NCBI GenBank assembly: GCA_017475555.1
Contig: JAFVFL010000046.1
Coordinates: forward strand, 62,001-126,000
Direction of reading: 5' to 3'
Length of the DNA stretch: 64,000 nt
Origin: Ruminococcus sp.
GTDB lineage: Bacteria; Bacillota; Clostridia; Oscillospirales; Ruminococcaceae
Part shown: piece after piece, positions 1-64,000 of the stretch
Layout: each line of letters starts with the position of its first letter
Numbering within the stretch: the first letter of the stretch is position 1
Position numbers and translations under genes: made by a program
The notes under the pieces: model-generated
Database searches by the model: none
Told to the model about the DNA's origin: nothing
Seen by the model: the letters and a program-made list of their open reading frames with translations, nothing else

Positions 1-1412
1 GTCGGAGCATCGGCGTATTCCCCGGCATATCCTGTGAGCGTTCCAATTTCTATTCCGCTTGATTTAGTGCCGTCCTTTGTGATGTGCATTATTACCTCTC
101 CGCCGTTCATAAGATTGACTATCTGACTGAAATTCGTATTCTGTCCGCCGTCATCATTGAAGGCTAAAGGTTCATCATAGATAGAGGAATATATCTCAAC
201 GGTAGTATCATTGGAGCCTGTACTCTGAAAGTACATAGTCATTCCCTTTTCGATCTTGTATAATCTAAAAATATACGAATCCCCTTTACTGGAAAATGTA
301 TAATTTCCGGACACTGAGGGAGTAATAATACTGCTTATGAATGATCCGGATGATAATGCGGATATTTTATATGGAAGTTCCTCCGGCAAAACAAGAACCT
401 CGCTTGTAGGTGCCTTAACAAATGAGCTTTCCGACCAATTATCTGTTGCAGCTTCCTCAGTCTTGTCAATTGTAACTGTAGCTGTATATTCTAAAGAATA
501 TTTTTTTTGTTCAGTCTTGATATAATAATCATATTCCGTATCTAAATAAGAGGTTACAGTGGAACTCACACCTTTTTCTTTCATTTCTCTGTATTCGGTA
601 GAATATCGAAGCCATACGTTGTTTTGAGTTAAAACGTTCTCTTCTTCACCGATGCCATTTGCAACACTTAAGGTATAAATATACGGAAGAATATATAGTG
701 TGTAAGTAGGTTCAATGTCAATATATATCGTTTCTCCCTTTTCTAAGGAGATCAAATTATTATTGTCCGCATATGTCTTTGAAAAAGTATTTGTATATTG
801 CTTGTTATCACCTATATACTCATATACGTCATATTGGCAAGTATCTGTTCCAACATCGATCTTATAATCCAATTTCACCGGAGCGGTAAAGCTGTAGATG
901 ACTCTGCTGTTTGCTGCTTCGTAATTATAATCAGCTATTGCCTCTATTATAGTCGGTCTTACCCTCACTCTGAACGGCTTTGCGTCGCTCTCGTTGGTCT
1001 TGCTTACGACGCACAGATAAACCTTGTCTCCTTTGGACATATTGCGCACTATGCTGAAATTCTGCCCCTCGCCCATATCATCATCATAGGCTATCTCGCC
1101 CTTCTCCGTGGTAAGATGCAGAGAGGCTTCAAGGTCAGAATCTCCCTCACTTTCAAAGAAGTATGTCCCCGCCTCAGTCGCTGTGAACTGATACCAGACC
1201 GGCTTCTCAACAGACGCAGTTCCGCTGTACCAGAGCATTTCCTTAGCTACCGTCGGGGTCGCAACAGCGTAGCCAAGATAATCATATACCTCCGTCTCCG
1301 CCGCCGCCGAAGCCGTTGTCTGAGGTACTTCGTATTCAGTTCTTGTGAGCGGTATCGCCGAAAGTGCAAGACAGCAGCTGAGCAGTCCGGCGATAAGCTT
1401 TTTCATTTTCAT
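1..1412 (-). CDS. Secreted protein with two PPC-like domains, 3' end missing
   Basis: The minus frame is open from an ATG at 1412 to the window edge without a stop, so the C-terminus is missing. A GGAGGTGTC ribosome site lies just upstream. The protein starts with a lysine-rich signal peptide (MKMKKLIAGLL, then an Ala/Ser-rich stretch), so it is exported. Two segments resemble bacterial pre-peptidase C-terminal (PPC) beta-sandwich domains. One is at about residues 60-125 (WYQFTATEAGTYFFES, then YDDDMGEGQNFSI); the other is near the cut end (SGNYTFSSKGDS, then FNDDGGQNTNF). PPC domains are usually accessory modules of secreted hydrolases. No catalytic domain is visible in the part present. The distal two thirds are clearly more AT-rich than the first 500 bases. 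Confidence 0.8.
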   Translation of the reverse strand, partial: MKMKKLIAGLLSCCLALSAIPLTRTEYEVPQTTASAAAETEVYDYLGYAVATPTVAKEMLWYSGTASVEKPVWYQFTATEAGTYFFESEGDSDLEASLHLTTEKGEIAYDDDMGEGQNFSIVRNMSKGDKVYLCVVSKTNESDAKPFRVRVRPTIIEAIADYNYEAANSRVIYSFTAPVKLDYKIDVGTDTCQYDVYEYIGDNKQYTNTFSKTYADNNNLISLEKGETIYIDIEPTYTLYILPYIYTLSVANGIGEEENVLTQNNVWLRYSTEYREMKEKGVSSTVTSYLDTEYDYYIKTEQKKYSLEYTATVTIDKTEEAATDNWSESSFVKAPTSEVLVLPEELPYKISALSSGSFISSIITPSVSGNYTFSSKGDSYIFRLYKIEKGMTMYFQSTGSNDTTVEIYSSIYDEPLAFNDDGGQNTNFSQIVNLMNGGEVIMHITKDGTKSSGIEIGTLTGYAGEYADAP

Positions 1413-1521
1413 ACTGACACCTCCATATATTTCAGTTTCCCCGGGGCCTGAGGATATTCTTATCCGGGAAATCCTGTTTACTACAGTGTAACATACTTCC
1501 CCATATTTTTCAAGTAGTTTG

Positions 1522-1554
1522 CAAAAAAAGCAGCTGAGTTTTATCCCAGCTGCT
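1522..1554 (-). terminator. Rho-independent terminator of the slipin operon
   Basis: An 8-bp perfect stem (AGCAGCTG at 1529-1536 with CAGCTGCT at 1547-1554) is followed on the minus strand by a run of seven T. It lies just past the stop of the slipin gene. Confidence 0.8.
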
Positions 1555-1577
1555 CCTGTATTATTCAAAAATTCTGA

Positions 1578-2543
1578 TCACTTGTCCGAAGCGATACCCT
1601 TGAGTCCTGCTGCAAGTCCTGCAAGCCCCTGTATCTCGCTCGGAATGATTATCTTTGTGGACTTTCCGTCAGCTGCCTTTGCAAATGATTCAAGTGATTT
1701 CAGCTGAATGACCTTCTCGCTCGGATTAGCATTGTTGAGCTTTACAAGGCTGTCTGCATATGCCTGCTGTACAAGCTCTATTGCCTGTGCCTCACCAGTA
1801 GCCTCAAGTATCTTCTGCTCACGTACAGCGTCCGCACGAAGTATCATTGCCTGCTTCTCAGCCTCAGCTTCAAGTATCTGTGCCTGCTTCTTAGCCTCTG
1901 CACGGAGTATCTGAGACTCCTTTTCGCCCTCTGCAACGAGCACCTGTGACTTCTTGTCACCCTCTGCCTGGAGTATCTTCTCACGTCTCTCACGCTCTGC
2001 CTTCATCTGCTTCTCCATTGCGTCCTGGATCTCTCTCGGCGGGAGGATATTCTTCAGCTCAACTCTGTTTACCTTTATTCCCCAGCGGTCTGTAGCCTGG
2101 TCGAGGATAGAGGTTATCTTTGTATTGATAACGTCTCGTGAAGTAAGTGTAGCATCAAGCTCCATTTCACCGATTATGTTTCTCAGTGTAGTCGCCGAAA
2201 GGTTCTCTATAGCTGCAAGCGGTCTCTCAACGCCGTAGATGTACTGCTTTGCGTCAGTCACCTGATAGAATACGACTGTATCTATCTGCATTGTAACGTT
2301 ATCCTTCGTGATCACCGGCTGCGGCTTGAAGTCAACGACCTTCTCCTTGAGCGATACTCTGCCCGCTATCCTGTCGATGAACGGGATAAGTACGTGAACG
2401 CCTGTCTGCCACTCTGCGTTGAATTTTCCGAGTCTCTCGACTACGAAAACGTGTGCCTGCGGAACGATCCGGAAGCTTCTTATGATAACTATAAGAAGGA
2501 AGATCGCAACGATGACGAGTATTACTGCCATTGGATTATCCAT
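1578..2543 (-). CDS. Stomatin/slipin-like SPFH membrane protein
   Basis: A 321-residue SPFH/band-7 protein of the slipin (QmcA/YbbK) type. One N-terminal membrane segment (about residues 5-22) is followed by the SPFH domain (about 25-180), with family motifs such as VVERLGKF and LPPREIQDAMEKQM. A long charged coiled coil of AEGEK/AEAEKQ repeats covers about 190-260. Such proteins form oligomeric rings on the membrane, often with an NfeD protein, and organise membrane microdomains or restrain proteases. The NfeD gene lies 38 bases upstream on the same strand, the standard partner arrangement. The start has a GGAGGTACACATC ribosome site. Confidence 0.92.
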   Translation of the reverse strand: MDNPMAVILVIVAIFLLIVIIRSFRIVPQAHVFVVERLGKFNAEWQTGVHVLIPFIDRIAGRVSLKEKVVDFKPQPVITKDNVTMQIDTVVFYQVTDAKQYIYGVERPLAAIENLSATTLRNIIGEMELDATLTSRDVINTKITSILDQATDRWGIKVNRVELKNILPPREIQDAMEKQMKAERERREKILQAEGDKKSQVLVAEGEKESQILRAEAKKQAQILEAEAEKQAMILRADAVREQKILEATGEAQAIELVQQAYADSLVKLNNANPSEKVIQLKSLESFAKAADGKSTKIIIPSEIQGLAGLAAGLKGIASDK

Positions 2544-2581
2544 GATGTGTACCTCCGTTTTTTATTGATCTTTGTTACGCC

Positions 2582-3013
2582 TTAGTCCTTTTGTCTTACA
2601 ACGAGCTTTGCTCCCTGTACCTCAGCGACCACAACAATGCTGTCCTTCGGTATTACCGAACCGTCTGCGGAAACAGCACTCCAGTCTACCCCATTGAGAG
2701 TGACTCTTCCCGTACCTGCATCGGAGCTTATTTCCTCGATAACAACAGCGGATTTTCCTACGTCAAGCTCGGAATTGGTCGCCACACGCTTTGTATTCCG
2801 TGCCTTTTTCAGGAACGGCCATGTTACTATAAGAAATGCCGCCGATGACACAAGGAATATGAGCAGCTGACCAACGAGCGGTATATCAAAGAAATACGAC
2901 GCTATCATCGTTACCAGTGCTCCGGCTGCGAGCCATATAGATACGAGCTGAACTGTTGCTATCTCTGCTATGACGAATACCACCACAGCAGCTGCCCAGA
3001 ACAGAACATCCAT
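2582..3013 (-). CDS. NfeD-like membrane protein
   Basis: A 143-residue short-form NfeD protein. Three hydrophobic segments at about residues 3-75 are followed by a soluble OB-fold domain at about 80-140 (GKSAVVIEEISSDAGTGRV, then DSIVVVAEVQGAKLVV). NfeD OB folds usually bind the partner slipin. It is the first gene of the two-gene operon, with ribosome site AGAAAGGGGGAG and a sigma-A promoter at 3067-3095. The length fits the short class without a ClpP-like protease part. Confidence 0.9.
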   Translation of the reverse strand: MDVLFWAAAVVVFVIAEIATVQLVSIWLAAGALVTMIASYFFDIPLVGQLLIFLVSSAAFLIVTWPFLKKARNTKRVATNSELDVGKSAVVIEEISSDAGTGRVTLNGVDWSAVSADGSVIPKDSIVVVAEVQGAKLVVRQKD

Positions 3014-3066
3014 AGCTTCTCCCCCTTTCTGAATATTATGACCCTATATCAACTGATCACAATTAT

Positions 3067-3095
3067 ATTCTATCACATTCCGGACTATTTTGCAA
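3067..3095 (-). promoter_or_regulatory. Sigma-A promoter of nfeD-slipin
   Basis: Minus strand: TTGCAA at 3095-3090, a 17-bp spacer, TAGAAT at 3072-3067. The spacer contains TCCGGAATGTGA, a string that recurs in other promoters of this window. Confidence 0.75.
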
Positions 3096-3164
3096 GAGGT
3101 GCGAAAAAATTTAACCATTCAGTAATAATTATAGATTATCTATCATTTTGGGGCGACATTTGTT

Positions 3165-4304
3165 CTATTGTGACGAATCATGACGCAGCAGCTCTGAGTA
3201 TGCCATGAGAAGCGGTGCTATCCCCTTTGCATCGTTCTCGACCCTCCGCTCGCTCAGATAATACTGGACAGAGCCGTCACGCTTCTGCTCTCCGCCAAGT
3301 CCTCCCATCAGGCAGATATTTCGCAGCACCGGTACATCTCCGTCTGTGCTGATATATCTCTCGGCTGTAGTGTCAAGAAGCAGTCTTCCCGTCTCGGATA
3401 TATCCCCACCGCATATACCAAGTCTTTCCGCCTTCATTGCGGCATAGGCAATGAGCAGAGTTCCGCTCGTTTCGGGATAATTTCCGGATAATTCGCCGTG
3501 TGAGTACGCCGGGAGCTGATACAGCATACCGTCGGTTACGTACCCTCTGAGAGAACACAGAAGCTCCCGCAGCATATCACAGCATAGTGCTTCGCTCGGA
3601 AGATATCCGCATATATCGGCAAGTCCGGCACACAGCCAGCCGACTGACCGGAGCCAGTATTCCTGTGACAGTCCGGTAACGGGGTCAGCCCAGTTCATCG
3701 TCCTTGTTTCATCATATCCATGGTAATAAAGCCCGGTATCCCGATTTTGCATTATATTGCGGATATTGTCCAGCTGCATCAGTACGTCCCTTTTTATATC
3801 ATCATCTCCGGTCAGAATGCTGTACTCCGCCATGAATGGCAAAGCCATATACGCTCCGTCGAGCCAAAGCTGACGGGGATATATCGCCTTATGCCAGAAG
3901 CTGCCGCATTCAAGCCTCGGCTGCCGGACAAGCTGTCCGCTCCAGAGTTTTTCCGCACCGGAGCGGTATCTGTCTTCCCCGGTCGCTTTCCAGAGATACA
4001 GCAGTATTTTTCCGCCGTTTATGTTGTCAAGGTTGAAGTCCCCGGAATTCATGGTCGGAATGCTCCCGTCAGGCATAACATAGGCATCTATGAACCTCTT
4101 CGCAAAGTCAAATAAACGCTCATCGCCTGATATCTCCCACAGCATGAGGACTGCCATTATCATACAGCTGTCGATATAATTCCACCTTGCGGGCTTTTTG
4201 AAGATAAAATTCTCTCTGTTCCAGAGCGGTCTGAGCGGCTCGGAAACAAGTATCAGCTCGTCAAGATACCGCTGAGCAATGGCGTTCAGATCTTTTCTGT
4301 TCAT
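3165..4304 (-). CDS. GH105 unsaturated rhamnogalacturonyl hydrolase-like
   Basis: A 379-residue (alpha/alpha)6-barrel protein of the GH88/GH105 (YteR/YesR) type. These enzymes hydrate and release the unsaturated uronic acid left at the non-reducing end by pectin or glycosaminoglycan lyases. Visible motifs are D93 in FNLDNINGGK, D149 in WLDGAYMA (position of the YteR catalytic Asp) and WLRSVGW (family GRANGW block). There is no signal peptide, so it acts in the cytoplasm on imported oligosaccharides. It overlaps the upstream permease by 4 bases and is the last gene of the ABC operon, so the imported sugar is probably a small pectin-derived oligosaccharide. The exact substrate cannot be read from sequence. 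Confidence 0.85.
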   Translation of the reverse strand: MNRKDLNAIAQRYLDELILVSEPLRPLWNRENFIFKKPARWNYIDSCMIMAVLMLWEISGDERLFDFAKRFIDAYVMPDGSIPTMNSGDFNLDNINGGKILLYLWKATGEDRYRSGAEKLWSGQLVRQPRLECGSFWHKAIYPRQLWLDGAYMALPFMAEYSILTGDDDIKRDVLMQLDNIRNIMQNRDTGLYYHGYDETRTMNWADPVTGLSQEYWLRSVGWLCAGLADICGYLPSEALCCDMLRELLCSLRGYVTDGMLYQLPAYSHGELSGNYPETSGTLLIAYAAMKAERLGICGGDISETGRLLLDTTAERYISTDGDVPVLRNICLMGGLGGEQKRDGSVQYYLSERRVENDAKGIAPLLMAYSELLRHDSSQ

Positions 4305-5146
4305 CCTGTCAGACCTCCTGCTGTTATCCCGCTGACAAATTTCCTCTGTGCGGCTGCAAAGACTGCTATCGACGGAATAAGACCGATTACAGACATTGCG
4401 ATTATTTTTCGCTGCTCGTAGCCGTCTCCGGTGCTGTCTGCCGACAGACGGAGTATCAGGGAGAGCGGGTATTTTCTGACCGAGCTGATCATGATGAGAG
4501 GCTCGATAAATTCATTCATTGTCCATAGAAATGTGAAGATACATATTGTTGCTATGACAGGCTTTATACACGGGATAAGGATATAAAAAAGTACTTGAAT
4601 CGTATTGCAGCCGTCGATCCGTGCAGCCTCGTCAAATTCCTTCGGTACGCCCCTCAGAAACTGTATTATCATGAGAACAAAGCTCCCCTCACCCGCAAGA
4701 AGTGCCGGCAAAGTCAGTGGGATATAGGAATCAAGCAGACCACGCCTGCCCCAGAGCATATACATCGGCATTATCTTTACGATAGCCGGCATGAACATTG
4801 AGCACATGAGCAGTGAAAAAAAGAATCTTTTAAGTGGGAATTCAAACCTTGCAAAGCCATATGCAGTCAATACAGACGAAAACACGGAAAAAACCATTCT
4901 CGGTATGATGATCCCGAATGTGTTCAGAAAGTAGTGTCCCATAGTGTACGGGGTGACAGTCCTCCATGCACGGACATAGACTGAAAGCTCAAGATCGTGA
5001 GGAATGAACCACGCTGAGCTGAATATCTCGTCGTTGGATTTGAAGCTTGCCCCGACCAGCCACAGCATGGGATAGAGCATTATTATCCCCGCTGCCGAAA
5101 GCAGGACATAACCGGCTGTTTTTTTAATGATCCCTGCTGCCTTCAT
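4301..5146 (-). CDS. Carbohydrate ABC transporter permease (MalG/UgpE type)
   Basis: A 281-residue inner-membrane permease with about six hydrophobic segments and the EAA loop FDEAARIDGCNTIQVLFYILIP (about residues 190-211). It belongs to CUT1 sugar importers. I place the start at 5146: it has a GGAGGAGATC ribosome site and overlaps the stop of the preceding permease (TGATG). A longer frame to 5224 would lie inside the neighbour and lacks a ribosome site. It pairs with the next permease to form the membrane channel for the binding protein at 6033-7337. Confidence 0.92.
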   Translation of the reverse strand: MKAAGIIKKTAGYVLLSAAGIIMLYPMLWLVGASFKSNDEIFSSAWFIPHDLELSVYVRAWRTVTPYTMGHYFLNTFGIIIPRMVFSVFSSVLTAYGFARFEFPLKRFFFSLLMCSMFMPAIVKIMPMYMLWGRRGLLDSYIPLTLPALLAGEGSFVLMIIQFLRGVPKEFDEAARIDGCNTIQVLFYILIPCIKPVIATICIFTFLWTMNEFIEPLIMISSVRKYPLSLILRLSADSTGDGYEQRKIIAMSVIGLIPSIAVFAAAQRKFVSGITAGGLTG

Positions 5147-6036
5147 CAGATCTCCTCCGATAATCTTCCGGTGAGCCGGAAAAGTACAGCCACTGCTGCT
5201 GTGATGACCACAAAAAGTCCCCATGATACGGCGTTTGCGTATCCTGTATCCCCGAAGCGGAACATCTCGTTATAAATGAGCATACCCACTGTGTATGTGC
5301 TTTTCATCGGCCCGCCGCCGGTCAGCATATACGGAGCACTGAATTCCTGAAGAGCGGATATGGTCTGTAAAACAAGATTCAAAAAGACCGCATTCCTTAT
5401 CAGCGGCAGGGTTATCCGGAAAAATCCCCTGATATTGCCGCAGCCGTCAACTTTTGCCGCCTCGTAGTATTCCCTCGGTATGCCTTTAAGTGCGTTGAGG
5501 AATATAAGCATCGCAGAGCCGGATTCCCACAGTCTGAGAAGGACTATGATGTAAATGGAATATCTGCTGTCGCCGTACCAGCTCACCGGGGAAAGTCCGC
5601 ACAGCACAAGTAACTGGTTAACGAGCCCCCCGGATGTGAAAAGGAACTGCCACATTATCATGACCGCAAGTCCGGAGCCAAGTATCGAGGGTATGTAGAA
5701 AATCGTTCTCCAGACGCCTATCCCCCTTAGCTCGATACTCAGAAGAAGAGCGATAAAAAGGGAAACCGCCAGCTTCAGCGGTACGAGTATAGCTGCATAT
5801 TTCAGTGTCACCAACGCAGAATCAATAAAATCCGGGTCGCTGAGAAGTGAACGGTAATTCCCTAAGCCCGTAAAAACCATCTCACCGCTGCGGCTATCAG
5901 TCATTCCGAATATGAACGAAGCCGCAAACGGATACATTGTCAGAACAAGAGAGCCGATGATGAACGGGAGTATGAGCAGCAGACCTGTGTACCTGCTCAC
6001 TCCTACCGGATTAGTATATTTTATATTGCTTTTCAT
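5146..6036 (-). CDS. Carbohydrate ABC transporter permease (MalF/UgpA type)
   Basis: A 296-residue permease with six predicted membrane helices and the EAA motif YYEAAKVDGCGNIRGFFRI (about residues 195-213) that docks the ATPase. It is the first of the two permeases of the CUT1 importer. Its start overlaps the stop of the binding-protein gene (ATGA) and its own stop overlaps the next start, so the operon is translationally coupled. No ATPase gene is present in the operon; CUT1 systems of Firmicutes often share a single ATPase (MsmK type) encoded elsewhere. Confidence 0.92.
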   Translation of the reverse strand: MKSNIKYTNPVGVSRYTGLLLILPFIIGSLVLTMYPFAASFIFGMTDSRSGEMVFTGLGNYRSLLSDPDFIDSALVTLKYAAILVPLKLAVSLFIALLLSIELRGIGVWRTIFYIPSILGSGLAVMIMWQFLFTSGGLVNQLLVLCGLSPVSWYGDSRYSIYIIVLLRLWESGSAMLIFLNALKGIPREYYEAAKVDGCGNIRGFFRITLPLIRNAVFLNLVLQTISALQEFSAPYMLTGGGPMKSTYTVGMLIYNEMFRFGDTGYANAVSWGLFVVITAAVAVLFRLTGRLSEEI

Positions 6037-7337
6037 TTTCTTATCTTTTCGAGATATCCTTGTATGGAATTGTAAAGCTCCTCTGCTGCCGCACCGGTAT
6101 CTGTCTGACCGTATGATACCTTTTCTATTGCTTCGTTGCAGTATTCCTTTATCCGTGTCAGTTCCATGTACGGACTTACCATGATCGTATCTGCACCGCC
6201 GAGCAGCTCGTCTGACTCCATTGCAAGACCCGTCAGAAGTCCCTTCTCCTCAAGTGCAGCCTGTGCATAGGAGGACGCAGGTATCCCCCGTGTTGTGCCC
6301 ATTATCGCAGCACAGTCCGGGTCGTTTATGAAAAAGTCCAGAAGCTGTGCAGCCTCGTCCGGATACTGAGTCTGAGCTGATACTGCATACATCAGCGACG
6401 GCTTTATCATCCAGCCGTCTGTGCTTTCTCCGTCCGTAAGCAAGGGCCCCGCCTCAAGAACTCCCTCCGGCAGCACCATTTCATATTTTCCGACAGAGCT
6501 TCCCCACTCAAGCACTCCGGCTACAGTCCCGTCTATGAATTCCGGCGACTGATACAGTGCCGCATTTCCGTCCTCGTCGGTACGTGACTGAATAGTGCGT
6601 ATCACACGTTCATCCTCAAGTCTTCTGTAGAAATCGAGTGCAAGCTTAATATCCTCCGCAGAAAATCCAAGCTCACCGTCCATAGTCATGAACTGTCTGC
6701 CGGTAGTCTGCTGGACATACACAACAGCAAGATACCATGCCGTTCCGCCTGACTGTATATCGAGGTCGAGCGGGTATGCACCCTTGCCGGAGAAGCTGCT
6801 GCCAAGAGCGATAAGCTCGTCCCATGTTTCAGGATATTCTGCACCGAGAGAGTCATATACCTCAGAGTTGTAAAACAGCGTCCTGCCGCTCACAGAGATA
6901 GTGACAGCCCTCAGAGCTCCCTCCATTTCCCCGAATGATAATACCTCGCTGTCATATCCGGAAATATCTATACGCTCCGGAATGGAATACAGGTCATAGA
7001 AGGCATCACCGCCCTTCGGCATGGATATGAGCCAGTCAAAATTTATCTGCATAAGGTCAGGGGCAGTACCTCCGCTCAGCTGTGCAGCCGTCTTTTCAGT
7101 CCAGCCGTCCCAGCCGCCGTATTCCGGTATCACAGTGATATCCGGATACCGCTCGCTCCACAGCTCAAGTGCCCTGAGTGCAGCCTCATGTCTGTCATCT
7201 CCGCCCCACCACGAAAAACGCAGCGTACAGGGGTCGAGACTTCCGTCAGGCTTTACAGATATATCCTGATTTCGGTTTCCGCAGGAAGAGAGAGTAACAG
7301 CTGCCAGTGCCGCAGCAGTCAATACTATTTTTTTCAT
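6033..7337 (-). CDS. Sugar ABC transporter substrate-binding lipoprotein
   Basis: A 434-residue extracellular solute-binding protein of family 1. The N-terminus is a lipoprotein signal with lipobox LSSC (Cys19 becomes the lipid-anchored residue). The body shows family blocks such as APDLMQINFDW and GVLEWGSSVGKYEM. It captures an oligosaccharide outside the membrane and hands it to the two permeases that follow. First gene of the four-gene operon; ribosome site AAAGGTGAGAGC and a sigma-A promoter at 7368-7396. The ligand is unknown; the downstream GH105 suggests an unsaturated-uronate-capped oligosaccharide. Confidence 0.92.
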   Translation of the reverse strand: MKKIVLTAAALAAVTLSSCGNRNQDISVKPDGSLDPCTLRFSWWGGDDRHEAALRALELWSERYPDITVIPEYGGWDGWTEKTAAQLSGGTAPDLMQINFDWLISMPKGGDAFYDLYSIPERIDISGYDSEVLSFGEMEGALRAVTISVSGRTLFYNSEVYDSLGAEYPETWDELIALGSSFSGKGAYPLDLDIQSGGTAWYLAVVYVQQTTGRQFMTMDGELGFSAEDIKLALDFYRRLEDERVIRTIQSRTDEDGNAALYQSPEFIDGTVAGVLEWGSSVGKYEMVLPEGVLEAGPLLTDGESTDGWMIKPSLMYAVSAQTQYPDEAAQLLDFFINDPDCAAIMGTTRGIPASSYAQAALEEKGLLTGLAMESDELLGGADTIMVSPYMELTRIKEYCNEAIEKVSYGQTDTGAAAEELYNSIQGYLEKIRK

Positions 7338-7367
7338 GCTCTCTCACCTTTCTATAATGATACACTT

Positions 7368-7396
7368 ATTATACAGCATTTCCGGATAAATTGCAA
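7368..7396 (-). promoter_or_regulatory. Promoter of the sugar ABC-GH105 operon
   Basis: Minus strand: TTGCAA at 7396-7391, 17-bp spacer, TATAAT at 7373-7368. The spacer carries TTATCCGGAAATGC, almost identical to the spacer of the DUF2798 promoter at 8128-8156, so both could share a regulator. Confidence 0.75.
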
Positions 7397-7412
7397 GCAG
7401 AATATAAAAAAA

Positions 7413-7432
7413 TCCGGCATAAAAATGCCGGA
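7413..7432 (-). terminator. Terminator after the DUF2798 gene
   Basis: Eight-base stem TCCGGCAT/ATGCCGGA (7413-7420 and 7425-7432), followed on the minus strand by TTTTTTT. It separates the DUF2798 gene from the ABC operon. Confidence 0.8.
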
Positions 7433-7438
7433 AAAACA

Positions 7439-8005
7439 TCAGATATTGCCCGCCTTTTCTGCTGTATGAATTCTTCCCGCAGCAAAGCGGAAAAGAGTTC
7501 TTACCAGCGGCTGTATGAAAAACAGCTGTGAAAAGAAGGCGAACGGGAAATTGTAGCATACAAGCCTTATCCAGTTTGCGAGGAGCGTAAGGATATTGAA
7601 GCCCTCGTAGTACGGATAGTAAAGGAATGCCGCAAGAAAGCTCATAGCCGGGCACATTATCCCCACGGTTGCACAGATTATCGCTGTCTCAAAAAGCACC
7701 GGATGAGTTTCCTGCGGGTCAAATACCTTTGACGCAAGCCTGAATGACAGCGGACTGCCGACCAGTATCTCAAGGGAGTAAGCGAGCAGAAATTCGATAA
7801 GTACGACCGCCCATATCGGAAGGCTCCTGCCAACCATGTAAACTCCTCCCATAGAGTTTATAGCCTTTATTACTCCCGGCTGACCGGAAACGCTCATGAG
7901 AGCAGCTCCGTTTACAACGTAAAGGCTGTAGAATACATAGGCGTGGACTGTGATGATGACCGTCATCAGTGCAAACATCATTCTTTGCAGCTGTGTTTTT
8001 GGCAT
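7439..8005 (-). CDS. DUF2798 membrane protein
   Basis: A 188-residue integral membrane protein with four hydrophobic segments arranged as two similar halves (LPIWAVVLIEFLLAYSLEIL and NFPFAFFSQLFFIQPLVRTL), as in DUF2798 proteins. Function is unknown. I start it at 8005, where a TCAGGAGGA ribosome site precedes ATG; the longer frame to 8104 would begin in the 5' leader. It has its own promoter at 8128-8156 and its own terminator, so it is a single-gene unit between the ABC operon and the regulator. Confidence 0.75.
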   Translation of the reverse strand: MPKTQLQRMMFALMTVIITVHAYVFYSLYVVNGAALMSVSGQPGVIKAINSMGGVYMVGRSLPIWAVVLIEFLLAYSLEILVGSPLSFRLASKVFDPQETHPVLFETAIICATVGIMCPAMSFLAAFLYYPYYEGFNILTLLANWIRLVCYNFPFAFFSQLFFIQPLVRTLFRFAAGRIHTAEKAGNI

Positions 8006-8127
8006 GATTTTTCCTCCTGAAAACGCAAAAACACGTATACTCCGGCTCTGACTGAAAAAGCATTCCGTGATCAGATTTATGTACCGGGGTACTACGTGTG
8101 TCATTGCTTATATTTTTTTACTCTATG

Positions 8128-8156
8128 ATTATACTGCATTTTCCGGATAATTTCAA
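8128..8156 (-). promoter_or_regulatory. Promoter of the DUF2798 gene
   Basis: Minus strand: TTGAAA at 8156-8151, 17-bp spacer with TTATCCGGAAAATGC, TATAAT at 8133-8128. Confidence 0.7.
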
Positions 8157-8332
8157 GCGGCTTTAAAAAATTCTTCATATAAACGCAGACAACTGAAATA
8201 AATCCTTTGATTTTTGTTTATCTTTATATCTATCCCTGAAACGTAAACAAAATCATGAGAAAATGCTCGACGCAGCATGACGGTATTTCGCCGTCAGATC
8301 ATCTGCCGGAGTTTTGGGAGCGGTATCAGCTG
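8157..8332. other. Intergenic region with two small hairpins
   Basis: No gene seen. Two hairpins near 8260-8300 (ATGCT/AGCAT and TGACGG/CCGTCA) lie just past the stop of the minus-strand regulator; on that strand the first is followed by TTTTC, so they may end its transcript. Confidence 0.4.
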
Positions 8333-10045
8333 TCATTTACTGCACTTTTTCCGATATGCTGTAGGAGTAACGCCTGTCACGCTCTTGAACTGCTTCATGA
8401 AATAGCTTTCGGTTGAGTAGCCGCATTCCTCTGATATCTCTCTGAGAGAAAGCCCTGTCTCTGTAAGCAGCTGCTTGGCTCTTTCGACACGAAACTGTAT
8501 AAGCTCCTCAAAAACGCTCCTTCCGAAATATGCCTTATACAGCTTTTGCAGCGTGCTTCTGCTCATTTCCGCCGCATGGCTCATCTGCTCTATAGTCCAC
8601 GAGGCTCCCGGCTCGTCCTGCAGCTGCTTACGAAGAAGCTCAAGTCTTCTGTGCTGCTCCCTACGGCTGCTGATACGTCCGGATTCTTCCTGCTTCTCAG
8701 TATTGTCCCGGCGGCTGTATACCCTGTCAAGTGCCGCCTCAAGGTCGTATACATACCGCAGATAATTCCTGTCATAGATCCGCTCATTACCGCAAAATGA
8801 AAGTGAAATGAGCCCGAACTGTCTCTCCTGCATATGCAGAGGCGAAAGAAACAGTGTCCCGGCGTTGCCGCTCTCCTGTATGAATGCACCTGCATCCAGC
8901 TGTGCCATAAGCTTATCGTTCTGGTAAACCGATATCCCGTCCTGGCTGCATTCCGCTGCAAGCCGAAGCTGTTCCTCAGATACTTTCAGATATATCTTCA
9001 GCTCCTTCATCTGGTACAGTATACCGCAATGTCCAATGGCACGCTGCAGCAGATCAGGAACAGAATCCGCCTCAGCAAGATCAAAGGGCATAGCATCGCA
9101 GAATACGTCCTCCTCCCACATTTTCGGTACATCTTCATTGCGGCTGACGAGCATCTGCTTGGCAGGTATACTGTCGCAGCCGCAGGAATTACCGATCATA
9201 AAGCCGCTTTCAGGACGGTGTATCTTCCGGCAAAGAACGCCTGTGATATTGCGGTAGAGCCGCCGTACTGCGTCAGCTCCGAGCTGGTAGTGATCCCGTG
9301 AATAGGTAGTCAGCGATACGTCTATATTTGAAGCAAACGGGAATCCGTCATACCCTGTTACAGCAATATCTGCCGGTACTCTTATCCCTGCTGACTTCAG
9401 ACATTTTATCAGTGCCATTGCCGTAACATCATTGCCGCACACTATTGCCTCCGGTCTGGAAAGCTCTCCGGAAATGATCCTCCCGGCGTACTCTATGGCG
9501 GAATCCACCCAGAACGTCCCATAAGAGTAATATGTATCATCAAAGTAAAGACCATGCTCACTCATGATATCCTGATAAGCCCTGAGCCGTGTCTGTGCCT
9601 GAAAACGTGCCTGCGGACCTGTAAGGCAATATATCTTCCTGTAGCCGTGTACCTCGATAAGGTGCCTTACCACCTTTCCGAAATCGTCGTAATCATCGTA
9701 CTGAGTGCTGTCAAAAACGGAGTGCTCCTGCTCGTCTACGGTCATGACATATTTATTGGTGCTCAGGAGGAGCGATTCGACCTCTGCAATAACGTCAACA
9801 CCCATGGTAGTGTCGTCCTTGATATACAGAAAGCCGTCAAAGCTCTGCGAGCTTATGAGCTGATATATAGCCCTTTCTCCGTCAGCGTGCTCCGTCTGGC
9901 ACTGTGTAAAATGGACAAGCGGTGCGAGTATGATGACATCGCAGCCGCACTCCTGTGCCTGTGCTATCGCACCACGGACTATATTCCGTACATAATTTTT
10001 TGCCAGAACTGATGTAACAATGCCTATCAGCGGACGTTTTTTCAT
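8333..10045 (-). CDS. LacI-type sugar-binding domain fused to AraC DNA-binding domain
   Basis: A 570-residue transcription regulator. Residues about 1-275 form a LacI/PurR-like periplasmic-binding fold (IGIVTSVLAKNYVRNIVRGA; then AIVCGNDVTAMALIKCLKSAGIRVP; VAVTGYDG-like block). A middle region of about 175 residues has no clear assignment. The last 100 residues are an AraC/XylS double helix-turn-helix (SLREISEECGYSTESYFMKQFK). This layout resembles XylR-type sugar sensors. Start 10045 has a GGGGGTGAGG ribosome site; the longer frame to 10153 reads through the promoter. It is the likely regulator of the neighbouring ABC-GH105 operon on the same strand, by position only. Confidence 0.85.
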   Translation of the reverse strand: MKKRPLIGIVTSVLAKNYVRNIVRGAIAQAQECGCDVIILAPLVHFTQCQTEHADGERAIYQLISSQSFDGFLYIKDDTTMGVDVIAEVESLLLSTNKYVMTVDEQEHSVFDSTQYDDYDDFGKVVRHLIEVHGYRKIYCLTGPQARFQAQTRLRAYQDIMSEHGLYFDDTYYSYGTFWVDSAIEYAGRIISGELSRPEAIVCGNDVTAMALIKCLKSAGIRVPADIAVTGYDGFPFASNIDVSLTTYSRDHYQLGADAVRRLYRNITGVLCRKIHRPESGFMIGNSCGCDSIPAKQMLVSRNEDVPKMWEEDVFCDAMPFDLAEADSVPDLLQRAIGHCGILYQMKELKIYLKVSEEQLRLAAECSQDGISVYQNDKLMAQLDAGAFIQESGNAGTLFLSPLHMQERQFGLISLSFCGNERIYDRNYLRYVYDLEAALDRVYSRRDNTEKQEESGRISSRREQHRRLELLRKQLQDEPGASWTIEQMSHAAEMSRSTLQKLYKAYFGRSVFEELIQFRVERAKQLLTETGLSLREISEECGYSTESYFMKQFKSVTGVTPTAYRKKCSK

Positions 10046-10079
10046 AGTCCTCACCCCCGTGTAAGTGCCTTTATGTAAA

Positions 10080-10108
10080 ATTATATCACATTCCGAGCTT
10101 AAAATCAA
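10080..10108 (-). promoter_or_regulatory. Promoter of the LacI-AraC regulator
   Basis: Minus strand: TTGATT at 10108-10103, 17-bp spacer ending CTCGGAATGTGA, TATAAT at 10085-10080. Confidence 0.7.
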
Positions 10109-10172
10109 GACGATTTTACAATAAATATTCTGATATTTTAAAATTATGTACATAAAAAGGTACGATATTTTA

Positions 10173-10201
10173 TTGACATTATTGTGCAGTTATTGTACAA
10201 T
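10173..10201 (+). promoter_or_regulatory. Promoter of the M6-like dockerin peptidase
   Basis: TTGACA at 10173-10178, 17-bp spacer, TACAAT at 10196-10201, about 60 bases before the start codon. Confidence 0.75.
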
Positions 10202-10261
10202 ATAAGTATACAATACGTTATTTTTTATACAGATATAACAATATGAATTGGAGGGTCAATT

Positions 10262-12769
10262 ATGAAAAAAAGCAAAAAGGTCACGGCTGCACTGCTTGCA
10301 GGTGCGTTGTGCCTGACATCGTACACTGCACAAAGCCTTACATGGCAGTCATCTGTTATCTCGGCTTCTGCGGTAACTATAAGCGATATGCCGTCAGAGT
10401 ACCAGTACGCTGCCGACTGGATATGGACTAACCGTATCGAGCGTGAGCAGTCAACTGTAAGGCGGAACACTATCTTCGACCAGATAGTTGCAGGTAAAGG
10501 CACTATCAATTACGTTGTCAAGTGGCAGTCGTACAATACAGTGACCTACGAGCAGAGACAGCAGTTTGAAACAATGCTGTCCGATTGCATAAACGCATGG
10601 AACGACTGGCTCGCAGGATATGAGAACTGGCCGTATGAGCACATTGATGTGAAGGTAGTTGGCTGGGCGGTGATAGATAAAAGCTGTCTGCTCGATCTGC
10701 ACGATGACGAGGTAGTTTATACTGATACAAGGTATTATGATGCTCAGTATGACACGACCAACGGAAGAGATACTATTCCTGACAAGGAGCCGTATGCTCC
10801 GTCTGAGCTTTCCCGTTTTGACCACTTTGAGGATACAAGCTATGAGTATCCGGGCGGTCTTGACAAGCGCTTCGATATGTATATGTGGGCAACTCAGGGA
10901 TTCCCGGATATCGGCGGCTGCGGCGGCGACTGGGGACAGAGGCTCTCCGATACTGCTTATCTCGGAATGCTCCAGAACGGCAGTCTCCACGTGCTTGAGC
11001 ATGAGATAGGACACGGCTTCGGTATGACCGATTTCTACGGCGGCGAAGGCGAATCTGACGGCTTCCCGCCCGGAGGCTTCCCCGGCGGTGAAAATTCAAT
11101 AATGATGGCAGGCTCAGCTGTGAAGATAACCGACTTTGACGGCTGGATGCTGCGTTATATGTGGACAAAGATAAAGGACGACAGCGGCAGGTTCGATCTC
11201 GCCAATGCACAGCCGGTAACTACCGAGCCTGTGACTACTGAGCCCGTAACTACTCAGCCGATAACTACTCAGCCTGTGACAACAGAGCCTGCGACACAGC
11301 CTCAGACCAGCGGCGGCTATTACCTCGGAGATGTCAATGCAAGCGGTTCAGTAGAGATAGCAGACCTGGTAGTGCTCCATAAGTGGCTTCTCGGTATCCC
11401 GGATACAAAGCTTGTGAACTGGCACGCCGGTGACCTCTGCACTGATAACAAGATCGATACATATGACCTTGCACTGCTCAGAAAGCTTATCGCTTCAGGT
11501 GCAGCACCGGAGTGGATAGGTACAGGCGAGGATCCTGATACACCGGATACTGAAGAATTCATTACCGCAAATATGGCAAAGCACGGGGCTTCCCTCCCCA
11601 CCCAGGGCAAGGCGAAACTGGTCGTATTCTACGTTGATTTCCCGGATTGTCAGTATGATTATGCTCCGAGCCTTGAGGAGCTGAACCAGATATCCTTCGG
11701 CTCAGAGAATACCGGAAATGCCTGCTATCCGTTTGAGAGCTTCCCGGCATTTTACGGCAGAGCCTCAAAGGGTGCGATGGATTTTGACGGTCAGGTATTC
11801 AGATACACCACAAAGGAAAATCATGCGTCCTATGACGACAACAAGGTGAAAATAGCTGAGGAATGCTATGATGCGTTCAAGGATCAGGTCGATTTCTCAC
11901 AGTTTGACGGCGACGGCGACGGAAGGATAGACGCTACACTGTTCACTGTGCCTGCGAAGGCTGATGAGAACTACTGGTGGCCGTGTGCTGGTGCTTTCGG
12001 TGACCCGAATTATCGTGTGGACGGCGTAAGCATAGGACATATAATCACTGGTAATGCACAGATCGATTCTGCCACAAGCTATGTAAACTATATCAGCTCC
12101 TACTGCCATGAGCTCGGTCACTGCACAGGTCTGCCGGATTATTACCTCTTCACGAATGCAAATGACAGTGAGGGTATGCACGGAACTGCCGGTATTGAGC
12201 TTATGGATACAGATGCAGGCTCCGATTTCGGTGCATTCTCAAAGCTCATGGAGGGCTGGTATCACAAGGATCAGGTACAGGTCTACGATGCTTCAAAGGG
12301 CACTCAGACCTTCACGCTGAACAACGCTCAGACCGATTCCGGAAACTGCATAATAATCCCGAACGGTACACTTGCAGATGACTATTTCTCGGAGTATTTC
12401 ATTATAGAGTACGCAACTAAGGACGGAAATAACAGCGGTGTCGGCACAAAAACTGCATGGTGGGCAACTGCCGGTGAGGGCGTGCGTGTATACCACATCG
12501 ACGCAACTACAGAATATGGCTGGAATACCTATTTCCGCTATGCGAGCGGCAGTGAGTACACAAATAACGATCAGGGCAGACGTCTTATCCGTATCATCGA
12601 CGATACAGATACTGATAATTTCTATCACGCAGGCGATGTCATCAACGGAAACATTTCCGGATTCCACTGGTACGACAGCAACGGCGGACAGACTGTTGAT
12701 ACAGGTCTGACGATCAGTGTCGGCGAGCTAAGCAACGGCTCTTATACAGTAACTATCGGAAGCAGGTAG
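10262..12769 (+). CDS. Two-headed M6-like metallopeptidase with a central dockerin
   Basis: An 835-residue secreted protein. Order: signal peptide (about 1-35); metallopeptidase-like domain A with zinc motif HEIGHGFGMTD at 247-257 and a Met-rich turn (SIMMAG) after it; Thr/Pro linker of repeated VTTEP/VTTQP units (about 318-350); type I dockerin (about 356-415, with two Ca loops GDVNASG and GDLCTDN); second domain B with HELGHCTGLPD at 616-626 and the later LMEGW block, typical of immune-inhibitor-A-like M6 peptidases. Both active sites have the HExxHxxGxxD form, with Asp as third ligand. The dockerin should attach the enzyme to a cellulosomal scaffoldin. A dockerin between two catalytic domains is unusual; most are C-terminal. 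Ribosome site GGAGGGTCAATT. It is one unbroken frame, so not an artefact of joining. Confidence 0.88.
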   Translation: MKKSKKVTAALLAGALCLTSYTAQSLTWQSSVISASAVTISDMPSEYQYAADWIWTNRIEREQSTVRRNTIFDQIVAGKGTINYVVKWQSYNTVTYEQRQQFETMLSDCINAWNDWLAGYENWPYEHIDVKVVGWAVIDKSCLLDLHDDEVVYTDTRYYDAQYDTTNGRDTIPDKEPYAPSELSRFDHFEDTSYEYPGGLDKRFDMYMWATQGFPDIGGCGGDWGQRLSDTAYLGMLQNGSLHVLEHEIGHGFGMTDFYGGEGESDGFPPGGFPGGENSIMMAGSAVKITDFDGWMLRYMWTKIKDDSGRFDLANAQPVTTEPVTTEPVTTQPITTQPVTTEPATQPQTSGGYYLGDVNASGSVEIADLVVLHKWLLGIPDTKLVNWHAGDLCTDNKIDTYDLALLRKLIASGAAPEWIGTGEDPDTPDTEEFITANMAKHGASLPTQGKAKLVVFYVDFPDCQYDYAPSLEELNQISFGSENTGNACYPFESFPAFYGRASKGAMDFDGQVFRYTTKENHASYDDNKVKIAEECYDAFKDQVDFSQFDGDGDGRIDATLFTVPAKADENYWWPCAGAFGDPNYRVDGVSIGHIITGNAQIDSATSYVNYISSYCHELGHCTGLPDYYLFTNANDSEGMHGTAGIELMDTDAGSDFGAFSKLMEGWYHKDQVQVYDASKGTQTFTLNNAQTDSGNCIIIPNGTLADDYFSEYFIIEYATKDGNNSGVGTKTAWWATAGEGVRVYHIDATTEYGWNTYFRYASGSEYTNNDQGRRLIRIIDDTDTDNFYHAGDVINGNISGFHWYDSNGGQTVDTGLTISVGELSNGSYTVTIGSR

Positions 12770-13020
12770 GTAATTTTGTCAGCATCAGAAATGCTTTTCG
12801 ATCGCTGTAGGACGATAGCGGGTCTGCACCCCGTTGTCATATAAATGAAGTTCTGTAAGGGGAACGATCAGAAAGCTGCCTCGGAGCACGGGGCAGCTTT
12901 TGTCATATTGCAGTATCTGCTGAGGAGTGAGCGTATCGAGCCGTTTTTTCAAAAATATCCGCATATCTCAGCACTGCTGCTGCCGGTAAGCCGTTCTAAG
13001 TGTTTTTGTGCTGAATACTC
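12770..13020. other. Intergenic region between peptidase and PH-domain gene
   Basis: No gene found. It holds a GC-rich palindromic patch near 12800-12835 (CGCT...AGCG) and the terminator at 12872-12900; the rest shows nothing recognisable. Confidence 0.5.
12872..12900 (+). terminator. Terminator-like hairpin after the M6-like peptidase
   Basis: Nine-base stem AAAGCTGCC/GGCAGCTTT (12872-12880 and 12892-12900), loop of 11 bases; the T tract is short. Confidence 0.6.
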
Positions 13021-13049
13021 TTGACTAATCATAAAAAATATGATACAAT
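13021..13049 (+). promoter_or_regulatory. Promoter of the PH-domain/FkbM operon
   Basis: TTGACT at 13021-13026, 17-bp spacer, TACAAT at 13044-13049. Confidence 0.7.
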
Positions 13050-13078
13050 ATATTCAGATTTAATAGGGAGGCGACGCT

Positions 13079-13492
13079 ATGAAGCATAACGACATTGATT
13101 GCATCTGGACTGACAAGAAGCGGACTCTGTTCGGTCTGCCGCTGTCGTTCACAAGATATTTCATCACAGAGCAGAAGCTGATCACCCGGACAGGATTCCT
13201 CAACGTTGACGAGGACGAGATCGACATTTACAAGATAACGGACAAAAAGGTGCTTCTTCCCCTGGGACAGCGTATGTTCGGCTGCGGCTCGATACTTATT
13301 TTCAGCCGTGATACCGACACACCTGAAAAGGAGATACACTGTATAAAAAATGTGCGTGAGGTATCTAAGCTTATTGACAAGTATCTTAACATAATGCGTG
13401 ACCGCTACAGTATCCGAGGCAGAGATCTTATGGGTCTTGGACATCCCGATATGGTACATGACGGCGATCCCGACCACCACAGCGACTACTAA
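13079..13492 (+). CDS. Bacterial PH-domain protein
   Basis: A 137-residue cytoplasmic protein with a single bacterial pleckstrin-homology-like domain (bPH_2/DUF304 type) covering residues about 5-110: RYFITEQKLITRTGFLNVDEDEIDIYKI is the hallmark strand pattern. There are no membrane segments, unlike YdbT-type relatives. The tail is rich in Asp and His (HPDMVHDGDPDHHSDY) and could bind metal, which is a guess. Ribosome site GGGAGGCGACGCT. It is followed 15 bases later by the FkbM methyltransferase gene, so they form one operon. Confidence 0.75.
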   Translation: MKHNDIDCIWTDKKRTLFGLPLSFTRYFITEQKLITRTGFLNVDEDEIDIYKITDKKVLLPLGQRMFGCGSILIFSRDTDTPEKEIHCIKNVREVSKLIDKYLNIMRDRYSIRGRDLMGLGHPDMVHDGDPDHHSDY

Positions 13493-13507
13493 GAATATAG
13501 GCAGAGT

Positions 13508-14575
13508 ATGTTATCATTTATCAAGGAAACCGTTTCGAGCTGGGATAGGCTCAAGGCAGAGAAGCGTCCCATTTTCATATATGGAATGGGTGACGGTGCA
13601 CTGAAAATTATGGCTGTATTTCGGCAAAAGGGCATTGTTCCTGCCGGGATATTCGCAAGCGATGAATTCGTCAGGGGGCACTCCTTTGAAGGCTACAAGG
13701 TGCATAAGCTCTCCGAGGTCGAGGAACAGGTCGAGGATTTTGTAATTGTTTTAGCATTTGCAGCGGGGTATCAGTCACTTGTGGATAAGATAGTCCGGCT
13801 GAGTCAGCGGCATACCCTCTACGTACCGGACGTGCCGGTTGCCGGGCAGGGGCTGTTCACATATGAGATGTGCATGGAAAATGCCGAAAAACTGCGAAAG
13901 GTATATGATTCTCTTGCAGACGATACCTCACGCCGGGTCTATTCGAGTATAATCAACTTCAGGATAAGCGGTGATATAAAGTATCTTCTGCCGGTCACCA
14001 CCCCGAAGGAGGAGATATATAAAAGTATCATCAAGCCTACCTCACATGAGTCATACGTTGATCTCGGAGCATACAACGGCGATACGATAAGGGAGCTGCT
14101 GGAGTTTACAAAAGGGCGGTATTCAGCCATTTACGCTATGGAGCCGGACTACCGGAACTATAAGAAGCTTTCAAAGTTCATCGGCGGTATGCGAAGGGTG
14201 GCGGCATATAATGCAGCTGCGTGGGCAACGGATACTGAGCTGCCCTTTGCGGCTAAGGCAGGACGGCAGTCGGCGATCACAGCTTCCTCGCAGTACAAGG
14301 TCATGGGGCTTACAGTTGATTCCATGCTTGACGGAGGAGCCGCAACTATCATAAAAATGGACGTTGAAGGATTTGAGCGTGAAGCGATATGGGGTGCCGC
14401 ACAGACGATAGCACATTATGGGCCGAAGCTGATGATATCGCTCTATCACCGGAATGAGGATATTTTTGAGCTGCCGCTCCTGATACGGACGCTCGACCCT
14501 GATTATCAGCTCTATATACGCCACCAGCTCTATATCCCGGCTTGGGAGACGAATCTATATGCGGTCAGAGACTGA
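13508..14575 (+). CDS. FkbM-family methyltransferase
   Basis: A 355-residue protein. The N-terminal 110 residues look like a nucleotide-binding Rossmann segment (PIFIYGMGDGALKIM). The C-terminal part is an FkbM-type SAM-dependent methyltransferase: motif I YVDLGAYNGDT (about 183-193), then the family signature IKMDVEGFEREAI. FkbM enzymes O-methylate sugars, polysaccharides or natural products; the target here is unknown. Its ribosome site is weak (AGGCAGAGT), and it probably relies on coupling to the PH-domain gene 15 bases upstream. Confidence 0.85.
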   Translation: MLSFIKETVSSWDRLKAEKRPIFIYGMGDGALKIMAVFRQKGIVPAGIFASDEFVRGHSFEGYKVHKLSEVEEQVEDFVIVLAFAAGYQSLVDKIVRLSQRHTLYVPDVPVAGQGLFTYEMCMENAEKLRKVYDSLADDTSRRVYSSIINFRISGDIKYLLPVTTPKEEIYKSIIKPTSHESYVDLGAYNGDTIRELLEFTKGRYSAIYAMEPDYRNYKKLSKFIGGMRRVAAYNAAAWATDTELPFAAKAGRQSAITASSQYKVMGLTVDSMLDGGAATIIKMDVEGFEREAIWGAAQTIAHYGPKLMISLYHRNEDIFELPLLIRTLDPDYQLYIRHQLYIPAWETNLYAVRD

Positions 14576-14591
14576 GCATATTATTAAAAAC

Positions 14592-14621
14592 GCGGACACT
14601 TCCGGTTTCTGGAGTGTCCGC
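14592..14621. terminator. Bidirectional terminator
   Basis: Stem of 11 pairs with one bulged T (14592-14603 with 14611-14621); CTTTTAT follows on the plus strand and GTTTTTAAT on the minus strand. It serves the converging FkbM and ROK genes. Confidence 0.8.
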
Positions 14622-14659
14622 TTTTATCATGCAATAATTTTTCGGTAGAATATTGCTTC

Positions 14660-15880
14660 TTATCTCATTCCGCCTCTTGTGAAGAAGTTCTCCTGAATAA
14701 TAAGAGCACAGCCGCCAAGGAAATTGTTCTTTCCGTCAAGTCTGCTCAGAACAACTCTGTCAGCTATCTCCTCGCTCACGAGACGTATCATCTCACGCTT
14801 TACATAGTCGAACTGCTTCTCGTTGAGGTGGTAGTTATGCAGAACTATACGCTTTGCAAAATGGCTTATAGCAAGGTTATTTATGAGCACCGTGTACTTT
14901 GAAATAAGATCATCGACAACGTTCTTGACATTCTCATCTCCCCGGAACAGTGCATTGAATACAGAATCCGTGTTGATCCGTGACTTGTCACCCTCAGTTA
15001 TCTCGTAGAGCACCGGCGTCGTATCACGGGAATATATGCTTGTTATCGCACTGAGCATCGCACTGCGTGAAAGCTCAGCCTTTACAGAGCCGTTCGGGTA
15101 GCCCTCAAATGGACGTCCGTTCGGGCAGACGATGAACTTTTCTATCATCGAGGTGTAGGAAATATAGTCGTTTGAAAGCTCATTCTTGTTTACGATCGCA
15201 AGGTTGACCTGATTGCCGTTGTGGAGAAAGGCAGTATTCGTCTGATAGCCGTTCTGTACCCGGAAGTCATTGCTTGCAAGTGCCATAAGACCAACAGCGT
15301 TGCCGCAGCTTATCTGCACATCAAGACCGCCGCTGAGCTTGTCTATAAAGTTTGTGAAATCAAGCACGCCGTCCTTGTAGAATATCTTGAGCTTGCCCCA
15401 CATTGACGGAACTACGCCGACGCCGAGACCGAGTATCTTGTCCTTAGTCAGAGCACTGTTCTCGATCATGGTGTTGCAGGTATTGATAATAAAATTGATT
15501 ATATCCTTGCTTGTAGTACGCTCCTCGATAGTCATGCTGGCTTTATCCAGTATTTCGGTATTCAGGTTAGTCAGACCTATGCTTACCTCACGCTCATCGA
15601 CCGTTGCACCGAGAGCAAAACGGCTGTTCACGTTGATGTCGATAAGTATCTTCCTTCTCCCCTTCTGGAGCTTCTCAGCATTCACCGGAGCTTCGCCGAT
15701 CTCGATAAGCACGCCCTCTTCGATCATTTCATTGGTGATAATGGTCACCGCTGCCCTCGTTATCTCAAGAGCACTCGCAACGTCAACTCGTGAAATGGGC
15801 CCCGATTCACGTATCACCCTGAGTATTTGCATTCTGTTGCGGCGTTTCAGGTCGAGCTTACTGATTCCTCTTTTTTCCAT
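14660..15880 (-). CDS. ROK-family transcription regulator with degenerate zinc site
   Basis: A 406-residue repressor of the NagC/XylR ROK type. An N-terminal winged helix-turn-helix (residues about 5-75: SRVDVASALEITRAAVTIITNEMIEEGVL) is followed by a sugar-kinase-like fold (ILGLGVGVVP). The usual CxCGxxGCxE zinc motif is not kept; the matching segment reads FIVCPNGRPFEGYPNGSVKAE, with one Cys left. I choose ATG at 15880 (ribosome site TAGGAG) over the upstream start at 15988. It stands alone, with promoter elements upstream (TATAAT at 16018-16013, minus strand). Its target is not evident; ROK repressors usually respond to a sugar. Confidence 0.85.
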   Translation of the reverse strand: MEKRGISKLDLKRRNRMQILRVIRESGPISRVDVASALEITRAAVTIITNEMIEEGVLIEIGEAPVNAEKLQKGRRKILIDINVNSRFALGATVDEREVSIGLTNLNTEILDKASMTIEERTTSKDIINFIINTCNTMIENSALTKDKILGLGVGVVPSMWGKLKIFYKDGVLDFTNFIDKLSGGLDVQISCGNAVGLMALASNDFRVQNGYQTNTAFLHNGNQVNLAIVNKNELSNDYISYTSMIEKFIVCPNGRPFEGYPNGSVKAELSRSAMLSAITSIYSRDTTPVLYEITEGDKSRINTDSVFNALFRGDENVKNVVDDLISKYTVLINNLAISHFAKRIVLHNYHLNEKQFDYVKREMIRLVSEEIADRVVLSRLDGKNNFLGGCALIIQENFFTRGGMR

Positions 15881-16084
15881 CGGTGAAAATCTCCTATCTG
15901 TAATATACTTTTTATTATGTCCGTCTCGTACAAATAATTTTATGTACTCCTGCGGAGCTTGAGCAAAATAATTTGATATAATAGTCAATCAATTATCGCT
16001 TGTAACATATTAATTATAACACAATTTCAATAAAATTCAAACCTTTTTCGGATAAAAATATAAAAATCAGCGTAATATACAAAC

Positions 16085-17023
16085 CTATGATGTTATTTTT
16101 GTTAAATATTCCGTAAGAGCTATAATAGCCGGTAAGGAAAATACAGATAGTATAGTTCCGGCAGTGAAAATCTCCGATGCATATAGTGAATCACGGCCGT
16201 AACGCAGACATTGCAGCGTACACATCGCCGCCGGAGGTGCAGAAGCTGCTGCAATAACAGTCACCCGCACTGTCTGGTCTATCAGGCGAGCTGGTGTCAG
16301 GGTCAGCAGAGCTGCAAGAATTGCCGGGACTATAAGCAGCCGGACTGCACACACTCTGTATACACCCGGCTTTTTCAGCATACCGGCAAAGCTCGTCTGA
16401 GCCATTGTCACTCCGGAAACTACCATTGCCAGAGGAGTGTTCAGCCCGGAAATATAGCCAAGTGTATCGCTTATCAGCGTCGGCAGAGTCAGTCTTGCGA
16501 AAAAGCATATTATTCCAAGAACGATAGCGATGACAGTCGGTGAATAGAAGACTTTTACGACCTGATGAAGATCCTTTTCCCCGGAAATCAGGATTATCCC
16601 GTGCGTCCAGACAACAAGATTGAACACGGTGATGAACGCTGTGAGATAGAAAACACCCTGCATACCGAACAGTGCATTGACGAGCGGGATACCCATAAAT
16701 CCGCAGTTTGAGTAGATAGCAGAAAAGCGTTCGACCTCTGTCTGCCGGTCAGCACGTTCGGGAATGAGGATATAGACCGCAGCGATGATGATAAACAGTA
16801 CAGCAGCAGAAAGTGCAAAGCATATCAGAAGCCCCTGCACCAGCTCTGCCCGGTACTCTGTCTGGTAGGACATGAAAATCATGACCGGGTTGACGACCTG
16901 AAGCACGAACCCGGAAAGCTCCCGGTTTGCAGAGGGAGTGATGATCCGCAGCTTATAGCACAAAGCTCCGCACATCATCAGCAGGAGCATGAGGATAGTC
17001 TGACGCAGTATTGTCTCCGCCAT
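16085..17023 (-). CDS. AEC-family transporter
   Basis: A 312-residue membrane protein with about ten hydrophobic segments, of the auxin efflux carrier (AEC, PF03547) family, which exports organic anions such as malate or amino acid derivatives. Typical blocks are SGFVLQVVNPVMIFMSYQ near the N-terminus, YSNCGFMGIPLVNALFG and TPLAMVVSGVTMAQ. I start it at ATG 17023 (GGAGG 7 bases upstream) rather than TTG 17029. It lies directly after a small membrane protein gene and overlaps its end region, so they are one operon. Substrate unknown. Confidence 0.88.
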   Translation of the reverse strand: MAETILRQTILMLLLMMCGALCYKLRIITPSANRELSGFVLQVVNPVMIFMSYQTEYRAELVQGLLICFALSAAVLFIIIAAVYILIPERADRQTEVERFSAIYSNCGFMGIPLVNALFGMQGVFYLTAFITVFNLVVWTHGIILISGEKDLHQVVKVFYSPTVIAIVLGIICFFARLTLPTLISDTLGYISGLNTPLAMVVSGVTMAQTSFAGMLKKPGVYRVCAVRLLIVPAILAALLTLTPARLIDQTVRVTVIAAASAPPAAMCTLQCLRYGRDSLYASEIFTAGTILSVFSLPAIIALTEYLTKITS

Positions 17024-17025
17024 CG

Positions 17026-17523
17026 TCAATCCTCCGGGAAGATAACGCCGGAACGGGTCAGCAGGTATGCCGTGATAAACACTGCTGCGGGTACAAGTGT
17101 GAGCAGACCCATTATCACAAGGTCGCCCTGTGTGAGCACCTCTGCCCGGCTGTCAGGCTGAATAAGGTTGAATATCTGCAAAAAATAGCCATTTATTAGC
17201 TTGTGGAGAGGATAGAGGTTCGCTCCGGAACGCCGGGTCAGTACAAGTGCAAGAAAGCTCAGGACAGCAGGCAGGCTTGCGGTCGCTGCCATAGTCAGCG
17301 GCTCTGTGAGTGAAAGCCTGCTCCCCGTCTGACGTTCTGCTTTCAGGTCATTTTTCGCAGTCTTTGCAGCATGGCTGATGAGCATGACACAGAGTATACC
17401 TGTTGTGCAGACAGCGGAAATGACCCGTATCACAGGGCTTTGTGAACCGGCAAGAGTCAGTGCGATGAAGAGTGAAAGGATATCGGCAGCGATAACGTAG
17501 CCGAGTGTGGTCAGCTGCTTCAT
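17026..17523 (-). CDS. Four-helix membrane protein of unknown function
   Basis: A 165-residue protein with about four hydrophobic segments (YVIAADILSLFIALTLAG, VISAVCTTGILCVMLISH, LPAVLSFLALVLT, VIMGLLTLVPAAVFITAYLL). I recognise no family. Start at 17523 chosen for the TTGGAGAATTC ribosome site; a longer frame reaches 17544. Its stop lies 3 bases beyond the start of the AEC transporter gene, suggesting coupled translation and a shared role, perhaps in export. Confidence 0.65.
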   Translation of the reverse strand: MKQLTTLGYVIAADILSLFIALTLAGSQSPVIRVISAVCTTGILCVMLISHAAKTAKNDLKAERQTGSRLSLTEPLTMAATASLPAVLSFLALVLTRRSGANLYPLHKLINGYFLQIFNLIQPDSRAEVLTQGDLVIMGLLTLVPAAVFITAYLLTRSGVIFPED

Positions 17524-17600
17524 ATGAATTCTCCAATTAAACATTTATTCCCCTGCATAATAGAAGTCCGGCAGGATAAACTAACCGTGGAGGTGAGAGA

Positions 17601-17708
17601 ATGCAGGAAGATGTAAGAATATATATCCCCGGCACAGAAAAGCCGCCAGCCGCTTCGGACAGCACCGGCGACACCTCCGGGGTCAAGGTATGGACACCTG
17701 AAAAATGA
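17601..17708 (+). CDS. Candidate small protein, 35 residues
   Basis: An open frame of 35 codons begins with ATG directly after a very good ribosome site (GTGGAGGTGAGAGA) and stops at 17708, two bases before the convergent fur-family gene ends. The peptide is polar, Pro/Thr-rich and has no membrane segment (MQEDVRIYIPGTEKPPAASD at the start). No family recognised. The ribosome site is the main argument for it. Confidence 0.4.
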   Translation: MQEDVRIYIPGTEKPPAASDSTGDTSGVKVWTPEK

Positions 17709-17710
17709 GG

Positions 17711-18157
17711 CTATTCTTCGGCATTTGCCGAAGCTGCTTCTTTTTTTGCTTTTGCACAGTCGGAGCACATACCATAGAATACAGTCTGCGACGAGTCGAT
17801 GATGAATCCGTGGTGCTCAGCGATATGCTCACTGATGCCCGCAAGGTGGTCGCAGTCGAGATGTATAAGCCTTCCGCAGGAGAGACATTTCAGATGAAAA
17901 TGAGTGTGACACTGTTGCTCGTCCTCGATGTACTGGTAGCAAGCACCTGTCTTTCCGTCGAAGGCGTACTTACGGACAATGCCGTTTTCCACAAGTCTGT
18001 CGAGCTGGCGGTAGATAGTCGCAGTCCCGACCGGAGTTCCCTCTGCGGCGAGATATGCACTTATCTCAGAAACGTTGGTGTGCCGTGACTTGTTGGCGAT
18101 GAGGTAATCCAGCAGCTTCTCCTTTTGTTTTGTATTGTAGCCCGATTCGTGTTTCAT
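17711..18157 (-). CDS. Fur-family metal-dependent repressor
   Basis: A 148-residue Fur/Zur/PerR-type regulator. The winged helix covers about residues 8-68 (GTPVGTATIYRQLDRLVENGIV). Then follow the metal-binding stretch CHTHFHLKC and two CxxC pairs (C91-C94, C131-C134) forming the structural zinc site. The CHTHFHLKCLSCG region and the absence of obvious PerR features favour a Zur-like role, but sequence alone does not settle the metal. It has its own promoter at 18251-18279 and stands apart from neighbours. Confidence 0.88.
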   Translation of the reverse strand: MKHESGYNTKQKEKLLDYLIANKSRHTNVSEISAYLAAEGTPVGTATIYRQLDRLVENGIVRKYAFDGKTGACYQYIEDEQQCHTHFHLKCLSCGRLIHLDCDHLAGISEHIAEHHGFIIDSSQTVFYGMCSDCAKAKKEAASANAEE

Positions 18158-18250
18158 GTCAGCCTCCCGGATAGTTACATATCTTCATTTAAGCTATACT
18201 CACTTTTTTGCAAACAGCGTATGCAGTCTGCAACAGTAGTGAGCACAAAT

Positions 18251-18279
18251 ATTATACCACTTTTTCAAGCCATTGTCAA
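18251..18279 (-). promoter_or_regulatory. Promoter of the fur-family gene
   Basis: Minus strand: TTGACA at 18279-18274, 17-bp spacer, TATAAT at 18256-18251. Confidence 0.8.
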
Positions 18280-18431
18280 CTATCCTGTGAAGACGCACGG
18301 GAATTTGACCTTCGCAGAGACAGATATTCTCCGTCGTAAACTTTCGTATATGACAAAACTGTAAGATTAAAATAATGAAATTGTCAGAAAGCTGTGCTAT
18401 AATAGTATCAACACGGATAGGAGGTATCAGT

Positions 18432-19142
18432 ATGGAATTGTTAAAAGTCGAAGATCTTTGCAAGGTATACGGAAAAGGTGAAAACGAGGTACGAGCTGTG
18501 GACGGAATTTCGTTCAGCGTGCCTAAGGGGCAGATGGTCGCTGTCATCGGTGCAAGCGGTTCAGGCAAATCTACGCTCCTGCATATGATAGGTGCTGTAG
18601 ACCGCCCTACATCTGGCAGGATATTGCTCGACGGGCAGGATATTTTCCGGCAGAACAACTGTGAGCTTGCTATATTCCGCAGAAGACAGGTGGGGCTGAT
18701 ATATCAGTTCTACAACCTGATACCCGTCCTGACGGCGGAGGAAAATATCACTCTCCCGCTCCTTATGGACGGCAGAAAGCCTGACCGGGAGCACCTTGAA
18801 AAAATACTGGATATGCTCGGTATAAAGGAACGCAGAGATCATCTTCCCTCACAGCTTTCCGGCGGACAGCAGCAAAGAGTATCCATAGGCAGGGCACTGT
18901 TCACCTCACCGCAGGTCATTCTTGCAGATGAGCCGACCGGCAACCTTGACAGCAAAAACAGTGCTGAGATAATGGAGCTGCTCCGTACATCGAACAGGGA
19001 GCTGAACCAGACAATACTTATCATCACGCACGATGAAAATATCGCTCAGCAATGTGACAGGATAATCGTTCTGCATGACGGAAGGATAATCTCAGATGAA
19101 GCGAATCCTTCCACGAAGGGAGCTGACGGAAATGAAATATGA
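18432..19142 (+). CDS. ABC transporter ATPase (BceA/MacB/LolD type)
   Basis: A 236-residue ATPase with Walker A GASGSGKST (40-48), signature LSGGQQQR and Walker B VILADEPTGNLD. It belongs to the group that powers FtsX-like permeases, here the next gene, whose start overlaps its end. Start at ATG 18432 after GGAGGTATCAGT; a longer frame begins at 18375 in the leader. A TATAAT at 18398-18403 with a poor -35 suggests activator-dependent transcription, possibly by the response regulator downstream. Such modules detoxify or sense cell-wall-active peptides. Confidence 0.9.
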   Translation: MELLKVEDLCKVYGKGENEVRAVDGISFSVPKGQMVAVIGASGSGKSTLLHMIGAVDRPTSGRILLDGQDIFRQNNCELAIFRRRQVGLIYQFYNLIPVLTAEENITLPLLMDGRKPDREHLEKILDMLGIKERRDHLPSQLSGGQQQRVSIGRALFTSPQVILADEPTGNLDSKNSAEIMELLRTSNRELNQTILIITHDENIAQQCDRIIVLHDGRIISDEANPSTKGADGNEI

Positions 19143-21561
19143 GGGTCTGCTTGCTTCACGATACATCAAGGCACAGAAAAGGCAGTCATTTTTCACAGTT
19201 ATAAGCATTGCAGCCGCAATTGCCGTCATGACTATGATATTTGTGCTTTACAGCGTCTGCATGGACTGCTGCGAAACTACAGCCTACAGCTCAAAGCCAT
19301 ACCATATTGCTATCAGCAACCTCACCGAAGAGCAGGGCGAGGCATTGCAGAATGAGGATATGGTACGCACTGTCAAGCTTGAACGTATGCAGGACGGCAG
19401 TGTTACAGCGTATGTCCTGTTTGACAGCGATATCGGAGACGGAGATCATTGGCTGCAAACGACCGCAAATAAGCTTGGCTTCGGGAATACATATATTGAC
19501 AAGGCTTACGACTGGAATACTGCCCTTATGCTGCTTGATTCCATAGGTGACGGAGCTCATCTTTTCCGGCTGAGGATATTCTGTATTTTCTTCATATTCG
19601 CTGTATTTATGGCATTGGCACTGCGTCTTATCATCGACACGGCATTTGAAGTCTCCTCAAAGGAGCGTGAGCGGCATTACGGCGTTTTGCAGTCTGTTGG
19701 TGCAACTCCTGAGCAGATAGTGCGGATAATCACATCTGAGGGAATGCGGCTGTGCGTGGTCGCAGTCCCGTTCGGGCTGATCGCAGGTATCGGGCTTGCA
19801 TATCTGATGTACAATGTATTGCTTGCAGCAGGACTTTCGGATATCTTTCAGGGCATGACAAATGCAAAGCTGCATCTTCCCTTTTCAGTTGATCCGAAAA
19901 TGCTGCTCGTTGCGGCGGTTGTTGGCGTGGTGTGGGTATTTCTCTCTGCATACGGAGTGGGAATGCGTATCATCAAAAAGACGCCGATGGAAGCGATCAC
20001 AGCACGTGCAGATGAAGTGAAGAAGGTCAGGAGGCACACGCTGTCCGGAACGCTCTTCGGTATCTCCGGAAGTATCGCCTCCCGCAATGCACGGCGGCAG
20101 AAAAAACGCTTTGTCATAACTGTACTGACGCTGACGGTTTCCATTACTCTGTTTGCACTCTTTACGACTCTCGCTGATACTGTGGAAAGAAGTATCACTG
20201 CTCTTATTACAGGAGACGGGATAGGAACGGACACACCGGATTTTGTAGCGATGCTTAATGACGAATCTTACCCGGATACTTCATATGAAGCCGGAGCAAG
20301 AGAGCTTGAGGAAAGCGGTCTGTTCAGAGATATCAGTATAAACACTGTGGAATACGCCAATATCGCTGATACATCACATTTATGCTACATTGGTTACATG
20401 AACAGGAAAAGCTATGAGGAGCTGTTCGGCACAGAGCCGGCTGTCAGTTATGATGAGCTTGTCAGCTCCGGAAGCTATGTCTGCGATATATCTGTTGTTG
20501 AAGAATACAGTGAGCTTGCTCCTTTTCTGGATAGTGACAGACTGAATATCATCACAACACGGACGACTGTTCCTGTAGACAAAATAACGGAGGATATGAG
20601 CCTGCGTGATATTTATATGCTCGCTGAAACAGAAAAAACAGAGCGTGAGATAATTATTTCAGGAAAAATGAGCGAAAATAATACTGCATATTATTCGATC
20701 GGGTCCACATTGATAGGGGCATTGGAAACATATCAGGATATCTGTGATGACTGGTACGGAAACAAAGGCAGGTTTGCCTGTGCTTCATTTTCATATTACA
20801 AGGAAAACGAGTACAATCCAGAGGACTACAAAAAAGCGATAGACTGGTTCAATGAGCACGCTGATACTGTGACGGTGGATGAGGATTACTATGGATTGAA
20901 ATTGAGAACACACAGCATAATGTCAGCGGTCAGGGCAGGCGTTACGCTGCTGAATGTGCTTATCGCTATGGCGGCACTCATCAACCTGCTGAATATTATC
21001 TCCACAGGTATAGCTAACCGCCGGAGCGAGCTGGCATCGCTGCAATGTGTCGGAATGACCGACCGGCAGCTTTACCGTATGACAATGATAGAGTGTCTGC
21101 AATTTGCCGGGGCAGCGGCGATTATTTCAGCGATAATATGTGCTGTTGTGATATTCGGAACAGAAAACGCTGTCAGCCTGCTTATCGAGGATACATTCGT
21201 TGACGAGAGTGAGAAAGTAAAAAACACAATAAAGGGTCTGTTACGGTTTGACCATATCACGCCTTTTATCCGTATCGCAGCAGCCTCTCTTACGGCATTT
21301 GCGGCAGGGTGTGTGACCTCGCTTGTAATGCTGAGGATACAGGATAAGGACAGCCTTTCTGACCAGATCAGAGGCTCGGAGATGAAGCTCGATACCAAAA
21401 AATCGCATATTCTCAGAAACAGCATAATAGCCGTTCTGAGTGCAGTTGTTATCACGATAGCAGGTCTGCGCACCTATTCTGTTGTAGCATACTTGCAGGA
21501 CAGAAAAGAATACAAAAGGCTGGCTATCTCAATCTTGTGGACTCAAACGGCTTTAAGATGA
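19132..21561 (+). CDS. FtsX-like ABC permease with a foreign C-terminal anchor
   Basis: An 809-residue permease with two FtsX domains: a first membrane helix, a short outer loop, three helices, then a second set with a larger extracellular domain (about residues 360-600) and three helices. It overlaps the ATPase end and forms the membrane part of a Bce/Mac-like system. The last 60 residues (from MKLDTKKSHILRNS, at 21382) do not look like an FtsX end. They look like the N-terminal membrane anchor of the alpha/beta hydrolase that follows in another frame. See the frameshift finding. Confidence 0.85.
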   Translation: MKYEGLLASRYIKAQKRQSFFTVISIAAAIAVMTMIFVLYSVCMDCCETTAYSSKPYHIAISNLTEEQGEALQNEDMVRTVKLERMQDGSVTAYVLFDSDIGDGDHWLQTTANKLGFGNTYIDKAYDWNTALMLLDSIGDGAHLFRLRIFCIFFIFAVFMALALRLIIDTAFEVSSKERERHYGVLQSVGATPEQIVRIITSEGMRLCVVAVPFGLIAGIGLAYLMYNVLLAAGLSDIFQGMTNAKLHLPFSVDPKMLLVAAVVGVVWVFLSAYGVGMRIIKKTPMEAITARADEVKKVRRHTLSGTLFGISGSIASRNARRQKKRFVITVLTLTVSITLFALFTTLADTVERSITALITGDGIGTDTPDFVAMLNDESYPDTSYEAGARELEESGLFRDISINTVEYANIADTSHLCYIGYMNRKSYEELFGTEPAVSYDELVSSGSYVCDISVVEEYSELAPFLDSDRLNIITTRTTVPVDKITEDMSLRDIYMLAETEKTEREIIISGKMSENNTAYYSIGSTLIGALETYQDICDDWYGNKGRFACASFSYYKENEYNPEDYKKAIDWFNEHADTVTVDEDYYGLKLRTHSIMSAVRAGVTLLNVLIAMAALINLLNIISTGIANRRSELASLQCVGMTDRQLYRMTMIECLQFAGAAAIISAIICAVVIFGTENAVSLLIEDTFVDESEKVKNTIKGLLRFDHITPFIRIAAASLTAFAAGCVTSLVMLRIQDKDSLSDQIRGSEMKLDTKKSHILRNSIIAVLSAVVITIAGLRTYSVVAYLQDRKEYKRLAISILWTQTALR

Positions 21562-22514
21562 ACGTTTACTCCACGGGTGCGGAGCACGGCAAGCATACCA
21601 TTGTCGGACTGGCAGGCATGGCTGTGGAGAGCTTTCCGATTGTGACAGCGGCACTGAATGAACGGCTCGGAAAGGAAAATACGCTGGTTTATCCCGACCG
21701 TGCCGGCTATGGTTTCAGCGACGATTCCTTCAAAAGCCAGTCGCTGGAACAGGTTGTTGAAGATTACCGTACAGCACTGAAAAAAGCTGGCTTCACAGCA
21801 CCGTATGTCCTCATGGGGCATTCCTACGGCAGCTATTATGCACTTTGGTGGCAGATGCATTATCCCGATGAGGTGGAGGCGATCGTTTTTCTGGACGGCA
21901 CATGGCTTGAGAAAAATGATCTCTGGGTGTCATGGACAATCGACGAATATCCCTCGGAATCTGCCGCTTATGCAGATGCACGCAGATACTTCCTGCGTTC
22001 ATGGCTCGGGCTTGACCGGCTGTTCCCGGAAGAAGCACAGACAACGGAAGGCAGATACGGCAAAGCATTCTTTTCTGAGGAGCAGCTCGCACAATGGGAG
22101 CTGACAGATTACCCTGAATACAGTGCCGCAATGATTTCTGAATTGGCGAATGAGCGGGAAGCAGCCCGTGCGCTGCGGGAAATCCTGAAACCGACTGATA
22201 CGCCGAAGTTATATTTCTCGACAATGCCGACCTGCGAAGCGGATATCCGTGAGTATCTGGAATTCCAGAATGCAGATATCATCGCTTCCGGAAAGACCCC
22301 GAAGCTGAATCCCGAAGCTGCCGCTAAAGCAGAATGGAAGGATCTGGACTGGTATTATCAGGACATATATAAAAATGAACTTGGATACTTTGCTGACTGC
22401 GTCGGCAATTGCAAAATTGTCCCCATCGGCGGCGACCACGGTCTTTTCTTTGCACAGAAGCCCGATGAGGTGGCGAATGAGATACTTGATTTCCTTGCGG
22501 AAACGACGGAATAA
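21537..22514 (+). CDS. Alpha/beta hydrolase, N-terminus lost by frameshift
   Basis: The frame encodes 325 residues of an alpha/beta hydrolase with nucleophile elbow MGHSYGS (S96), PDRAGYGFSDD near the oxyanion region and final GGDHG with the catalytic His. Hydrolases of this group normally have an N-terminal membrane anchor followed by SNGFKMNVYSTG. Here the anchor is present but in the frame of the FtsX gene, one base off. The GTG at 21537 has no ribosome site; an ATG at 21558 overlaps the FtsX stop (ATGA) but also lacks one. Either the gene is broken by a one-base deletion near 21520, or the sequence has an error. Location in a Bce-like locus suggests a surface esterase or peptidase role. 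Confidence 0.75.
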   Translation: MDSNGFKMNVYSTGAEHGKHTIVGLAGMAVESFPIVTAALNERLGKENTLVYPDRAGYGFSDDSFKSQSLEQVVEDYRTALKKAGFTAPYVLMGHSYGSYYALWWQMHYPDEVEAIVFLDGTWLEKNDLWVSWTIDEYPSESAAYADARRYFLRSWLGLDRLFPEEAQTTEGRYGKAFFSEEQLAQWELTDYPEYSAAMISELANEREAARALREILKPTDTPKLYFSTMPTCEADIREYLEFQNADIIASGKTPKLNPEAAAKAEWKDLDWYYQDIYKNELGYFADCVGNCKIVPIGGDHGLFFAQKPDEVANEILDFLAETTE

Positions 22515-22520
22515 CACAAT

Positions 22521-22545
22521 GCGGACGGAGTATTTCCCCGTCCGC
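22521..22545 (+). terminator. Terminator after the hydrolase
   Basis: Eight-base stem GCGGACGG/CCGTCCGC (22521-22528, 22538-22545) followed by TTGCATTTTT. It abuts the next promoter. Confidence 0.7.
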
Positions 22546-22574
22546 TTGCATTTTTCTGAGATCCGTGGTATAAT
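22546..22574 (+). promoter_or_regulatory. Promoter of the two-component operon
   Basis: TTGCAT at 22546-22551, 17-bp spacer, TATAAT at 22569-22574. It begins at the base after the terminator stem, so the regulator genes can be transcribed apart from the transporter. Confidence 0.8.
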
Positions 22575-22600
22575 GATCGCATGAAAAGGGGGAAGACATA

Positions 22601-23275
22601 GTGCCAAAAGTATTGCTAATCGAAGATGACGAACAGCTTGCAGGGTTTCTTATACGTTTTCTCAGCTCTGAGGGATATTCAGCTTCATATGCGTGCGGAC
22701 AGAATGACGGACTGAGGCTGTTTGAAGAGAATAAGTACGACTGCGTTCTTCTCGATATCTCATTGAAGGACGGAAACGGCTATTCGGTCTGTGCAGCTAT
22801 TAAGTCAAAGGACGATACACCCGTTATCTTTATTACTGCCTCGGCTGACGAAGCGTGTACTGTTGCCGGATTTGAGATAGGTGCGGACGATTATATCGGC
22901 AAGCCCTTTGGTACAAGGGAGCTGCTTGCTCGTATGAAAAATGTCATGCGGAGATATCAGAGATCATCACCGATACTGAGGTGCGGGAATGTGTCGATCG
23001 ATACTGCCAAAGGTATAGTCCTGAAAAACGGCGGAGAGCTAATGATGTCAGCACTGGAATACCGCCTGCTGCTGGTCTTTTTTTCAAACAAGAACCAGCT
23101 GCTCTCCCGTGACAGGCTTGCAGAGGAGCTGTGGTCGCTGACAAAGGAATTTGTTTCCGATAATACCCTGAGCGTGTATATACGGCGTCTGCGTGAAAAA
23201 ATCGAGGACGATCCGCAGCAGCCGCATATCATCGTCACGGTCAGAGGACTTGGCTATAAGGCGGTGGACGAATGA
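22601..23275 (+). CDS. OmpR-family response regulator
   Basis: A 224-residue response regulator: receiver domain with phospho-acceptor D52 and acidic pair D9-D10, then an OmpR/PhoB winged helix (about 125-222, ending VRGLGYKAVDE). Start is GTG with AAAAGGGGGAAG upstream. It overlaps the sensor kinase start by 4 bases. By position it should control the Bce-like transporter upstream, as in BceRS-BceAB modules. Confidence 0.92.
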   Translation: MPKVLLIEDDEQLAGFLIRFLSSEGYSASYACGQNDGLRLFEENKYDCVLLDISLKDGNGYSVCAAIKSKDDTPVIFITASADEACTVAGFEIGADDYIGKPFGTRELLARMKNVMRRYQRSSPILRCGNVSIDTAKGIVLKNGGELMMSALEYRLLLVFFSNKNQLLSRDRLAEELWSLTKEFVSDNTLSVYIRRLREKIEDDPQQPHIIVTVRGLGYKAVDE

Positions 23276-24261
23276 GCGATAAAAACAGCAGGCTCCTTCA
23301 CCTGATCCTGACAGCAGCAGCGGTGACAGTATGTGCGTATTTCAGTATTGCTTCTGCGGCGGTGATGATCGGTTTTTCTGCGGTAATGTTTGTAGTATAT
23401 GAGCGTATATTCTCACTAAGGCGGAATCGGCTCATGAGGCTATGCGACGATATAGACCGCATTCTTCACAGCGATGATATTATCCATTTTGATGAATACA
23501 GGGAGGGCGAGCTGAGTGTTCTCTCTGCGGAAATACACAAGATGACGATACGCCTGCGTGAGCAGAATGCAGCACTTCTTGCGGAAAAACAGTTTGCGAA
23601 GGAGGCACTTGAGGATATTTCTCATCAGCTGCGTACTCCGCTCACATCTGTGATGATGATACTTGGTCTTATGCGTTCACCTGTGCTGACAGAAAAAAAC
23701 CGTATGGAGTATCTTCGTGACCTGTATGTACTGCTGGAGCGGATGAAATGGCTCATCGAGACAATGCTGAGCCTGTCAAGGATCGAAGCAGATGCAGTCA
23801 GATTTGCAAGGGATACTGTTTCCTGCCGGAGACTGATCGGACAAACTATAGAGACAGTATCTGTCACGGCGGAACTGAAGGGCGTGGAGGTAAGAACGGA
23901 GATCGACGGAGACCCTGAGTTTATCGGCGATTTTCATTACATCTCCGAAGCGATAGTAAATCTGCTGAAAAATGCGATAGAGCATACACCGGCGGGCGGC
24001 ACTGTCACTGTGAATGCAAGGGGCAGCAATATTTCCTCGGATATCACAATCTCTGACACAGGAGAGGGTATACCCGAAAAAGAACTGCCGCATATTTTTG
24101 AGAGATTCTACCGCTCGTCCGAGTACACTAAAAACGGATTTGGTATCGGACTTGCATTTGCAAAGAAGGTCATCTCTGCCCAGGACGGCAGTCTTAAAGC
24201 ATTCAATCGTAAGACCGGCGGAGCTGTGTTCGAGATCCGCTTCTTCAAAATGGTGATCTGA
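23272..24261 (+). CDS. Sensor histidine kinase, intramembrane-sensing type
   Basis: A 329-residue kinase. Two adjacent hydrophobic segments (about 8-45) with almost no outer loop, then a linker, an H-box (ALEDISHQLRTPLTS, H118) and an HATPase domain (NLLKNAIEHTP; DTGEGIPEKELPHIFERFYR; GFGIGLAFAKK). The short membrane input fits BceS-like intramembrane sensors that read the transporter rather than a ligand outside. Partner of the response regulator at 22601-23275. Confidence 0.92.
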   Translation: MSDKNSRLLHLILTAAAVTVCAYFSIASAAVMIGFSAVMFVVYERIFSLRRNRLMRLCDDIDRILHSDDIIHFDEYREGELSVLSAEIHKMTIRLREQNAALLAEKQFAKEALEDISHQLRTPLTSVMMILGLMRSPVLTEKNRMEYLRDLYVLLERMKWLIETMLSLSRIEADAVRFARDTVSCRRLIGQTIETVSVTAELKGVEVRTEIDGDPEFIGDFHYISEAIVNLLKNAIEHTPAGGTVTVNARGSNISSDITISDTGEGIPEKELPHIFERFYRSSEYTKNGFGIGLAFAKKVISAQDGSLKAFNRKTGGAVFEIRFFKMVI

Positions 24262-24336
24262 AATTTCCGGAGGCGGTAGCTTTTGCGTAATATGTAATAT
24301 TGAATTTCGTGAAAGTTTTGGGTTTTACGTCGATCA

Positions 24337-24365
24337 TTGACAATATCCGAGTTTTGTGATATAAT
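24337..24365 (+). promoter_or_regulatory. Promoter of the 24.5-kb membrane protein
   Basis: Consensus TTGACA (24337-24342), 17-bp spacer, TATAAT (24360-24365), with TG before the -10. Confidence 0.85.
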
Positions 24366-24486
24366 ATATTCGTTTGAAAAATGCCACGGACGTCCGCAAT
24401 GACTTATATGATCTCTTCTCAAAATCCGCCGTGCGTTTGCGGCAGATGTGAGCATATCACAAGTAAAATGTGAAAGGAACGTAAAT

Positions 24487-25173
24487 ATGAGAGATTTTTT
24501 CATCACCAACGGAGCTGTAATAGCCTCAGTTATCGCTGCCGCAGAGCTACTGCTGACCGCCGCACTTTTCGCAGCATTCGCAAAAAAACAACAGCCAGCC
24601 ATTCTCCTTGCTGCACTTATCGCACTCGGGCTTACCTTCGATGCTGCTGTAATGGCACTCGGCAGGGTGATCTCCCCGGATATCCTACCGGTGCTGAGCC
24701 GTATACGATTTGTGTCACATGGTCTGCTCGTTCCGCTGAATATCGCTGTCTGCGGCTATGCTCTCCGGTGGGAGCACACAAAGAAAATGACGGTGATATG
24801 GGTCATCACAGCGATCGTGTGTCTGCTCGGTGCTGCCAGCGGCTTTGCGAGAGTTCTTGAGCTTCGTGATTTTGCCGGTATGCTTCGCCACGTTGCAGGT
24901 GATTCTACGCCGCTCTGGGCAGATAAGATAAATCGTGTGCTCTCCTTCGGGACTGTACTCCCCCTTATCGCCGCAGGAGTTGCAGTTATCATTCGTGAAA
25001 AGAATCCGAGTATATTTCTTGCCGGTCTGTTGATGTTCGTGTTTGCAGCAGTTGGCCCTGCTACGGGAAATGCTGATCTTATCTTTCTGATAAGCATGAT
25101 CGGTGAGCTGCTTATGGCTGTATTTTTCCTTTGCTTCGCACTCACAGCATACCGCAGCAATGACGAGATATAG
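24487..25173 (+). CDS. Multi-pass membrane protein of unknown function
   Basis: A 228-residue protein with about seven hydrophobic segments. No family recognised. Start at ATG 24487 (ribosome site AAAGGAACG) rather than 24448. It is a single-gene unit with a consensus promoter and a strong terminator, so it is probably well expressed. Confidence 0.65.
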   Translation: MRDFFITNGAVIASVIAAAELLLTAALFAAFAKKQQPAILLAALIALGLTFDAAVMALGRVISPDILPVLSRIRFVSHGLLVPLNIAVCGYALRWEHTKKMTVIWVITAIVCLLGAASGFARVLELRDFAGMLRHVAGDSTPLWADKINRVLSFGTVLPLIAAGVAVIIREKNPSIFLAGLLMFVFAAVGPATGNADLIFLISMIGELLMAVFFLCFALTAYRSNDEI

Positions 25174-25254
25174 CGGTATCCGACCTGTCTGCCGGTACAG
25201 CTGAAAATCTTACATAAGATCCGAATCAGGTCTTTCGGCGGAGAAGAATATGTC

Positions 25255-25287
25255 AAAACGGCACAAGGGTGAACCTTGTGCCGTTTT
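25255..25287. terminator. Strong symmetrical terminator
   Basis: Fourteen-base perfect stem (25255-25268 with 25274-25287), AAAACGGCACAAGG/CCTTGTGCCGTTTT; works on either strand. Confidence 0.85.
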
Positions 25288-25378
25288 TCCCTGAAATTTA
25301 CAGAACATATGTGCGTGCGATTACCGGCTTGACCGGCTGATGCTGATAATATTTTTACTGGATATCCGATAATACATA

Positions 25379-25407
25379 TTGACACTATATAAAAAGAATG
25401 GTATAAT
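25379..25407 (+). promoter_or_regulatory. Promoter of the GH30 gene
   Basis: TTGACA at 25379-25384, 17-bp spacer, TATAAT at 25402-25407. Confidence 0.8.
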
Positions 25408-25463
25408 TGTTGTAATATTATGGCAGCTTAAACGAATACTGCTGCGAAACGGAGGATCATGCT

Positions 25464-28088
25464 ATGAAACGATTACTCAGAGCGATATCTGCTTTTTTGT
25501 CCCTTGATATGCTGCTCTTTGCTGCTGATACCGGCAGCCTCAGTGCAAGGGCCGTGCAAACTGTCAGTATTTCGCCGCTTTCGGCTTACGAGATCAATGA
25601 TGGTGTGTTTGAGGGCTGGGGCACATCGCTTTGCTGGTGGGCTAACCGTATCGGCTACTCGGACAGCCTGTCACAAAAGGCTGCTAATGCTTTCTATGGT
25701 GATGATGGTCTGCGTCTGAATATCGCACGCTTTAATATCGGCGGCGGTGATGACCCGAGTCACACCCATATTACCCGTACCGATTCCAATATGCCCGGAT
25801 ACACGAAGTACAATAACGGCAGCGTGATCTATGACTGGAGTGCAGATTCCAATCAGCGTAACGTCCTCATGAAGGCTATAGCTGCGGCTGGAGATGATAT
25901 GATTGTCGAGATGTTCTCCAATTCTCCGCCGTACTATATGACCAATTCAGGCTGCTCGTCCGGTGCTGTTGACGCAAATTCCAATAACCTCAGGAACGAT
26001 ATGTATGACGATTTTGCAGCATATCTTGCAGAGGTGTGCTATCACTACAAGACAGAATGGGGCATTGATATACAGAGCATTGATGCCATGAATGAGCCCT
26101 ATACCAATTACTGGGGTGCAAACAGTCCCAAGCAGGAGGGCTGTCACTTCGACCAGGGAGACTCTCAGTCCACGATCATCGTTGAGCTGCAAAAGGCAAT
26201 GGCAGCAAAGGTAATGGACGATGTGCTCATCTCCGGCACTGATGAGACATCTATCGACACTCAGATCACATCCTTCAACAAGCTTTCAGATCAGGCAAAA
26301 AATACCATTTCACGTATCGACACTCATACATACTCAGGCAGCAAGCGTTCAGCTTTGAAGGATACTGCCGTTTCAGCCGGCAAAAATCTCTGGATGAGCG
26401 AGGTGGACGGCGGCAGCACTGCCGGTACAAATGCCGGGGAAATGGGAGCTGCACTCTGGCTGGCAGGACGCATAACGACTGACCTGAACGATCTCAACGC
26501 CTCAGCGTGGATAATGTGGCAGGTCATCGACAGCCATATTTCTGCTGCCGGATATAACGGCAACAAGGATACGGGTATGGTCAATACCTCCGGAGGATAC
26601 TGGGGAGTTGCTGTAGCTGACCACGACAACGATAATATCATTCTCACAAAGAAGTATTACGCATTCGGACAGTATACCCGCTACATACGCCCCGGCATGA
26701 TCATGCTCAATTCCTCCGGCTCAACAGTAGCAGCATTCGACCCGGAGACAGGCAGGCTCGTTATAGTTGCCTACAATACCTCGGACAGCTCAAGCAGCAT
26801 AAGCTTCGATCTTTCCGGCTTTGGTGCAGTCGGCACTTCTGCCCAGACGATCAGGACAAGTGCTTCCGAGAACTGGAAAAATGTCGGGAATACAGCTGTT
26901 TCCGGAGAGCTTCTCAATGCGGAGCTTGCGGCAAATTCAATAACAACGTTCATTATCGACGGCTGCACCGGAACGCCCTCGCTGGATAATCAGATAGCAC
27001 TTGGCGAGGATCAGCTTTCAGGAAGCAATTCATGGAACAATAAGGAATCGACCGACTACAGAAAGGTATTTGACGGCGATGTGAATACTTACTTCGACGG
27101 AGTCGGCAGCGGCTGGGTACAGGCTGATCTTGGTGCTGTGTACGACCTTACTGCGATAGGCTGGTGTCCGAGAAAGGGATATGAATATCGTATGCCGGAC
27201 GGAAAGTTCGAGATATCCGAGGACGGTGAGAACTGGCGTACCGTCAGCACTGTCAGCGATAAGCCAAGCTTTTCGATGCACTATATCACACGCTTCACGG
27301 GCGGAAGCAAGGCACGTTATGTCCGCTATAGCGTTCCGGAGGGCAAGCCGTCGAACAGCTATAATTCCGATGATGTTTACTGCTGCAACATTGCAGAGAT
27401 AGCTGTATACGGCGATCTGAACGCCGCAGAGAATTACGACAGGCTTATACCTGCCGAGATAACCGGAACGGCATCGTGGAAGAATAATTCATCTGCTGAC
27501 GTAAGCAAGGTCTTTGACGGAGATACTCTGACCTATTTTGACGGTGTGGGCGGCGGATATGTACAGGCAGACCTGGGTTCGCTATATTATCTGAAGTCGA
27601 TCGGCTGGTGTCCGAGAAAGGGATATGAATATCGTATGCCGGACGGCTATTTTGAGATATCAGCGGACGGTGAAAGCTGGACAAAGGTCTATACTGTAAC
27701 AAAGCTGCCCGACTTCGCAATGCAGTATATCAATCTTGATGGAGAGGAGGCTGTAAGGTACGTCAGGTATGCCGTGCCTGCGGAAAAGCCCTCGAACAGC
27801 TATAATTCCGATGATGTATATTGCTGCAATATAGCTGAGATAGAGCTGTACGGGCTCGCAGCTGAGCCTGTCACTGAGCCGGATACTCAGCCGGAGTTCA
27901 TTATGTGTGATGTCAACAATGACGGCAGCTTCAATATTGCTGATCTCGTTCTGTTTGATGAATGGCTGCTCGGCTATCCGGAGGCACATATTGAAAATTG
28001 GACAGCAGCTGATCTTTGTGCTGACGGCAGGCTCGATACGTTTGACCTCAGTCTTATGAGAAAGTACCTTACGGAGAGTGTATCATAA
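25464..28088 (+). CDS. Cellulosomal GH30 (probable endo-beta-1,6-galactanase)
   Basis: An 874-residue secreted enzyme. Signal peptide (about 1-31); GH30 catalytic domain (about 45-500) with FEGWGTSLCWWANRIG, acid/base E211 in AMNEPYTNYW and nucleophile E313 in LWMSEVDGG; two F5/8-type-C/CBM32-like modules (about 515-655 and 665-800); C-terminal dockerin (about 812-874). The WGTSLCWW block resembles GH30 subfamily 5 endo-beta-1,6-galactanases, which cut arabinogalactan side chains; the subfamily call is by memory of the motif. The two F5/8 modules are nearly identical in parts, even at DNA level. It probably works with the GH43 gene at 29136, and an AraC regulator lies between. Ribosome site ACGGAGGATC. 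Confidence 0.85.
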   Translation: MKRLLRAISAFLSLDMLLFAADTGSLSARAVQTVSISPLSAYEINDGVFEGWGTSLCWWANRIGYSDSLSQKAANAFYGDDGLRLNIARFNIGGGDDPSHTHITRTDSNMPGYTKYNNGSVIYDWSADSNQRNVLMKAIAAAGDDMIVEMFSNSPPYYMTNSGCSSGAVDANSNNLRNDMYDDFAAYLAEVCYHYKTEWGIDIQSIDAMNEPYTNYWGANSPKQEGCHFDQGDSQSTIIVELQKAMAAKVMDDVLISGTDETSIDTQITSFNKLSDQAKNTISRIDTHTYSGSKRSALKDTAVSAGKNLWMSEVDGGSTAGTNAGEMGAALWLAGRITTDLNDLNASAWIMWQVIDSHISAAGYNGNKDTGMVNTSGGYWGVAVADHDNDNIILTKKYYAFGQYTRYIRPGMIMLNSSGSTVAAFDPETGRLVIVAYNTSDSSSSISFDLSGFGAVGTSAQTIRTSASENWKNVGNTAVSGELLNAELAANSITTFIIDGCTGTPSLDNQIALGEDQLSGSNSWNNKESTDYRKVFDGDVNTYFDGVGSGWVQADLGAVYDLTAIGWCPRKGYEYRMPDGKFEISEDGENWRTVSTVSDKPSFSMHYITRFTGGSKARYVRYSVPEGKPSNSYNSDDVYCCNIAEIAVYGDLNAAENYDRLIPAEITGTASWKNNSSADVSKVFDGDTLTYFDGVGGGYVQADLGSLYYLKSIGWCPRKGYEYRMPDGYFEISADGESWTKVYTVTKLPDFAMQYINLDGEEAVRYVRYAVPAEKPSNSYNSDDVYCCNIAEIELYGLAAEPVTEPDTQPEFIMCDVNNDGSFNIADLVLFDEWLLGYPEAHIENWTAADLCADGRLDTFDLSLMRKYLTESVS

Positions 28089-28107
28089 TAACGCCGGTAC
28101 AGCTGCA

Positions 28108-28980
28108 CTATTTATCCATGTGAGTAAGCGACCGGTATGCAGACGGAGTCATACCGGTTGTTTTTTTGAAAAATCTGCTGAAATAATTCTGATCATCAAA
28201 ACCGCAGCTCCATGCTATCTCACCTATAGACAGATCCTCTGATCCAAGGAGATGCTTCGCCTTCTTTATCCTCAGGTTTGCAATATATTCGCTCGGAGTA
28301 GCCGAATAGGTCTCCTTGAAATTTCTTATAAGCTGCCTTTCCGAGTATCCGGAAATTTGTGCTAAAGTATTCATGTCGATATGCTCCTGAAAATTGTTTT
28401 CTATATATGCGGCAGCATCCGCAAGCCTCAGAAAGCTGTTTTCGGATATCGGTCTGTCAGCTTCATAGAACCTCGAAAGCAGGATACATAGCCGGATAAA
28501 ACCAGAAAATACGCTGTCCCGCCACCCTGTCGGCTTGTTGTTATACTCAGTCATCAGTCCCTTTATGAGCTGATCTGTTTCTGCAAATCCTTTATCGCTG
28601 AGCTTCAGCTGGCTGCAAAATGAGTAATTCTGGGAATAATGCGGCTCAAGGACAAAAAGTGCCTGAAAACCCGGAAGCTGCCGGATATCCCATGTATTTG
28701 CGAATACCTCAGCAGGCTTGAACATTATATTGCATATCTTCATTTTGTCCGGCTGAAAGAATCCATGCTCGGTGTCATTGCTTATCACAAAGACATCGCC
28801 CTTGGATATCGAGTAGCTTTTGCTGTTGACAAGGTGCTCAGAGCTGCCGTCAAGTACGAAAACAAGCTCGGAAAAATCCTCGTGTGAGTGGACATACAGC
28901 GATTTATCATGGAATCCGTACTGCAAATGCACAGGAAATTCATCAGAGCCCGCAAAAAGACTGTATCGGAATTTTATCAT
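28108..28980 (-). CDS. AraC-family regulator with cupin sensor
   Basis: A 290-residue regulator. The N-terminal cupin domain (about 15-90; HSHEDFSELVFVLDG) likely binds a sugar. The C-terminal double helix-turn-helix (about 190-287) includes SIGEIAWSCGFDDQNYFSRFFKKTTG. Start at 28980 with AGAGGTGAATT upstream; the 29028 start lies in the promoter. It sits between the GH30 and GH43 dockerin genes and is divergent from GH43, so it probably activates one or both. Confidence 0.88.
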   Translation of the reverse strand: MIKFRYSLFAGSDEFPVHLQYGFHDKSLYVHSHEDFSELVFVLDGSSEHLVNSKSYSISKGDVFVISNDTEHGFFQPDKMKICNIMFKPAEVFANTWDIRQLPGFQALFVLEPHYSQNYSFCSQLKLSDKGFAETDQLIKGLMTEYNNKPTGWRDSVFSGFIRLCILLSRFYEADRPISENSFLRLADAAAYIENNFQEHIDMNTLAQISGYSERQLIRNFKETYSATPSEYIANLRIKKAKHLLGSEDLSIGEIAWSCGFDDQNYFSRFFKKTTGMTPSAYRSLTHMDK

Positions 28981-28993
28981 ATAATTCACCTCT

Positions 28994-29027
28994 GTATAGA
29001 TCATATCATATTTGCCGAAAAAAATCA
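28994..29027 (-). promoter_or_regulatory. Promoter of the AraC-family regulator
   Basis: Minus strand: TTGATT, a 17-bp spacer (TTTTTCGGCAAATATGA), then TATGAT, in the leader before the 28980 start. The facing GH43 promoter has TACAAT at 29088-29093 and no clear -35, as expected for an activated promoter. Confidence 0.6.
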
Positions 29028-29135
29028 ATGTCCGGATCGTGCTAATTTGTTGTCATTATTTTTCTAACTCTCATTTCAGTAATGTGCTACAATAATATCA
29101 GTTGAAATGCACGTTACCGCAACAAGGAGGTAGTT

Positions 29136-31382
29136 ATGAAAAATAAAAAGTCAAGGCTTATCGCCGGTGTCCTGGCAGCTTCAATATGTCTTGGAATGAC
29201 AGCAGTTCCGGCAGGTGCTGCTGATAATCCGCTTTCGCAGACAACCGCAATTGATACTACAGAAGGGATAACTATCAGCAGCGATAAGATAAGCACCAAC
29301 AATTTCAAGGACACAAAATACAACAATCCGATATCCTCGGACTTCTTTTGTGCAGACCCCACCTCAGTCGAGTACAACGGCAGGCTTTACCTTTTCGGTA
29401 CTAACGACCATGAGCAGTTCGAGGCAGCAGGCCCCGATGTTGACAATACATATGAGAAAATAAAATCAATGCTCGTGTTTTCCACTGATGATATGGTGAA
29501 CTGGGTTTATCACGGAGAGATAAATATCGGTGAGATCGCACCGTGGATAACTAATTCGTGGGCACCCTCGGTAGTGTCCCGTGTGGAGGACGACGGTCTT
29601 ACTCATTTCTATATGTACTTCTCCAACAACGGACTTGGAGTCGGCGTAATAACATCAACCGATCCTGTCACCGGCTGGACTGACCCACTCGGCAAGCCGC
29701 TTATATCAACGAGTACACCCGGATTGAAGGACTGTCCTAACCCGTTCGACCCCGGTGCGGTTATTGACGAAAACGGCGTGGGCTGGCTTTCATTTGGTGC
29801 AGGAAAGGCTGCAAACGGTACGGACTATATGCCCGGTTCTGCACGAATAGTACAGCTCGGAGATGATATGCTCTCATTCGCAAGCGACTTCAAGGAGATA
29901 CCCGCACCGTACCTTTTTGAAGCAAGCGAGCTGAACTACATCAATGGCACTTACGTTTACACCTACTGTTCTGACTGGAACGACCACTCAGAAAAATGGG
30001 AGTATGATTGTGACCCGCCCGCAGGCTGCGGAATGGTCTACATGACCACAAAAACTCCCCTTGACCCCGACAGCTGGGAGATGAAGGGTGAGTGTTTCGT
30101 AAATCCCGGAGTTTCTGGATTTGACTACTCAAACAATCACACACATATGCACAAATTCGGCGGCAAGTGGTATATGTTCTACCACACCCTCTCTCTCAAG
30201 CGTGGAATGGGCATCACAGGCAGCTATCGCAGTATGGGCGTTGATGAGATAGAGGTTGACGAGGATAATGTCACCATTGTCAAGGGCGGCGGAACAAAGA
30301 AAGGCACGAAGTCCATAGACCATGTTGACCCGTTTGCTGTAAATCTTGCTGCGGAGCTTAACAATACTGCCGATATTGCCTATGACCTTACTGACCCTCA
30401 CGCTCCGGCAGTTGTAAGCAAGAGAGAAGGCTCATGGTTCAGCGTTAGAGATGTGGAATTTACATCTTACGGTGAGCCGGAAGCAGATGACATTGCTCCT
30501 GAGCTTGAAAAGACAGCAATTGATACGATTCAGTACAATATCACTGTGACAAGCGTTGACAAGGACACAACGGTTTCAATGTATCCCTCTGCTAATTCCG
30601 GCAAGGACTGTGTTGGTTCTGCCGACATCACAGGCACAGGAAAATATACAATAGTCTGCGAAATAGGCAGTGCAGACGGACTTATGAACATGGGCTATTT
30701 CAAGGTTGACAATGATGCACAGATAACATTTGTGATAGACAGCATGACCGTAAACGGCAAGTATGATATCGACCTCTCCGCAGAGCTTACCAACACAAGA
30801 GAGTGGGCAGACGGTCTGCGGAATATCTGGAACGGATTCTCGGACGGTGATAAGGTCTATTATTCAGATTTTGCAGAATTCCGCTATATCAAATCTGACG
30901 ACGCTATAGAGCTGTTTGCGGCTGAGAATATAACAAGCGGCAGTCACTCAAATGCACCTTTACTGGAAGAGCCTGTTTCTTTCCTTGCAAATGTCAAGGG
31001 CAACGGCAGAGTTGAAGTAAGACTTGATTCTCCGACAGGCGACATTCTCACAAGCATTGATTTTGATTCTGCAAACAAATTCAGCACGATCGAAAACAGT
31101 GAAGTGGCTGCAATCGGCGGTACTCACGATTTGTACTTTATTTTCTCAGGCAAGGACATTTCTATAGACTCATGGATATTCGCTAAGGGCGATACGGCAG
31201 AAACAGTTTTAGGCGACGTTAATGCAGACAATGAGTTTAATGTAGCAGACCTTGTTGCAATGCAGAGATTCCTGCTTGGAAATGGCGGCCTTAAAAACTG
31301 GAAGGCAGGAGATATCTGTGAGGACGGCAGAATAGACACATTTGATCTGGTTCAGATGAGAAAGCTGTTCATGGCTGAATAA
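29136..31382 (+). CDS. Cellulosomal GH43 glycoside hydrolase with dockerin
   Basis: A 748-residue secreted enzyme. Signal peptide (about 1-29); five-bladed GH43 propeller (about 60-400) with catalytic base D74 in FCADPTSVEYNGRLY, a FDPGAV block and ASELNY for the general acid; a beta-rich region (about 445-690) that looks like carbohydrate-binding modules; C-terminal dockerin (about 692-748: GDVNADNEFNVADLV, then GDICEDGRIDTFDL). GH43 enzymes release arabinose, xylose or galactose. The neighbouring GH30 suggests arabinogalactan, but substrate cannot be read here. Ribosome site AAGGAGGTAG. Confidence 0.88.
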   Translation: MKNKKSRLIAGVLAASICLGMTAVPAGAADNPLSQTTAIDTTEGITISSDKISTNNFKDTKYNNPISSDFFCADPTSVEYNGRLYLFGTNDHEQFEAAGPDVDNTYEKIKSMLVFSTDDMVNWVYHGEINIGEIAPWITNSWAPSVVSRVEDDGLTHFYMYFSNNGLGVGVITSTDPVTGWTDPLGKPLISTSTPGLKDCPNPFDPGAVIDENGVGWLSFGAGKAANGTDYMPGSARIVQLGDDMLSFASDFKEIPAPYLFEASELNYINGTYVYTYCSDWNDHSEKWEYDCDPPAGCGMVYMTTKTPLDPDSWEMKGECFVNPGVSGFDYSNNHTHMHKFGGKWYMFYHTLSLKRGMGITGSYRSMGVDEIEVDEDNVTIVKGGGTKKGTKSIDHVDPFAVNLAAELNNTADIAYDLTDPHAPAVVSKREGSWFSVRDVEFTSYGEPEADDIAPELEKTAIDTIQYNITVTSVDKDTTVSMYPSANSGKDCVGSADITGTGKYTIVCEIGSADGLMNMGYFKVDNDAQITFVIDSMTVNGKYDIDLSAELTNTREWADGLRNIWNGFSDGDKVYYSDFAEFRYIKSDDAIELFAAENITSGSHSNAPLLEEPVSFLANVKGNGRVEVRLDSPTGDILTSIDFDSANKFSTIENSEVAAIGGTHDLYFIFSGKDISIDSWIFAKGDTAETVLGDVNADNEFNVADLVAMQRFLLGNGGLKNWKAGDICEDGRIDTFDLVQMRKLFMAE

Positions 31383-31463
31383 CGCTTTATATCCGCCCTT
31401 GTTTTCTGCACATTATTCGGGGGCGGAGAAATAAAAAATCATATGTAAGGGACAAATCAGAAA

Positions 31464-31510
31464 AATCGGCTGTATTCTTCTTTTTGGGTGAGGAATACAG
31501 CTGATTTTTT
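31464..31510 (+). terminator. Terminator after GH43
   Basis: Long stem AATCGGCTGTATTC with GAATACAGCTGATT (31464-31477, 31493-31506) followed by T residues. Confidence 0.8.
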
Positions 31511-31555
31511 ATATTTAATGCACCATTGTGCATTTTGTGAAAGCCAGCACAAATA

Positions 31556-31584
31556 TTGACACACCGATACGTTTATTGTATAAT
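31556..31584 (+). promoter_or_regulatory. Promoter of the ADP-ribosylglycohydrolase-family gene
   Basis: TTGACA at 31556-31561, 17-bp spacer, TATAAT at 31579-31584. Confidence 0.8.
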
Positions 31585-31651
31585 ATATATAATACCACAT
31601 TGCAAACCAAATATTTCTTTTATTTTTCAGCAATGAACGGAGGTTAAAGCT

Positions 31652-33898
31652 ATGTATGATACGGAGCTTACACAGGAATTTATTGAAAAGTTTTACGGCG
31701 GCGTTCTCGGAAAGATCATCGGAGTTATTGCAGGCATTCCGTTCGAGTGCAACAGGACAGCCGGTGAGATACAGCATTTGTATCCTTATATCAATTCATA
31801 TTTTGAATGCTTATTTCAGACCTATACAGATGATGATATCAACGGTTTTGTCTTTTTTTCAAAGGTCTTTGACATGGTGGACAGGCCTGAGGATATCACG
31901 CCTGAAATGGCAGCGTACATCATTCTCAATTATGCGGCTGAAAACAGAGGTATGTTCTGGTGGAAGGACAGTACAGAGATGAAAGCATACAGAAACCTGG
32001 CGGCAGGCATTTCGCCGGAGCTTTCCGGTTCGTATGGGTATATCGGATCGTCAGCAGATACTGTGGGCGGACAGATCTTCTATGATTCCGCAGGACTTAT
32101 CCTTGCCGGTCAGCCTGAACTGGCAGCCGAAGCAGCCGGAAAGCTGGCGAGTGTCATGCACAAAGGAGAGGGTGCGGTCGGCGGCAGCTTCATTTCTGCG
32201 TGTATAAGTGCGGCATTTGTTGAAAATGATATGCTCTCAGTGGTAAGAAAGGGGCTTTCAGTGATAGACCCGCATTCAAAGTACGCTGCTATGGTAAGGG
32301 ATATCATTTCCTTTTATGAGGAGGAGCAGTACGACTGGCGGAGAGTTCTTCATCACATAGAATGTACCTACACGACCGACGGCTTTGCCTATGACTGCGG
32401 AGCTCACGTGGTTCTTGCTCTCTTGTACGGAAAGGGCAATTTCGACCATACTATAGAAATTTGTCTGCAAAGTGCAGGCGATACGGACTGTAACTGCGGA
32501 AATGCAGGCATTATCGCAGGCGTTTTCGGGGGATGCAGGAACATAAACTATACAAGATGGTGTGAACGGCTGAAGGATACGGTCATATGCTCTTGTGCAG
32601 TTCCATGTGAGAATCAGGTTTCTATAACACGATTCACCGCAGGGCTTATACGCACGTACTGCCGGCTGAACAGAAAAAAGCTCCCGGAGTATATCCGCAG
32701 AGCCGCAGAGGATAATATGATAATCTTTGCTTTTCCGTATTCGTATCAGGGCTTCGAGTATGAATTCTGGCTCAATGACCAGTATATTGAACCAAGATAT
32801 ATCAGCCGCCATGAAAAGTCGATACTTGTTGTTCCTTCGCGGGAGACTGCTTCTCCTCCGCCGAGCGGCTCTCCGTATGTTCTCAAGGTATGGGCAGATA
32901 CAATAAGAGGTTCACAAAAGAAATACTTCTATAAGCTCTTTACCGGATATCATACAATGTGGTTTGATAATACCAAATATGAACCTACCTCATGTACCAG
33001 GCTATACCCGGGGCAGATAATAACAGCTGCACTCTATACTTATTTTAACGAGTGCAATATGAGGATATACTTATCAGTTTACGACAGCAGCGGAAATGAG
33101 CATTATTCTCAGCCATTCTATCTTGAAGCCAGGAAATGGAATGGCGTGGGCTACAAGATACCGCAGGTCATGGGCTTCATCGAGTACCTGAACATCTGCA
33201 TAGAGCCGGCGGGAGATTCCTCCGCAGACAGCGGCTATGACGGGCTTGACCTGTATGTGGACAATATAGTGATACATGATACACCTGAATACAAAGTCAG
33301 ATTCAATTCAATCAGTGATCTTCTTGACAAAAATAATAGCTATCCGCTCCTGAGAAACTTTACAGTAGCATTCGGTGATGTAATGCTCACTGACGAGGGC
33401 AGCGTAAGGCTCTACAGCTGTCAGCACAATCAATTCAGCCCTAAATATCAGAGTATTTCCTCGCAGAAGGAGTATTCGATCGCTTTTACAGGTTCAATGC
33501 TTCATCAGCCGTATAAAGTAAAGTGCAGAATGAAAATTGCAGGCAGAAAGGGCTGCTCTGTCAAGGGCTATGGTCTGATGATAATTGCAGCAAAGGGCAT
33601 TATAGATCACTATGCTGTGGGATTTTATTACGGAGCGGCAGCAATACTGAAAAGCGGCAGTCTGCCTGGAGAGTATACTGTTCTTGCAAAGGAGAGATAT
33701 ACGCCCGAAGCCGGTGAAATGTACAGGCTGAAGGCATATGCTTATGGTGACAAGATAAAGCTCGCACTGGAGGATAAGAACAAAGAAATAATCGAATTAT
33801 CGTGCCATACCGGTGCTGACCTGACAGGCTGTATAGGATTTGCAGCAAAGGGCTGTGCGATAGATATAAATGAATACTCCGTTGTTACCACGACCTGA
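31652..33898 (+). CDS. ADP-ribosylglycohydrolase-family protein with C-terminal beta domains
   Basis: A 748-residue protein without signal peptide or membrane segment. Residues about 10-345 match the ADP-ribosylglycohydrolase (DraG, PF03747) fold: GGVLGKIIGVIAGIPFE, metal loop TDDD (59-62) and SAGDTDCNCGNAGIIAG (D277, D279). The remaining 400 residues look like beta-sandwich domains of a glycan-binding kind (YDGLDLYVDNIVIHD). Family members remove ADP-ribose from proteins, but this one stands in a glycan-degradation locus and carries long accessory domains, so it may act on a carbohydrate. It has its own promoter and ribosome site GAACGGAGG. Function is open. Confidence 0.78.
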   Translation: MYDTELTQEFIEKFYGGVLGKIIGVIAGIPFECNRTAGEIQHLYPYINSYFECLFQTYTDDDINGFVFFSKVFDMVDRPEDITPEMAAYIILNYAAENRGMFWWKDSTEMKAYRNLAAGISPELSGSYGYIGSSADTVGGQIFYDSAGLILAGQPELAAEAAGKLASVMHKGEGAVGGSFISACISAAFVENDMLSVVRKGLSVIDPHSKYAAMVRDIISFYEEEQYDWRRVLHHIECTYTTDGFAYDCGAHVVLALLYGKGNFDHTIEICLQSAGDTDCNCGNAGIIAGVFGGCRNINYTRWCERLKDTVICSCAVPCENQVSITRFTAGLIRTYCRLNRKKLPEYIRRAAEDNMIIFAFPYSYQGFEYEFWLNDQYIEPRYISRHEKSILVVPSRETASPPPSGSPYVLKVWADTIRGSQKKYFYKLFTGYHTMWFDNTKYEPTSCTRLYPGQIITAALYTYFNECNMRIYLSVYDSSGNEHYSQPFYLEARKWNGVGYKIPQVMGFIEYLNICIEPAGDSSADSGYDGLDLYVDNIVIHDTPEYKVRFNSISDLLDKNNSYPLLRNFTVAFGDVMLTDEGSVRLYSCQHNQFSPKYQSISSQKEYSIAFTGSMLHQPYKVKCRMKIAGRKGCSVKGYGLMIIAAKGIIDHYAVGFYYGAAAILKSGSLPGEYTVLAKERYTPEAGEMYRLKAYAYGDKIKLALEDKNKEIIELSCHTGADLTGCIGFAAKGCAIDINEYSVVTTT

Positions 33899-33981
33899 AC
33901 ATTATCAAACCGTCCTCACCGTAAAAAAATCTGCCGCCGAAAAACCCGGATTGCAGCGGTGACTGTGAAGAGAGAAAAACA

Positions 33982-34009
33982 AAACCGGACAGCCTCGGCT
34001 GTCCGGTTT
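33982..34009. terminator. Bidirectional terminator
   Basis: Perfect 13-base stem AAACCGGACAGCC/GGCTGTCCGGTTT with a 2-base gap; T-rich on the minus side. It separates the converging genes at 31652 and 34024. Confidence 0.85.
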
Positions 34010-34023
34010 AAAATAAGTCTCTC

Positions 34024-34497
34024 TCAGAAAAGGCTGATCCCCGCCTTCACAAGCTGACTGCTGACAGTCATGATTATCCCGGCAAGCAGTATACCGAGAA
34101 CTACCGCAAGTGTACTCTTCTTGAAATCAAGATCGAGTATGCTTGCTGCAAGAGTACCTGTCCATGCACCTGTTCCGGGAAGAGGTATACCAACGAAAAG
34201 AAGAAGTGCCCAGAACATTCCCTTCCCAGCCTTTTCCTTGAGCTTTTCGCCGCCCTTATGACCCTTTTCAAGACACCATGTGAAGAACTTGCCGATAACA
34301 GGCTTGTCCTTTCCCCATTCAAGTATCCTGCGTGCAAAGAAGAAAATAAACGGTACCGGTATCATATTTCCGATCATACACACGATAAGGCACTGATACC
34401 ACGGAATCCCCATTCCCGTACCTACAGGTACGGCAAGTCTCAGCTCAACGAGCGGTACCATTGAAATGAGGAATATATACAGATATTTTTTCAGCAT
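34024..34497 (-). CDS. Small multidrug export family membrane protein
   Basis: A 157-residue membrane protein of the PF06695 (small multi-drug export) family, with blocks MVPLVELRLAVPVGTGMGIPW, GNMIPVPFIFFFARRIL and GIPLPGTGAWTGTLAA. About four hydrophobic segments. Family transport function is only weakly established. Start at 34497, where GGAGAG precedes ATG; the 34518 start has no ribosome site. Confidence 0.85.
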   Translation of the reverse strand: MLKKYLYIFLISMVPLVELRLAVPVGTGMGIPWYQCLIVCMIGNMIPVPFIFFFARRILEWGKDKPVIGKFFTWCLEKGHKGGEKLKEKAGKGMFWALLLFVGIPLPGTGAWTGTLAASILDLDFKKSTLAVVLGILLAGIIMTVSSQLVKAGISLF

Positions 34498-34669
34498 TTT
34501 TCTCTCTCCATTCTTCATAATAGCTCTATTATCTCACATATTTCCTGTGAAGTCAATAGCTTTGCGTATTTTCCGTCATTTTCAACAAATGAAAAAATAA
34601 AGCTGTCCGCAGATTGCGACAGATATCGCATACCTTGAATGATATAATCAATGAAAAGGAGGTATAAAA

Positions 34670-34975
34670 ATGGGCTTGGACATAAAAAGCGAAAACGGAA
34701 CTGCCATAGCACTGCTGACCGGGGAAATAGACCACCATACGGCAAAGCCTATCAGGTCAGAGCTGGACAGGTTTATCATAACTATGCAGCCTGAGCTGCT
34801 CGCACTCGATTTTACCGGTATCACATTCATGGACAGCTCCGGGATAGGGCTTATAATGGGACGCAGCAAGCTGCTGAAGGAGTGCGGCGGACGGCTTGAG
34901 GTACATAACCCTCAGCCGTACATTAGGAGAGTATTGAAGCTTTCCGGGATCGAGAAAATAGTAAAGGTCAGATAG
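34670..34975 (+). CDS. spoIIAA: Anti-sigma F factor antagonist SpoIIAA
   Basis: A 101-residue STAS protein. TGEIDHHTA near the N-terminus and FMDSSGIGLIMGR hold the phosphorylated Ser (S56, equal to S58 of B. subtilis). In the forespore, unphosphorylated SpoIIAA binds SpoIIAB and frees sigma F. First gene of the three-gene spoIIA operon, with ribosome site AAAAGGAGG. Confidence 0.95.
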   Translation: MGLDIKSENGTAIALLTGEIDHHTAKPIRSELDRFIITMQPELLALDFTGITFMDSSGIGLIMGRSKLLKECGGRLEVHNPQPYIRRVLKLSGIEKIVKVR

Positions 34976-34986
34976 GAGGTATTGAT

Positions 34987-35424
34987 TTGGAAATCATAAA
35001 TCAGATAAAATTCAGTATGCCGTCGCTTTCCGTGAATGAATCAGCTGCAAGAGCCGTTGTTTCGTCATTTCTGATACAGGCTGACCCGACGGTCGAGGAG
35101 CTGTCGGACATAAGGACAGCCGTATCTGAGGCGGTAACAAATGCGATAGTCCACGGCTACAGGGGAACTACAGGCACGATAGAGATAGTTGTGCGGCTTC
35201 TTGCTGACCGGCAGGTATACGTAAGAGTAAAGGATCAGGGCTGCGGCATTCCTGATATCGAGAGAGCTATGGAGCCTATGTTCACGACTGCACCGGAGGA
35301 GGAGCGTTCCGGGCTTGGCTTTTCTGTAATGAGCTCCTTCATGGACAAGCTGAGCGTTAAAAGCAAGGTCGGCAGGGGAACAACTGTAGTTATGCGAAAG
35401 AGGCTCGGAGCAGATGGAGACTGA
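34987..35424 (+). CDS. spoIIAB: Anti-sigma F factor and kinase SpoIIAB
   Basis: A 145-residue GHKL kinase: N box AVSEAVTNAIVHGY, G1 box VKDQGCGIPD, G2 block ERSGLGFSVMSSFMDK. It holds sigma F inactive and phosphorylates SpoIIAA. Translation starts at TTG 34987 after AGGAGG with 7-base spacing, 11 bases past spoIIAA; its end overlaps sigF by 11 bases. Confidence 0.95.
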   Translation: MEIINQIKFSMPSLSVNESAARAVVSSFLIQADPTVEELSDIRTAVSEAVTNAIVHGYRGTTGTIEIVVRLLADRQVYVRVKDQGCGIPDIERAMEPMFTTAPEEERSGLGFSVMSSFMDKLSVKSKVGRGTTVVMRKRLGADGD

Positions 35425-36100
35425 CCTTACAGAAAGAGCTGATACAGCTCAGGAAAAGCCGTCGCCTGAGGAAAATCTTGGTCTTGTACATATGTGTGCG
35501 AACCGGTTCAGAAGCAGAGGTATAGATTATGATGAGCTTTATTCAGCCGGGTGTCTCGGACTGATGAAGGCTGTAAAGGCATATGACTGCACAAGAGGCG
35601 TTAAATTCTCAACGTATGCAGTTCCGGTGATCCTCGGAGAGATAAAGCGGCTTTTCCGTGACGGAGGGTCAGTCCGGGTCAGCCGCAGCCTCAAAGAGCT
35701 TTCACTGCGTATACAGCGTTTCAGGGAGGAGCTGATCCAGGCATCGGGCAGAGAGCCGACAATATCCGAGCTTGCGGCATATTCCGGTGAGAGTGAGGAG
35801 CTTGTTGCAGAGGCATTGTGTGCGGTACAGCCTGCGATATCCCTTACAGCAGCACATGAGGACGGCGACGAGCAGATAGATATCCCGGTAGAATCACCTG
35901 ACGAGGCACTGACAGATATACTCGCACTGCGGCAGCTGATGAACAGACTACCGACGGAGGACAGGGCACTTCTTGAGCTGAGATATTTCCGTGAGCTTAC
36001 TCAGTCAAAAACGGCACAGATACTCGGAATGACACAGGTGCAGGTATCAAGGCGTGAAAAAAAGCTCCTTGCACTTCTTCGCACGGAGCTTCTTGAATAG
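35414..36100 (+). CDS. sigF: RNA polymerase sigma factor SigF
   Basis: A 228-residue sigma-70-family factor with region 2 (LYSAGCLGLMKAVKAYDCTRGVKFSTYAVPVILGEIKR), region 3 and a region 4 helix-turn-helix (LTQSKTAQILGMTQVQVSRREKKLL). The gene order spoIIAA-spoIIAB-sigF is diagnostic for the forespore factor. Its stop codon touches the stop of hemW on the other strand with no base between. Confidence 0.95.
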   Translation: METDLTERADTAQEKPSPEENLGLVHMCANRFRSRGIDYDELYSAGCLGLMKAVKAYDCTRGVKFSTYAVPVILGEIKRLFRDGGSVRVSRSLKELSLRIQRFREELIQASGREPTISELAAYSGESEELVAEALCAVQPAISLTAAHEDGDEQIDIPVESPDEALTDILALRQLMNRLPTEDRALLELRYFRELTQSKTAQILGMTQVQVSRREKKLLALLRTELLE

Positions 36101-37210
36101 TCACAGAAGATATGAGATAACTGAGTTGGAAACGAGAAATCCCTCCGGAGTAAGAGAGATATTGTCTGAATTTCTGACACAATACCCGGCATTTTCAAGT
36201 GCCGGGAGCTTTTTTTCTATACGTTCACGATCTTCATCATCAAGCATACTGAGCTGCAAGCCGCTTCTGAGCCGCAGTGAAAGCATTATCCTTTCCTCAG
36301 CTGTACCCGGTGTATCCTCCGTAATGTATTCCCTCTGAGCATTGCTTTTCGTAAAATCCTCTATATCGTCCGGTACGGCAAAGCGTCTGCCATAGCAGCA
36401 CGAATGGGCAGATGGCCCGATGCCTATATAATCCTCCAGCATCCAGTACCGGCAGTTATGACGGCTCTCATAGCCCGGCAGTGAGAAATTCGACACCTCA
36501 TACTGCTGAAAGCCACTCTCTCCGAGCCTTCTGACCATATGCAGATACATTTCAGCCGTAAGCTCATCTGACGGAAGCAGCCTCTGCACTCCCCTGCTGA
36601 AAAATGCAGTACCGTCCTCGATCTTCAGGATATAGGCAGATATATGCTGCAATGGAAGCTCCGTAAGCCCGGAGATAGTTTTGTCAAGCTGATCTGTAGT
36701 CTGTCCGGGCAGTGCAAGCATGATATCACACGAAATATTACTGAATCCGCAGTCAGCCGCTTCGTATACAGCTTTTACTGCTCTTTCGGCACTGTGAGTC
36801 CTACCAAGAAGCTTCAGCTCCTCATCGTCAAGCGACTGCACACCTATGGAAAGGCGGTTTATTCCTGCTGAGAGATATCCATTTATCCTGTCACGGCTCA
36901 GTGTACCCGGATTCGCTTCAAGTGTTACCTCTGCATTCTCTGAAAGTACAAAGCTCCTGTGCAGCTCCGACATTATATCCTCTATCTGCCCGGCCCGGAG
37001 AAGTGACGGAGTTCCTCCGCCGAAATAAACAGAATCGACAGGGCGTCCTTTATCACTGTAGTGCTTCAGATTCCGGATAACTGCGTCCACGAATCCTGCT
37101 GCCGCAGAGGAGGTATAAGGAAACGAGCAGAAGCTGCAATATCCGCATTTCACCGCACAAAACGGAACATGGATATATATGCCGAGACCGCCGTGCATGG
37201 GCGTATTCAT
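36101..37210 (-). CDS. hemW: Radical SAM heme chaperone HemW
   Basis: A 369-residue radical SAM protein: CAVKCGYCSF holds the CxxxCxxC cluster motif, followed by YFGGGTPSLL and the HemN C-terminal domain. HemW, formerly called oxygen-independent coproporphyrinogen oxidase, inserts heme into target proteins. Start overlaps the preceding small gene (ATGA). Linkage with lepA is common in Firmicutes and is seen here. Confidence 0.93.
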   Translation of the reverse strand: MNTPMHGGLGIYIHVPFCAVKCGYCSFCSFPYTSSAAAGFVDAVIRNLKHYSDKGRPVDSVYFGGGTPSLLRAGQIEDIMSELHRSFVLSENAEVTLEANPGTLSRDRINGYLSAGINRLSIGVQSLDDEELKLLGRTHSAERAVKAVYEAADCGFSNISCDIMLALPGQTTDQLDKTISGLTELPLQHISAYILKIEDGTAFFSRGVQRLLPSDELTAEMYLHMVRRLGESGFQQYEVSNFSLPGYESRHNCRYWMLEDYIGIGPSAHSCCYGRRFAVPDDIEDFTKSNAQREYITEDTPGTAEERIMLSLRLRSGLQLSMLDDEDRERIEKKLPALENAGYCVRNSDNISLTPEGFLVSNSVISYLL

Positions 37211-37581
37211 TTCAGCTCAACACGTATCGCAGGCTCAAGCCTGAAAAAGAAAGCATTTGCGATACGTGGGACTAATATTTTTGCAAGCAGGAGAACCACG
37301 ACCGCAAGCATTTCTCTGCACGCTACCCAGTAAAGAAATCCATTCCCTGCTCCGTTGTTATAATTTTCATACCATACCGGTGCTTTCATATATATCACGA
37401 TGATCAGTGCAAACATTACAAGGCTGAACAACGCATTGAATATAGTCGCACCCTTCCCGTTGACGCAAAGTCTGCCGCATTCACTGCAGGGCTTGCCCCT
37501 GGAATTGAGCTGACCGGCGTTCGCCTTTTTTATCGGGTCAAACGACTTTTTTCCGCAGTGCGGACAATTGTATATTCCCAT
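37207..37581 (-). CDS. Zinc-ribbon membrane protein
   Basis: A 124-residue protein with an N-terminal zinc ribbon (CPHC at 6-9, CSEC at 33-36) and two hydrophobic segments (about 47-64 and 90-106). No named family. It lies in the lepA operon and overlaps hemW by 4 bases. Ribosome site GAAAGGTAAG. Confidence 0.7.
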   Translation of the reverse strand: MGIYNCPHCGKKSFDPIKKANAGQLNSRGKPCSECGRLCVNGKGATIFNALFSLVMFALIIVIYMKAPVWYENYNNGAGNGFLYWVACREMLAVVVLLLAKILVPRIANAFFFRLEPAIRVELK

Positions 37582-37598
37582 TTTATCTTACCTTTCAC

Positions 37599-38045
37599 TT
37601 AATTCTCCGGCTCAGCGTCTATGATCTCCGCTGCCGGTGCTGAAAGCTTTGCAGGTGCAGCCTCCTTAGCAGGACTAAGAAGCGGCAGCTCCCCTGCTTC
37701 TCCTGCAAGCAGGAGCGGCTTCTTTATTTTTGCCGGCTTTTTGCTTCTCAGAAGATGTATCAGCTGAAACCAGTGCAGTATCATAACTGCAAGCAAAAAT
37801 ACGGCAGCCGATATCCAGACAAGTCTCCAGTCTGTGGTTTTAATGAAACGCCCCGCAATGATAACAGCAAGCAATATAAAGATATACGGAAGAATGCCTG
37901 TCTCCCGGACATTTATCCTTATCCTGCGGAAAAACCGCCCGGCAGGCTTATCTCTGTCCAGAAGCGGCTCTGTGATAACGCAAACCACGGCCGTCAGCAG
38001 GAACAGAACCGCCGCTGACAAAACAATATAAGAGAATATCATCAA
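37599..38045 (-). CDS. Three-helix membrane protein with Ala/Pro-rich tail
   Basis: A 148-residue protein with membrane segments at about 3-24, 50-65 and 72-90, then a Lys/Ala/Pro/Glu-rich cytoplasmic tail (SPAKEAAPAKLSAPAAEI). No family recognised. It starts 9 bases after the lepA stop with GAGGTGAGTTG upstream, so it is in the lepA operon. Confidence 0.65.
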   Translation of the reverse strand: MMIFSYIVLSAAVLFLLTAVVCVITEPLLDRDKPAGRFFRRIRINVRETGILPYIFILLAVIIAGRFIKTTDWRLVWISAAVFLLAVMILHWFQLIHLLRSKKPAKIKKPLLLAGEAGELPLLSPAKEAAPAKLSAPAAEIIDAEPEN

Positions 38046-38054
38046 CTCACCTCA

Positions 38055-39857
38055 TCACGAATCAAGCTTCAGAACACTCATGAATGCCTCCTGCGGCACC
38101 TCTACAGTTCCGAGCTGACGCATACGCTTCTTGCCCTCCTTCTGCTTTTCGAGGAGCTTTTTCTTACGTGTAATATCGCCGCCGTAGCACTTCGCAAGAA
38201 CGTCCTTACGCATTGCCTTTACAGTCTCTCTTGCAATTATTTTTCCGCCGATCGCAGCCTGTATCGGTACCTCAAAGAGCTGTCTCGGAATATTTTCTTT
38301 CAGCTTTTCAGCAATTTTTCTTGCACGTCCGTATGCCTTGTCAGCGTGGATAATGAACGACAGTGCATCGACTATTTCCCCGTTAAGGAGTATATCAAGC
38401 TTAACAAGCTTCGACGGAGAGTAGCCTTTAAGCTCATAATCGAACGAAGCATAGCCCTTTGTGCGTGATTTGAGCACATCAAAAAAGTCATACACTATCT
38501 CATTAAGCGGCAGCTCATAGTGCAGCTCGACCCTCGTGTCATCAAGATACTGCATATCCTTGAATGTACCCCGCCTGTCCTGGCACAGCTCCATGATATT
38601 GCCGACAAATTCAGACGGGCTCAGTATGCTTGCCTTAACGACAGGCTCCTCCGCAGTCTGGATCAGTGCAGGGTCAGGGTAATTCGTCGGATTGTCTATA
38701 TACTGCACCTCTCCGTTCGTCATTGTTACCTTGTAAATAACTGACGGAGCAGTAGTTATAAGGTCAAGATTATATTCCCTTTCAAGCCGCTCCTGGATTA
38801 TCTCCATGTGCAGCAGTCCGAGGAATCCGCAGCGGAAGCCGAATCCAAGAGCTACAGACGTTTCAGGCTCAAAGGACAGCGAAGCGTCATTGAGCTGGAG
38901 CTTTTCAAGTGCGTCTCGCAGATCGCCGTACTTAGCTCCGTCCGCCGGGTAGATACCGGAGAACACCATAGGATTGACCTTTCTGTAGCCCGGCAGCGGC
39001 TCGTCACACGGGTCGCTGTCATTAGTGACGGTATCTCCTACCTGCGTATCACCGATCGACTTGATAGATGCCGCTATATAGCCCACCTCGCCGGCTTCAA
39101 GCGAATTATTGTTGACAAGGCTGTTTGCGTCCATGAAGCCTGCCTCAACGACAGTGAACACCGCACCTGTAGCCATGAGCCGGATATTGTCACCGGTGCG
39201 GACACGCCCCTCCTTGATCCGGACATATATTATAACGCCCTTGTACGGGTCGTAGTAGCTGTCAAAGATAAGAGCCTTGAGCGGCTTTTCGGTATCTCCT
39301 GAGGGAGCGGGGATATCTGTCACGATACGTTCAAGGACTTCCTCTACATTAGTACCGAGCTTAGCTGATATTCTCGGTGCATCCATTGCAGGTATGCCGA
39401 TGACATTCTCCACCTCGGCACATACCCTCTCCGGGTCAGCTGACGGCAGGTCTATCTTGTTCACTACCGGCACTACCTCAAGGTCATGCTCTATCGCAAG
39501 ATAAGTATTTGCAAGAGTCTGTGCCTCTATTCCCTGAGAAGCATCAACAACAAGTATCGCTCCCTCACAGGCAGCAAGTGAGCGTGATACCTCATAATTG
39601 AAGTCAACGTGTCCGGGAGTGTCGATGAGGTTGAAAATGTAGTCCTCGCCGTCCCTTGCAGTATATTTCAAACGCACAGCACGTGCCTTGATGGTTATGC
39701 CCCTTTCTCTCTCGATATCCATATTGTCAAGGAGCTGATCCTCCATGTCACGCACAGCAACAGTTTCCGTCAGCTCAAGGATCCTGTCAGCAAGCGTTGA
39801 TTTTCCGTGATCTATATGTGCGATTATGCAGAAATTTCTTATTTTATCATTAGCCAT
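38055..39857 (-). CDS. lepA: Translation elongation factor 4 (LepA)
   Basis: A 600-residue translational GTPase: G1 [11 protein letters not shown]3 DTPGHVDF, G4 NKIDLPSA, and the EF4-specific C-terminal domain ([18 protein letters not shown]). It acts on the ribosome, back-translocating stalled complexes or aiding assembly. First gene of the four-gene lepA-hemW operon; ribosome site GGAGAGAACGGCT. Confidence 0.97.
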
Positions 39858-39981
39858 AGCCGTTCTCTCCGTAGATCTATAATATACTATTATATTTTAG
39901 CACATTTTATCAGATTTGTAAAGAGCAGAAGAAGCAAAAAATAAAAACAGAAATTAATTACCGAAAAACGATAATTTACTA

Positions 39982-40010
39982 TTGACAAATAATAAATTCT
40001 GTGATATAAT
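39982..40010 (+). promoter_or_regulatory. Promoter of the DUF2975-XRE-DUF4173 operon
   Basis: TTGACA at 39982-39987, 17-bp spacer ending CTGTGA, TATAAT at 40005-40010. Confidence 0.85.
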
Positions 40011-40049
40011 ACATATATCCGGAAAAATATGTAAAGGAGCTTCTTTATT

Positions 40050-40507
40050 ATGTGGACAAAAACAAGATCATTATTCCTTTCAAGGATACTGACCGCTGCT
40101 GTGACTGTGCTTGCGGTCGGTGCGGCTTTCTTTGTACCATACATCTCGTCGTGGTACAACGATATCTCTGTCGGGAACGCCTGCTCAGCGGGAGCGTTAC
40201 TGTGCCTATGTGCATAGTTATTTACGTATGCCTTGCCTTCGCACTTTCAGCCCTTGCAGCACTGCATATACTGCTGTCGAATATCAATTCGGGCAAGGTG
40301 TTCATTCCGCAGAATACACGCTGTCTCAGGCTGATATCATGGGCTTGTATGCTTGCAGGTGCAGCACTGGTCGTTCTGGGGCTGTGGAGGTTCGTTTTCC
40401 TGTTCGCCGCACTGCTTGCTGTCATGGTCGGACTGGTAATGAGAGTTATGAAGAACGTATTTGAAAAAGCTGTCGAGATAAAGTCGGAAAACGACTTTAC
40501 GATATGA
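40050..40507 (+). pseudogene. DUF2975 membrane protein gene with a one-base frameshift
   Basis: The frame from ATG 40050 (ribosome site AAAGGAGC) starts MWTKTRSLFLSRILTAA, typical of DUF2975, but ends at TAG 40215-40217. The rest of the protein (SGSVTVPMCIVIYVCLAFA onward, with NTRCLRLISWACMLAGAA) continues in the frame one base back and stops at 40507. One missing base near 40179 explains this. With it the product would be about 152 residues with four membrane segments. DUF2975 proteins are usually encoded just before a small YozG-like regulator, as here. A sequence error is possible. Confidence 0.8.
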
Positions 40508-40527
40508 CAGTGAGAGGAGGAGCTGTA

Positions 40528-40752
40528 ATGCCGATAATCGTCAATCTTGATGTAATGATGGCTAAACGCAAGATGTCCTCTCAGGAGCTTGCTGCCCGCA
40601 TCGACATAACTACTGCAAATCTGTCGATACTTAAAACGGGAAAGGCCAAGGCTGTACGTTTTTCCACCCTCGAAAAGATATGCGACGTCCTGGACTGTCA
40701 GCCGGGAGATATCCTTGAATTCAGAAAAGAGGAGCAGGACGCTCCGGATTAA
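40528..40752 (+). CDS. Small XRE/YozG-like transcription regulator
   Basis: A 74-residue helix-turn-helix protein (SSQELAARIDITTANLSILKTGKAKAVRFSTLEKIC). It has the typical 'two-helix then LDCQPGDILEF' end of YozG-like regulators that accompany DUF2975 genes. Start at ATG 40528 after AGAGGAGGAG; a start at 40504 overlaps the upstream stop. Confidence 0.9.
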   Translation: MPIIVNLDVMMAKRKMSSQELAARIDITTANLSILKTGKAKAVRFSTLEKICDVLDCQPGDILEFRKEEQDAPD

Positions 40753-40766
40753 AGGAGGAACCTAAC

Positions 40767-42290
40767 ATGACTGACAATACAGAAAATGGTACGGAAATAT
40801 TTTTTGAGGAAGCAGAGCTTTCCCCGGAGCTTAGTGAAAAGGAGGCTGTCCCGGAATACACAAGGGACGAATTTATCCTTTCACTGATATGCTTTATTCT
40901 CGCATTCGGCTTTGTAAAGCTTGTGGTGTTCTGTACTACCGGCTTTATCACAACTCTGCTGTATGCGGCGATAATAACTGTATGTGTCGTATATCTCAGG
41001 AAAAAGGGCTGTAAATTCGGAAAACTGAATACTGCTCTCACCGGAGTGCTTTACGTTTTCAGCCTGGTCTTTTCAATAACCGACAACGGATTTATCAAGG
41101 ATCTTGCCTCGGTATTCCTGTTCATAGCAGGAGCCTATCTCGTGTACTCCGTTTCAGCCGGAAAAAAGGATATAGAGCGATATCTGCCCTTTGCACTTGA
41201 GAGGTCAGTTTTCGGATATCCGTTTACACGCTTCGGAGCTCAGTTTTCGATAACAAGAAGTGCTATGGGCGATTCAAGAGTCGGAAGCACTGCAAAGCCA
41301 GTCATCCTCGGACTTCTGATCGCTGTTCCGCTTACAGCGATCGTCGGGGCACTTCTCATGTCGGCAGATGCAGGTCTTGACAGGCTTTTCAGCGGTATCC
41401 TTGAAAAGCTCTCTGAGGCTGATGTCCCTATGCTGATATTGCAGCTTGCGATCGCTGTTCCGTGCTCAATGTACCTTTTCGGAATGCTCTATGCCAACTG
41501 CTTCCGGGATAAGGCTGATGAGCTTGACGAGAATGATTGCAGAAGCAGGCTTGAAGCAATGAGATTCGTAAGGAATCTCGTTATCTACTCGGCTGTAACC
41601 CCGATACTTCTGCTTTATGTGATGTTTTTCGTCTCTCAGCTTACCTATTTCCTTTCAGCCTTCACAGGTACGCTCCCTGACGGCTACAGCTATTCAGATT
41701 ATGCAAGAAGAGGCTTTTTTGAGCTGCTTGCAGTCACTGTCATCAACCTTGCTGTGATGATCACAATGAATCTGCACGCAAAGGACGGCGGAGAGCACAA
41801 GCCCGGTGCCCTGAAATTCTACACCTCAGCACTGTGTATCTCCACGCTTATCCTCATTGCAGCTGCTGTCAGCAAAATGATACTGTATATCTCTGAATAT
41901 GGTCTGACACGGCTCAGATTCTATACAACATGGTTCATGCTTCTCTGTGCAGTTATATTCGTGCTTGTCATTATCAGACAATTCAGACACGGATTCAGAT
42001 TTTCCTTCTGGGTGTCACTGTCGTTTACAATACTGCTTGGTGTGCTCTGCTTCTGCCGTCCGGACTCGCTTATCGCAACATATAATGTTGAGATGTACCG
42101 CTCCGGTCATATAAGTGAGCTTGACACAAATGCTCTGCTTTCGCTTTCTGATGACGGTATACTCACAGCATTAAGGCTCGGTGCTGTCACTGATGAGGAG
42201 GCTGAGAGCAGGATATCATACAGACATGAGGACGACCCTTATTCTGTTCTTAACATTTCTTCTTTTATACTTGAATCAGAGCTTGAATGA
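40767..42290 (+). CDS. DUF4173 (DUF4153-like) membrane protein
   Basis: A 507-residue protein with an acidic N-terminus (about 40 residues) and about twelve hydrophobic segments, matching DUF4173: DYARRGFFELLAVTVINL and GLTRLRFYTTWFM are family blocks. Function unknown. Third gene of the DUF2975-XRE operon, a combination seen in many Firmicutes. Ribosome site AGGAGGAACC. Confidence 0.85.
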   Translation: MTDNTENGTEIFFEEAELSPELSEKEAVPEYTRDEFILSLICFILAFGFVKLVVFCTTGFITTLLYAAIITVCVVYLRKKGCKFGKLNTALTGVLYVFSLVFSITDNGFIKDLASVFLFIAGAYLVYSVSAGKKDIERYLPFALERSVFGYPFTRFGAQFSITRSAMGDSRVGSTAKPVILGLLIAVPLTAIVGALLMSADAGLDRLFSGILEKLSEADVPMLILQLAIAVPCSMYLFGMLYANCFRDKADELDENDCRSRLEAMRFVRNLVIYSAVTPILLLYVMFFVSQLTYFLSAFTGTLPDGYSYSDYARRGFFELLAVTVINLAVMITMNLHAKDGGEHKPGALKFYTSALCISTLILIAAAVSKMILYISEYGLTRLRFYTTWFMLLCAVIFVLVIIRQFRHGFRFSFWVSLSFTILLGVLCFCRPDSLIATYNVEMYRSGHISELDTNALLSLSDDGILTALRLGAVTDEEAESRISYRHEDDPYSVLNISSFILESELE

Positions 42291-42458
42291 AGTGACTTCC
42301 GCTGAAAAAGTATACAAATTTACACGCTGTCATTTGTGCAGCTCTATGAATCTGACAGAAACTATTGACTTTACTCCGGTTGTCGGGTGTATAATATATC
42401 TGACGTATCCTGTTTATCATAATGCTTATCAAATATAAAATAACCGGAGGTATCAGCT

Positions 42459-42977
42459 ATGGAAGCTATCGAAAACATGGTCACAAGAAGAAGTATCCGC
42501 AAGTACAAGTCAGATCCAGTCCCGAAGGATGTGATCGCAAAGATAATCTCCGCCGGGACATATGCCGCCACGGGAATGAACCGTCAGTCTCCTATTATCA
42601 TCGCTGTTACGAACAGAGAGCTGAGAGATCGCATTTCTGCACTGAATGCAGAGATAATGGGAGTAACGTTTGACCCGTTCTACGGAGCACCGGCTGTTCT
42701 CATCGTGCTTGCTGACAAGAGCATTCCAACGTATATCTACGACGGTAGCCTTGTTATGGGAAACCTCATGAATGCTGCGTATGCCTGCGGCGTTTCAAGC
42801 TGCTGGATACATCGTGCAAAGGAGGAATTCGAGTCTGAAGAGGGAAAGGAGATACTCAGAAGTCTCGGTATTGAGGGCGATTACGAGGGGATCGGACACT
42901 GTATCCTCGGTTATGCCGACTGCACGCAGCCGGAGGTGCCGCCGAGAAAGGACGGATATGTATACTGGGCAGAATGA
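42459..42977 (+). CDS. Nitroreductase-family protein
   Basis: A 172-residue FMN-dependent reductase: MEAIENMVTRRSIRKYKSD with the SIRKY phosphate-binding block, and a GIGHCILGYAD-type end region. It reduces nitro compounds or quinones with NAD(P)H. The gene has ribosome site GGAGGTATC and a probable promoter (TTGACT 42365, TATAAT 42390, 19-bp spacer). The CE4 gene follows 37 bases later, so they may be co-transcribed. Confidence 0.88.
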   Translation: MEAIENMVTRRSIRKYKSDPVPKDVIAKIISAGTYAATGMNRQSPIIIAVTNRELRDRISALNAEIMGVTFDPFYGAPAVLIVLADKSIPTYIYDGSLVMGNLMNAAYACGVSSCWIHRAKEEFESEEGKEILRSLGIEGDYEGIGHCILGYADCTQPEVPPRKDGYVYWAE

Positions 42978-43014
42978 GCTGTCAGAATGCGGTATACGTA
43001 AAAAGAGGCAGAAT

Positions 43015-44313
43015 ATGAAGAATTTATTTAAAAGGGCTGTCGCTTCGGCAGCGTCGCTTGTGCTGATCTCGGCATTTTCAGCAGCCGTACAGCCCTGCAT
43101 GACCGGGTCTGGTGCTGAAACGAAGCTGATAGCCCTGACCTTTGATGACGGTCCGAATACTACCACGACCAACGAGGTGCTTGACATTCTTGAGCAATAT
43201 GACGCAAAAGCATCGTTTTTCCTTATCGGAACCAACATCAACGAGGAGAGTGCGAAATCCGTGAAACGTGCCTATGACATGGGCTGCGAGATCGACAATC
43301 ACTCTAAAACTCACTCAAACATGGGCTCGATGAGTCCGGAGGATATAAAGGCTGAAATTGCCTACGTTGACGAAAAAGTTACGGAAATTACGGGAGAACC
43401 GACAAGGTTTTTCCGACCGCCGTTTATTGATGTAAGTCAGACAATGTACGACAATATCGAGCTGCCGTTTATCTGCGGTATCGACTGTCAGGACTACATG
43501 GAGAATGTCACTGCACAGGAGCGTGCAGACTATATACTGAATGGTGCGAGGGACGGAGTTATCGTCCTGCTCCACGATGCGGCAGGCAACAGCCAGACAG
43601 TCGAAGCTCTGAAAATAGCTATGCCGGAGCTTGCAGACCAGGGCTATGAGTTTGTCACTCTGACTGAGCTTTTTGAGCGGCAGGGTGAGACTCCGAAACG
43701 GAACATGATATATACCACAGTTGCGAAATATCCGTGCAGCGGATATACGCAGTACAAAAATATTTTCACCGGCGAGGCAGCCGGCACAAGCAGCTGGGCA
43801 GGCTGGAGCGATACGGCGGTGCTTGACGGAGCGGAGCTCAAAGAGCTTGGCAGCAGCTATTCGATAGAGGTGAAGTATTCCTGTTCCGATCCTCCGGTCA
43901 TTGCGTTGCAGAAGTGGTCGGGAACTGCGGTATGGCAGCAGGTGCAGCCGTTCTATTCAAACGGTGATACAGCGTGCTTTCTTGCAAGTGACATACAGTC
44001 TGTGCTGGACGATATAGGCGTTGATTATACCGATCTTGACCGAATAACGGTGACAGCTTCTACAACAGGCACAATGACGATGACAAGCGTGGATATACTT
44101 GTCAGCAGCGGTGAGGAAGCCGGGGGCATTGCAGGTGATGTGAATGCTGACGGAAGATTCAACATTGCCGACCTTGTTTCAATGGATAAGTTCCTTCTTG
44201 GCTACGGTGTGCTCAAAGCCCCGGAAGCCGGTGATCTGTGTGCAGACGCAAGAGTGGATTCGTTCGACCTTGCTCTTATAAGGAAACTGATCAGCCAGGG
44301 AACTGCTGCTTAA
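43015..44313 (+). CDS. Cellulosomal CE4 polysaccharide deacetylase with dockerin
   Basis: A 432-residue secreted enzyme. Signal peptide (about 1-34); CE4 (NodB) domain (about 37-225) with TFDDGP (D44, D45), metal His pair in NHSKTH (H96, H100), RPPF (134-137) and LLHDA (H187, D188); a beta-rich module (about 245-370); dockerin (about 375-432). It removes acetyl groups from xylan, chitin or peptidoglycan; dockerin favours plant xylan. I start it at 43015 (AAAGAGGCAG upstream); the longer open frame overlaps nitroreductase. Confidence 0.92.
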   Translation: MKNLFKRAVASAASLVLISAFSAAVQPCMTGSGAETKLIALTFDDGPNTTTTNEVLDILEQYDAKASFFLIGTNINEESAKSVKRAYDMGCEIDNHSKTHSNMGSMSPEDIKAEIAYVDEKVTEITGEPTRFFRPPFIDVSQTMYDNIELPFICGIDCQDYMENVTAQERADYILNGARDGVIVLLHDAAGNSQTVEALKIAMPELADQGYEFVTLTELFERQGETPKRNMIYTTVAKYPCSGYTQYKNIFTGEAAGTSSWAGWSDTAVLDGAELKELGSSYSIEVKYSCSDPPVIALQKWSGTAVWQQVQPFYSNGDTACFLASDIQSVLDDIGVDYTDLDRITVTASTTGTMTMTSVDILVSSGEEAGGIAGDVNADGRFNIADLVSMDKFLLGYGVLKAPEAGDLCADARVDSFDLALIRKLISQGTAA

Positions 44314-44338
44314 AAACGTGAATAGGATAGAAACGATA

Positions 44339-44366
44339 AAGCCCCGGACACTGTGATCCGGGGCTT
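44339..44366. terminator. Bidirectional terminator
   Basis: Ten-base stem AAGCCCCGGA/TCCGGGGCTT (44339-44348, 44357-44366) between the converging CE4 and aldo/keto reductase genes. Confidence 0.85.
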
Positions 44367-44373
44367 ATTCACA

Positions 44374-45303
44374 TTACGGCAAAAACTTGCCTGAAGCAAG
44401 ATAGAGCTCGTACCAGTCGTGATGAGAGATAGTGACCCTGACTGAATCGCACGCATCCCTGATATGTGCCGGATCCATCGTTCCGATTATTGCCTGCATT
44501 TTTGCAGGGTGGCGAAGTATCCATGCTATTGCGACTGCTGCCTCAGATACGCCCTCACGCTCAGCTATCACGGAAAGTGCCTTATTCAGCTCAGGATAAT
44601 CGGGATTTCCGATGAATGTACCCTTGAACATACCTATCTGAAGCGGCGACCATGCCTGTATCGTGATATCATTCAGGCGGCAGTAATCAAGAGCACTGCC
44701 GTCACGACTTACAGAAAGCTCAGTGGTTTTGTTGTTCATATAAAACGACTGGTCTATAAGCTGCGACTGCTCAAGAGAAAGCTGAAGCTGGTTGATGATA
44801 AGCGGCTGCTTTACATACTTTTTCAGCAGCTCTATCTGCATTGGCATAAGGTTGCTTACGCCAAAATACCGTACTTTTCCGGAGGATACCAGCATATCGA
44901 ATGCCTGTGCGACCTCCTCCGGGTCAAAAAGCAGATCCGGACGGTGCAGCAGCAGTACGTCAAGATATTCAACATTCAGCCTCCTGAGGCTTCCGTCCAC
45001 ACTTGAAAGGATATTCTCCTTTGTCCAGTCAAACTCTCTCCGCTCAGGGCAGATACCGCATTTGCTCTGGAGAATGATATCCTCCCGGTTTATTCCCGTC
45101 AGCGGGAAAGCCTCTCCGAATCTCGTCTCCGCCTCACCATTTTTACCGTAACAGGTCGCATGGTCGAAAAAATTGATACCGCTGTCGTATGCCGTGCGTA
45201 TCACCTCTGCCGCCTCCTTCTGAGACAGTGCAGGCATTCTCATGCAGCCCTGAATGACCGCAGATACGTCCTGCGGGCCATTTACTATGCTGATAGTTTT
45301 CAT
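44374..45303 (-). CDS. Aldo/keto reductase (YdhF-like)
   Basis: A 309-residue (beta/alpha)8 NADPH-dependent reductase: FFDHATCYGKNGEAE holds the catalytic Asp and Tyr, and LDVLLLHRPD and YFGVSNLMP are family blocks. Substrate unknown. Ribosome site AAAGGAAAGGGAATG. Single-gene unit. Confidence 0.92.
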   Translation of the reverse strand: MKTISIVNGPQDVSAVIQGCMRMPALSQKEAAEVIRTAYDSGINFFDHATCYGKNGEAETRFGEAFPLTGINREDIILQSKCGICPERREFDWTKENILSSVDGSLRRLNVEYLDVLLLHRPDLLFDPEEVAQAFDMLVSSGKVRYFGVSNLMPMQIELLKKYVKQPLIINQLQLSLEQSQLIDQSFYMNNKTTELSVSRDGSALDYCRLNDITIQAWSPLQIGMFKGTFIGNPDYPELNKALSVIAEREGVSEAAVAIAWILRHPAKMQAIIGTMDPAHIRDACDSVRVTISHHDWYELYLASGKFLP

Positions 45304-45377
45304 AGATACATTCCCTTTCCTTTTCGTTTTCCCGAAAAACCTGTGATTTCCGGCTTTTTTCAGTCCATATGAATTTC

Positions 45378-46148
45378 TTACGTCTCCCTCGGCTGCTTTC
45401 CGACCAGCCGGACAATGCTTTCATTTTCCGCCGACGGAAAAACCTGCTTTATCCTGTCACATATCCTCTGCCACGATACCGCAGGCTCTTCGTCATATGC
45501 CGCTGTGACCTGCCCGTATCCCCATACAGCCTCCGGCGGCAGCAGAACAGAAACAGCCATTCCGTATTCGTCTCCCCTTTTATTCCTGCGTCTGTGAAAA
45601 TCTGCCGTAACAAGAAACAGCTTCATCATCAGCTCTGTAGTGATGCCGGGGAAATTCTTTTCTCCGCCTTTGCCAAAGCCCGCAAGTCTTTTCAGGTCAG
45701 TCGTCAATATCTGCTTGTCAGTCCACACGATATCACCGCCGCTGTCAGTATCAGTCAGGATATCCATGATCAGCTTTTCACGTCTTGTAACTCTTCCGTC
45801 CTCCCATGCGGAATCAAAATCATAGCCGTTCCTGCGGAAGTTAGCAAAGTACGGCAGCCATTCCATGCTGATAAAGCCAGCCTTCTTATCAAAAAACTTG
45901 CCGTATGCTGCCTGGTGACTTGCTGCGATGATCTCACGCCATTCCCACGGATCCTGCTCCCTGCTGCCCGTCCACCAGTAATCCGGCGAAACGTGCTCCT
46001 CTGCCGAAAATCCGGGTATCTCGTTCGCAAAAAGCGGAAGAAATCCTACCTCGTTTATATAGCCTACAAGCTCCTGCCACGTGCGTATCCTGTACGGGTC
46101 GTCCCACCGGAGCCCCCGCATTACCCACTCGCCGTTTTCTACTGCCAT
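45378..46148 (-). CDS. AlkZ-related protein
   Basis: A 256-residue cytoplasmic protein. Blocks such as WQELVGYINEVGFLPLF, DPWEWREIIA, KFFDKKAGFIS and YFANFRRNGYDFD resemble the 'AlkZ-related' group of Firmicutes proteins, thought to share the winged-helix fold of AlkZ DNA glycosylases. Catalytic activity is not shown for this group. The call rests on remembered motifs. Single-gene unit. Confidence 0.55.
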   Translation of the reverse strand: MAVENGEWVMRGLRWDDPYRIRTWQELVGYINEVGFLPLFANEIPGFSAEEHVSPDYWWTGSREQDPWEWREIIAASHQAAYGKFFDKKAGFISMEWLPYFANFRRNGYDFDSAWEDGRVTRREKLIMDILTDTDSGGDIVWTDKQILTTDLKRLAGFGKGGEKNFPGITTELMMKLFLVTADFHRRRNKRGDEYGMAVSVLLPPEAVWGYGQVTAAYDEEPAVSWQRICDRIKQVFPSAENESIVRLVGKQPRET

Positions 46149-46271
46149 TACTTCACTTCCCGACCTGTATTCATTGCAACACCATTATAACATATCAGAT
46201 ATAGAAAAAACAAGAGGTATGGCAAAAAAATACGGCAGGACTTTTTATGAGCCGGAAAGCTGTTGGTACTG

Positions 46272-46300
46272 TTGACAAAACAGAAAAAATCTGCTATAAT
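46272..46300 (+). promoter_or_regulatory. Promoter of galE
   Basis: TTGACA at 46272-46277, 17-bp spacer, TATAAT at 46295-46300. Confidence 0.85.
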
Positions 46301-46333
46301 TCATTTATAACTTGTAATATGGAGGTAGACCCT

Positions 46334-47353
46334 ATGAGCACAATACTCCTTGCCGGAGGTGCCGGCTACATCGGCTCGCATACAGCCGTAAGCCTGCTCG
46401 ATTCCGGTCATGATGTGATAATTGCCGATAATTTTTCCAACAGCTGCCCTGAGGCTGTCAGCCGTGTGGAGAAAATAACCGGAAAGTCCGTAAAGCTATA
46501 TGAGCTCGATATCAAGGACACAGATAAGCTTTCCGCTGTATTTTCTGAAAATAATGTCGATGCTGTCATTCATTTTGCCGGACTGAAGGCGGTCGGTGAG
46601 TCAGTTGAAAAGCCGGTGGTTTATTACCGCAATAACATCGACACAACACTTTCTCTCCTTGAATGTATGAGCAGATACGGTGTCAAGAATATTATCTTTT
46701 CGTCAAGTGCCACTGTTTACGGCGAGGAAAATCCTGTGCCGTATACGGAGGAAATGAAGAGAGGTACGTGTACAAATCCCTACGGCTGGACTAAGGTCAT
46801 GATGGAGCAGATACTTGAGGATGCTGCAAAGGCTGACCCGGAGCTTTCGGTCGTTCTGCTGAGATACTTCAACCCCATAGGTGCCCATGAGTCCGGAATG
46901 ATAGGCGAGGACCCGCAGGGCATTCCTAATAATCTGATGCCGTATGTTGCACAGGTGGCGGTCGGAAGGCGTGAGAAGCTCACTATTTTCGGCAGAGACT
47001 ATGAAACCCCTGACGGAACGTGCAGACGTGACTATATCCATGTTTGCGACCTTGCTGACGGACACGTAAAGGCGATAGACTACGCACTTGATCATAAGGG
47101 TACTGAGGTCTTCAATCTCGGAACAGGAACACCGTACAGCGTGACTGAGATAGTAGAGACGTTCCAGAGGGTGAACGGTATTGAGATACCCCATGTCTAC
47201 GGAAGCCGCCGGGCTGGCGACCTGCCGGAAAGCTATGCAAATGCTGACAAGGCTCTGAGTATCCTCGGCTGGAAGACCAGGAGAGATCTTGCGGATATGT
47301 GCAGAGACACCTGGAACTGGCAAAAAAATAATCCGGACGGATACAGAAAATAA
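46334..47353 (+). CDS. galE: UDP-glucose 4-epimerase
   Basis: A 339-residue extended SDR enzyme that interconverts UDP-glucose and UDP-galactose. NAD motif GGAGYIGSH (8-16), catalytic Ser and YxxxK (SSSATVYG, then NPYGWTK). Full length for GalE. Start at 46334 after GGAGGTAGACC. Confidence 0.95.
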   Translation: MSTILLAGGAGYIGSHTAVSLLDSGHDVIIADNFSNSCPEAVSRVEKITGKSVKLYELDIKDTDKLSAVFSENNVDAVIHFAGLKAVGESVEKPVVYYRNNIDTTLSLLECMSRYGVKNIIFSSSATVYGEENPVPYTEEMKRGTCTNPYGWTKVMMEQILEDAAKADPELSVVLLRYFNPIGAHESGMIGEDPQGIPNNLMPYVAQVAVGRREKLTIFGRDYETPDGTCRRDYIHVCDLADGHVKAIDYALDHKGTEVFNLGTGTPYSVTEIVETFQRVNGIEIPHVYGSRRAGDLPESYANADKALSILGWKTRRDLADMCRDTWNWQKNNPDGYRK

Positions 47354-47377
47354 ATTCCGGCAATTTTCGATTAACTA

Positions 47378-47406
47378 TTGAAAAATGATATGGAATAGTG
47401 TATAAT
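47378..47406 (+). promoter_or_regulatory. Promoter of glyA
   Basis: TTGAAA at 47378-47383, 17-bp spacer, TATAAT at 47401-47406. Confidence 0.8.
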
Positions 47407-47464
47407 ATTATTATGTTAATAACTGCCAAGGCAGAAAATCAGATATTTAAGGAGAGTAAATACA

Positions 47465-48721
47465 ATGTACAGTGATCTTATGGATTCGATCGGATTTGTG
47501 ACTCAGTATGACCCGGAGGTCGGACAGGCTATGAACGAGGAGCTTGCAAGGCAGAGAAGAAACCTTGAGCTTATCGCAAGCGAGAATATCGTTTCACCTG
47601 CTGTCATGGCTGCTATGGGCTCTGTCCTGACCAACAAGTATGCTGAGGGATACCCCGGCAAGCGTTATTACGGAGGCTGCCAGAACGTTGACGTTGTTGA
47701 GCAGATAGCTATAGAGCGTGCAAAGGAGCTTTTCGGTGCTAAGTTTGCCAATGTTCAGCCCCACTCAGGTGCTCAGGCAAATACTGCGGCTTATTTTGCA
47801 GTTCTTCAGCCAGGTGATACTGTTCTCGGCATGAGCCTTGCAGACGGCGGACACCTTACACACGGCTCACCGGTAAACCTCTCCGGTAAGTATTTCAATT
47901 TCGTATCATATGGCCTTGACGATGAGACTGAGACTATAAACTATGATACTGTGCAGGCACTTGCTGAGGAGCACAAGCCAAAGCTCATAGTTGCAGGTGC
48001 AAGTGCATATCCCCGTGCGATAGATTTCAAGAGACTCAGAGAGATAGCCGATTCTGTAGGTGCTCTTCTCATGGTGGATATGGCTCACATCGCAGGTCTT
48101 GTTGCTGCCGGCGTTCACCAGTCTCCTGTACCATACGCTGACATTACTACGACCACCACTCACAAGACCCTCAGAGGCCCGAGAGGCGGTCTTATCCTCA
48201 CAAATGACGAGGCTCTCGCAAAGAAGATCAATTCTGCTATATTCCCCGGAACACAGGGCGGCCCACTCATGCACACGATCGCAGCAAAGGCTGTATGCTT
48301 CGGTGAGGCTTTAAAGCCGGAGTTCAGGGATTACCAGAGACGTATTGTCGAGAATGCAAAGGCTCTTGCTGACGGGCTTCTCAGGAGAGGCTTCAACCTT
48401 GTTTCCGGCGGTACAGATAATCACCTCATGCTCGTTGATCTGCGTCCGTTCAACATTACCGGCAAGGAGCTTGAGCACCGTCTTGACGAGGTGTACATAA
48501 CCGTCAACAAGAACGCTATCCACAATGACCCGGAGAAGCCGTTTGTAACGAGCGGTGTAAGAATAGGTACTCCTGCTGTTACTACAAGAGGTCTTGGAGT
48601 TGAGGAGATGGAGAAGATAGCTGAGTATATCTACCTGTGTGCTACTGATTTCGAGGCTAAGGCTGACGAGATACGTGCAGGTGTTACTGCTATCTGCGAG
48701 AAGTTCCCGCTCTATAAGTAA
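47465..48721 (+). CDS. glyA: Serine hydroxymethyltransferase
   Basis: A 418-residue PLP enzyme converting serine and tetrahydrofolate to glycine and methylene-tetrahydrofolate. NRQ-type start block, [14 protein letters not shown], and the PLP lysine in [14 protein letters not shown] are all present. Ribosome site AAGGAGAG. Confidence 0.97.
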
Positions 48722-48732
48722 TTGTAATGAAT

Positions 48733-48764
48733 ACAGGGACGGACACGCTGTCTGTCCCTGTTTC
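48733..48764 (+). terminator. Terminator or attenuator after glyA
   Basis: Eleven-base stem with one G-T pair (48733-48743 with 48751-48761) followed by TTTCAG. It lies inside a possible longer frame of the next gene and so supports the later start at 48784. Confidence 0.6.
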
Positions 48765-48783
48765 AGATTTTCGGAGTAAAATT

Positions 48784-49110
48784 ATGTTTGGAAACTCAAA
48801 ATACGAAAAGCTCAGAAAAACATTGCTCAAAAAAGGTGTGCAGACGACAGGTACTGTCACAAGCACTGAACCGTATAAGCCCTCACCAGAGCTCCCGGAA
48901 GAATTAAGGGAACTGCTGCTGGCTCACTCCAAAGGCGGTCGCATTGTCGTGAAGTACAGCACTGAGGAGGGAACTGTCGAGGCAATGTATATGACTATCC
49001 GCAGAGAAGAGCTGCCTGCCGTGGGGGAATCTGTTCCGCTCAGGTACATTAAAAGGGACGGGCGGTATATCGCTGTTCCGGAAAAGCTCTTAGTTAAAAA
49101 GCCACTTTAG
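48784..49110 (+). CDS. Small protein of unknown function
   Basis: A 108-residue soluble protein, basic N-terminus (MFGNSKYEKLRKTLLKKG), then beta-strand-rich (GVQTTGTVTSTEPY; GRIVVKYSTEEGTVEA; VPLRYIKRDGRYIAVP). It resembles small DUF3592-like proteins loosely; not certain. Start chosen at ATG 48784 (CGGAGTAAAATT). Confidence 0.6.
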   Translation: MFGNSKYEKLRKTLLKKGVQTTGTVTSTEPYKPSPELPEELRELLLAHSKGGRIVVKYSTEEGTVEAMYMTIRREELPAVGESVPLRYIKRDGRYIAVPEKLLVKKPL

Positions 49111-49125
49111 GAATTGTGGTGCTAA

Positions 49126-49450
49126 GATAAATCGGAATTTGCCTCGGATAAATATACGCCGTTACATACGCCATATACGCCTCCATACGCCGTGAGTATA
49201 CGCAATAAATGGCTGTATATAGCCTTATATACGCCTATACGCCTTATATTATACTTCTTACGAGAAAATAAATAATTGATATCCGAAGACAAAATAAATT
49301 ATAAATAAAGAGCAACTGCAAAATACGGCGTATAGGCGTGTATTTGCCTGTATTTCGGAAAAAATGGCGTATACTCACGGCGTATACGGTATGTCAAGGC
49401 GTATATTTCATACGCCTGTTCAGTAAAACGGCGGCAAATTCTGATTTATC
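49126..49450. repeat. Palindromic ATACGCC-repeat element with terminal inverted repeats
   Basis: A 325-bp element fills the gap before rarA. Its ends are 18-bp inverted repeats with one mismatch: GATAAATCGGAATTTGCC (49126-49143) and GGCAAATTCTGATTTATC (49433-49450). Inside are 11 perfect copies of the heptamer ATACGCC or its complement GGCGTAT. Forward copies start at 49154, 49166, 49175, 49185, 49229, 49237 and 49410; reverse copies start at 49327, 49366, 49379 and 49398. The arms pair: a perfect 19-bp inverted repeat joins 49185-49203 to 49367-49385, and 16 bases at 49228-49243 match 49327-49342 with one mismatch. The centre (49250-49310) is AT-rich. No coding frame. It could be a MITE-like element, a cruciform-forming site or a cluster of protein-binding sites. 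Confidence 0.85.
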
Positions 49451-49497
49451 GCAGAAACATTTTTCTAAAATGGTATATTAAAAAAAGGAGAATGACA

Positions 49498-50787
49498 ATG
49501 CCAGCACCATTAGCTGATAGAATACGCCCGAAAACGCTCGATGATGTTGTGGGTCAGGAGCATATCCTCGCTCCCGGAAAACCGCTCCGCAGAATAATCG
49601 AAAGCGGCAAGGTACCGAATATGATATTCTATGGCCCTTCGGGTATCGGAAAGACCACTGTCGCACGGATAATCGCTGAAAACTGCGGAATGTCGCTGCA
49701 TAAGCTCAACGGAACGAGTGCTTCTACATCGGATATCAGGGACGTGGTGGCTCAGATAGGCACATTCGGCTCAGAAAACGGGATACTTCTCTACCTCGAT
49801 GAGATACAGTACCTTAACAAAAAACAGCAGCAAAGTCTGCTTGAATACATCGAAAACGGCGATATAACGCTTATCGCATCAACTGCGGACAATCCGTATT
49901 TCGCTGTATACAACGCTGTTATAAGCCGGTGTACTGTGTTTGAATTCAAGCCTGTAACGGCGGAGCAGCTTATACCGGCTGTCAGGCGTGCCTTCCGTAT
50001 GATTGGAGAGGAGAATGGCACGGATATAGTTATAAGCGACGAGGCTGTCAGAACTATTGCATACGGCTGCGGAGGAGATGTCCGGAAAGCCATGAATACT
50101 GCGGAGCTTTGTGCGGTATGCGGTGAGGAAAGAGACGGAAAGCTCGTCATAACCGAGGATTCGCTCAGGCTGCTTTCGCAGCGTAGCAATATGCGATACG
50201 ACCGTGACGGCGACCAGCACTATGACCTGCTTTCGGCATTCCACAAGTCTGTCCGTGGCTCTGATGAGAATGCGGCTCTGCACTACGCTGCACGGATAAT
50301 GGAGGCGGGGGATATTACGTCTGTCTGCCGGAGATTGCTGTGCATTGCGGCAGAGGATATCGGACTCGCCTACCCTATGGCAATACCGATCGTCAAGGCG
50401 TGCGTGGATTCGGCATTGCAGCTCGGACTCCCGGAGGCACGGCTGCCGATAGCTGATGCTGTGATCCTGCTCGCTACTGCCCCGAAATCGAACAGTGCAT
50501 ATCTTGCTATAGACGCAGCAATACGTGACCTTGAGGGCAGCGACGCACTTGATTTTCCACGGCATTTGCAGAACGTCCACCTTGACGGAGAGGGAGCGGC
50601 TGTCAGGGGTCAGCATTATCTTTATCCGCACGATTTTCCGAACCACTATGTCTGTCAGCAATATCTTCCCGATGCACTTGCCGGGCACGTTTACTACAAA
50701 TTCGGTGATAACCGGCAGGAACAGGCGGCGTTGGAATATCGCCGGAGAATAACAGGTGCAGCTGATACAGCGGACAATAAGAAATGA
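49498..50787 (+). CDS. rarA: Replication-associated recombination protein RarA
   Basis: A 429-residue AAA+ ATPase (RarA/MgsA/WRNIP1). Walker A GPSGIGKTT, Walker B YLDEIQYLNKKQQ, sensor block ASTADNPYFAVYNAVISRC, then the C-terminal tetramerisation domain (GAAVRGQHYLYPHDFPNHYV). It acts at stalled replication forks. I prefer ATG 49498, 7 bases from the AAAGGAG site; ATG 49492 lies too close. The repeat element ends about 48 bases upstream. Confidence 0.95.
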   Translation: MPAPLADRIRPKTLDDVVGQEHILAPGKPLRRIIESGKVPNMIFYGPSGIGKTTVARIIAENCGMSLHKLNGTSASTSDIRDVVAQIGTFGSENGILLYLDEIQYLNKKQQQSLLEYIENGDITLIASTADNPYFAVYNAVISRCTVFEFKPVTAEQLIPAVRRAFRMIGEENGTDIVISDEAVRTIAYGCGGDVRKAMNTAELCAVCGEERDGKLVITEDSLRLLSQRSNMRYDRDGDQHYDLLSAFHKSVRGSDENAALHYAARIMEAGDITSVCRRLLCIAAEDIGLAYPMAIPIVKACVDSALQLGLPEARLPIADAVILLATAPKSNSAYLAIDAAIRDLEGSDALDFPRHLQNVHLDGEGAAVRGQHYLYPHDFPNHYVCQQYLPDALAGHVYYKFGDNRQEQAALEYRRRITGAADTADNKK

Positions 50788-50800
50788 GAAATGCGTAATA

Positions 50801-50836
50801 AAAAGCAAAGAGCCTCAGCTCCAACGGCTGAGGCTC
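50801..50836. terminator. Bidirectional terminator between rarA and the large RNA
   Basis: Ten-base stem GAGCCTCAGC/GCTGAGGCTC (50810-50819, 50827-50836). Plus side CCCGTTTTATT, minus side TTTGCTTTTTATT. Confidence 0.85.
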
Positions 50837-51545
50837 CCGTTTTATTCAATTTTGTTATGCGGATATTCCGCCACACAAGTTAGCTAATTTACCTTTAAGA
50901 CTGATAGATCAATCACTTTACATCTATACAAGTCAGAACCAGCTATGTGATCGCATTCTGTTTTACCAGAATCTTTCAGACTCTCATGGGACTCACCCTT
51001 CTGAAATATTTCCCTTTTACTCAGGGATAAACGACCCAGAAACAAGCTTGATTATCTCATTGGAGTATACCTCACTGGATTATTCAGACCTCTATCGTCT
51101 GTAACAGCAGTTTTCCTAATGAACGAATATATCTAAAGACTCACGTCGGAATTTCAGGTTCGCCTGTATCTCTTATGAGCTTAGACATGAAGCCGTTTCC
51201 TTCAGCAATGCGTCTGTCTGAATTGAACTGATCCCTTACTATTTGAATATACAATTCACTGGAACAAGTCATCTGACCTATATTCCCTCACTCAGATCCT
51301 GTCAATCAGCAAGCCCGCAGGCTTCACGCTGCTGTGATGAAATTAACCTATTTGCCATCGGACTCACTCACCTTTCCGCATAGAATAATTTACATTGATT
51401 CCAGCTCTCCGACAAACCGCTCTCACATGAAATATCTTCAAGCCTTCCTCAGTCCAAGTAAATTCAGCTTCGGGGAAACTCAGGATCTGCTGCGACCCGA
51501 CTGTTGCCGGATCCTTTTTGCTATCCCTTGTTCTTCCCTTTCCTT
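50801..51545 (-). ncRNA. Large structured noncoding RNA, about 745 nt, class unknown
   Basis: The 965-bp gap after rarA has no credible protein frame on the minus strand. It has a consensus promoter (TTGACA 51580-51575, 17-bp spacer, TAATAT 51557-51552) and a terminator at 50801-50836. The sequence in between is not AT-rich filler. It forms many hairpins: 51482-51487 with 51510-51515; AAGCC/GGCTT at 51311-51324; CAGG-CGAA-CCUG at 51155-51166; CAGAC/GUCUG at 51085-51101; AUUCUG/CAGAAU at 50955-50972; GCGGA/UCCGC at 50859-50871. The string GUGAGUC recurs. Size, rumen-type host and ornate folding recall the large RNA classes ROOL, OLE and GOLLD, but I cannot match it to any. Confidence 0.75.
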
Positions 51546-51551
51546 AATTAT

Positions 51552-51580
51552 ATATTACCACAGCTTTAGTGAAATGTCAA
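51552..51580 (-). promoter_or_regulatory. Promoter of the large RNA
   Basis: Minus strand: TTGACA 51580-51575, 17-bp spacer, TAATAT 51557-51552; transcription should begin near 51545. Confidence 0.8.
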
Positions 51581-51682
51581 CAGTATTTTTAAAGAAAATG
51601 GATAATTTTGATGAAATTCGTTCAGTCTGCACAAAACTCACAGATAAATTTGTGCGTTTCCAACAAGACTTTCTTTTCCACT

Positions 51683-51711
51683 TGCTTTTCCGCAGCTTAT
51701 ATAGTATAATG
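51683..51711 (+). promoter_or_regulatory. Promoter of the DUF1292 gene
   Basis: TTGCTT at 51683-51688, 17-bp spacer, TATAAT at 51706-51711. Confidence 0.75.
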
Positions 51712-51752
51712 AACTTAAATCATAAAGGCTGTACGCCGGAACGGAGAAAATT

Positions 51753-52055
51753 ATGAATTATCCATATATGAACGAATATACGCCGGAGCTGTTCGAGCTT
51801 ATCGACGATGACGGAAATAAGCGGAATTTCGAGCTTATCGACTACGCCGAGCTTGACGGAGAGTGCTACTACGCCATGATACCGGAATACGATGTCGATG
51901 ACATTATGAACGCTGATCTTGATATTGTCCTGCTCAAGTCTGCTGAGGAGGACGGTGAGGAGTTCCTTGTAACGATCGAGGACAATCTGGAATATGTCAA
52001 GGTCTCGGAATACTTTATCCAGCGAATGAAAGAAGCGACTGGATATGACGAGTAG
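51753..52055 (+). CDS. DUF1292 (YrzB-like) acidic protein
   Basis: A 100-residue strongly acidic protein with the DUF1292 pattern (FELIDDDGNKRNFELIDYAEL, then YYAMIPEY). Function unknown. Ribosome site ACGGAGAAAATT. It stands alone between two noncoding RNA candidates. Confidence 0.85.
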   Translation: MNYPYMNEYTPELFELIDDDGNKRNFELIDYAELDGECYYAMIPEYDVDDIMNADLDIVLLKSAEEDGEEFLVTIEDNLEYVKVSEYFIQRMKEATGYDE

Positions 52056-52097
52056 ACAAGGTCTCTGAAAATTTTTCTGTTTTTTCTAAAAAAAGAC

Positions 52098-52126
52098 TTG
52101 ATTTTTTTAAAACGCTGTGATATAAT
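52098..52126 (+). promoter_or_regulatory. Promoter of the 240-nt RNA
   Basis: TTGATT at 52098-52103, 17-bp spacer ending CTGTGA, TATAAT at 52121-52126. Confidence 0.8.
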
Positions 52127-52132
52127 ATACAT

Positions 52133-52370
52133 ACAGACAGGGATACTGAGGTGACATTCAGTCGATATGCACATCAGAATGCCTGTATATCATGCAAATA
52201 TTCTGCCTTGTTCGAGTAATTATAGTTCATATGATCCAACACATTTTTTAAGGGAATTCGGCTCCGTGTGTGGACTGCAGACCTCCTGCCCGGGTGTTTA
52301 CATTCGGATACAGACGAAGGGAGCGAGAATCACATGGGCGTTTACCCACCTGCTTTAGTGCGGGTTTTAT
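52133..52370 (+). ncRNA. Structured noncoding RNA of about 238 nt, possibly 6S-like
   Basis: A strong promoter is followed by about 238 bases without a convincing coding frame and then a terminator (ACCTGC/GCGGGT at 52348-52365, followed by TTTAT). Inside are hairpins such as ACTGA/TCAGT near the 5' end, CAGAAT/ATTCTG around 52173-52210, TCG/CGA and GGG-CGTTTA-CCC near the 3' end. The 5' AGGTG can pair with the 3' CACCT, closing the molecule. This closed-rod shape and size fit 6S RNA, but I cannot confirm the class. Confidence 0.55.
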
Positions 52371-52407
52371 TCACTATATGACGGCAAGGCGGAATATTTT
52401 TGAAAGC

Positions 52408-52442
52408 AAAAGGCTTGCGGTGAATTACACCGCAAGCCTTTT
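52408..52442. terminator. Strong bidirectional terminator
   Basis: Perfect 15-base stem (52408-52422 with 52428-52442), AAAAGGCTTGCGGTG side and its complement, 5-base loop. It ends nrdG on the minus strand. Confidence 0.85.
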
Positions 52443-52459
52443 AATTTGCTGTATACGTA

Positions 52460-52966
52460 TCATTCCTGCTCAGCCGATACCGCTCTCCCCTGCCGGAGAC
52501 TCTCCTGGCAATCAAGATATCTCTGGTTGCTGCTGCCACGAAATCTCACATTCCAGTCCCTCAGCTCCAGAACGAATCTGCCGTCGATCAGGATATCCGT
52601 AACGTCAAGCAGCTCTCCCCAGCCGTTATCCTCACTCCCGGAATACAGCTCCTCAAAGGTGTAGCCGGTGTAGGTGACGATATTCAGACCAAGCTGCTTT
52701 ATCTGTTTTCCGAGCTCTGCAAGTACAGCAGCCTGACAAAACGGCTCTCCCCCGCTGAACGTTACTCCGTCAAGCAACGGATTCTGCTTTATTTTCTCCA
52801 GAAGCTCTCCCGTATCTGTTATACTTCCGCCGGAAAAGCTGTGAGTATCAGGATTATGGCAGCCCGGACAGTGGTGCGGACAGCCCTGTACAAAAATAGT
52901 ATATCTGATGCCGGGACCGTCAACGATAGAATCATTGACGAGCCCGGCTATCCTTAGTTCAGACAT
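52460..52966 (-). CDS. nrdG: Anaerobic ribonucleotide reductase activating protein
   Basis: A 168-residue radical SAM activase: GCPHHCPGC holds the three cluster cysteines (C29, C33, C36), then TFSGGEPF. It makes the glycyl radical on NrdD. Start at 52966 (GAGAGGAGAGCT upstream), which overlaps the nrdD region by no more than a few codons; the longer frame to 53026 lies inside nrdD. Confidence 0.93.
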   Translation of the reverse strand: MSELRIAGLVNDSIVDGPGIRYTIFVQGCPHHCPGCHNPDTHSFSGGSITDTGELLEKIKQNPLLDGVTFSGGEPFCQAAVLAELGKQIKQLGLNIVTYTGYTFEELYSGSEDNGWGELLDVTDILIDGRFVLELRDWNVRFRGSSNQRYLDCQESLRQGRAVSAEQE

Positions 52967-52976
52967 AGCTCTCCTC

Positions 52977-55295
52977 TCAGGTATCATGCTTAACCCGGTC
53001 ATGCTCCTCTGCTCTCTTCCCGTCATTGAAGCGGTCGAGAGTACCTACGAGATATCCGGTAATGCGGCGGATACGGTCGAATGCGGTATTGTCGCTGTGC
53101 TCACGTCTTCCGCAGCAAGGGCACACATCACCGATTATTCCTGTATATCCGCAGCACGGGTCACGATCGACAGGATGATTTATCGCACCGTAGCCGATAC
53201 CGTTCTCCTTCATGCAGCGGACTATCTTCTCAAACGCCGGCAGATTCTCCAGCGGATCGCCGTCAAGCTCGATATAGCTGATGTGTCCGGCGTTGGTCAG
53301 CTCGTGGTACGGAGCCTCTATTTTTATCTTCTCAAATGCACTTATCGGGTAATATACCGGTACATGGAACGAATTGGTGTAGTAATCCCTGTCGGTAACA
53401 CCCTCGATCACGCCGTAGTTCTTTGCGTCCATACGCACAAATCTGCCGGAAAGTCCCTCAGCCGGAGTTGCGAGCAGAGAGTAATTCAGCCCTGTCTTTG
53501 CAGATTCGTCATCAAGCCGCTTCCTCATTCTGCCGATTATCTGTAACCCAAGCTTTCTTGCCTCCTCAGATTCGCCATGGTGTGCTCCGATGAGAGCCTT
53601 CAGTGTCTCAGCAAGTCCGATAAATCCGACTGAAAGAGTGCCGTGTCTGAGTACCTCATCAATAGTGTCCTCAGGCGAGAGCTTGTCAGAATCTATCCAT
53701 ATGCCCTGACCCATGAGGAACGGGAAATTGCGGACTCTCTTCTTGCACTGTATCCTGAATCTGTGATCGAGCTGTGCGATAGCAAGGTTCATCATGGCGT
53801 CGAGCTTCTCATAGAACTTATCAACATCATGGTCTGACTCGATCGCAAGTCTCGGCAGATTTATCGAGGTGAAGCTCAGATTTCCCCTGCCGGTGACTAT
53901 CTGTCTGTCCGGGTCATAATTATTGCCGATAACTCTTGTGCGGCAGCCCATGTATGCGATCTCGGTGTCCGGGTCGCCCTCCTTGTAATACTGCTTGTTG
54001 TAGGGAGCGTCGATGAACGAGAAATTCGGGAAAAGACGCTTCGCAGATACTCTGCACGCAAGCTTGAACAGGTCGTAGTTCGGGTCGCCCGGATTATAGT
54101 TCACGCCCTCCTTTATCTTGAAAATATGTATCGGGAATATCGGTGTTTCGCCGTTTCCAAGTCCTGCCTCCTGAGCGAGAAGGACATTCTTTATCACCAT
54201 TCTGCCCTCAGGCGAGGTATCTGTACCGTAATTTATGGAGCTGAACGGAGTCTGAGCACCTGCACGGCTGTTCATGGTGTTAAGGTTGTGGATAAGTGCC
54301 TCCATAGCCTGATATGCAGCCCGGTCAGTCTCCTTTTCGGCATTCTTCTGTGCAAAGAGCTGTATCTTCTCTGCCGAAGCCCTGTCGGTATATTCAAGAA
54401 GGTACTCAAGCTCCTTCTCCTGATATCCGTTATCGTTGGCGAGGACGGGCTTTATCCCGTATTTTTCTTCAATATCAGCCTTTATACTCTTTGCAGTCTC
54501 CGTTGCATTCTCCGCACCGGCGAGCAGACAAAGACCCCTTGCAATGTTCTGTACATATCTGCTTGCATAGGTCTTCTTGATACCCTCAGCCATAGCGTAA
54601 TCAAACGTCGGGATACTCTGTCCGCCGTGCTGGTCGTTCTGGTTGGACTGTATGGCGATGCAGGCGAGGGCTGAATAGCTCGAAATATCGTTAGGCTCGC
54701 GCAGGAAGCCATGACCTGTAGAAAAGCCGTTCCTGAACAGCTTCTTGAGGTCTATCTGAGTACAGGTAGTCGTGAGTGTGTAGAAATCGAGGTCATGGAT
54801 ATGGATATCGCCGTCACGATGAGCCTTGGCGTGCTCCGGGTCGAGGACGTACATCTCATAGTAAGCCTTTGCCGAAACAGAGCCGTATTTGAGCATAGTT
54901 CCCATAGCTGTATCGCCGTCGATATTTGCATTCTCACGCTTGATATCGCTCTCCTTTGCGGTGCTGAACGTCAGCTCATTAAGCACGCACATAAGATTAG
55001 TTTTCATCTCACGGGAGCGTGTCCTCTCGTGCCGGTAGAGGATATAAGCCTTAGCAGTACGGGCATGACCATTTTCGATAAGCACCTTCTCAACGAGATC
55101 CTGTATCTCCTCAACAGTCGGCACACCGTCCGGGTGAGTATCCTCATACAGCTTGCAGACCTGTGCAGCTATCTGCATGGCAGTCTCCATGTCGCTTCCG
55201 CCGCATGATTCCGCAGCCTTGAACACAGCGTTAGCTATCTTCTCGATATTGAACGGCACCCTTCTGCCGTCTCTTTTTATGATATGTACGATCAT
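52977..55295 (-). CDS. nrdD: Anaerobic ribonucleoside-triphosphate reductase
   Basis: A 772-residue class III reductase: N-terminal ATP-cone (IVHIIKRDGRRVPFNIEKI), catalytic barrel, four-Cys zinc site near the end (CCGY...CPCC) and glycyl radical motif RRITGYLVGTLDRF with Gly747. It makes dNTPs without oxygen, as expected for a strict anaerobe. Ribosome site GAGGAGCTGTGTC. Promoter at 55481-55509 with an NrdR box between it and the gene. Confidence 0.96.
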   Translation of the reverse strand: MIVHIIKRDGRRVPFNIEKIANAVFKAAESCGGSDMETAMQIAAQVCKLYEDTHPDGVPTVEEIQDLVEKVLIENGHARTAKAYILYRHERTRSREMKTNLMCVLNELTFSTAKESDIKRENANIDGDTAMGTMLKYGSVSAKAYYEMYVLDPEHAKAHRDGDIHIHDLDFYTLTTTCTQIDLKKLFRNGFSTGHGFLREPNDISSYSALACIAIQSNQNDQHGGQSIPTFDYAMAEGIKKTYASRYVQNIARGLCLLAGAENATETAKSIKADIEEKYGIKPVLANDNGYQEKELEYLLEYTDRASAEKIQLFAQKNAEKETDRAAYQAMEALIHNLNTMNSRAGAQTPFSSINYGTDTSPEGRMVIKNVLLAQEAGLGNGETPIFPIHIFKIKEGVNYNPGDPNYDLFKLACRVSAKRLFPNFSFIDAPYNKQYYKEGDPDTEIAYMGCRTRVIGNNYDPDRQIVTGRGNLSFTSINLPRLAIESDHDVDKFYEKLDAMMNLAIAQLDHRFRIQCKKRVRNFPFLMGQGIWIDSDKLSPEDTIDEVLRHGTLSVGFIGLAETLKALIGAHHGESEEARKLGLQIIGRMRKRLDDESAKTGLNYSLLATPAEGLSGRFVRMDAKNYGVIEGVTDRDYYTNSFHVPVYYPISAFEKIKIEAPYHELTNAGHISYIELDGDPLENLPAFEKIVRCMKENGIGYGAINHPVDRDPCCGYTGIIGDVCPCCGRREHSDNTAFDRIRRITGYLVGTLDRFNDGKRAEEHDRVKHDT

Positions 55296-55430
55296 GACAC
55301 AGCTCCTCTTCTCATTATTTTCAGACTATAACGGGTTAATTCTGGTCGTTCTGCAGTTTCCATGCTCTCCGTATCCCGGAGCATTTTTGTTCAGGATATT
55401 TTTGAAACGCTGTTTTCAAAACACCATAAA

Positions 55431-55446
55431 ACACTATATATTGTGT
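55431..55446. promoter_or_regulatory. NrdR box 1
   Basis: Palindrome ACACTATATATTGTGT, a close match to the NrdR-box consensus, lying about 30 bases downstream of the nrdD transcription start. Confidence 0.8.
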
Positions 55447-55480
55447 TGCACGTTTTTCTCTCTTTCATGTAGCATATATT

Positions 55481-55509
55481 AGTATAATACAAATTTTCCG
55501 GCTTGTCAA
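55481..55509 (-). promoter_or_regulatory. Promoter of nrdD-nrdG
   Basis: Minus strand: TTGACA 55509-55504, 17-bp spacer, TATACT 55486-55481. Confidence 0.8.
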
Positions 55510-55641
55510 TCACGAATATAGACAATCAAAATCATATTTTTCGGTTCCATAATTGTGGATTTCTGACAATTTTTTCTTTTAATTTGAGTTTTTCAGCGAT
55601 TTTCCGTTGGTGTATCAGAATATTATGCAAATTACCTATTG

Positions 55642-55657
55642 ACACAATATATTGTGT
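55642..55657. promoter_or_regulatory. NrdR box 2
   Basis: Perfect palindrome ACACAATATATTGTGT, overlapping a TTGACA at 55639-55644 on the plus strand, 195 bases from box 1. Confidence 0.7.
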
Positions 55658-55695
55658 TGCCTGCAACAGTAAATCTATTGACCCGGAGAGACTTT

Positions 55696-55842
55696 ATGCG
55701 TGACGAAGCAGACCTGATACGGCAAAAAATCTGTACGTTCCCTGACTTTTATATGGCTAAAGCCAACAAATGCAAACACCGTATATTGTGCAGAGCTACA
55801 AAACGGCCGGATAAAAACAAAAATTTTTGTTGGTTATTGTAA
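55696..55842 (+). CDS. Candidate 48-residue protein
   Basis: ATG at 55696 follows a good ribosome site (CGGAGAGACTTT). The peptide is basic with four cysteines (KICTFPDFY; KANKCKHRILCRAT) and stops at 55842, before the kinase promoter. No family recognised. It could be chance. Confidence 0.25.
   Translation: MRDEADLIRQKICTFPDFYMAKANKCKHRILCRATKRPDKNKNFCWLL
55776..55791. promoter_or_regulatory. NrdR box 3 (weaker)
   Basis: ACACCGTATATTGTGC, an NrdR-box-like palindrome with mismatches, about 45 bases upstream of the -35 of the kinase operon. Confidence 0.45.
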
Positions 55843-55865
55843 TTTTTGAACGAATGTGATATAAT
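55837..55865 (+). promoter_or_regulatory. Promoter of the kinase-VWA-PP2C operon
   Basis: TTGTAA at 55837-55842, 17-bp spacer ending ATGTGA, TATAAT at 55860-55865. Confidence 0.7.
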
Positions 55866-55920
55866 GTTGGTATAAAAGTGTATATTATGATTCTGCTTTT
55901 AAAAAGAAGGAGGTCAATTT

Positions 55921-57246
55921 ATGGAACTTAAAAAGGGTACTGTCCTCACTACCATTCAGGGCTGTAAGGTCACAGTCGATCATCTGATCGGCGACGGAGG
56001 TCAGGGCAGGGTGTACCTTGTCGATTATGCCGGCACTCCCAAAGCCATGAAGATCTATCATGAGACGTATCAGGAGAAAATGGCTGAAAAGGGCACGATC
56101 AGGGGATTCTATGACAATCTCAGACGCAACGCTTCAAATGCTCCTCCAGCCAGGAACTTCGTCTGGATAGATGATGTGCTCAAGTGGGACGGCGATCCTT
56201 CAAGCTGCTTCGGCTACATAATGGAGCTTATCCCCGACAACTACAAGGAGCTGACCGAATTCTACAACGCCTACGGCAGAGGCACTACCCTGTTCCCGTC
56301 ATATCACGAAATGTTCAGAGCCTGTATCAATATAACCGAGGGCTTTCGTGCTCTGCATAACAACGGCTACAGCTATCAGGACGTAAACAACGGCAATTTC
56401 TTCATAGACCCTGAGACCGGTGATGTGCTGATCTGCGACAATGATAACGTCTCCGTCAATAAAACGAACTTCGGTCTTGGCGGAAAGATGAGATATATGG
56501 CTCCGGAGGTCGTTCTTGGTGCAAACCCGGACAGATGCTCTGACAGATTCTCGCTCGCTGTTGTGCTTTTCAGGCTGCTTTTCCGCAGACAGCATCCTTT
56601 TGAGGGAAAATATACCAGCGTTCCGTGCATGACCCCTAAGCGTGAGAAGCTGTTCTACGGCAGCGATCCGGTCTTCCTTTTCGATAAGGACGACAACAGA
56701 AATTCTCCGATACCTCAGCTCAACAAGGCTGTAATGGTGCTCTGGCCGAGATACCCCGACTATATAAGGCAGCTGTTCATGCAGACCTTCTCAAAAAACG
56801 GGATAAAAAATCCCGAACGGCGTCCGGCTGACCTTGTATGGCTCATAGCCTTTTCTCAGCTCGATGCGTGTACTGTAAGGTGCCACGACTGCGGAAGGAC
56901 TGTGTTCCTTGAGGCTGAGAACAGCGTCAGATGCAGCAAGTGCGGAAAGCTCTGCTCATCACCGGTGCATTTTATCAACAACAACTACGAGCTTCCTGTG
57001 GTCCCCGGCTCGCAGATAACCGAATTCATCGTAGATGATACAACAAAGAACTCCTCAAGGCTGTATTTTGAGCTGGTACGCAACTCAGCAGGTGTGCCGG
57101 CGGTAAAGAACTGTTCGGACGACCTGTGGAGCATAAGCTACAAAAGCGGCAGAATGACAGAGCTGAAGGGCGGTGAGGAAGCCGAATTTGAGGACGGAAT
57201 GGACATAATGGCAAGGGGCACACATATAGAGCTGAAAGTTATATGA
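55921..57246 (+). CDS. Protein kinase with zinc ribbon, TerY-P triad type
   Basis: A 441-residue protein. Kinase domain (about 1-310): Gly loop GDGGQGRV (24-31), Lys44 in KAMK, catalytic loop YQDVNNGN (D154, N159), metal Asp in ICDNDN (D173; DND in place of DFG) and APE (194-196). The HRD triplet is YQD. Then a zinc ribbon (C321, C324, C338, C341) and a C-terminal beta domain of about 85 residues. This set is typical of the kinases found with TerY-type VWA and PP2C proteins (TerY-P triad). Key catalytic residues are present, so it is probably active. Ribosome site AGAAGGAGG. First gene of the operon. Confidence 0.88.
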   Translation: MELKKGTVLTTIQGCKVTVDHLIGDGGQGRVYLVDYAGTPKAMKIYHETYQEKMAEKGTIRGFYDNLRRNASNAPPARNFVWIDDVLKWDGDPSSCFGYIMELIPDNYKELTEFYNAYGRGTTLFPSYHEMFRACINITEGFRALHNNGYSYQDVNNGNFFIDPETGDVLICDNDNVSVNKTNFGLGGKMRYMAPEVVLGANPDRCSDRFSLAVVLFRLLFRRQHPFEGKYTSVPCMTPKREKLFYGSDPVFLFDKDDNRNSPIPQLNKAVMVLWPRYPDYIRQLFMQTFSKNGIKNPERRPADLVWLIAFSQLDACTVRCHDCGRTVFLEAENSVRCSKCGKLCSSPVHFINNNYELPVVPGSQITEFIVDDTTKNSSRLYFELVRNSAGVPAVKNCSDDLWSISYKSGRMTELKGGEEAEFEDGMDIMARGTHIELKVI

Positions 57247-57279
57247 GCTTTATCAATCAAATGAAAAGAGGTAATAATT

Positions 57280-58074
57280 ATGAACACTGACAACCTTGAT
57301 CTCCGTATAAACAATGCCGACGATGAGGATCTGCCGGCACCGCCGAAAAAGACCATGCCGCTGTTCTATGTTGTGGACAACTCCGGCAGCATGGCTGGCG
57401 ACAAGATACAGACAGTGAATGCGGCTCTTGAGGAGATAATGGGTCTTCTTGATGAGATCTCAAAGAGCAACGATGACGCAGATATCAAGATCGGCTGCAT
57501 TACGTTCGACACCAGTGCAAAGATAATCACCAAAACTCCCGTCTCACCAGCTGATTTCAAGTATGAGATAACCACCAACAGAGGACTGACTGCACTCGGC
57601 GATGCACTCACAAAGCTCGACTGGATGCTTTCAAGGGATCACTTCCTCAAGGGCGATAATTTTGTACGCCCGGTCATCATTTTCCTCAGCGACGGAGCAC
57701 CTACAGATGAATGGGAGTCCAAGCTGAAGAAGCTCTCCGAGAACAACTGGTACAAGTATGCACTCAAATTCTCATTCGCTATCGGCAAGGACGCAAATGA
57801 ACCGGAGAATAAGAGCATTCTCATGAAGCTCACCGGCTCTAAGTCAGATGAGCTTGTAATGGAGGTAAATAACGCTGTTAAGCTCAGGGAGTATCTCAAG
57901 GAGATCTCTGTAGTAGCTTCAAAGTTCAACACACGCTCCGCTACAACAAATGCCTCTGAGGATCCTGAGGAAATGGCTAAGGATGTAAAGAAGGAGGCAA
58001 AGAAGAACGCACAGGTCGATCCGGCAACTACCGGAAAGAACAAGGGCAAGGACCCCTTCGGAACCAACTGGTGA
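57280..58074 (+). CDS. TerY-like VWA protein ending in DPFG
   Basis: A 264-residue cytoplasmic von Willebrand A protein. MIDAS motif DNSGS (D33, S35, S37), Thr in GLTALGDAL and the Asp block FLSDGAPTD, so metal binding should be intact. The C-terminus is a Lys/Ala-rich tail ending KGKDPFGTNW. TerY proteins are the scaffold of kinase-phosphatase triads. The tail motif DPFG recalls the SPFG repeats of the protein at 60257. It lies 33 bases after the kinase gene. Confidence 0.88.
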   Translation: MNTDNLDLRINNADDEDLPAPPKKTMPLFYVVDNSGSMAGDKIQTVNAALEEIMGLLDEISKSNDDADIKIGCITFDTSAKIITKTPVSPADFKYEITTNRGLTALGDALTKLDWMLSRDHFLKGDNFVRPVIIFLSDGAPTDEWESKLKKLSENNWYKYALKFSFAIGKDANEPENKSILMKLTGSKSDELVMEVNNAVKLREYLKEISVVASKFNTRSATTNASEDPEEMAKDVKKEAKKNAQVDPATTGKNKGKDPFGTNW

Positions 58075-58106
58075 TGATACTCTGACTACTTCATTGAAAG
58101 GAGTCT

Positions 58107-59228
58107 ATGATGAAAAGATTCAAAGCATTCACATCGAGCGTTATCGGAAGGGAGCACGTAAGGAGCGGAAAGGTCTGCCAGGACTCCGTGGGGAGCTACG
58201 AGGACGACGATATGGTCATCGCTGTCGTGTCAGACGGACACGGCTCTCCGCAGTATTTCCGCTCGGACAGAGGCTCTGCATTTGCGGTTGAGGTATCGCT
58301 CCGCTGTGTGAGGGAGTTCATCTCCTCCTTTGATCTGCACGGCAGCTGTGACAGCTCACTTCTGCCTCTTTCGGAGCTTGACGATCCGGATTCGGCTGAG
58401 CAGTATCTTCACCGTCTTGAGGAGAGCATACTTGTGGAATGGAGCAATATGGTTGAGGAGGACAGGTACAAGGATCCGTTCACCGAGGAGGATCTTGCAC
58501 CGCTTTCACCGAAATACCGCACAAGATACCGGGGAGATCTGTATCCTCACGCCTACGGTGCGACCCTCATCATCACCGCAGCTACGGAAAGGTTCTGGTT
58601 CGTTATACAAATGGGCGACGGCTACGCTGTAAAGACCGGACGTGACGGCAGTACCGATGTAGCACTTGAGCTTGACCCTCTTTGTCAGTTCAACATCAGC
58701 ACCTCGCTGTGTCTTGAGGACGCTATGGAGCATTTCTGCCATGTCTTCAGCACTGAGCTGCCGGCTGCGTTATTCGCTGCAAGCGACGGAGTAGACGATT
58801 CCTATGTGAGCCGTGAGCTGCTGACAGACCTGTATGAGAGCATTGTTATCGGCTTCGGGAACGGATTTGAAGCCGGAAAAAAGAAAGTGGAGGATTTCCT
58901 TCCCGTGATAACCCGTGACGGTAAGGGCGACGATACCTCAATGGTGGGGATCATCGACGTTTCCGTTATCGAAAAGATTGCCGGAGAGTGCAGAGAAAAA
59001 CGCCGGAAAAGAAAGGACGCAGCACACATCTCGCAGACGTCAGACGAACCCTGGGACGGCTTGTCTGAGCCGCAGGGAGATGCTGCTGATCTGAGTGAGG
59101 ATATGCCGGAGCCTGGGCAGATACAGGACGGCAGTGAGGATACCGGTGACGGGAGTGCTGCACAGAATGAGGATACTGCCGCAGAAACGGCGGCTGAACC
59201 GATAGCTGAGGAGGGCGACAATGCTTGA
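58107..59228 (+). CDS. PP2C-type protein phosphatase with acidic tail
   Basis: A 373-residue Ser/Thr phosphatase of the PP2C group: RSGKVCQDSV at the start, metal motif SDGHG (42-46), MGDG, SDGVDD and GDDTSM near the end of the domain. A strongly acidic Glu/Asp/Ala tail follows (about 290-373). It should reverse phosphorylation by the kinase two genes upstream. Two adjacent ATG codons (58107, 58110); the second has better spacing from AAAGGAG. Its end overlaps the transglutaminase gene by 8 bases. Confidence 0.9.
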   Translation: MMKRFKAFTSSVIGREHVRSGKVCQDSVGSYEDDDMVIAVVSDGHGSPQYFRSDRGSAFAVEVSLRCVREFISSFDLHGSCDSSLLPLSELDDPDSAEQYLHRLEESILVEWSNMVEEDRYKDPFTEEDLAPLSPKYRTRYRGDLYPHAYGATLIITAATERFWFVIQMGDGYAVKTGRDGSTDVALELDPLCQFNISTSLCLEDAMEHFCHVFSTELPAALFAASDGVDDSYVSRELLTDLYESIVIGFGNGFEAGKKKVEDFLPVITRDGKGDDTSMVGIIDVSVIEKIAGECREKRRKRKDAAHISQTSDEPWDGLSEPQGDAADLSEDMPEPGQIQDGSEDTGDGSAAQNEDTAAETAAEPIAEEGDNA

Positions 59229-60222
59229 TGAGTATGTAAAATATTATTACCTCGCACTGAACAAGGAAGAAAAGCAGGCTTATCTTGCGGTGTATGAGGC
59301 ACTCCGCAAAAAGGAGAAGTCCGTCAGGCTGAAAAAGGGTCTGACCTGCGACTACGCAAAGGCGATACTCTGGGCGGTATACAGCGATTGTCCGTCGTTC
59401 TACTACCTCGACCCTTATACTATACGTATATGCGGCTACAGCACACACTCCGAGCTGATTCTTAAATATATTTACACGGACGAGCAGATAAAGCAGTATG
59501 ACGAAAGGCTTCACAAGGGCTGTCTTCTCTTCAAGGAGAGGTATATCACTGATAACATGAGTGCCTACAGGAAGGAATTTGAGATACACAACTATCTTGT
59601 CCGCAATATCAAGTATGACTATGATGCGGCAAATCACAAAAAGATCGTCGGTGAGGCATACAACGTCATAGGAGCCCTGCTGCTCAAGAAGGCTGTATGC
59701 TGGGGGATATCGCTTGCCTTCAAGCTGCTTGCGGATTACTGCGGTCTGAAGTGCTTTGTAGTTATCGGTGCTGCAAGTGCTTCGTGGGCTGGAGACAATC
59801 ATGCATGGAACATAGTAAAGCTCGATGACGGCTGCGATTATCACCTGGACGTGACATGGGATATCAAGGAGAACGGCGAGACAAAGTATTACTTTGAGTA
59901 TATGAATCTTGACGATTCCATGATAGGGCTCGACCACAGCTGGAACAACTGGATATATCCGGAGTGTACCCAGCATACCTATAATTATTACTTCAGAAAC
60001 GGACTTTTCGTAAGAAGTCTTGACGATGTTACGGCGTTTACCGAAAAGAAGCTGCGTGAGGGCAATGACTTCGTGGCATTCAAGTACGCAAGGAATAAAA
60101 TGCCGACCGCCGAGCAGATACTGAATGCCGTCATAGAGGGCATGAAAAAAGTAAGACCGGGAAAGGCTGCAAAGGCAAGGGTCTCTCCGGTAACGCATAA
60201 TGTGTATATCGAGATACAGTAA
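59221..60222 (+). CDS. Transglutaminase-like protein in the TerY-P operon
   Basis: A 333-residue cytoplasmic protein with a transglutaminase/protease-like core (about 115-245). The catalytic triad is complete: C160 in KKAVCWGISLAF, H194 in GDNHAWNIV, D210 in YHLDVTWD. Such folds act as peptidases or cross-linking enzymes. The N-terminal 110 residues are helical and unassigned. No signal peptide. Overlap with the PP2C gene suggests joint production. It could process a target tagged by the kinase; that is inference. Confidence 0.85.
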   Translation: MLDEYVKYYYLALNKEEKQAYLAVYEALRKKEKSVRLKKGLTCDYAKAILWAVYSDCPSFYYLDPYTIRICGYSTHSELILKYIYTDEQIKQYDERLHKGCLLFKERYITDNMSAYRKEFEIHNYLVRNIKYDYDAANHKKIVGEAYNVIGALLLKKAVCWGISLAFKLLADYCGLKCFVVIGAASASWAGDNHAWNIVKLDDGCDYHLDVTWDIKENGETKYYFEYMNLDDSMIGLDHSWNNWIYPECTQHTYNYYFRNGLFVRSLDDVTAFTEKKLREGNDFVAFKYARNKMPTAEQILNAVIEGMKKVRPGKAAKARVSPVTHNVYIEIQ

Positions 60223-60256
60223 AGCTGTATTTCGTCAAAAGTAAAGGGGGCGTGAA

Positions 60257-61417
60257 ATGGGTACTTTTTCTGAGCTGCTGATAGAGGTCTTCAGGCTCTA
60301 CGGCAGCATGGATATACTCTGTGACAGGAATATCCTGCACGCCTACCTCTGCGATCTTTCCGAGGGACAGTTCATCAAGGAGATACATCTCATGGAACGC
60401 CTCAGTGAAAAGGTGCTTTCCGATCTGCACGATGCGTCAGGTGCCTCAGGTCTGGACATAGCCAAAAACCGGCTGCGGTACTATCTGGTCGATGAGGAGC
60501 TGATAAACGAGGTCTACGCTGAAAGCCTGTCGGAATCGCTTGTGAATGCAGTCAGGGGCTACAGAGGCTTGAAGGGTGAAACAGCAAGGCGTGATACAAG
60601 GAGCACGACACCGGGCGGCTCACCGTTCAAAAAGCAAAAGCCCGGACAGTCCGGCGGAAGCTCGCCGTTCGGTGAGCAGAAAAGGAACGAGTCTCCGTTC
60701 ACGAAGATCCCCTCAGGCGGCAAGTCTCCGTTTGAGGAAAAAAAGCCGCAGGAGAAAAACGGCTCCCCGTTCACAAAGCAGCAGTCCGGCGGCAGCTCCC
60801 CTTTCGGTGAAATCAGCAAGGGCAGCAAGCCGCACTTCAAAGCGTCTGACCCTATGCCGGACGATCCTATAATCACCAAGGAGAAGCTTGATACCGCAAA
60901 GGGCATAACACACTATCCGGATTGGGTGATAACGACTGCCGCAGATCTGATAGACCACAGACTCGACCAGATAGCTTCACTCAGCAAGTGGAGCAACAAG
61001 GACTACCTTGAGCTTGCGGTAATGATGAAGCAGATACGGAGCTTTTTGATACGCCGTGATATCAGACACCCGAAGCTCGATCCAAACATAGTAAGGGACG
61101 AGAGTGTTGTAAAGGCAGAAATAAAAAAGAACCACCCGATACAGATATTGCTTGCGTCCAGAGATTCAGATGTAAAGTACAGCAGTCTGAGCGATCTTGA
61201 CAGCCTGTATGTCAACAGCATTTTTGTTCTGTACTTTGCCCTGATGAAACGGAATAACGCATTTTTGCTGCTCGAAAGATATCCGGCGGCTCATGTACTC
61301 GATGCGGCACAAAAAGCCGGCACTCCGAGGGTCAATTCGGAGGAGATGTTTTTTCTGCCAATGAAAAGACTTGAAATGGTCATAGAGCAGATCCAGAAGC
61401 TTTACGGAAGCAAGTGA
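60257..61417 (+). CDS. SPF-repeat protein of the TerY-P operon
   Basis: A 386-residue protein in three parts. An N-terminal helical module (about 1-105: ILCDRNILHAYLCDLSEG) resembles helical domains seen in other bacterial signalling proteins. A low-complexity middle (about 115-200) has six SPF motifs (SPFKK, SPFGEQ, SPFTKI, SPFEEK, SPFTKQ, SPFGEI) at DNA 60614-60821. The C-terminal helical domain (about 215-386) is unassigned. No signal or membrane segment. The repeats look like peptide docking motifs; the VWA protein in the same operon ends in DPFG. No named family known to me. Confidence 0.8.
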   Translation: MGTFSELLIEVFRLYGSMDILCDRNILHAYLCDLSEGQFIKEIHLMERLSEKVLSDLHDASGASGLDIAKNRLRYYLVDEELINEVYAESLSESLVNAVRGYRGLKGETARRDTRSTTPGGSPFKKQKPGQSGGSSPFGEQKRNESPFTKIPSGGKSPFEEKKPQEKNGSPFTKQQSGGSSPFGEISKGSKPHFKASDPMPDDPIITKEKLDTAKGITHYPDWVITTAADLIDHRLDQIASLSKWSNKDYLELAVMMKQIRSFLIRRDIRHPKLDPNIVRDESVVKAEIKKNHPIQILLASRDSDVKYSSLSDLDSLYVNSIFVLYFALMKRNNAFLLLERYPAAHVLDAAQKAGTPRVNSEEMFFLPMKRLEMVIEQIQKLYGSK

Positions 61418-61457
61418 TATACCGTCTATAACGACATAAAATGAAAGGAAAAACAGA

Positions 61458-63134
61458 ATGAAAAGAAAGATCACAGCGGTGATAACGGCAGTGCTGGCTT
61501 CACCGCTGCTTTGTGCTGTCACGGGAATAAATACAGAGCATTCAGCATATATAAATAGCATTACTGCGTATGCTGAGGAGGTGACGGCTGGTATCTATAC
61601 AACATACGGAGTTGATGATTTTCTGAATATCCGCAGCAGTCCGGACACCTCGTCCACTGTTCTCGGAACGATACCCGCCGGGGCTCAGTTCAGTGCAGAA
61701 GCACCTGTGAACGGCTGGGCTTATGCTTCATATAATGGTATTACGGGGTATGTAAGTGCTCAGTATATCCAGCTGCTCAGTCAGGAGAACCGGCAGACCG
61801 GATTCTATACGACCTACGGGGTGACAAGCTCCCTGAATATCAGGCAGAGTGCGGACGGCTCATCGTCAGTCATCGGGGGTATACCTGCCGGCGGAGAGTT
61901 CTATGTAAGCGGCTTTGAGGGCAGCTGGGCTTCTGTGGTCTATAACGGCATAAGCGGCTATGTAAGCACGGAGCTGATACAGTTTGTAAGAGAGGGTACG
62001 CCGGAGCTGAAGATCGTGAATGCTGAATACCCGGAATGGTTCGTTCCGGCAGGCTTCAGCACTCTGAGCGGTACGCTCTCCCCTGCCGGCAGTATAACAC
62101 ATATCCAGGGCGTGGTAACCGACAATGATACCGGAGCTGCTGTGCTTTCTGCCGAGGTACAGCCCTCCGGCTCGGAATACGATATTTCAGGGCTTATCAG
62201 CAGCGGTCTGGATATATCATCGCTCGGTGTGGGCAGCTATACACTGACTCTGACGGCAGCTGATTCGTCAGGCAATGCGGCTGAGCTTTTGCGGACAGAC
62301 TTCACTGTTGCCGGCAGCGAAAGCGACTATGACTATATCTCCGCAGGTGACGCAAACGGCGATAAACAGGTCAATACTGCCGATTTAGTAATGCTTGGGA
62401 GATATCTTCTCGGTGCAGGCGGAATGGAGCTGAACAACTGCCTGAACACTGACCTGAACCGGGATATGAGGATAGACTCGTTCGACCTGACAATGCTGAG
62501 AAGACTGGTCATTGAGGAGATAGAGCGGCAGAATAATGCAGGCAAGCCGGTAATGCTCGATGTCATTGAGTATGACCAGCACCCGGACTATCCGACAGGC
62601 TGTGAAAGCGTGGCACTGTATATGCTGCTGAGATACTACGGAACATCGGTCACTGTAGAGGATATCGTTGAAGCACTGCCTAAGGGACCCCTCCCCTACT
62701 GGAGCGGCGGAATGATGTACGGAGCGAATCCTGAGCGGGAGTTCGTAGGTGACCCGAGAAATGACTACTCATACGGAGTTTTCAACAAACCGCTTGCCCA
62801 GACAGCAGAGAAATTCCGGAGCGGAGCAATAACGACGACCGGGGCTTCAACAGATGATATCATCTCACTCCTGGACAGGGGGATACCGGTGCTTGCATGG
62901 TACACAACAAAGCCGGACAGAGGAATACAGTATCTTGTGAGCTGGAGCGACTACCTGACCGGCGAGACAGTCAACTGGCCGAGCGGAGAGCACGCAATAG
63001 TGGTGTGCGGTCATGACGGCACCAGCCTTACCTATCGTGACCCGAATACAGGCGGTAGCAATACCCTGACTACAGCACAGTTCAGCATAACGTTCGATGA
63101 GCTTGGCGGCAGGATACTGTACTATGAGAAGTAA
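61458..63134 (+). CDS. Secreted SH3-dockerin-C39-like peptidase
   Basis: A 558-residue exported protein. Signal peptide (about 1-40); two bacterial SH3 domains (about 46-107 and 116-176); an Ig-like domain (about 183-285); an internal dockerin (about 296-352); and a C39-like cysteine peptidase (about 362-558) with C382 in YPTGCESVAL, H512 in GEHAIVVCG and D528 in YRDPN. SH3b domains usually bind cell wall, the dockerin a scaffoldin. It begins 41 bases after the SPF-repeat gene with GAAAGGAAAAACAG upstream and no terminator between, so it seems to belong to the same operon. Target of the peptidase is unknown. Confidence 0.88.
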   Translation: MKRKITAVITAVLASPLLCAVTGINTEHSAYINSITAYAEEVTAGIYTTYGVDDFLNIRSSPDTSSTVLGTIPAGAQFSAEAPVNGWAYASYNGITGYVSAQYIQLLSQENRQTGFYTTYGVTSSLNIRQSADGSSSVIGGIPAGGEFYVSGFEGSWASVVYNGISGYVSTELIQFVREGTPELKIVNAEYPEWFVPAGFSTLSGTLSPAGSITHIQGVVTDNDTGAAVLSAEVQPSGSEYDISGLISSGLDISSLGVGSYTLTLTAADSSGNAAELLRTDFTVAGSESDYDYISAGDANGDKQVNTADLVMLGRYLLGAGGMELNNCLNTDLNRDMRIDSFDLTMLRRLVIEEIERQNNAGKPVMLDVIEYDQHPDYPTGCESVALYMLLRYYGTSVTVEDIVEALPKGPLPYWSGGMMYGANPEREFVGDPRNDYSYGVFNKPLAQTAEKFRSGAITTTGASTDDIISLLDRGIPVLAWYTTKPDRGIQYLVSWSDYLTGETVNWPSGEHAIVVCGHDGTSLTYRDPNTGGSNTLTTAQFSITFDELGGRILYYEK

Positions 63135-63197
63135 ATACTGAGCAGGCTCTGAAACAAAAAGACCGGCTGCCTCAGACAGATACCCATATAGAAGTTT

Positions 63198-63230
63198 TGC
63201 CCCGAAGCGGTTCTGAAACGCTCCGGGGCA
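63198..63230 (+). terminator. Terminator of the TerY-P operon
   Basis: Stem TGCCCCGAAGCG with CGCTCCGGGGCA (63198-63209, 63219-63230), one mismatch, followed by a T-rich stretch. Confidence 0.75.
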
Positions 63231-63252
63231 TCGTGTTTATTTATGCTGCTGA

Positions 63253-63269
63253 GATAAATCAGAATTTAC
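63253..63269. repeat. Left copy of GATAAATCAGAATTTAC inverted repeat
   Basis: GATAAATCAGAATTTAC at 63253-63269 overlaps the stop of the small gene at 63266. Its inverted copy GTAAATTCTGATCTAT is at 63620-63635 (15 of 17 positions). The same core forms the ends of the element at 49126-49450. Confidence 0.6.
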
Positions 63270-63604
63270 TTCTTTTTTAGATATTGAATATAGTTGTTAA
63301 GTCTTGCTTCAAATAATTCTTTGTAATAATTGCTGTTGCATTTTGATATAAGTTTTTTATATCTGTCAACATACTGATAATCAACGCTCTCAATTAACAT
63401 AAATAATTGTTCATTCAAATAAAAGCATTTATCAGATAATAGACAATCATCAGAAAATAACACGATTAAAGCCTCTGCTTCATCATAAGTAAGTGGTTCG
63501 GCATTCTCGATCAACTCAGTATACTTGCTGAAAAGCTCATCTGAAATATCGTCGTTGTTTGGGATTTTTCCAAGTCTGACTAATTCAGCAATAATATTTC
63601 TCAC
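63266..63604 (-). CDS. Small AT-rich protein between inverted repeats
   Basis: A 112-residue acidic, helical, soluble protein (MRNIIAELVRLGKIPNNDD; Tyr and Asn rich near the end). Start is GTG with AGGGGGATATAATCA upstream. No family recognised; size and charge resemble small immunity-type proteins, which is only an impression. Its codons are much more AT-rich than its neighbours, suggesting recent arrival. It is flanked by inverted repeats at 63253 and 63620. Confidence 0.65.
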   Translation of the reverse strand: MRNIIAELVRLGKIPNNDDISDELFSKYTELIENAEPLTYDEAEALIVLFSDDCLLSDKCFYLNEQLFMLIESVDYQYVDRYKKLISKCNSNYYKELFEARLNNYIQYLKKK

Positions 63605-63619
63605 TGATTATATCCCCCT

Positions 63620-63635
63620 GTAAATTCTGATCTAT
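63620..63635. repeat. Right copy of the inverted repeat
   Basis: GTAAATTCTGATCTAT, inverted match to 63253-63269. Confidence 0.6.
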
Positions 63636-63703
63636 ATTAGTAATTATACGCTGCTTCATTGTCAACAACTATATCAGTGCAGAGCTTTCGCAATGGCAAG
63701 ATG

Positions 63704-64000
63704 TTAATACCAGTGGAATTGTTCTATGATCTCAGCCGGACTGCCAACGCACTCTATCGCACCCATATCCACGCCTATCTTACCGTATTTTTTTACGATC
63801 ACGCACTCCGCACCGATCTCTCTCAGAGAATTTCTCATATCCAGCACGAGCTGACGCAGATTTCCCTGCTTATCCGGATCACCGTCCCACAGGATACCGA
63901 GCAGCTCACCATTCGTACAGAATGCCCCCTCCCTGTAAACAAGATATGCGAAAAGCTCAACGGTCAGGCTGCGGTTGAAATCAAACGGCTTTCCGTCAGT
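63704..64000 (-). CDS. Winged-helix regulator C-terminus, 5' part missing
   Basis: The minus frame is open to the window edge and encodes the last 98 residues: a winged-helix domain of the OmpR/BTAD (SARP-like) kind, with SLTVELFAYLVYREGAFCTN, ELLGILWDG and LRQLVLDMRNSLREIGAE. Such domains usually follow a response-regulator receiver. The N-terminal part lies outside the window. Confidence 0.7.
   Translation of the reverse strand, partial: TDGKPFDFNRSLTVELFAYLVYREGAFCTNGELLGILWDGDPDKQGNLRQLVLDMRNSLREIGAECVIVKKYGKIGVDMGAIECVGSPAEIIEQFHWY

Follow-up and report, generated by a model that had tools for sequence, protein, structure and literature searches.

A conserved structured RNA gene with tandem start-stop modules in Ruminococcus, possibly a ribosomal counterpart of 6S RNA

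A large RNA gene of about 745 nt, real, conserved, structured and delimited from promoter to terminator, is well supported in the window, i.e., the whole 64,000-nucleotide stretch of the Ruminococcus sp. genome analysed here. It is previously undescribed and of a kind not in Rfam. Its most widely conserved part is a set of tandem Shine-Dalgarno/start/stop modules, which the initial annotation of the stretch overlooked, and selection for this start-stop arrangement is likewise well supported. We tentatively propose, with a confidence clearly short of even, that the gene represents an RNA class, present in Ruminococcus, elsewhere in its family and in one or more neighbouring families, whose tandem start-stop mimicry of initiation sites serves to sequester or store ribosomes, as a ribosomal counterpart of 6S RNA.

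The RNA gene, its fold and its locus

The gene occupies 50798..51545 on the minus strand, its start placed from the −10 element and its end from the terminator. Both signals are those that the initial annotation had read from the sequence, and together with homologues in Ruminococcus they confirm its proposal of a large RNA gene. The promoter (51552..51580, minus strand) is TTGACA-N17-TAATAT with a TG before the −10 (extended −10); it recurs in other genera and, as TTGAC(A/T)-N17-TATTAT/AATAT with a diverged spacer, in nearly all homologues. The intrinsic terminator (50808..50838, minus strand) consists of 12 pairs followed by TGCTTTTTAT and was found in most homologues, where RNA lengths range from ~515 to 1380 nt. 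The gene is presumably expressed. Additional genomic promoter matches in two Ruminococcus genomes (L092, L093) are promoters of type IV pilin-like genes; promoter and first leader bases are very similar to those of the RNA, hinting at one strong promoter type common to both.

As a query, the window sequence matched only the same genus, bar one marginal short match. A better homologue (L004) as query recovered homologues in 101 of 125 genus genomes, including 65 of the 68 good ones, and thus the conservation in other Ruminococcus genomes on which the earlier proposal depended is present. Named hosts in a pattern scan were Ruminococcus flavefaciens strains and Ruminococcus MAGs, besides a few chance matches or mislabelled MAGs. 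One genome (G001) carries, at the end of contig C31, a second, contig-truncated copy of the 3′ part of the RNA (L090), either a paralogue or MAG contamination. Compared with most relatives, the window RNA has insertions near its 5′ end and a degenerate 3′ end; it is a degenerate member of the class, with three modules.

The ornate folding noted initially is borne out. The 745-nt RNA folds at −223.9 kcal/mol (z −2.2), better than 19 of 20 dinucleotide shuffles, which alone is suggestive of a structured RNA. Since a single-sequence z value is only suggestive, the question of structure was decided by covariation in homologues. Within the genus-conserved 5′ domain (51126..51545, minus strand) lies a core (51181-51334) that matches a covariance model, R1, built from it. 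The core alignment of 45 diverse sequences (51334-51181 in the window) contains 33 pairs, 19 of them with compensatory double changes (RNAalifold), whereas shuffled alignments gave a mean of 7.6 such pairs and reached 19 in none of 500 trials. Controls with slid partners gave 5–12 pairs with double changes, and 96.4% of cells pair in the true alignment. The core is therefore a conserved structured RNA with compensatory changes beyond chance; it comprises a long-range helix (UGAAGCCG with CGGCUUCA), a 10-pair helix in which all pairs covary, and a hairpin. R1 found nothing convincing outside the genus; two other genera gave matches with E of about 0.03, which lacked modules and were rejected. 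Long-range helices joining the 3′ modules to the 5′ domain showed no convincing covariation. A conserved bulge of the 5′ hairpin, UUGGACU, was also considered as a pairing partner of the modules and rejected, since species with UUGGUCU keep GAGUCCAA and no covariation was seen by inspection.

No Rfam family matches the RNA in the window or at homologous loci. The initial annotation had left it as either a divergent member of a large RNA class or a new one, and named ROOL, OLE and GOLLD; newness to Rfam stands, but cmscan returned none of the three from the window region at E ≤ 10 or from 16 homologous loci at E ≤ 1. Searches of 50,697 phage records and 72,556 plasmids, and of IMG/VR by pattern, likewise gave no match. 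With no covariance-model match, and with a gene that is chromosomal, syntenic and absent from the phages, plasmids and viral contigs searched, kinship to ROOL, OLE or GOLLD is not supported. No description of such an RNA was found in the open-access PMC literature, subscription papers and preprints lying outside the scope of that search.

The locus is conserved as well. The RNA gene converges with rarA/mgsA (49492-50787) and diverges from a DUF1292 gene (PF06949; 51753..52055, plus strand), which is kept with the RNA across genera; the third member is 6S RNA (52197..52399, plus strand, 69.7 bits), which lies downstream of DUF1292. This arrangement of three genes is maintained, and DUF1292 followed by 6S recurs in many genera. 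Within the genus, rarA, DUF1292 and nrdG recur as neighbours (DUF1292 in almost all of 20 loci), as does 6S RNA. Beyond the genus, 6S RNA adjoins 14/20 and 7/13 loci in two sets at gathering score. No tmRNA over the cut-off was found in the window's own assembly, although smpB is present, probably reflecting an assembly gap. A role of the RNA as tmRNA substitute was rejected because it has no Rfam match and most genus members have both tmRNA and the RNA.

Start-stop modules in Ruminococcus and beyond

The initial annotation saw no protein frame on the RNA strand. Long frames are indeed absent, the minus-strand frames across the gene all being short ones, but the strand does have AUGs that are preceded by strong Shine-Dalgarno sequences and soon followed by stops, and "noncoding" is only loosely correct. 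In the window, module 1 (51358..51375, minus strand) places the extended Shine-Dalgarno AAAGGTGAGTGAGTCC directly ahead of the ATG at 51358. It opens mini-ORF 1 (51302..51358, minus strand; MANRLISSQQREACGLAD*), which has 18 codons (16 are usual in relatives) and overlaps one strand of the long-range helix. Mini-ORF 2, ATG AGA TAA (51052..51060, minus strand), is preceded by the module GTGAGGTATACTCCA at 51075-51061, and mini-ORF 3, ATG AGA GTC TGA (50976..50987, minus strand), by AAGGGTGAGTCCC at 51000-50988.

Across the genus, AAAGG(N0-3)UGA(G/U)UCC(A/G)AUG occurs repeatedly in each of the RNAs, and its AUG is always followed by an early in-frame stop. Taken over all genera, the module consists of an extended Shine-Dalgarno (AAAGG..UGAGUCC), one base, an AUG and a near-immediate stop (MR*, MY*, MK*, even AUG-UAA). 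Some copies lack the AUG, among them, in Ruminococcus, the final one ahead of a GNRA hairpin (CCAAAGG or CCACAGG). Copy number changes through tandem duplication, as in R. flavefaciens FD-1, with four tandem 70-nt MR* modules, and in XPD3002, with four tandem terminal AUG-less modules. ORF2 is AUG AGA NNN stop, with three codons in 65/83 Ruminococcus orthologues, AGA as second codon in 80/83, and stops divided among TAG (32), TAA (31) and TGA (20); ORF3 has 2–7 codons in most RNAs. Strong-SD AUGs open shorter ORFs than those of shuffled RNAs (p = 1e-6, indicative only, as the rows are related). UGAGUCC is absent from ordinary ribosome-binding sites of the window. An orphan module, AAAGGAATGATTCCCATG with the ORF MECTYFTE*, occurs in the leader of an Hsp20-like gene of another genome (G008; L195 near 1500), and modules may also act in cis on mRNAs.

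Two ORFs are longer. ORF1 has 14–20 codons (16 in 65/84 Ruminococcus RNAs), and ORF4, mostly of 8–10 codons and of the type MKMRYTFKI*, changes length in frame and varies mainly at third codon positions (0.73 bits vs. 0.33 and 0.27; nine distinct sequences). This codon-position pattern, and basic peptides that recur near the 3′ end in several genera, would fit a messenger for short peptides, of ~16 aa from ORF1 and ~9–15 aa from the basic peptide ORF, with the remaining modules as decayed copies. However, ORF1 was rejected as a conserved peptide, since it lacks third-position bias and tolerates frameshifts (5/80 are frame-shifted), and it is the ORFs of 1–3 codons, too short for any useful product, that are conserved most strictly. 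A messenger is the least probable account of the gene. The same ORFs could alternatively be leader-peptide-like parts of a translation sensor, in which the presence of ribosomes would switch how the RNA folds or how stable it is, in response to initiation factors, tRNA or antibiotics. The overlap of ORF1 with a strand of the long-range helix and the third-position-biased, in-frame length variation of ORF4 are consistent with this, but no gene lies downstream, the RNA ending in a terminator and facing rarA in the window, and second codons vary widely between genera. We consider a sensor quite unlikely.

The modules extend beyond the genus. In a further genus of the family, a motif pattern search of 11 genomes identified two copies separated by 117 nt, belonging to an array of at least six modules (MY*, MR*, MT* and AUG-less) with the same promoter and a divergent DUF1292 gene; the 5′ domain is unrecognisable there despite the shared promoter and array. 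Family-wide, the pattern occurred in 119/398 genomes and 55/126 genera (GTDB units), while a reversed-pattern control matched just three among the genomes listed. Many single matches are ordinary gene starts, so it is the arrays that count. At least 15 genera besides Ruminococcus have arrays, one of these genera lying in a different family of the order, and the sequence between the modules is unrelated; in a class-wide sample outside the order the motif was near background. The RNA from the other family (L264) is only ~300 nt long and consists of promoter, two AUG-less modules, MYT*, a basic peptide, MYS* and terminator. As arrays recur where the 5′ fold is unrecognisable, what these RNAs have in common is the array and not that fold.

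Outside the genus, 51 loci were examined, with 45 AUG modules in arrays. A stop follows within three codons in 41 of these 45, against 21.6% by chance (p = 3e-23), whereas pairs and singletons have medians of 11 and 13 codons to the stop. Because this statistic depends on related sequences within genera, we also took a single genome from each of 16 genera (Ruminococcus among them, and one that belongs to another family), which gave 31/42 (p = 8e-13), and 23/26 when the first AUG copy was left out. Frame +2 as a control gave 2/42; frame +1 gave 19, because AUGA contains UGA. A minigene-type start-stop (Shine-Dalgarno, AUG, stop within 2–3 codons) is therefore present above chance. We know of no bacterial RNA gene built as an array of ribosome-binding sites each ending within a few codons.

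ORFs of two to three codons might also be effectors in themselves, causing peptidyl-tRNA drop-off and depleting particular tRNAs in the manner of the lambda bar minigenes; drop-off and tRNA depletion are known consequences of minigenes (review PMC8012679), and AGA in ORF2 is nearly invariant in Ruminococcus. Outside the genus, codon 2 differs widely (TAC, AAA, GTA, GCA, others) or is absent (AUG-UAA), so no single tRNA would be targeted, and such an effector appears very improbable.

Predicted pairing with the 16S rRNA tail

With one bulged base, the module resembles AAAGGAGGUGAUCC, which is complementary to the entire single-stranded 3′ tail of 16S rRNA; we take this tail to be the expected Firmicutes sequence, GGAUCACCUCCUUU. 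Pairing of AAAGG..UGA-K-UCC with it is predicted to span most of the tail, far beyond an ordinary Shine-Dalgarno. Predicted pairing energies average −13.4 kcal/mol for AUG and AUG-less copies alike, against −9.7 for ordinary genes of the window and −6.1 for shuffled modules, all computed with this assumed tail, which may not be that of the hosts. Strong tail sites exceed those of shuffles in some RNAs (5 vs. 0.4, 8 vs. 1.2, 10 vs. 2.8).

From these predictions we infer pairing with 16S rRNA, ribosome binding and a regulatory outcome. That a stand-alone structural RNA docks and holds 30S subunits or initiating ribosomes approaches, in our estimate, an even chance. The modules would dock these via the 16S tail, the stop 1–3 codons past the AUG would keep a captured ribosome from running on into the RNA, and modules without an AUG would bind through tail pairing only. 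Docking might be tuned or sensed by the 5′ domain (in Ruminococcus) together with the pair of longer, peptide-like ORFs, that of the first module and the basic peptide ahead of the last. Counting against docking, the window RNA has two strong tail sites, no excess over a shuffle mean of 2.5; predicted site accessibility is not above average, albeit by single-sequence folding, an uninformative method; and ORF1 and the MK..RY ORF could encode functional peptides.

The modules may instead act as a sponge or scaffold for a protein that recognises UGAGUCC in RNA, possibly a ribosomal protein or the one encoded by the DUF1292 gene, with the stops merely excluding ribosomes. AUG-less copies retain UGAGUCC, which normal ribosome-binding sites lack, copy number varies as in CsrB-type sponges, and a DUF1292 gene adjoins 32 of the 51 loci. 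A sponge would, however, not require such exact keeping of AUG and stop, and the module resembles the tail complement; we judge it unlikely.

If the RNA holds ribosomes, as the docking model proposes, it would regulate translation globally in bacteria that dominate gut and rumen, with its gene next to that of an RNA that regulates RNA polymerase, and RNA-based ribosome sequestration would be directly testable. Its locus offers a long-sought context for DUF1292, and the module can serve as bait for more such RNAs missed by searches on sequence or fold.

Comparison with known systems

With ROOL, GOLLD and OLE the RNA shares being large, structured, stand-alone and bacterial; it differs in being chromosomal, syntenic and not phage-borne, and in its start-stop modules. 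For OLE, sequestration of the ribosomal protein RpsU has been proposed, and in pull-downs ribosomes are bound by GOLLD (PMC12286853). The CsrB/RsmZ sponges resemble it as dedicated RNAs with many copies of one short motif in variable number, but here the motif is not ANGGA and includes a start codon after which selection favours an immediate stop; Rfam CsrB/CsrC gave no match at gathering score. The lambda bar minigenes and the mg2 minigene of axe-txe share the arrangement of Shine-Dalgarno, AUG and stop within 2–3 codons (PMC8012679, PMC8708949), although those are single and lie within mRNAs or phage transcripts, whereas here 2–8 modules are arrayed within a dedicated RNA gene.

The remaining comparison is with its neighbour, 6S RNA, from which it differs in sequence and fold, the 6S gene being separate and intact at 52197-52399. 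6S RNA mimics the open promoter, the site targeted by RNA polymerase as a core machine, and thereby holds the polymerase. By analogy, the RNA described here would mimic a ribosome-binding site as the counterpart of 6S RNA in translation, and its position beside 6S lends appeal to the hypothesis that transcription and translation might be held back in concert.
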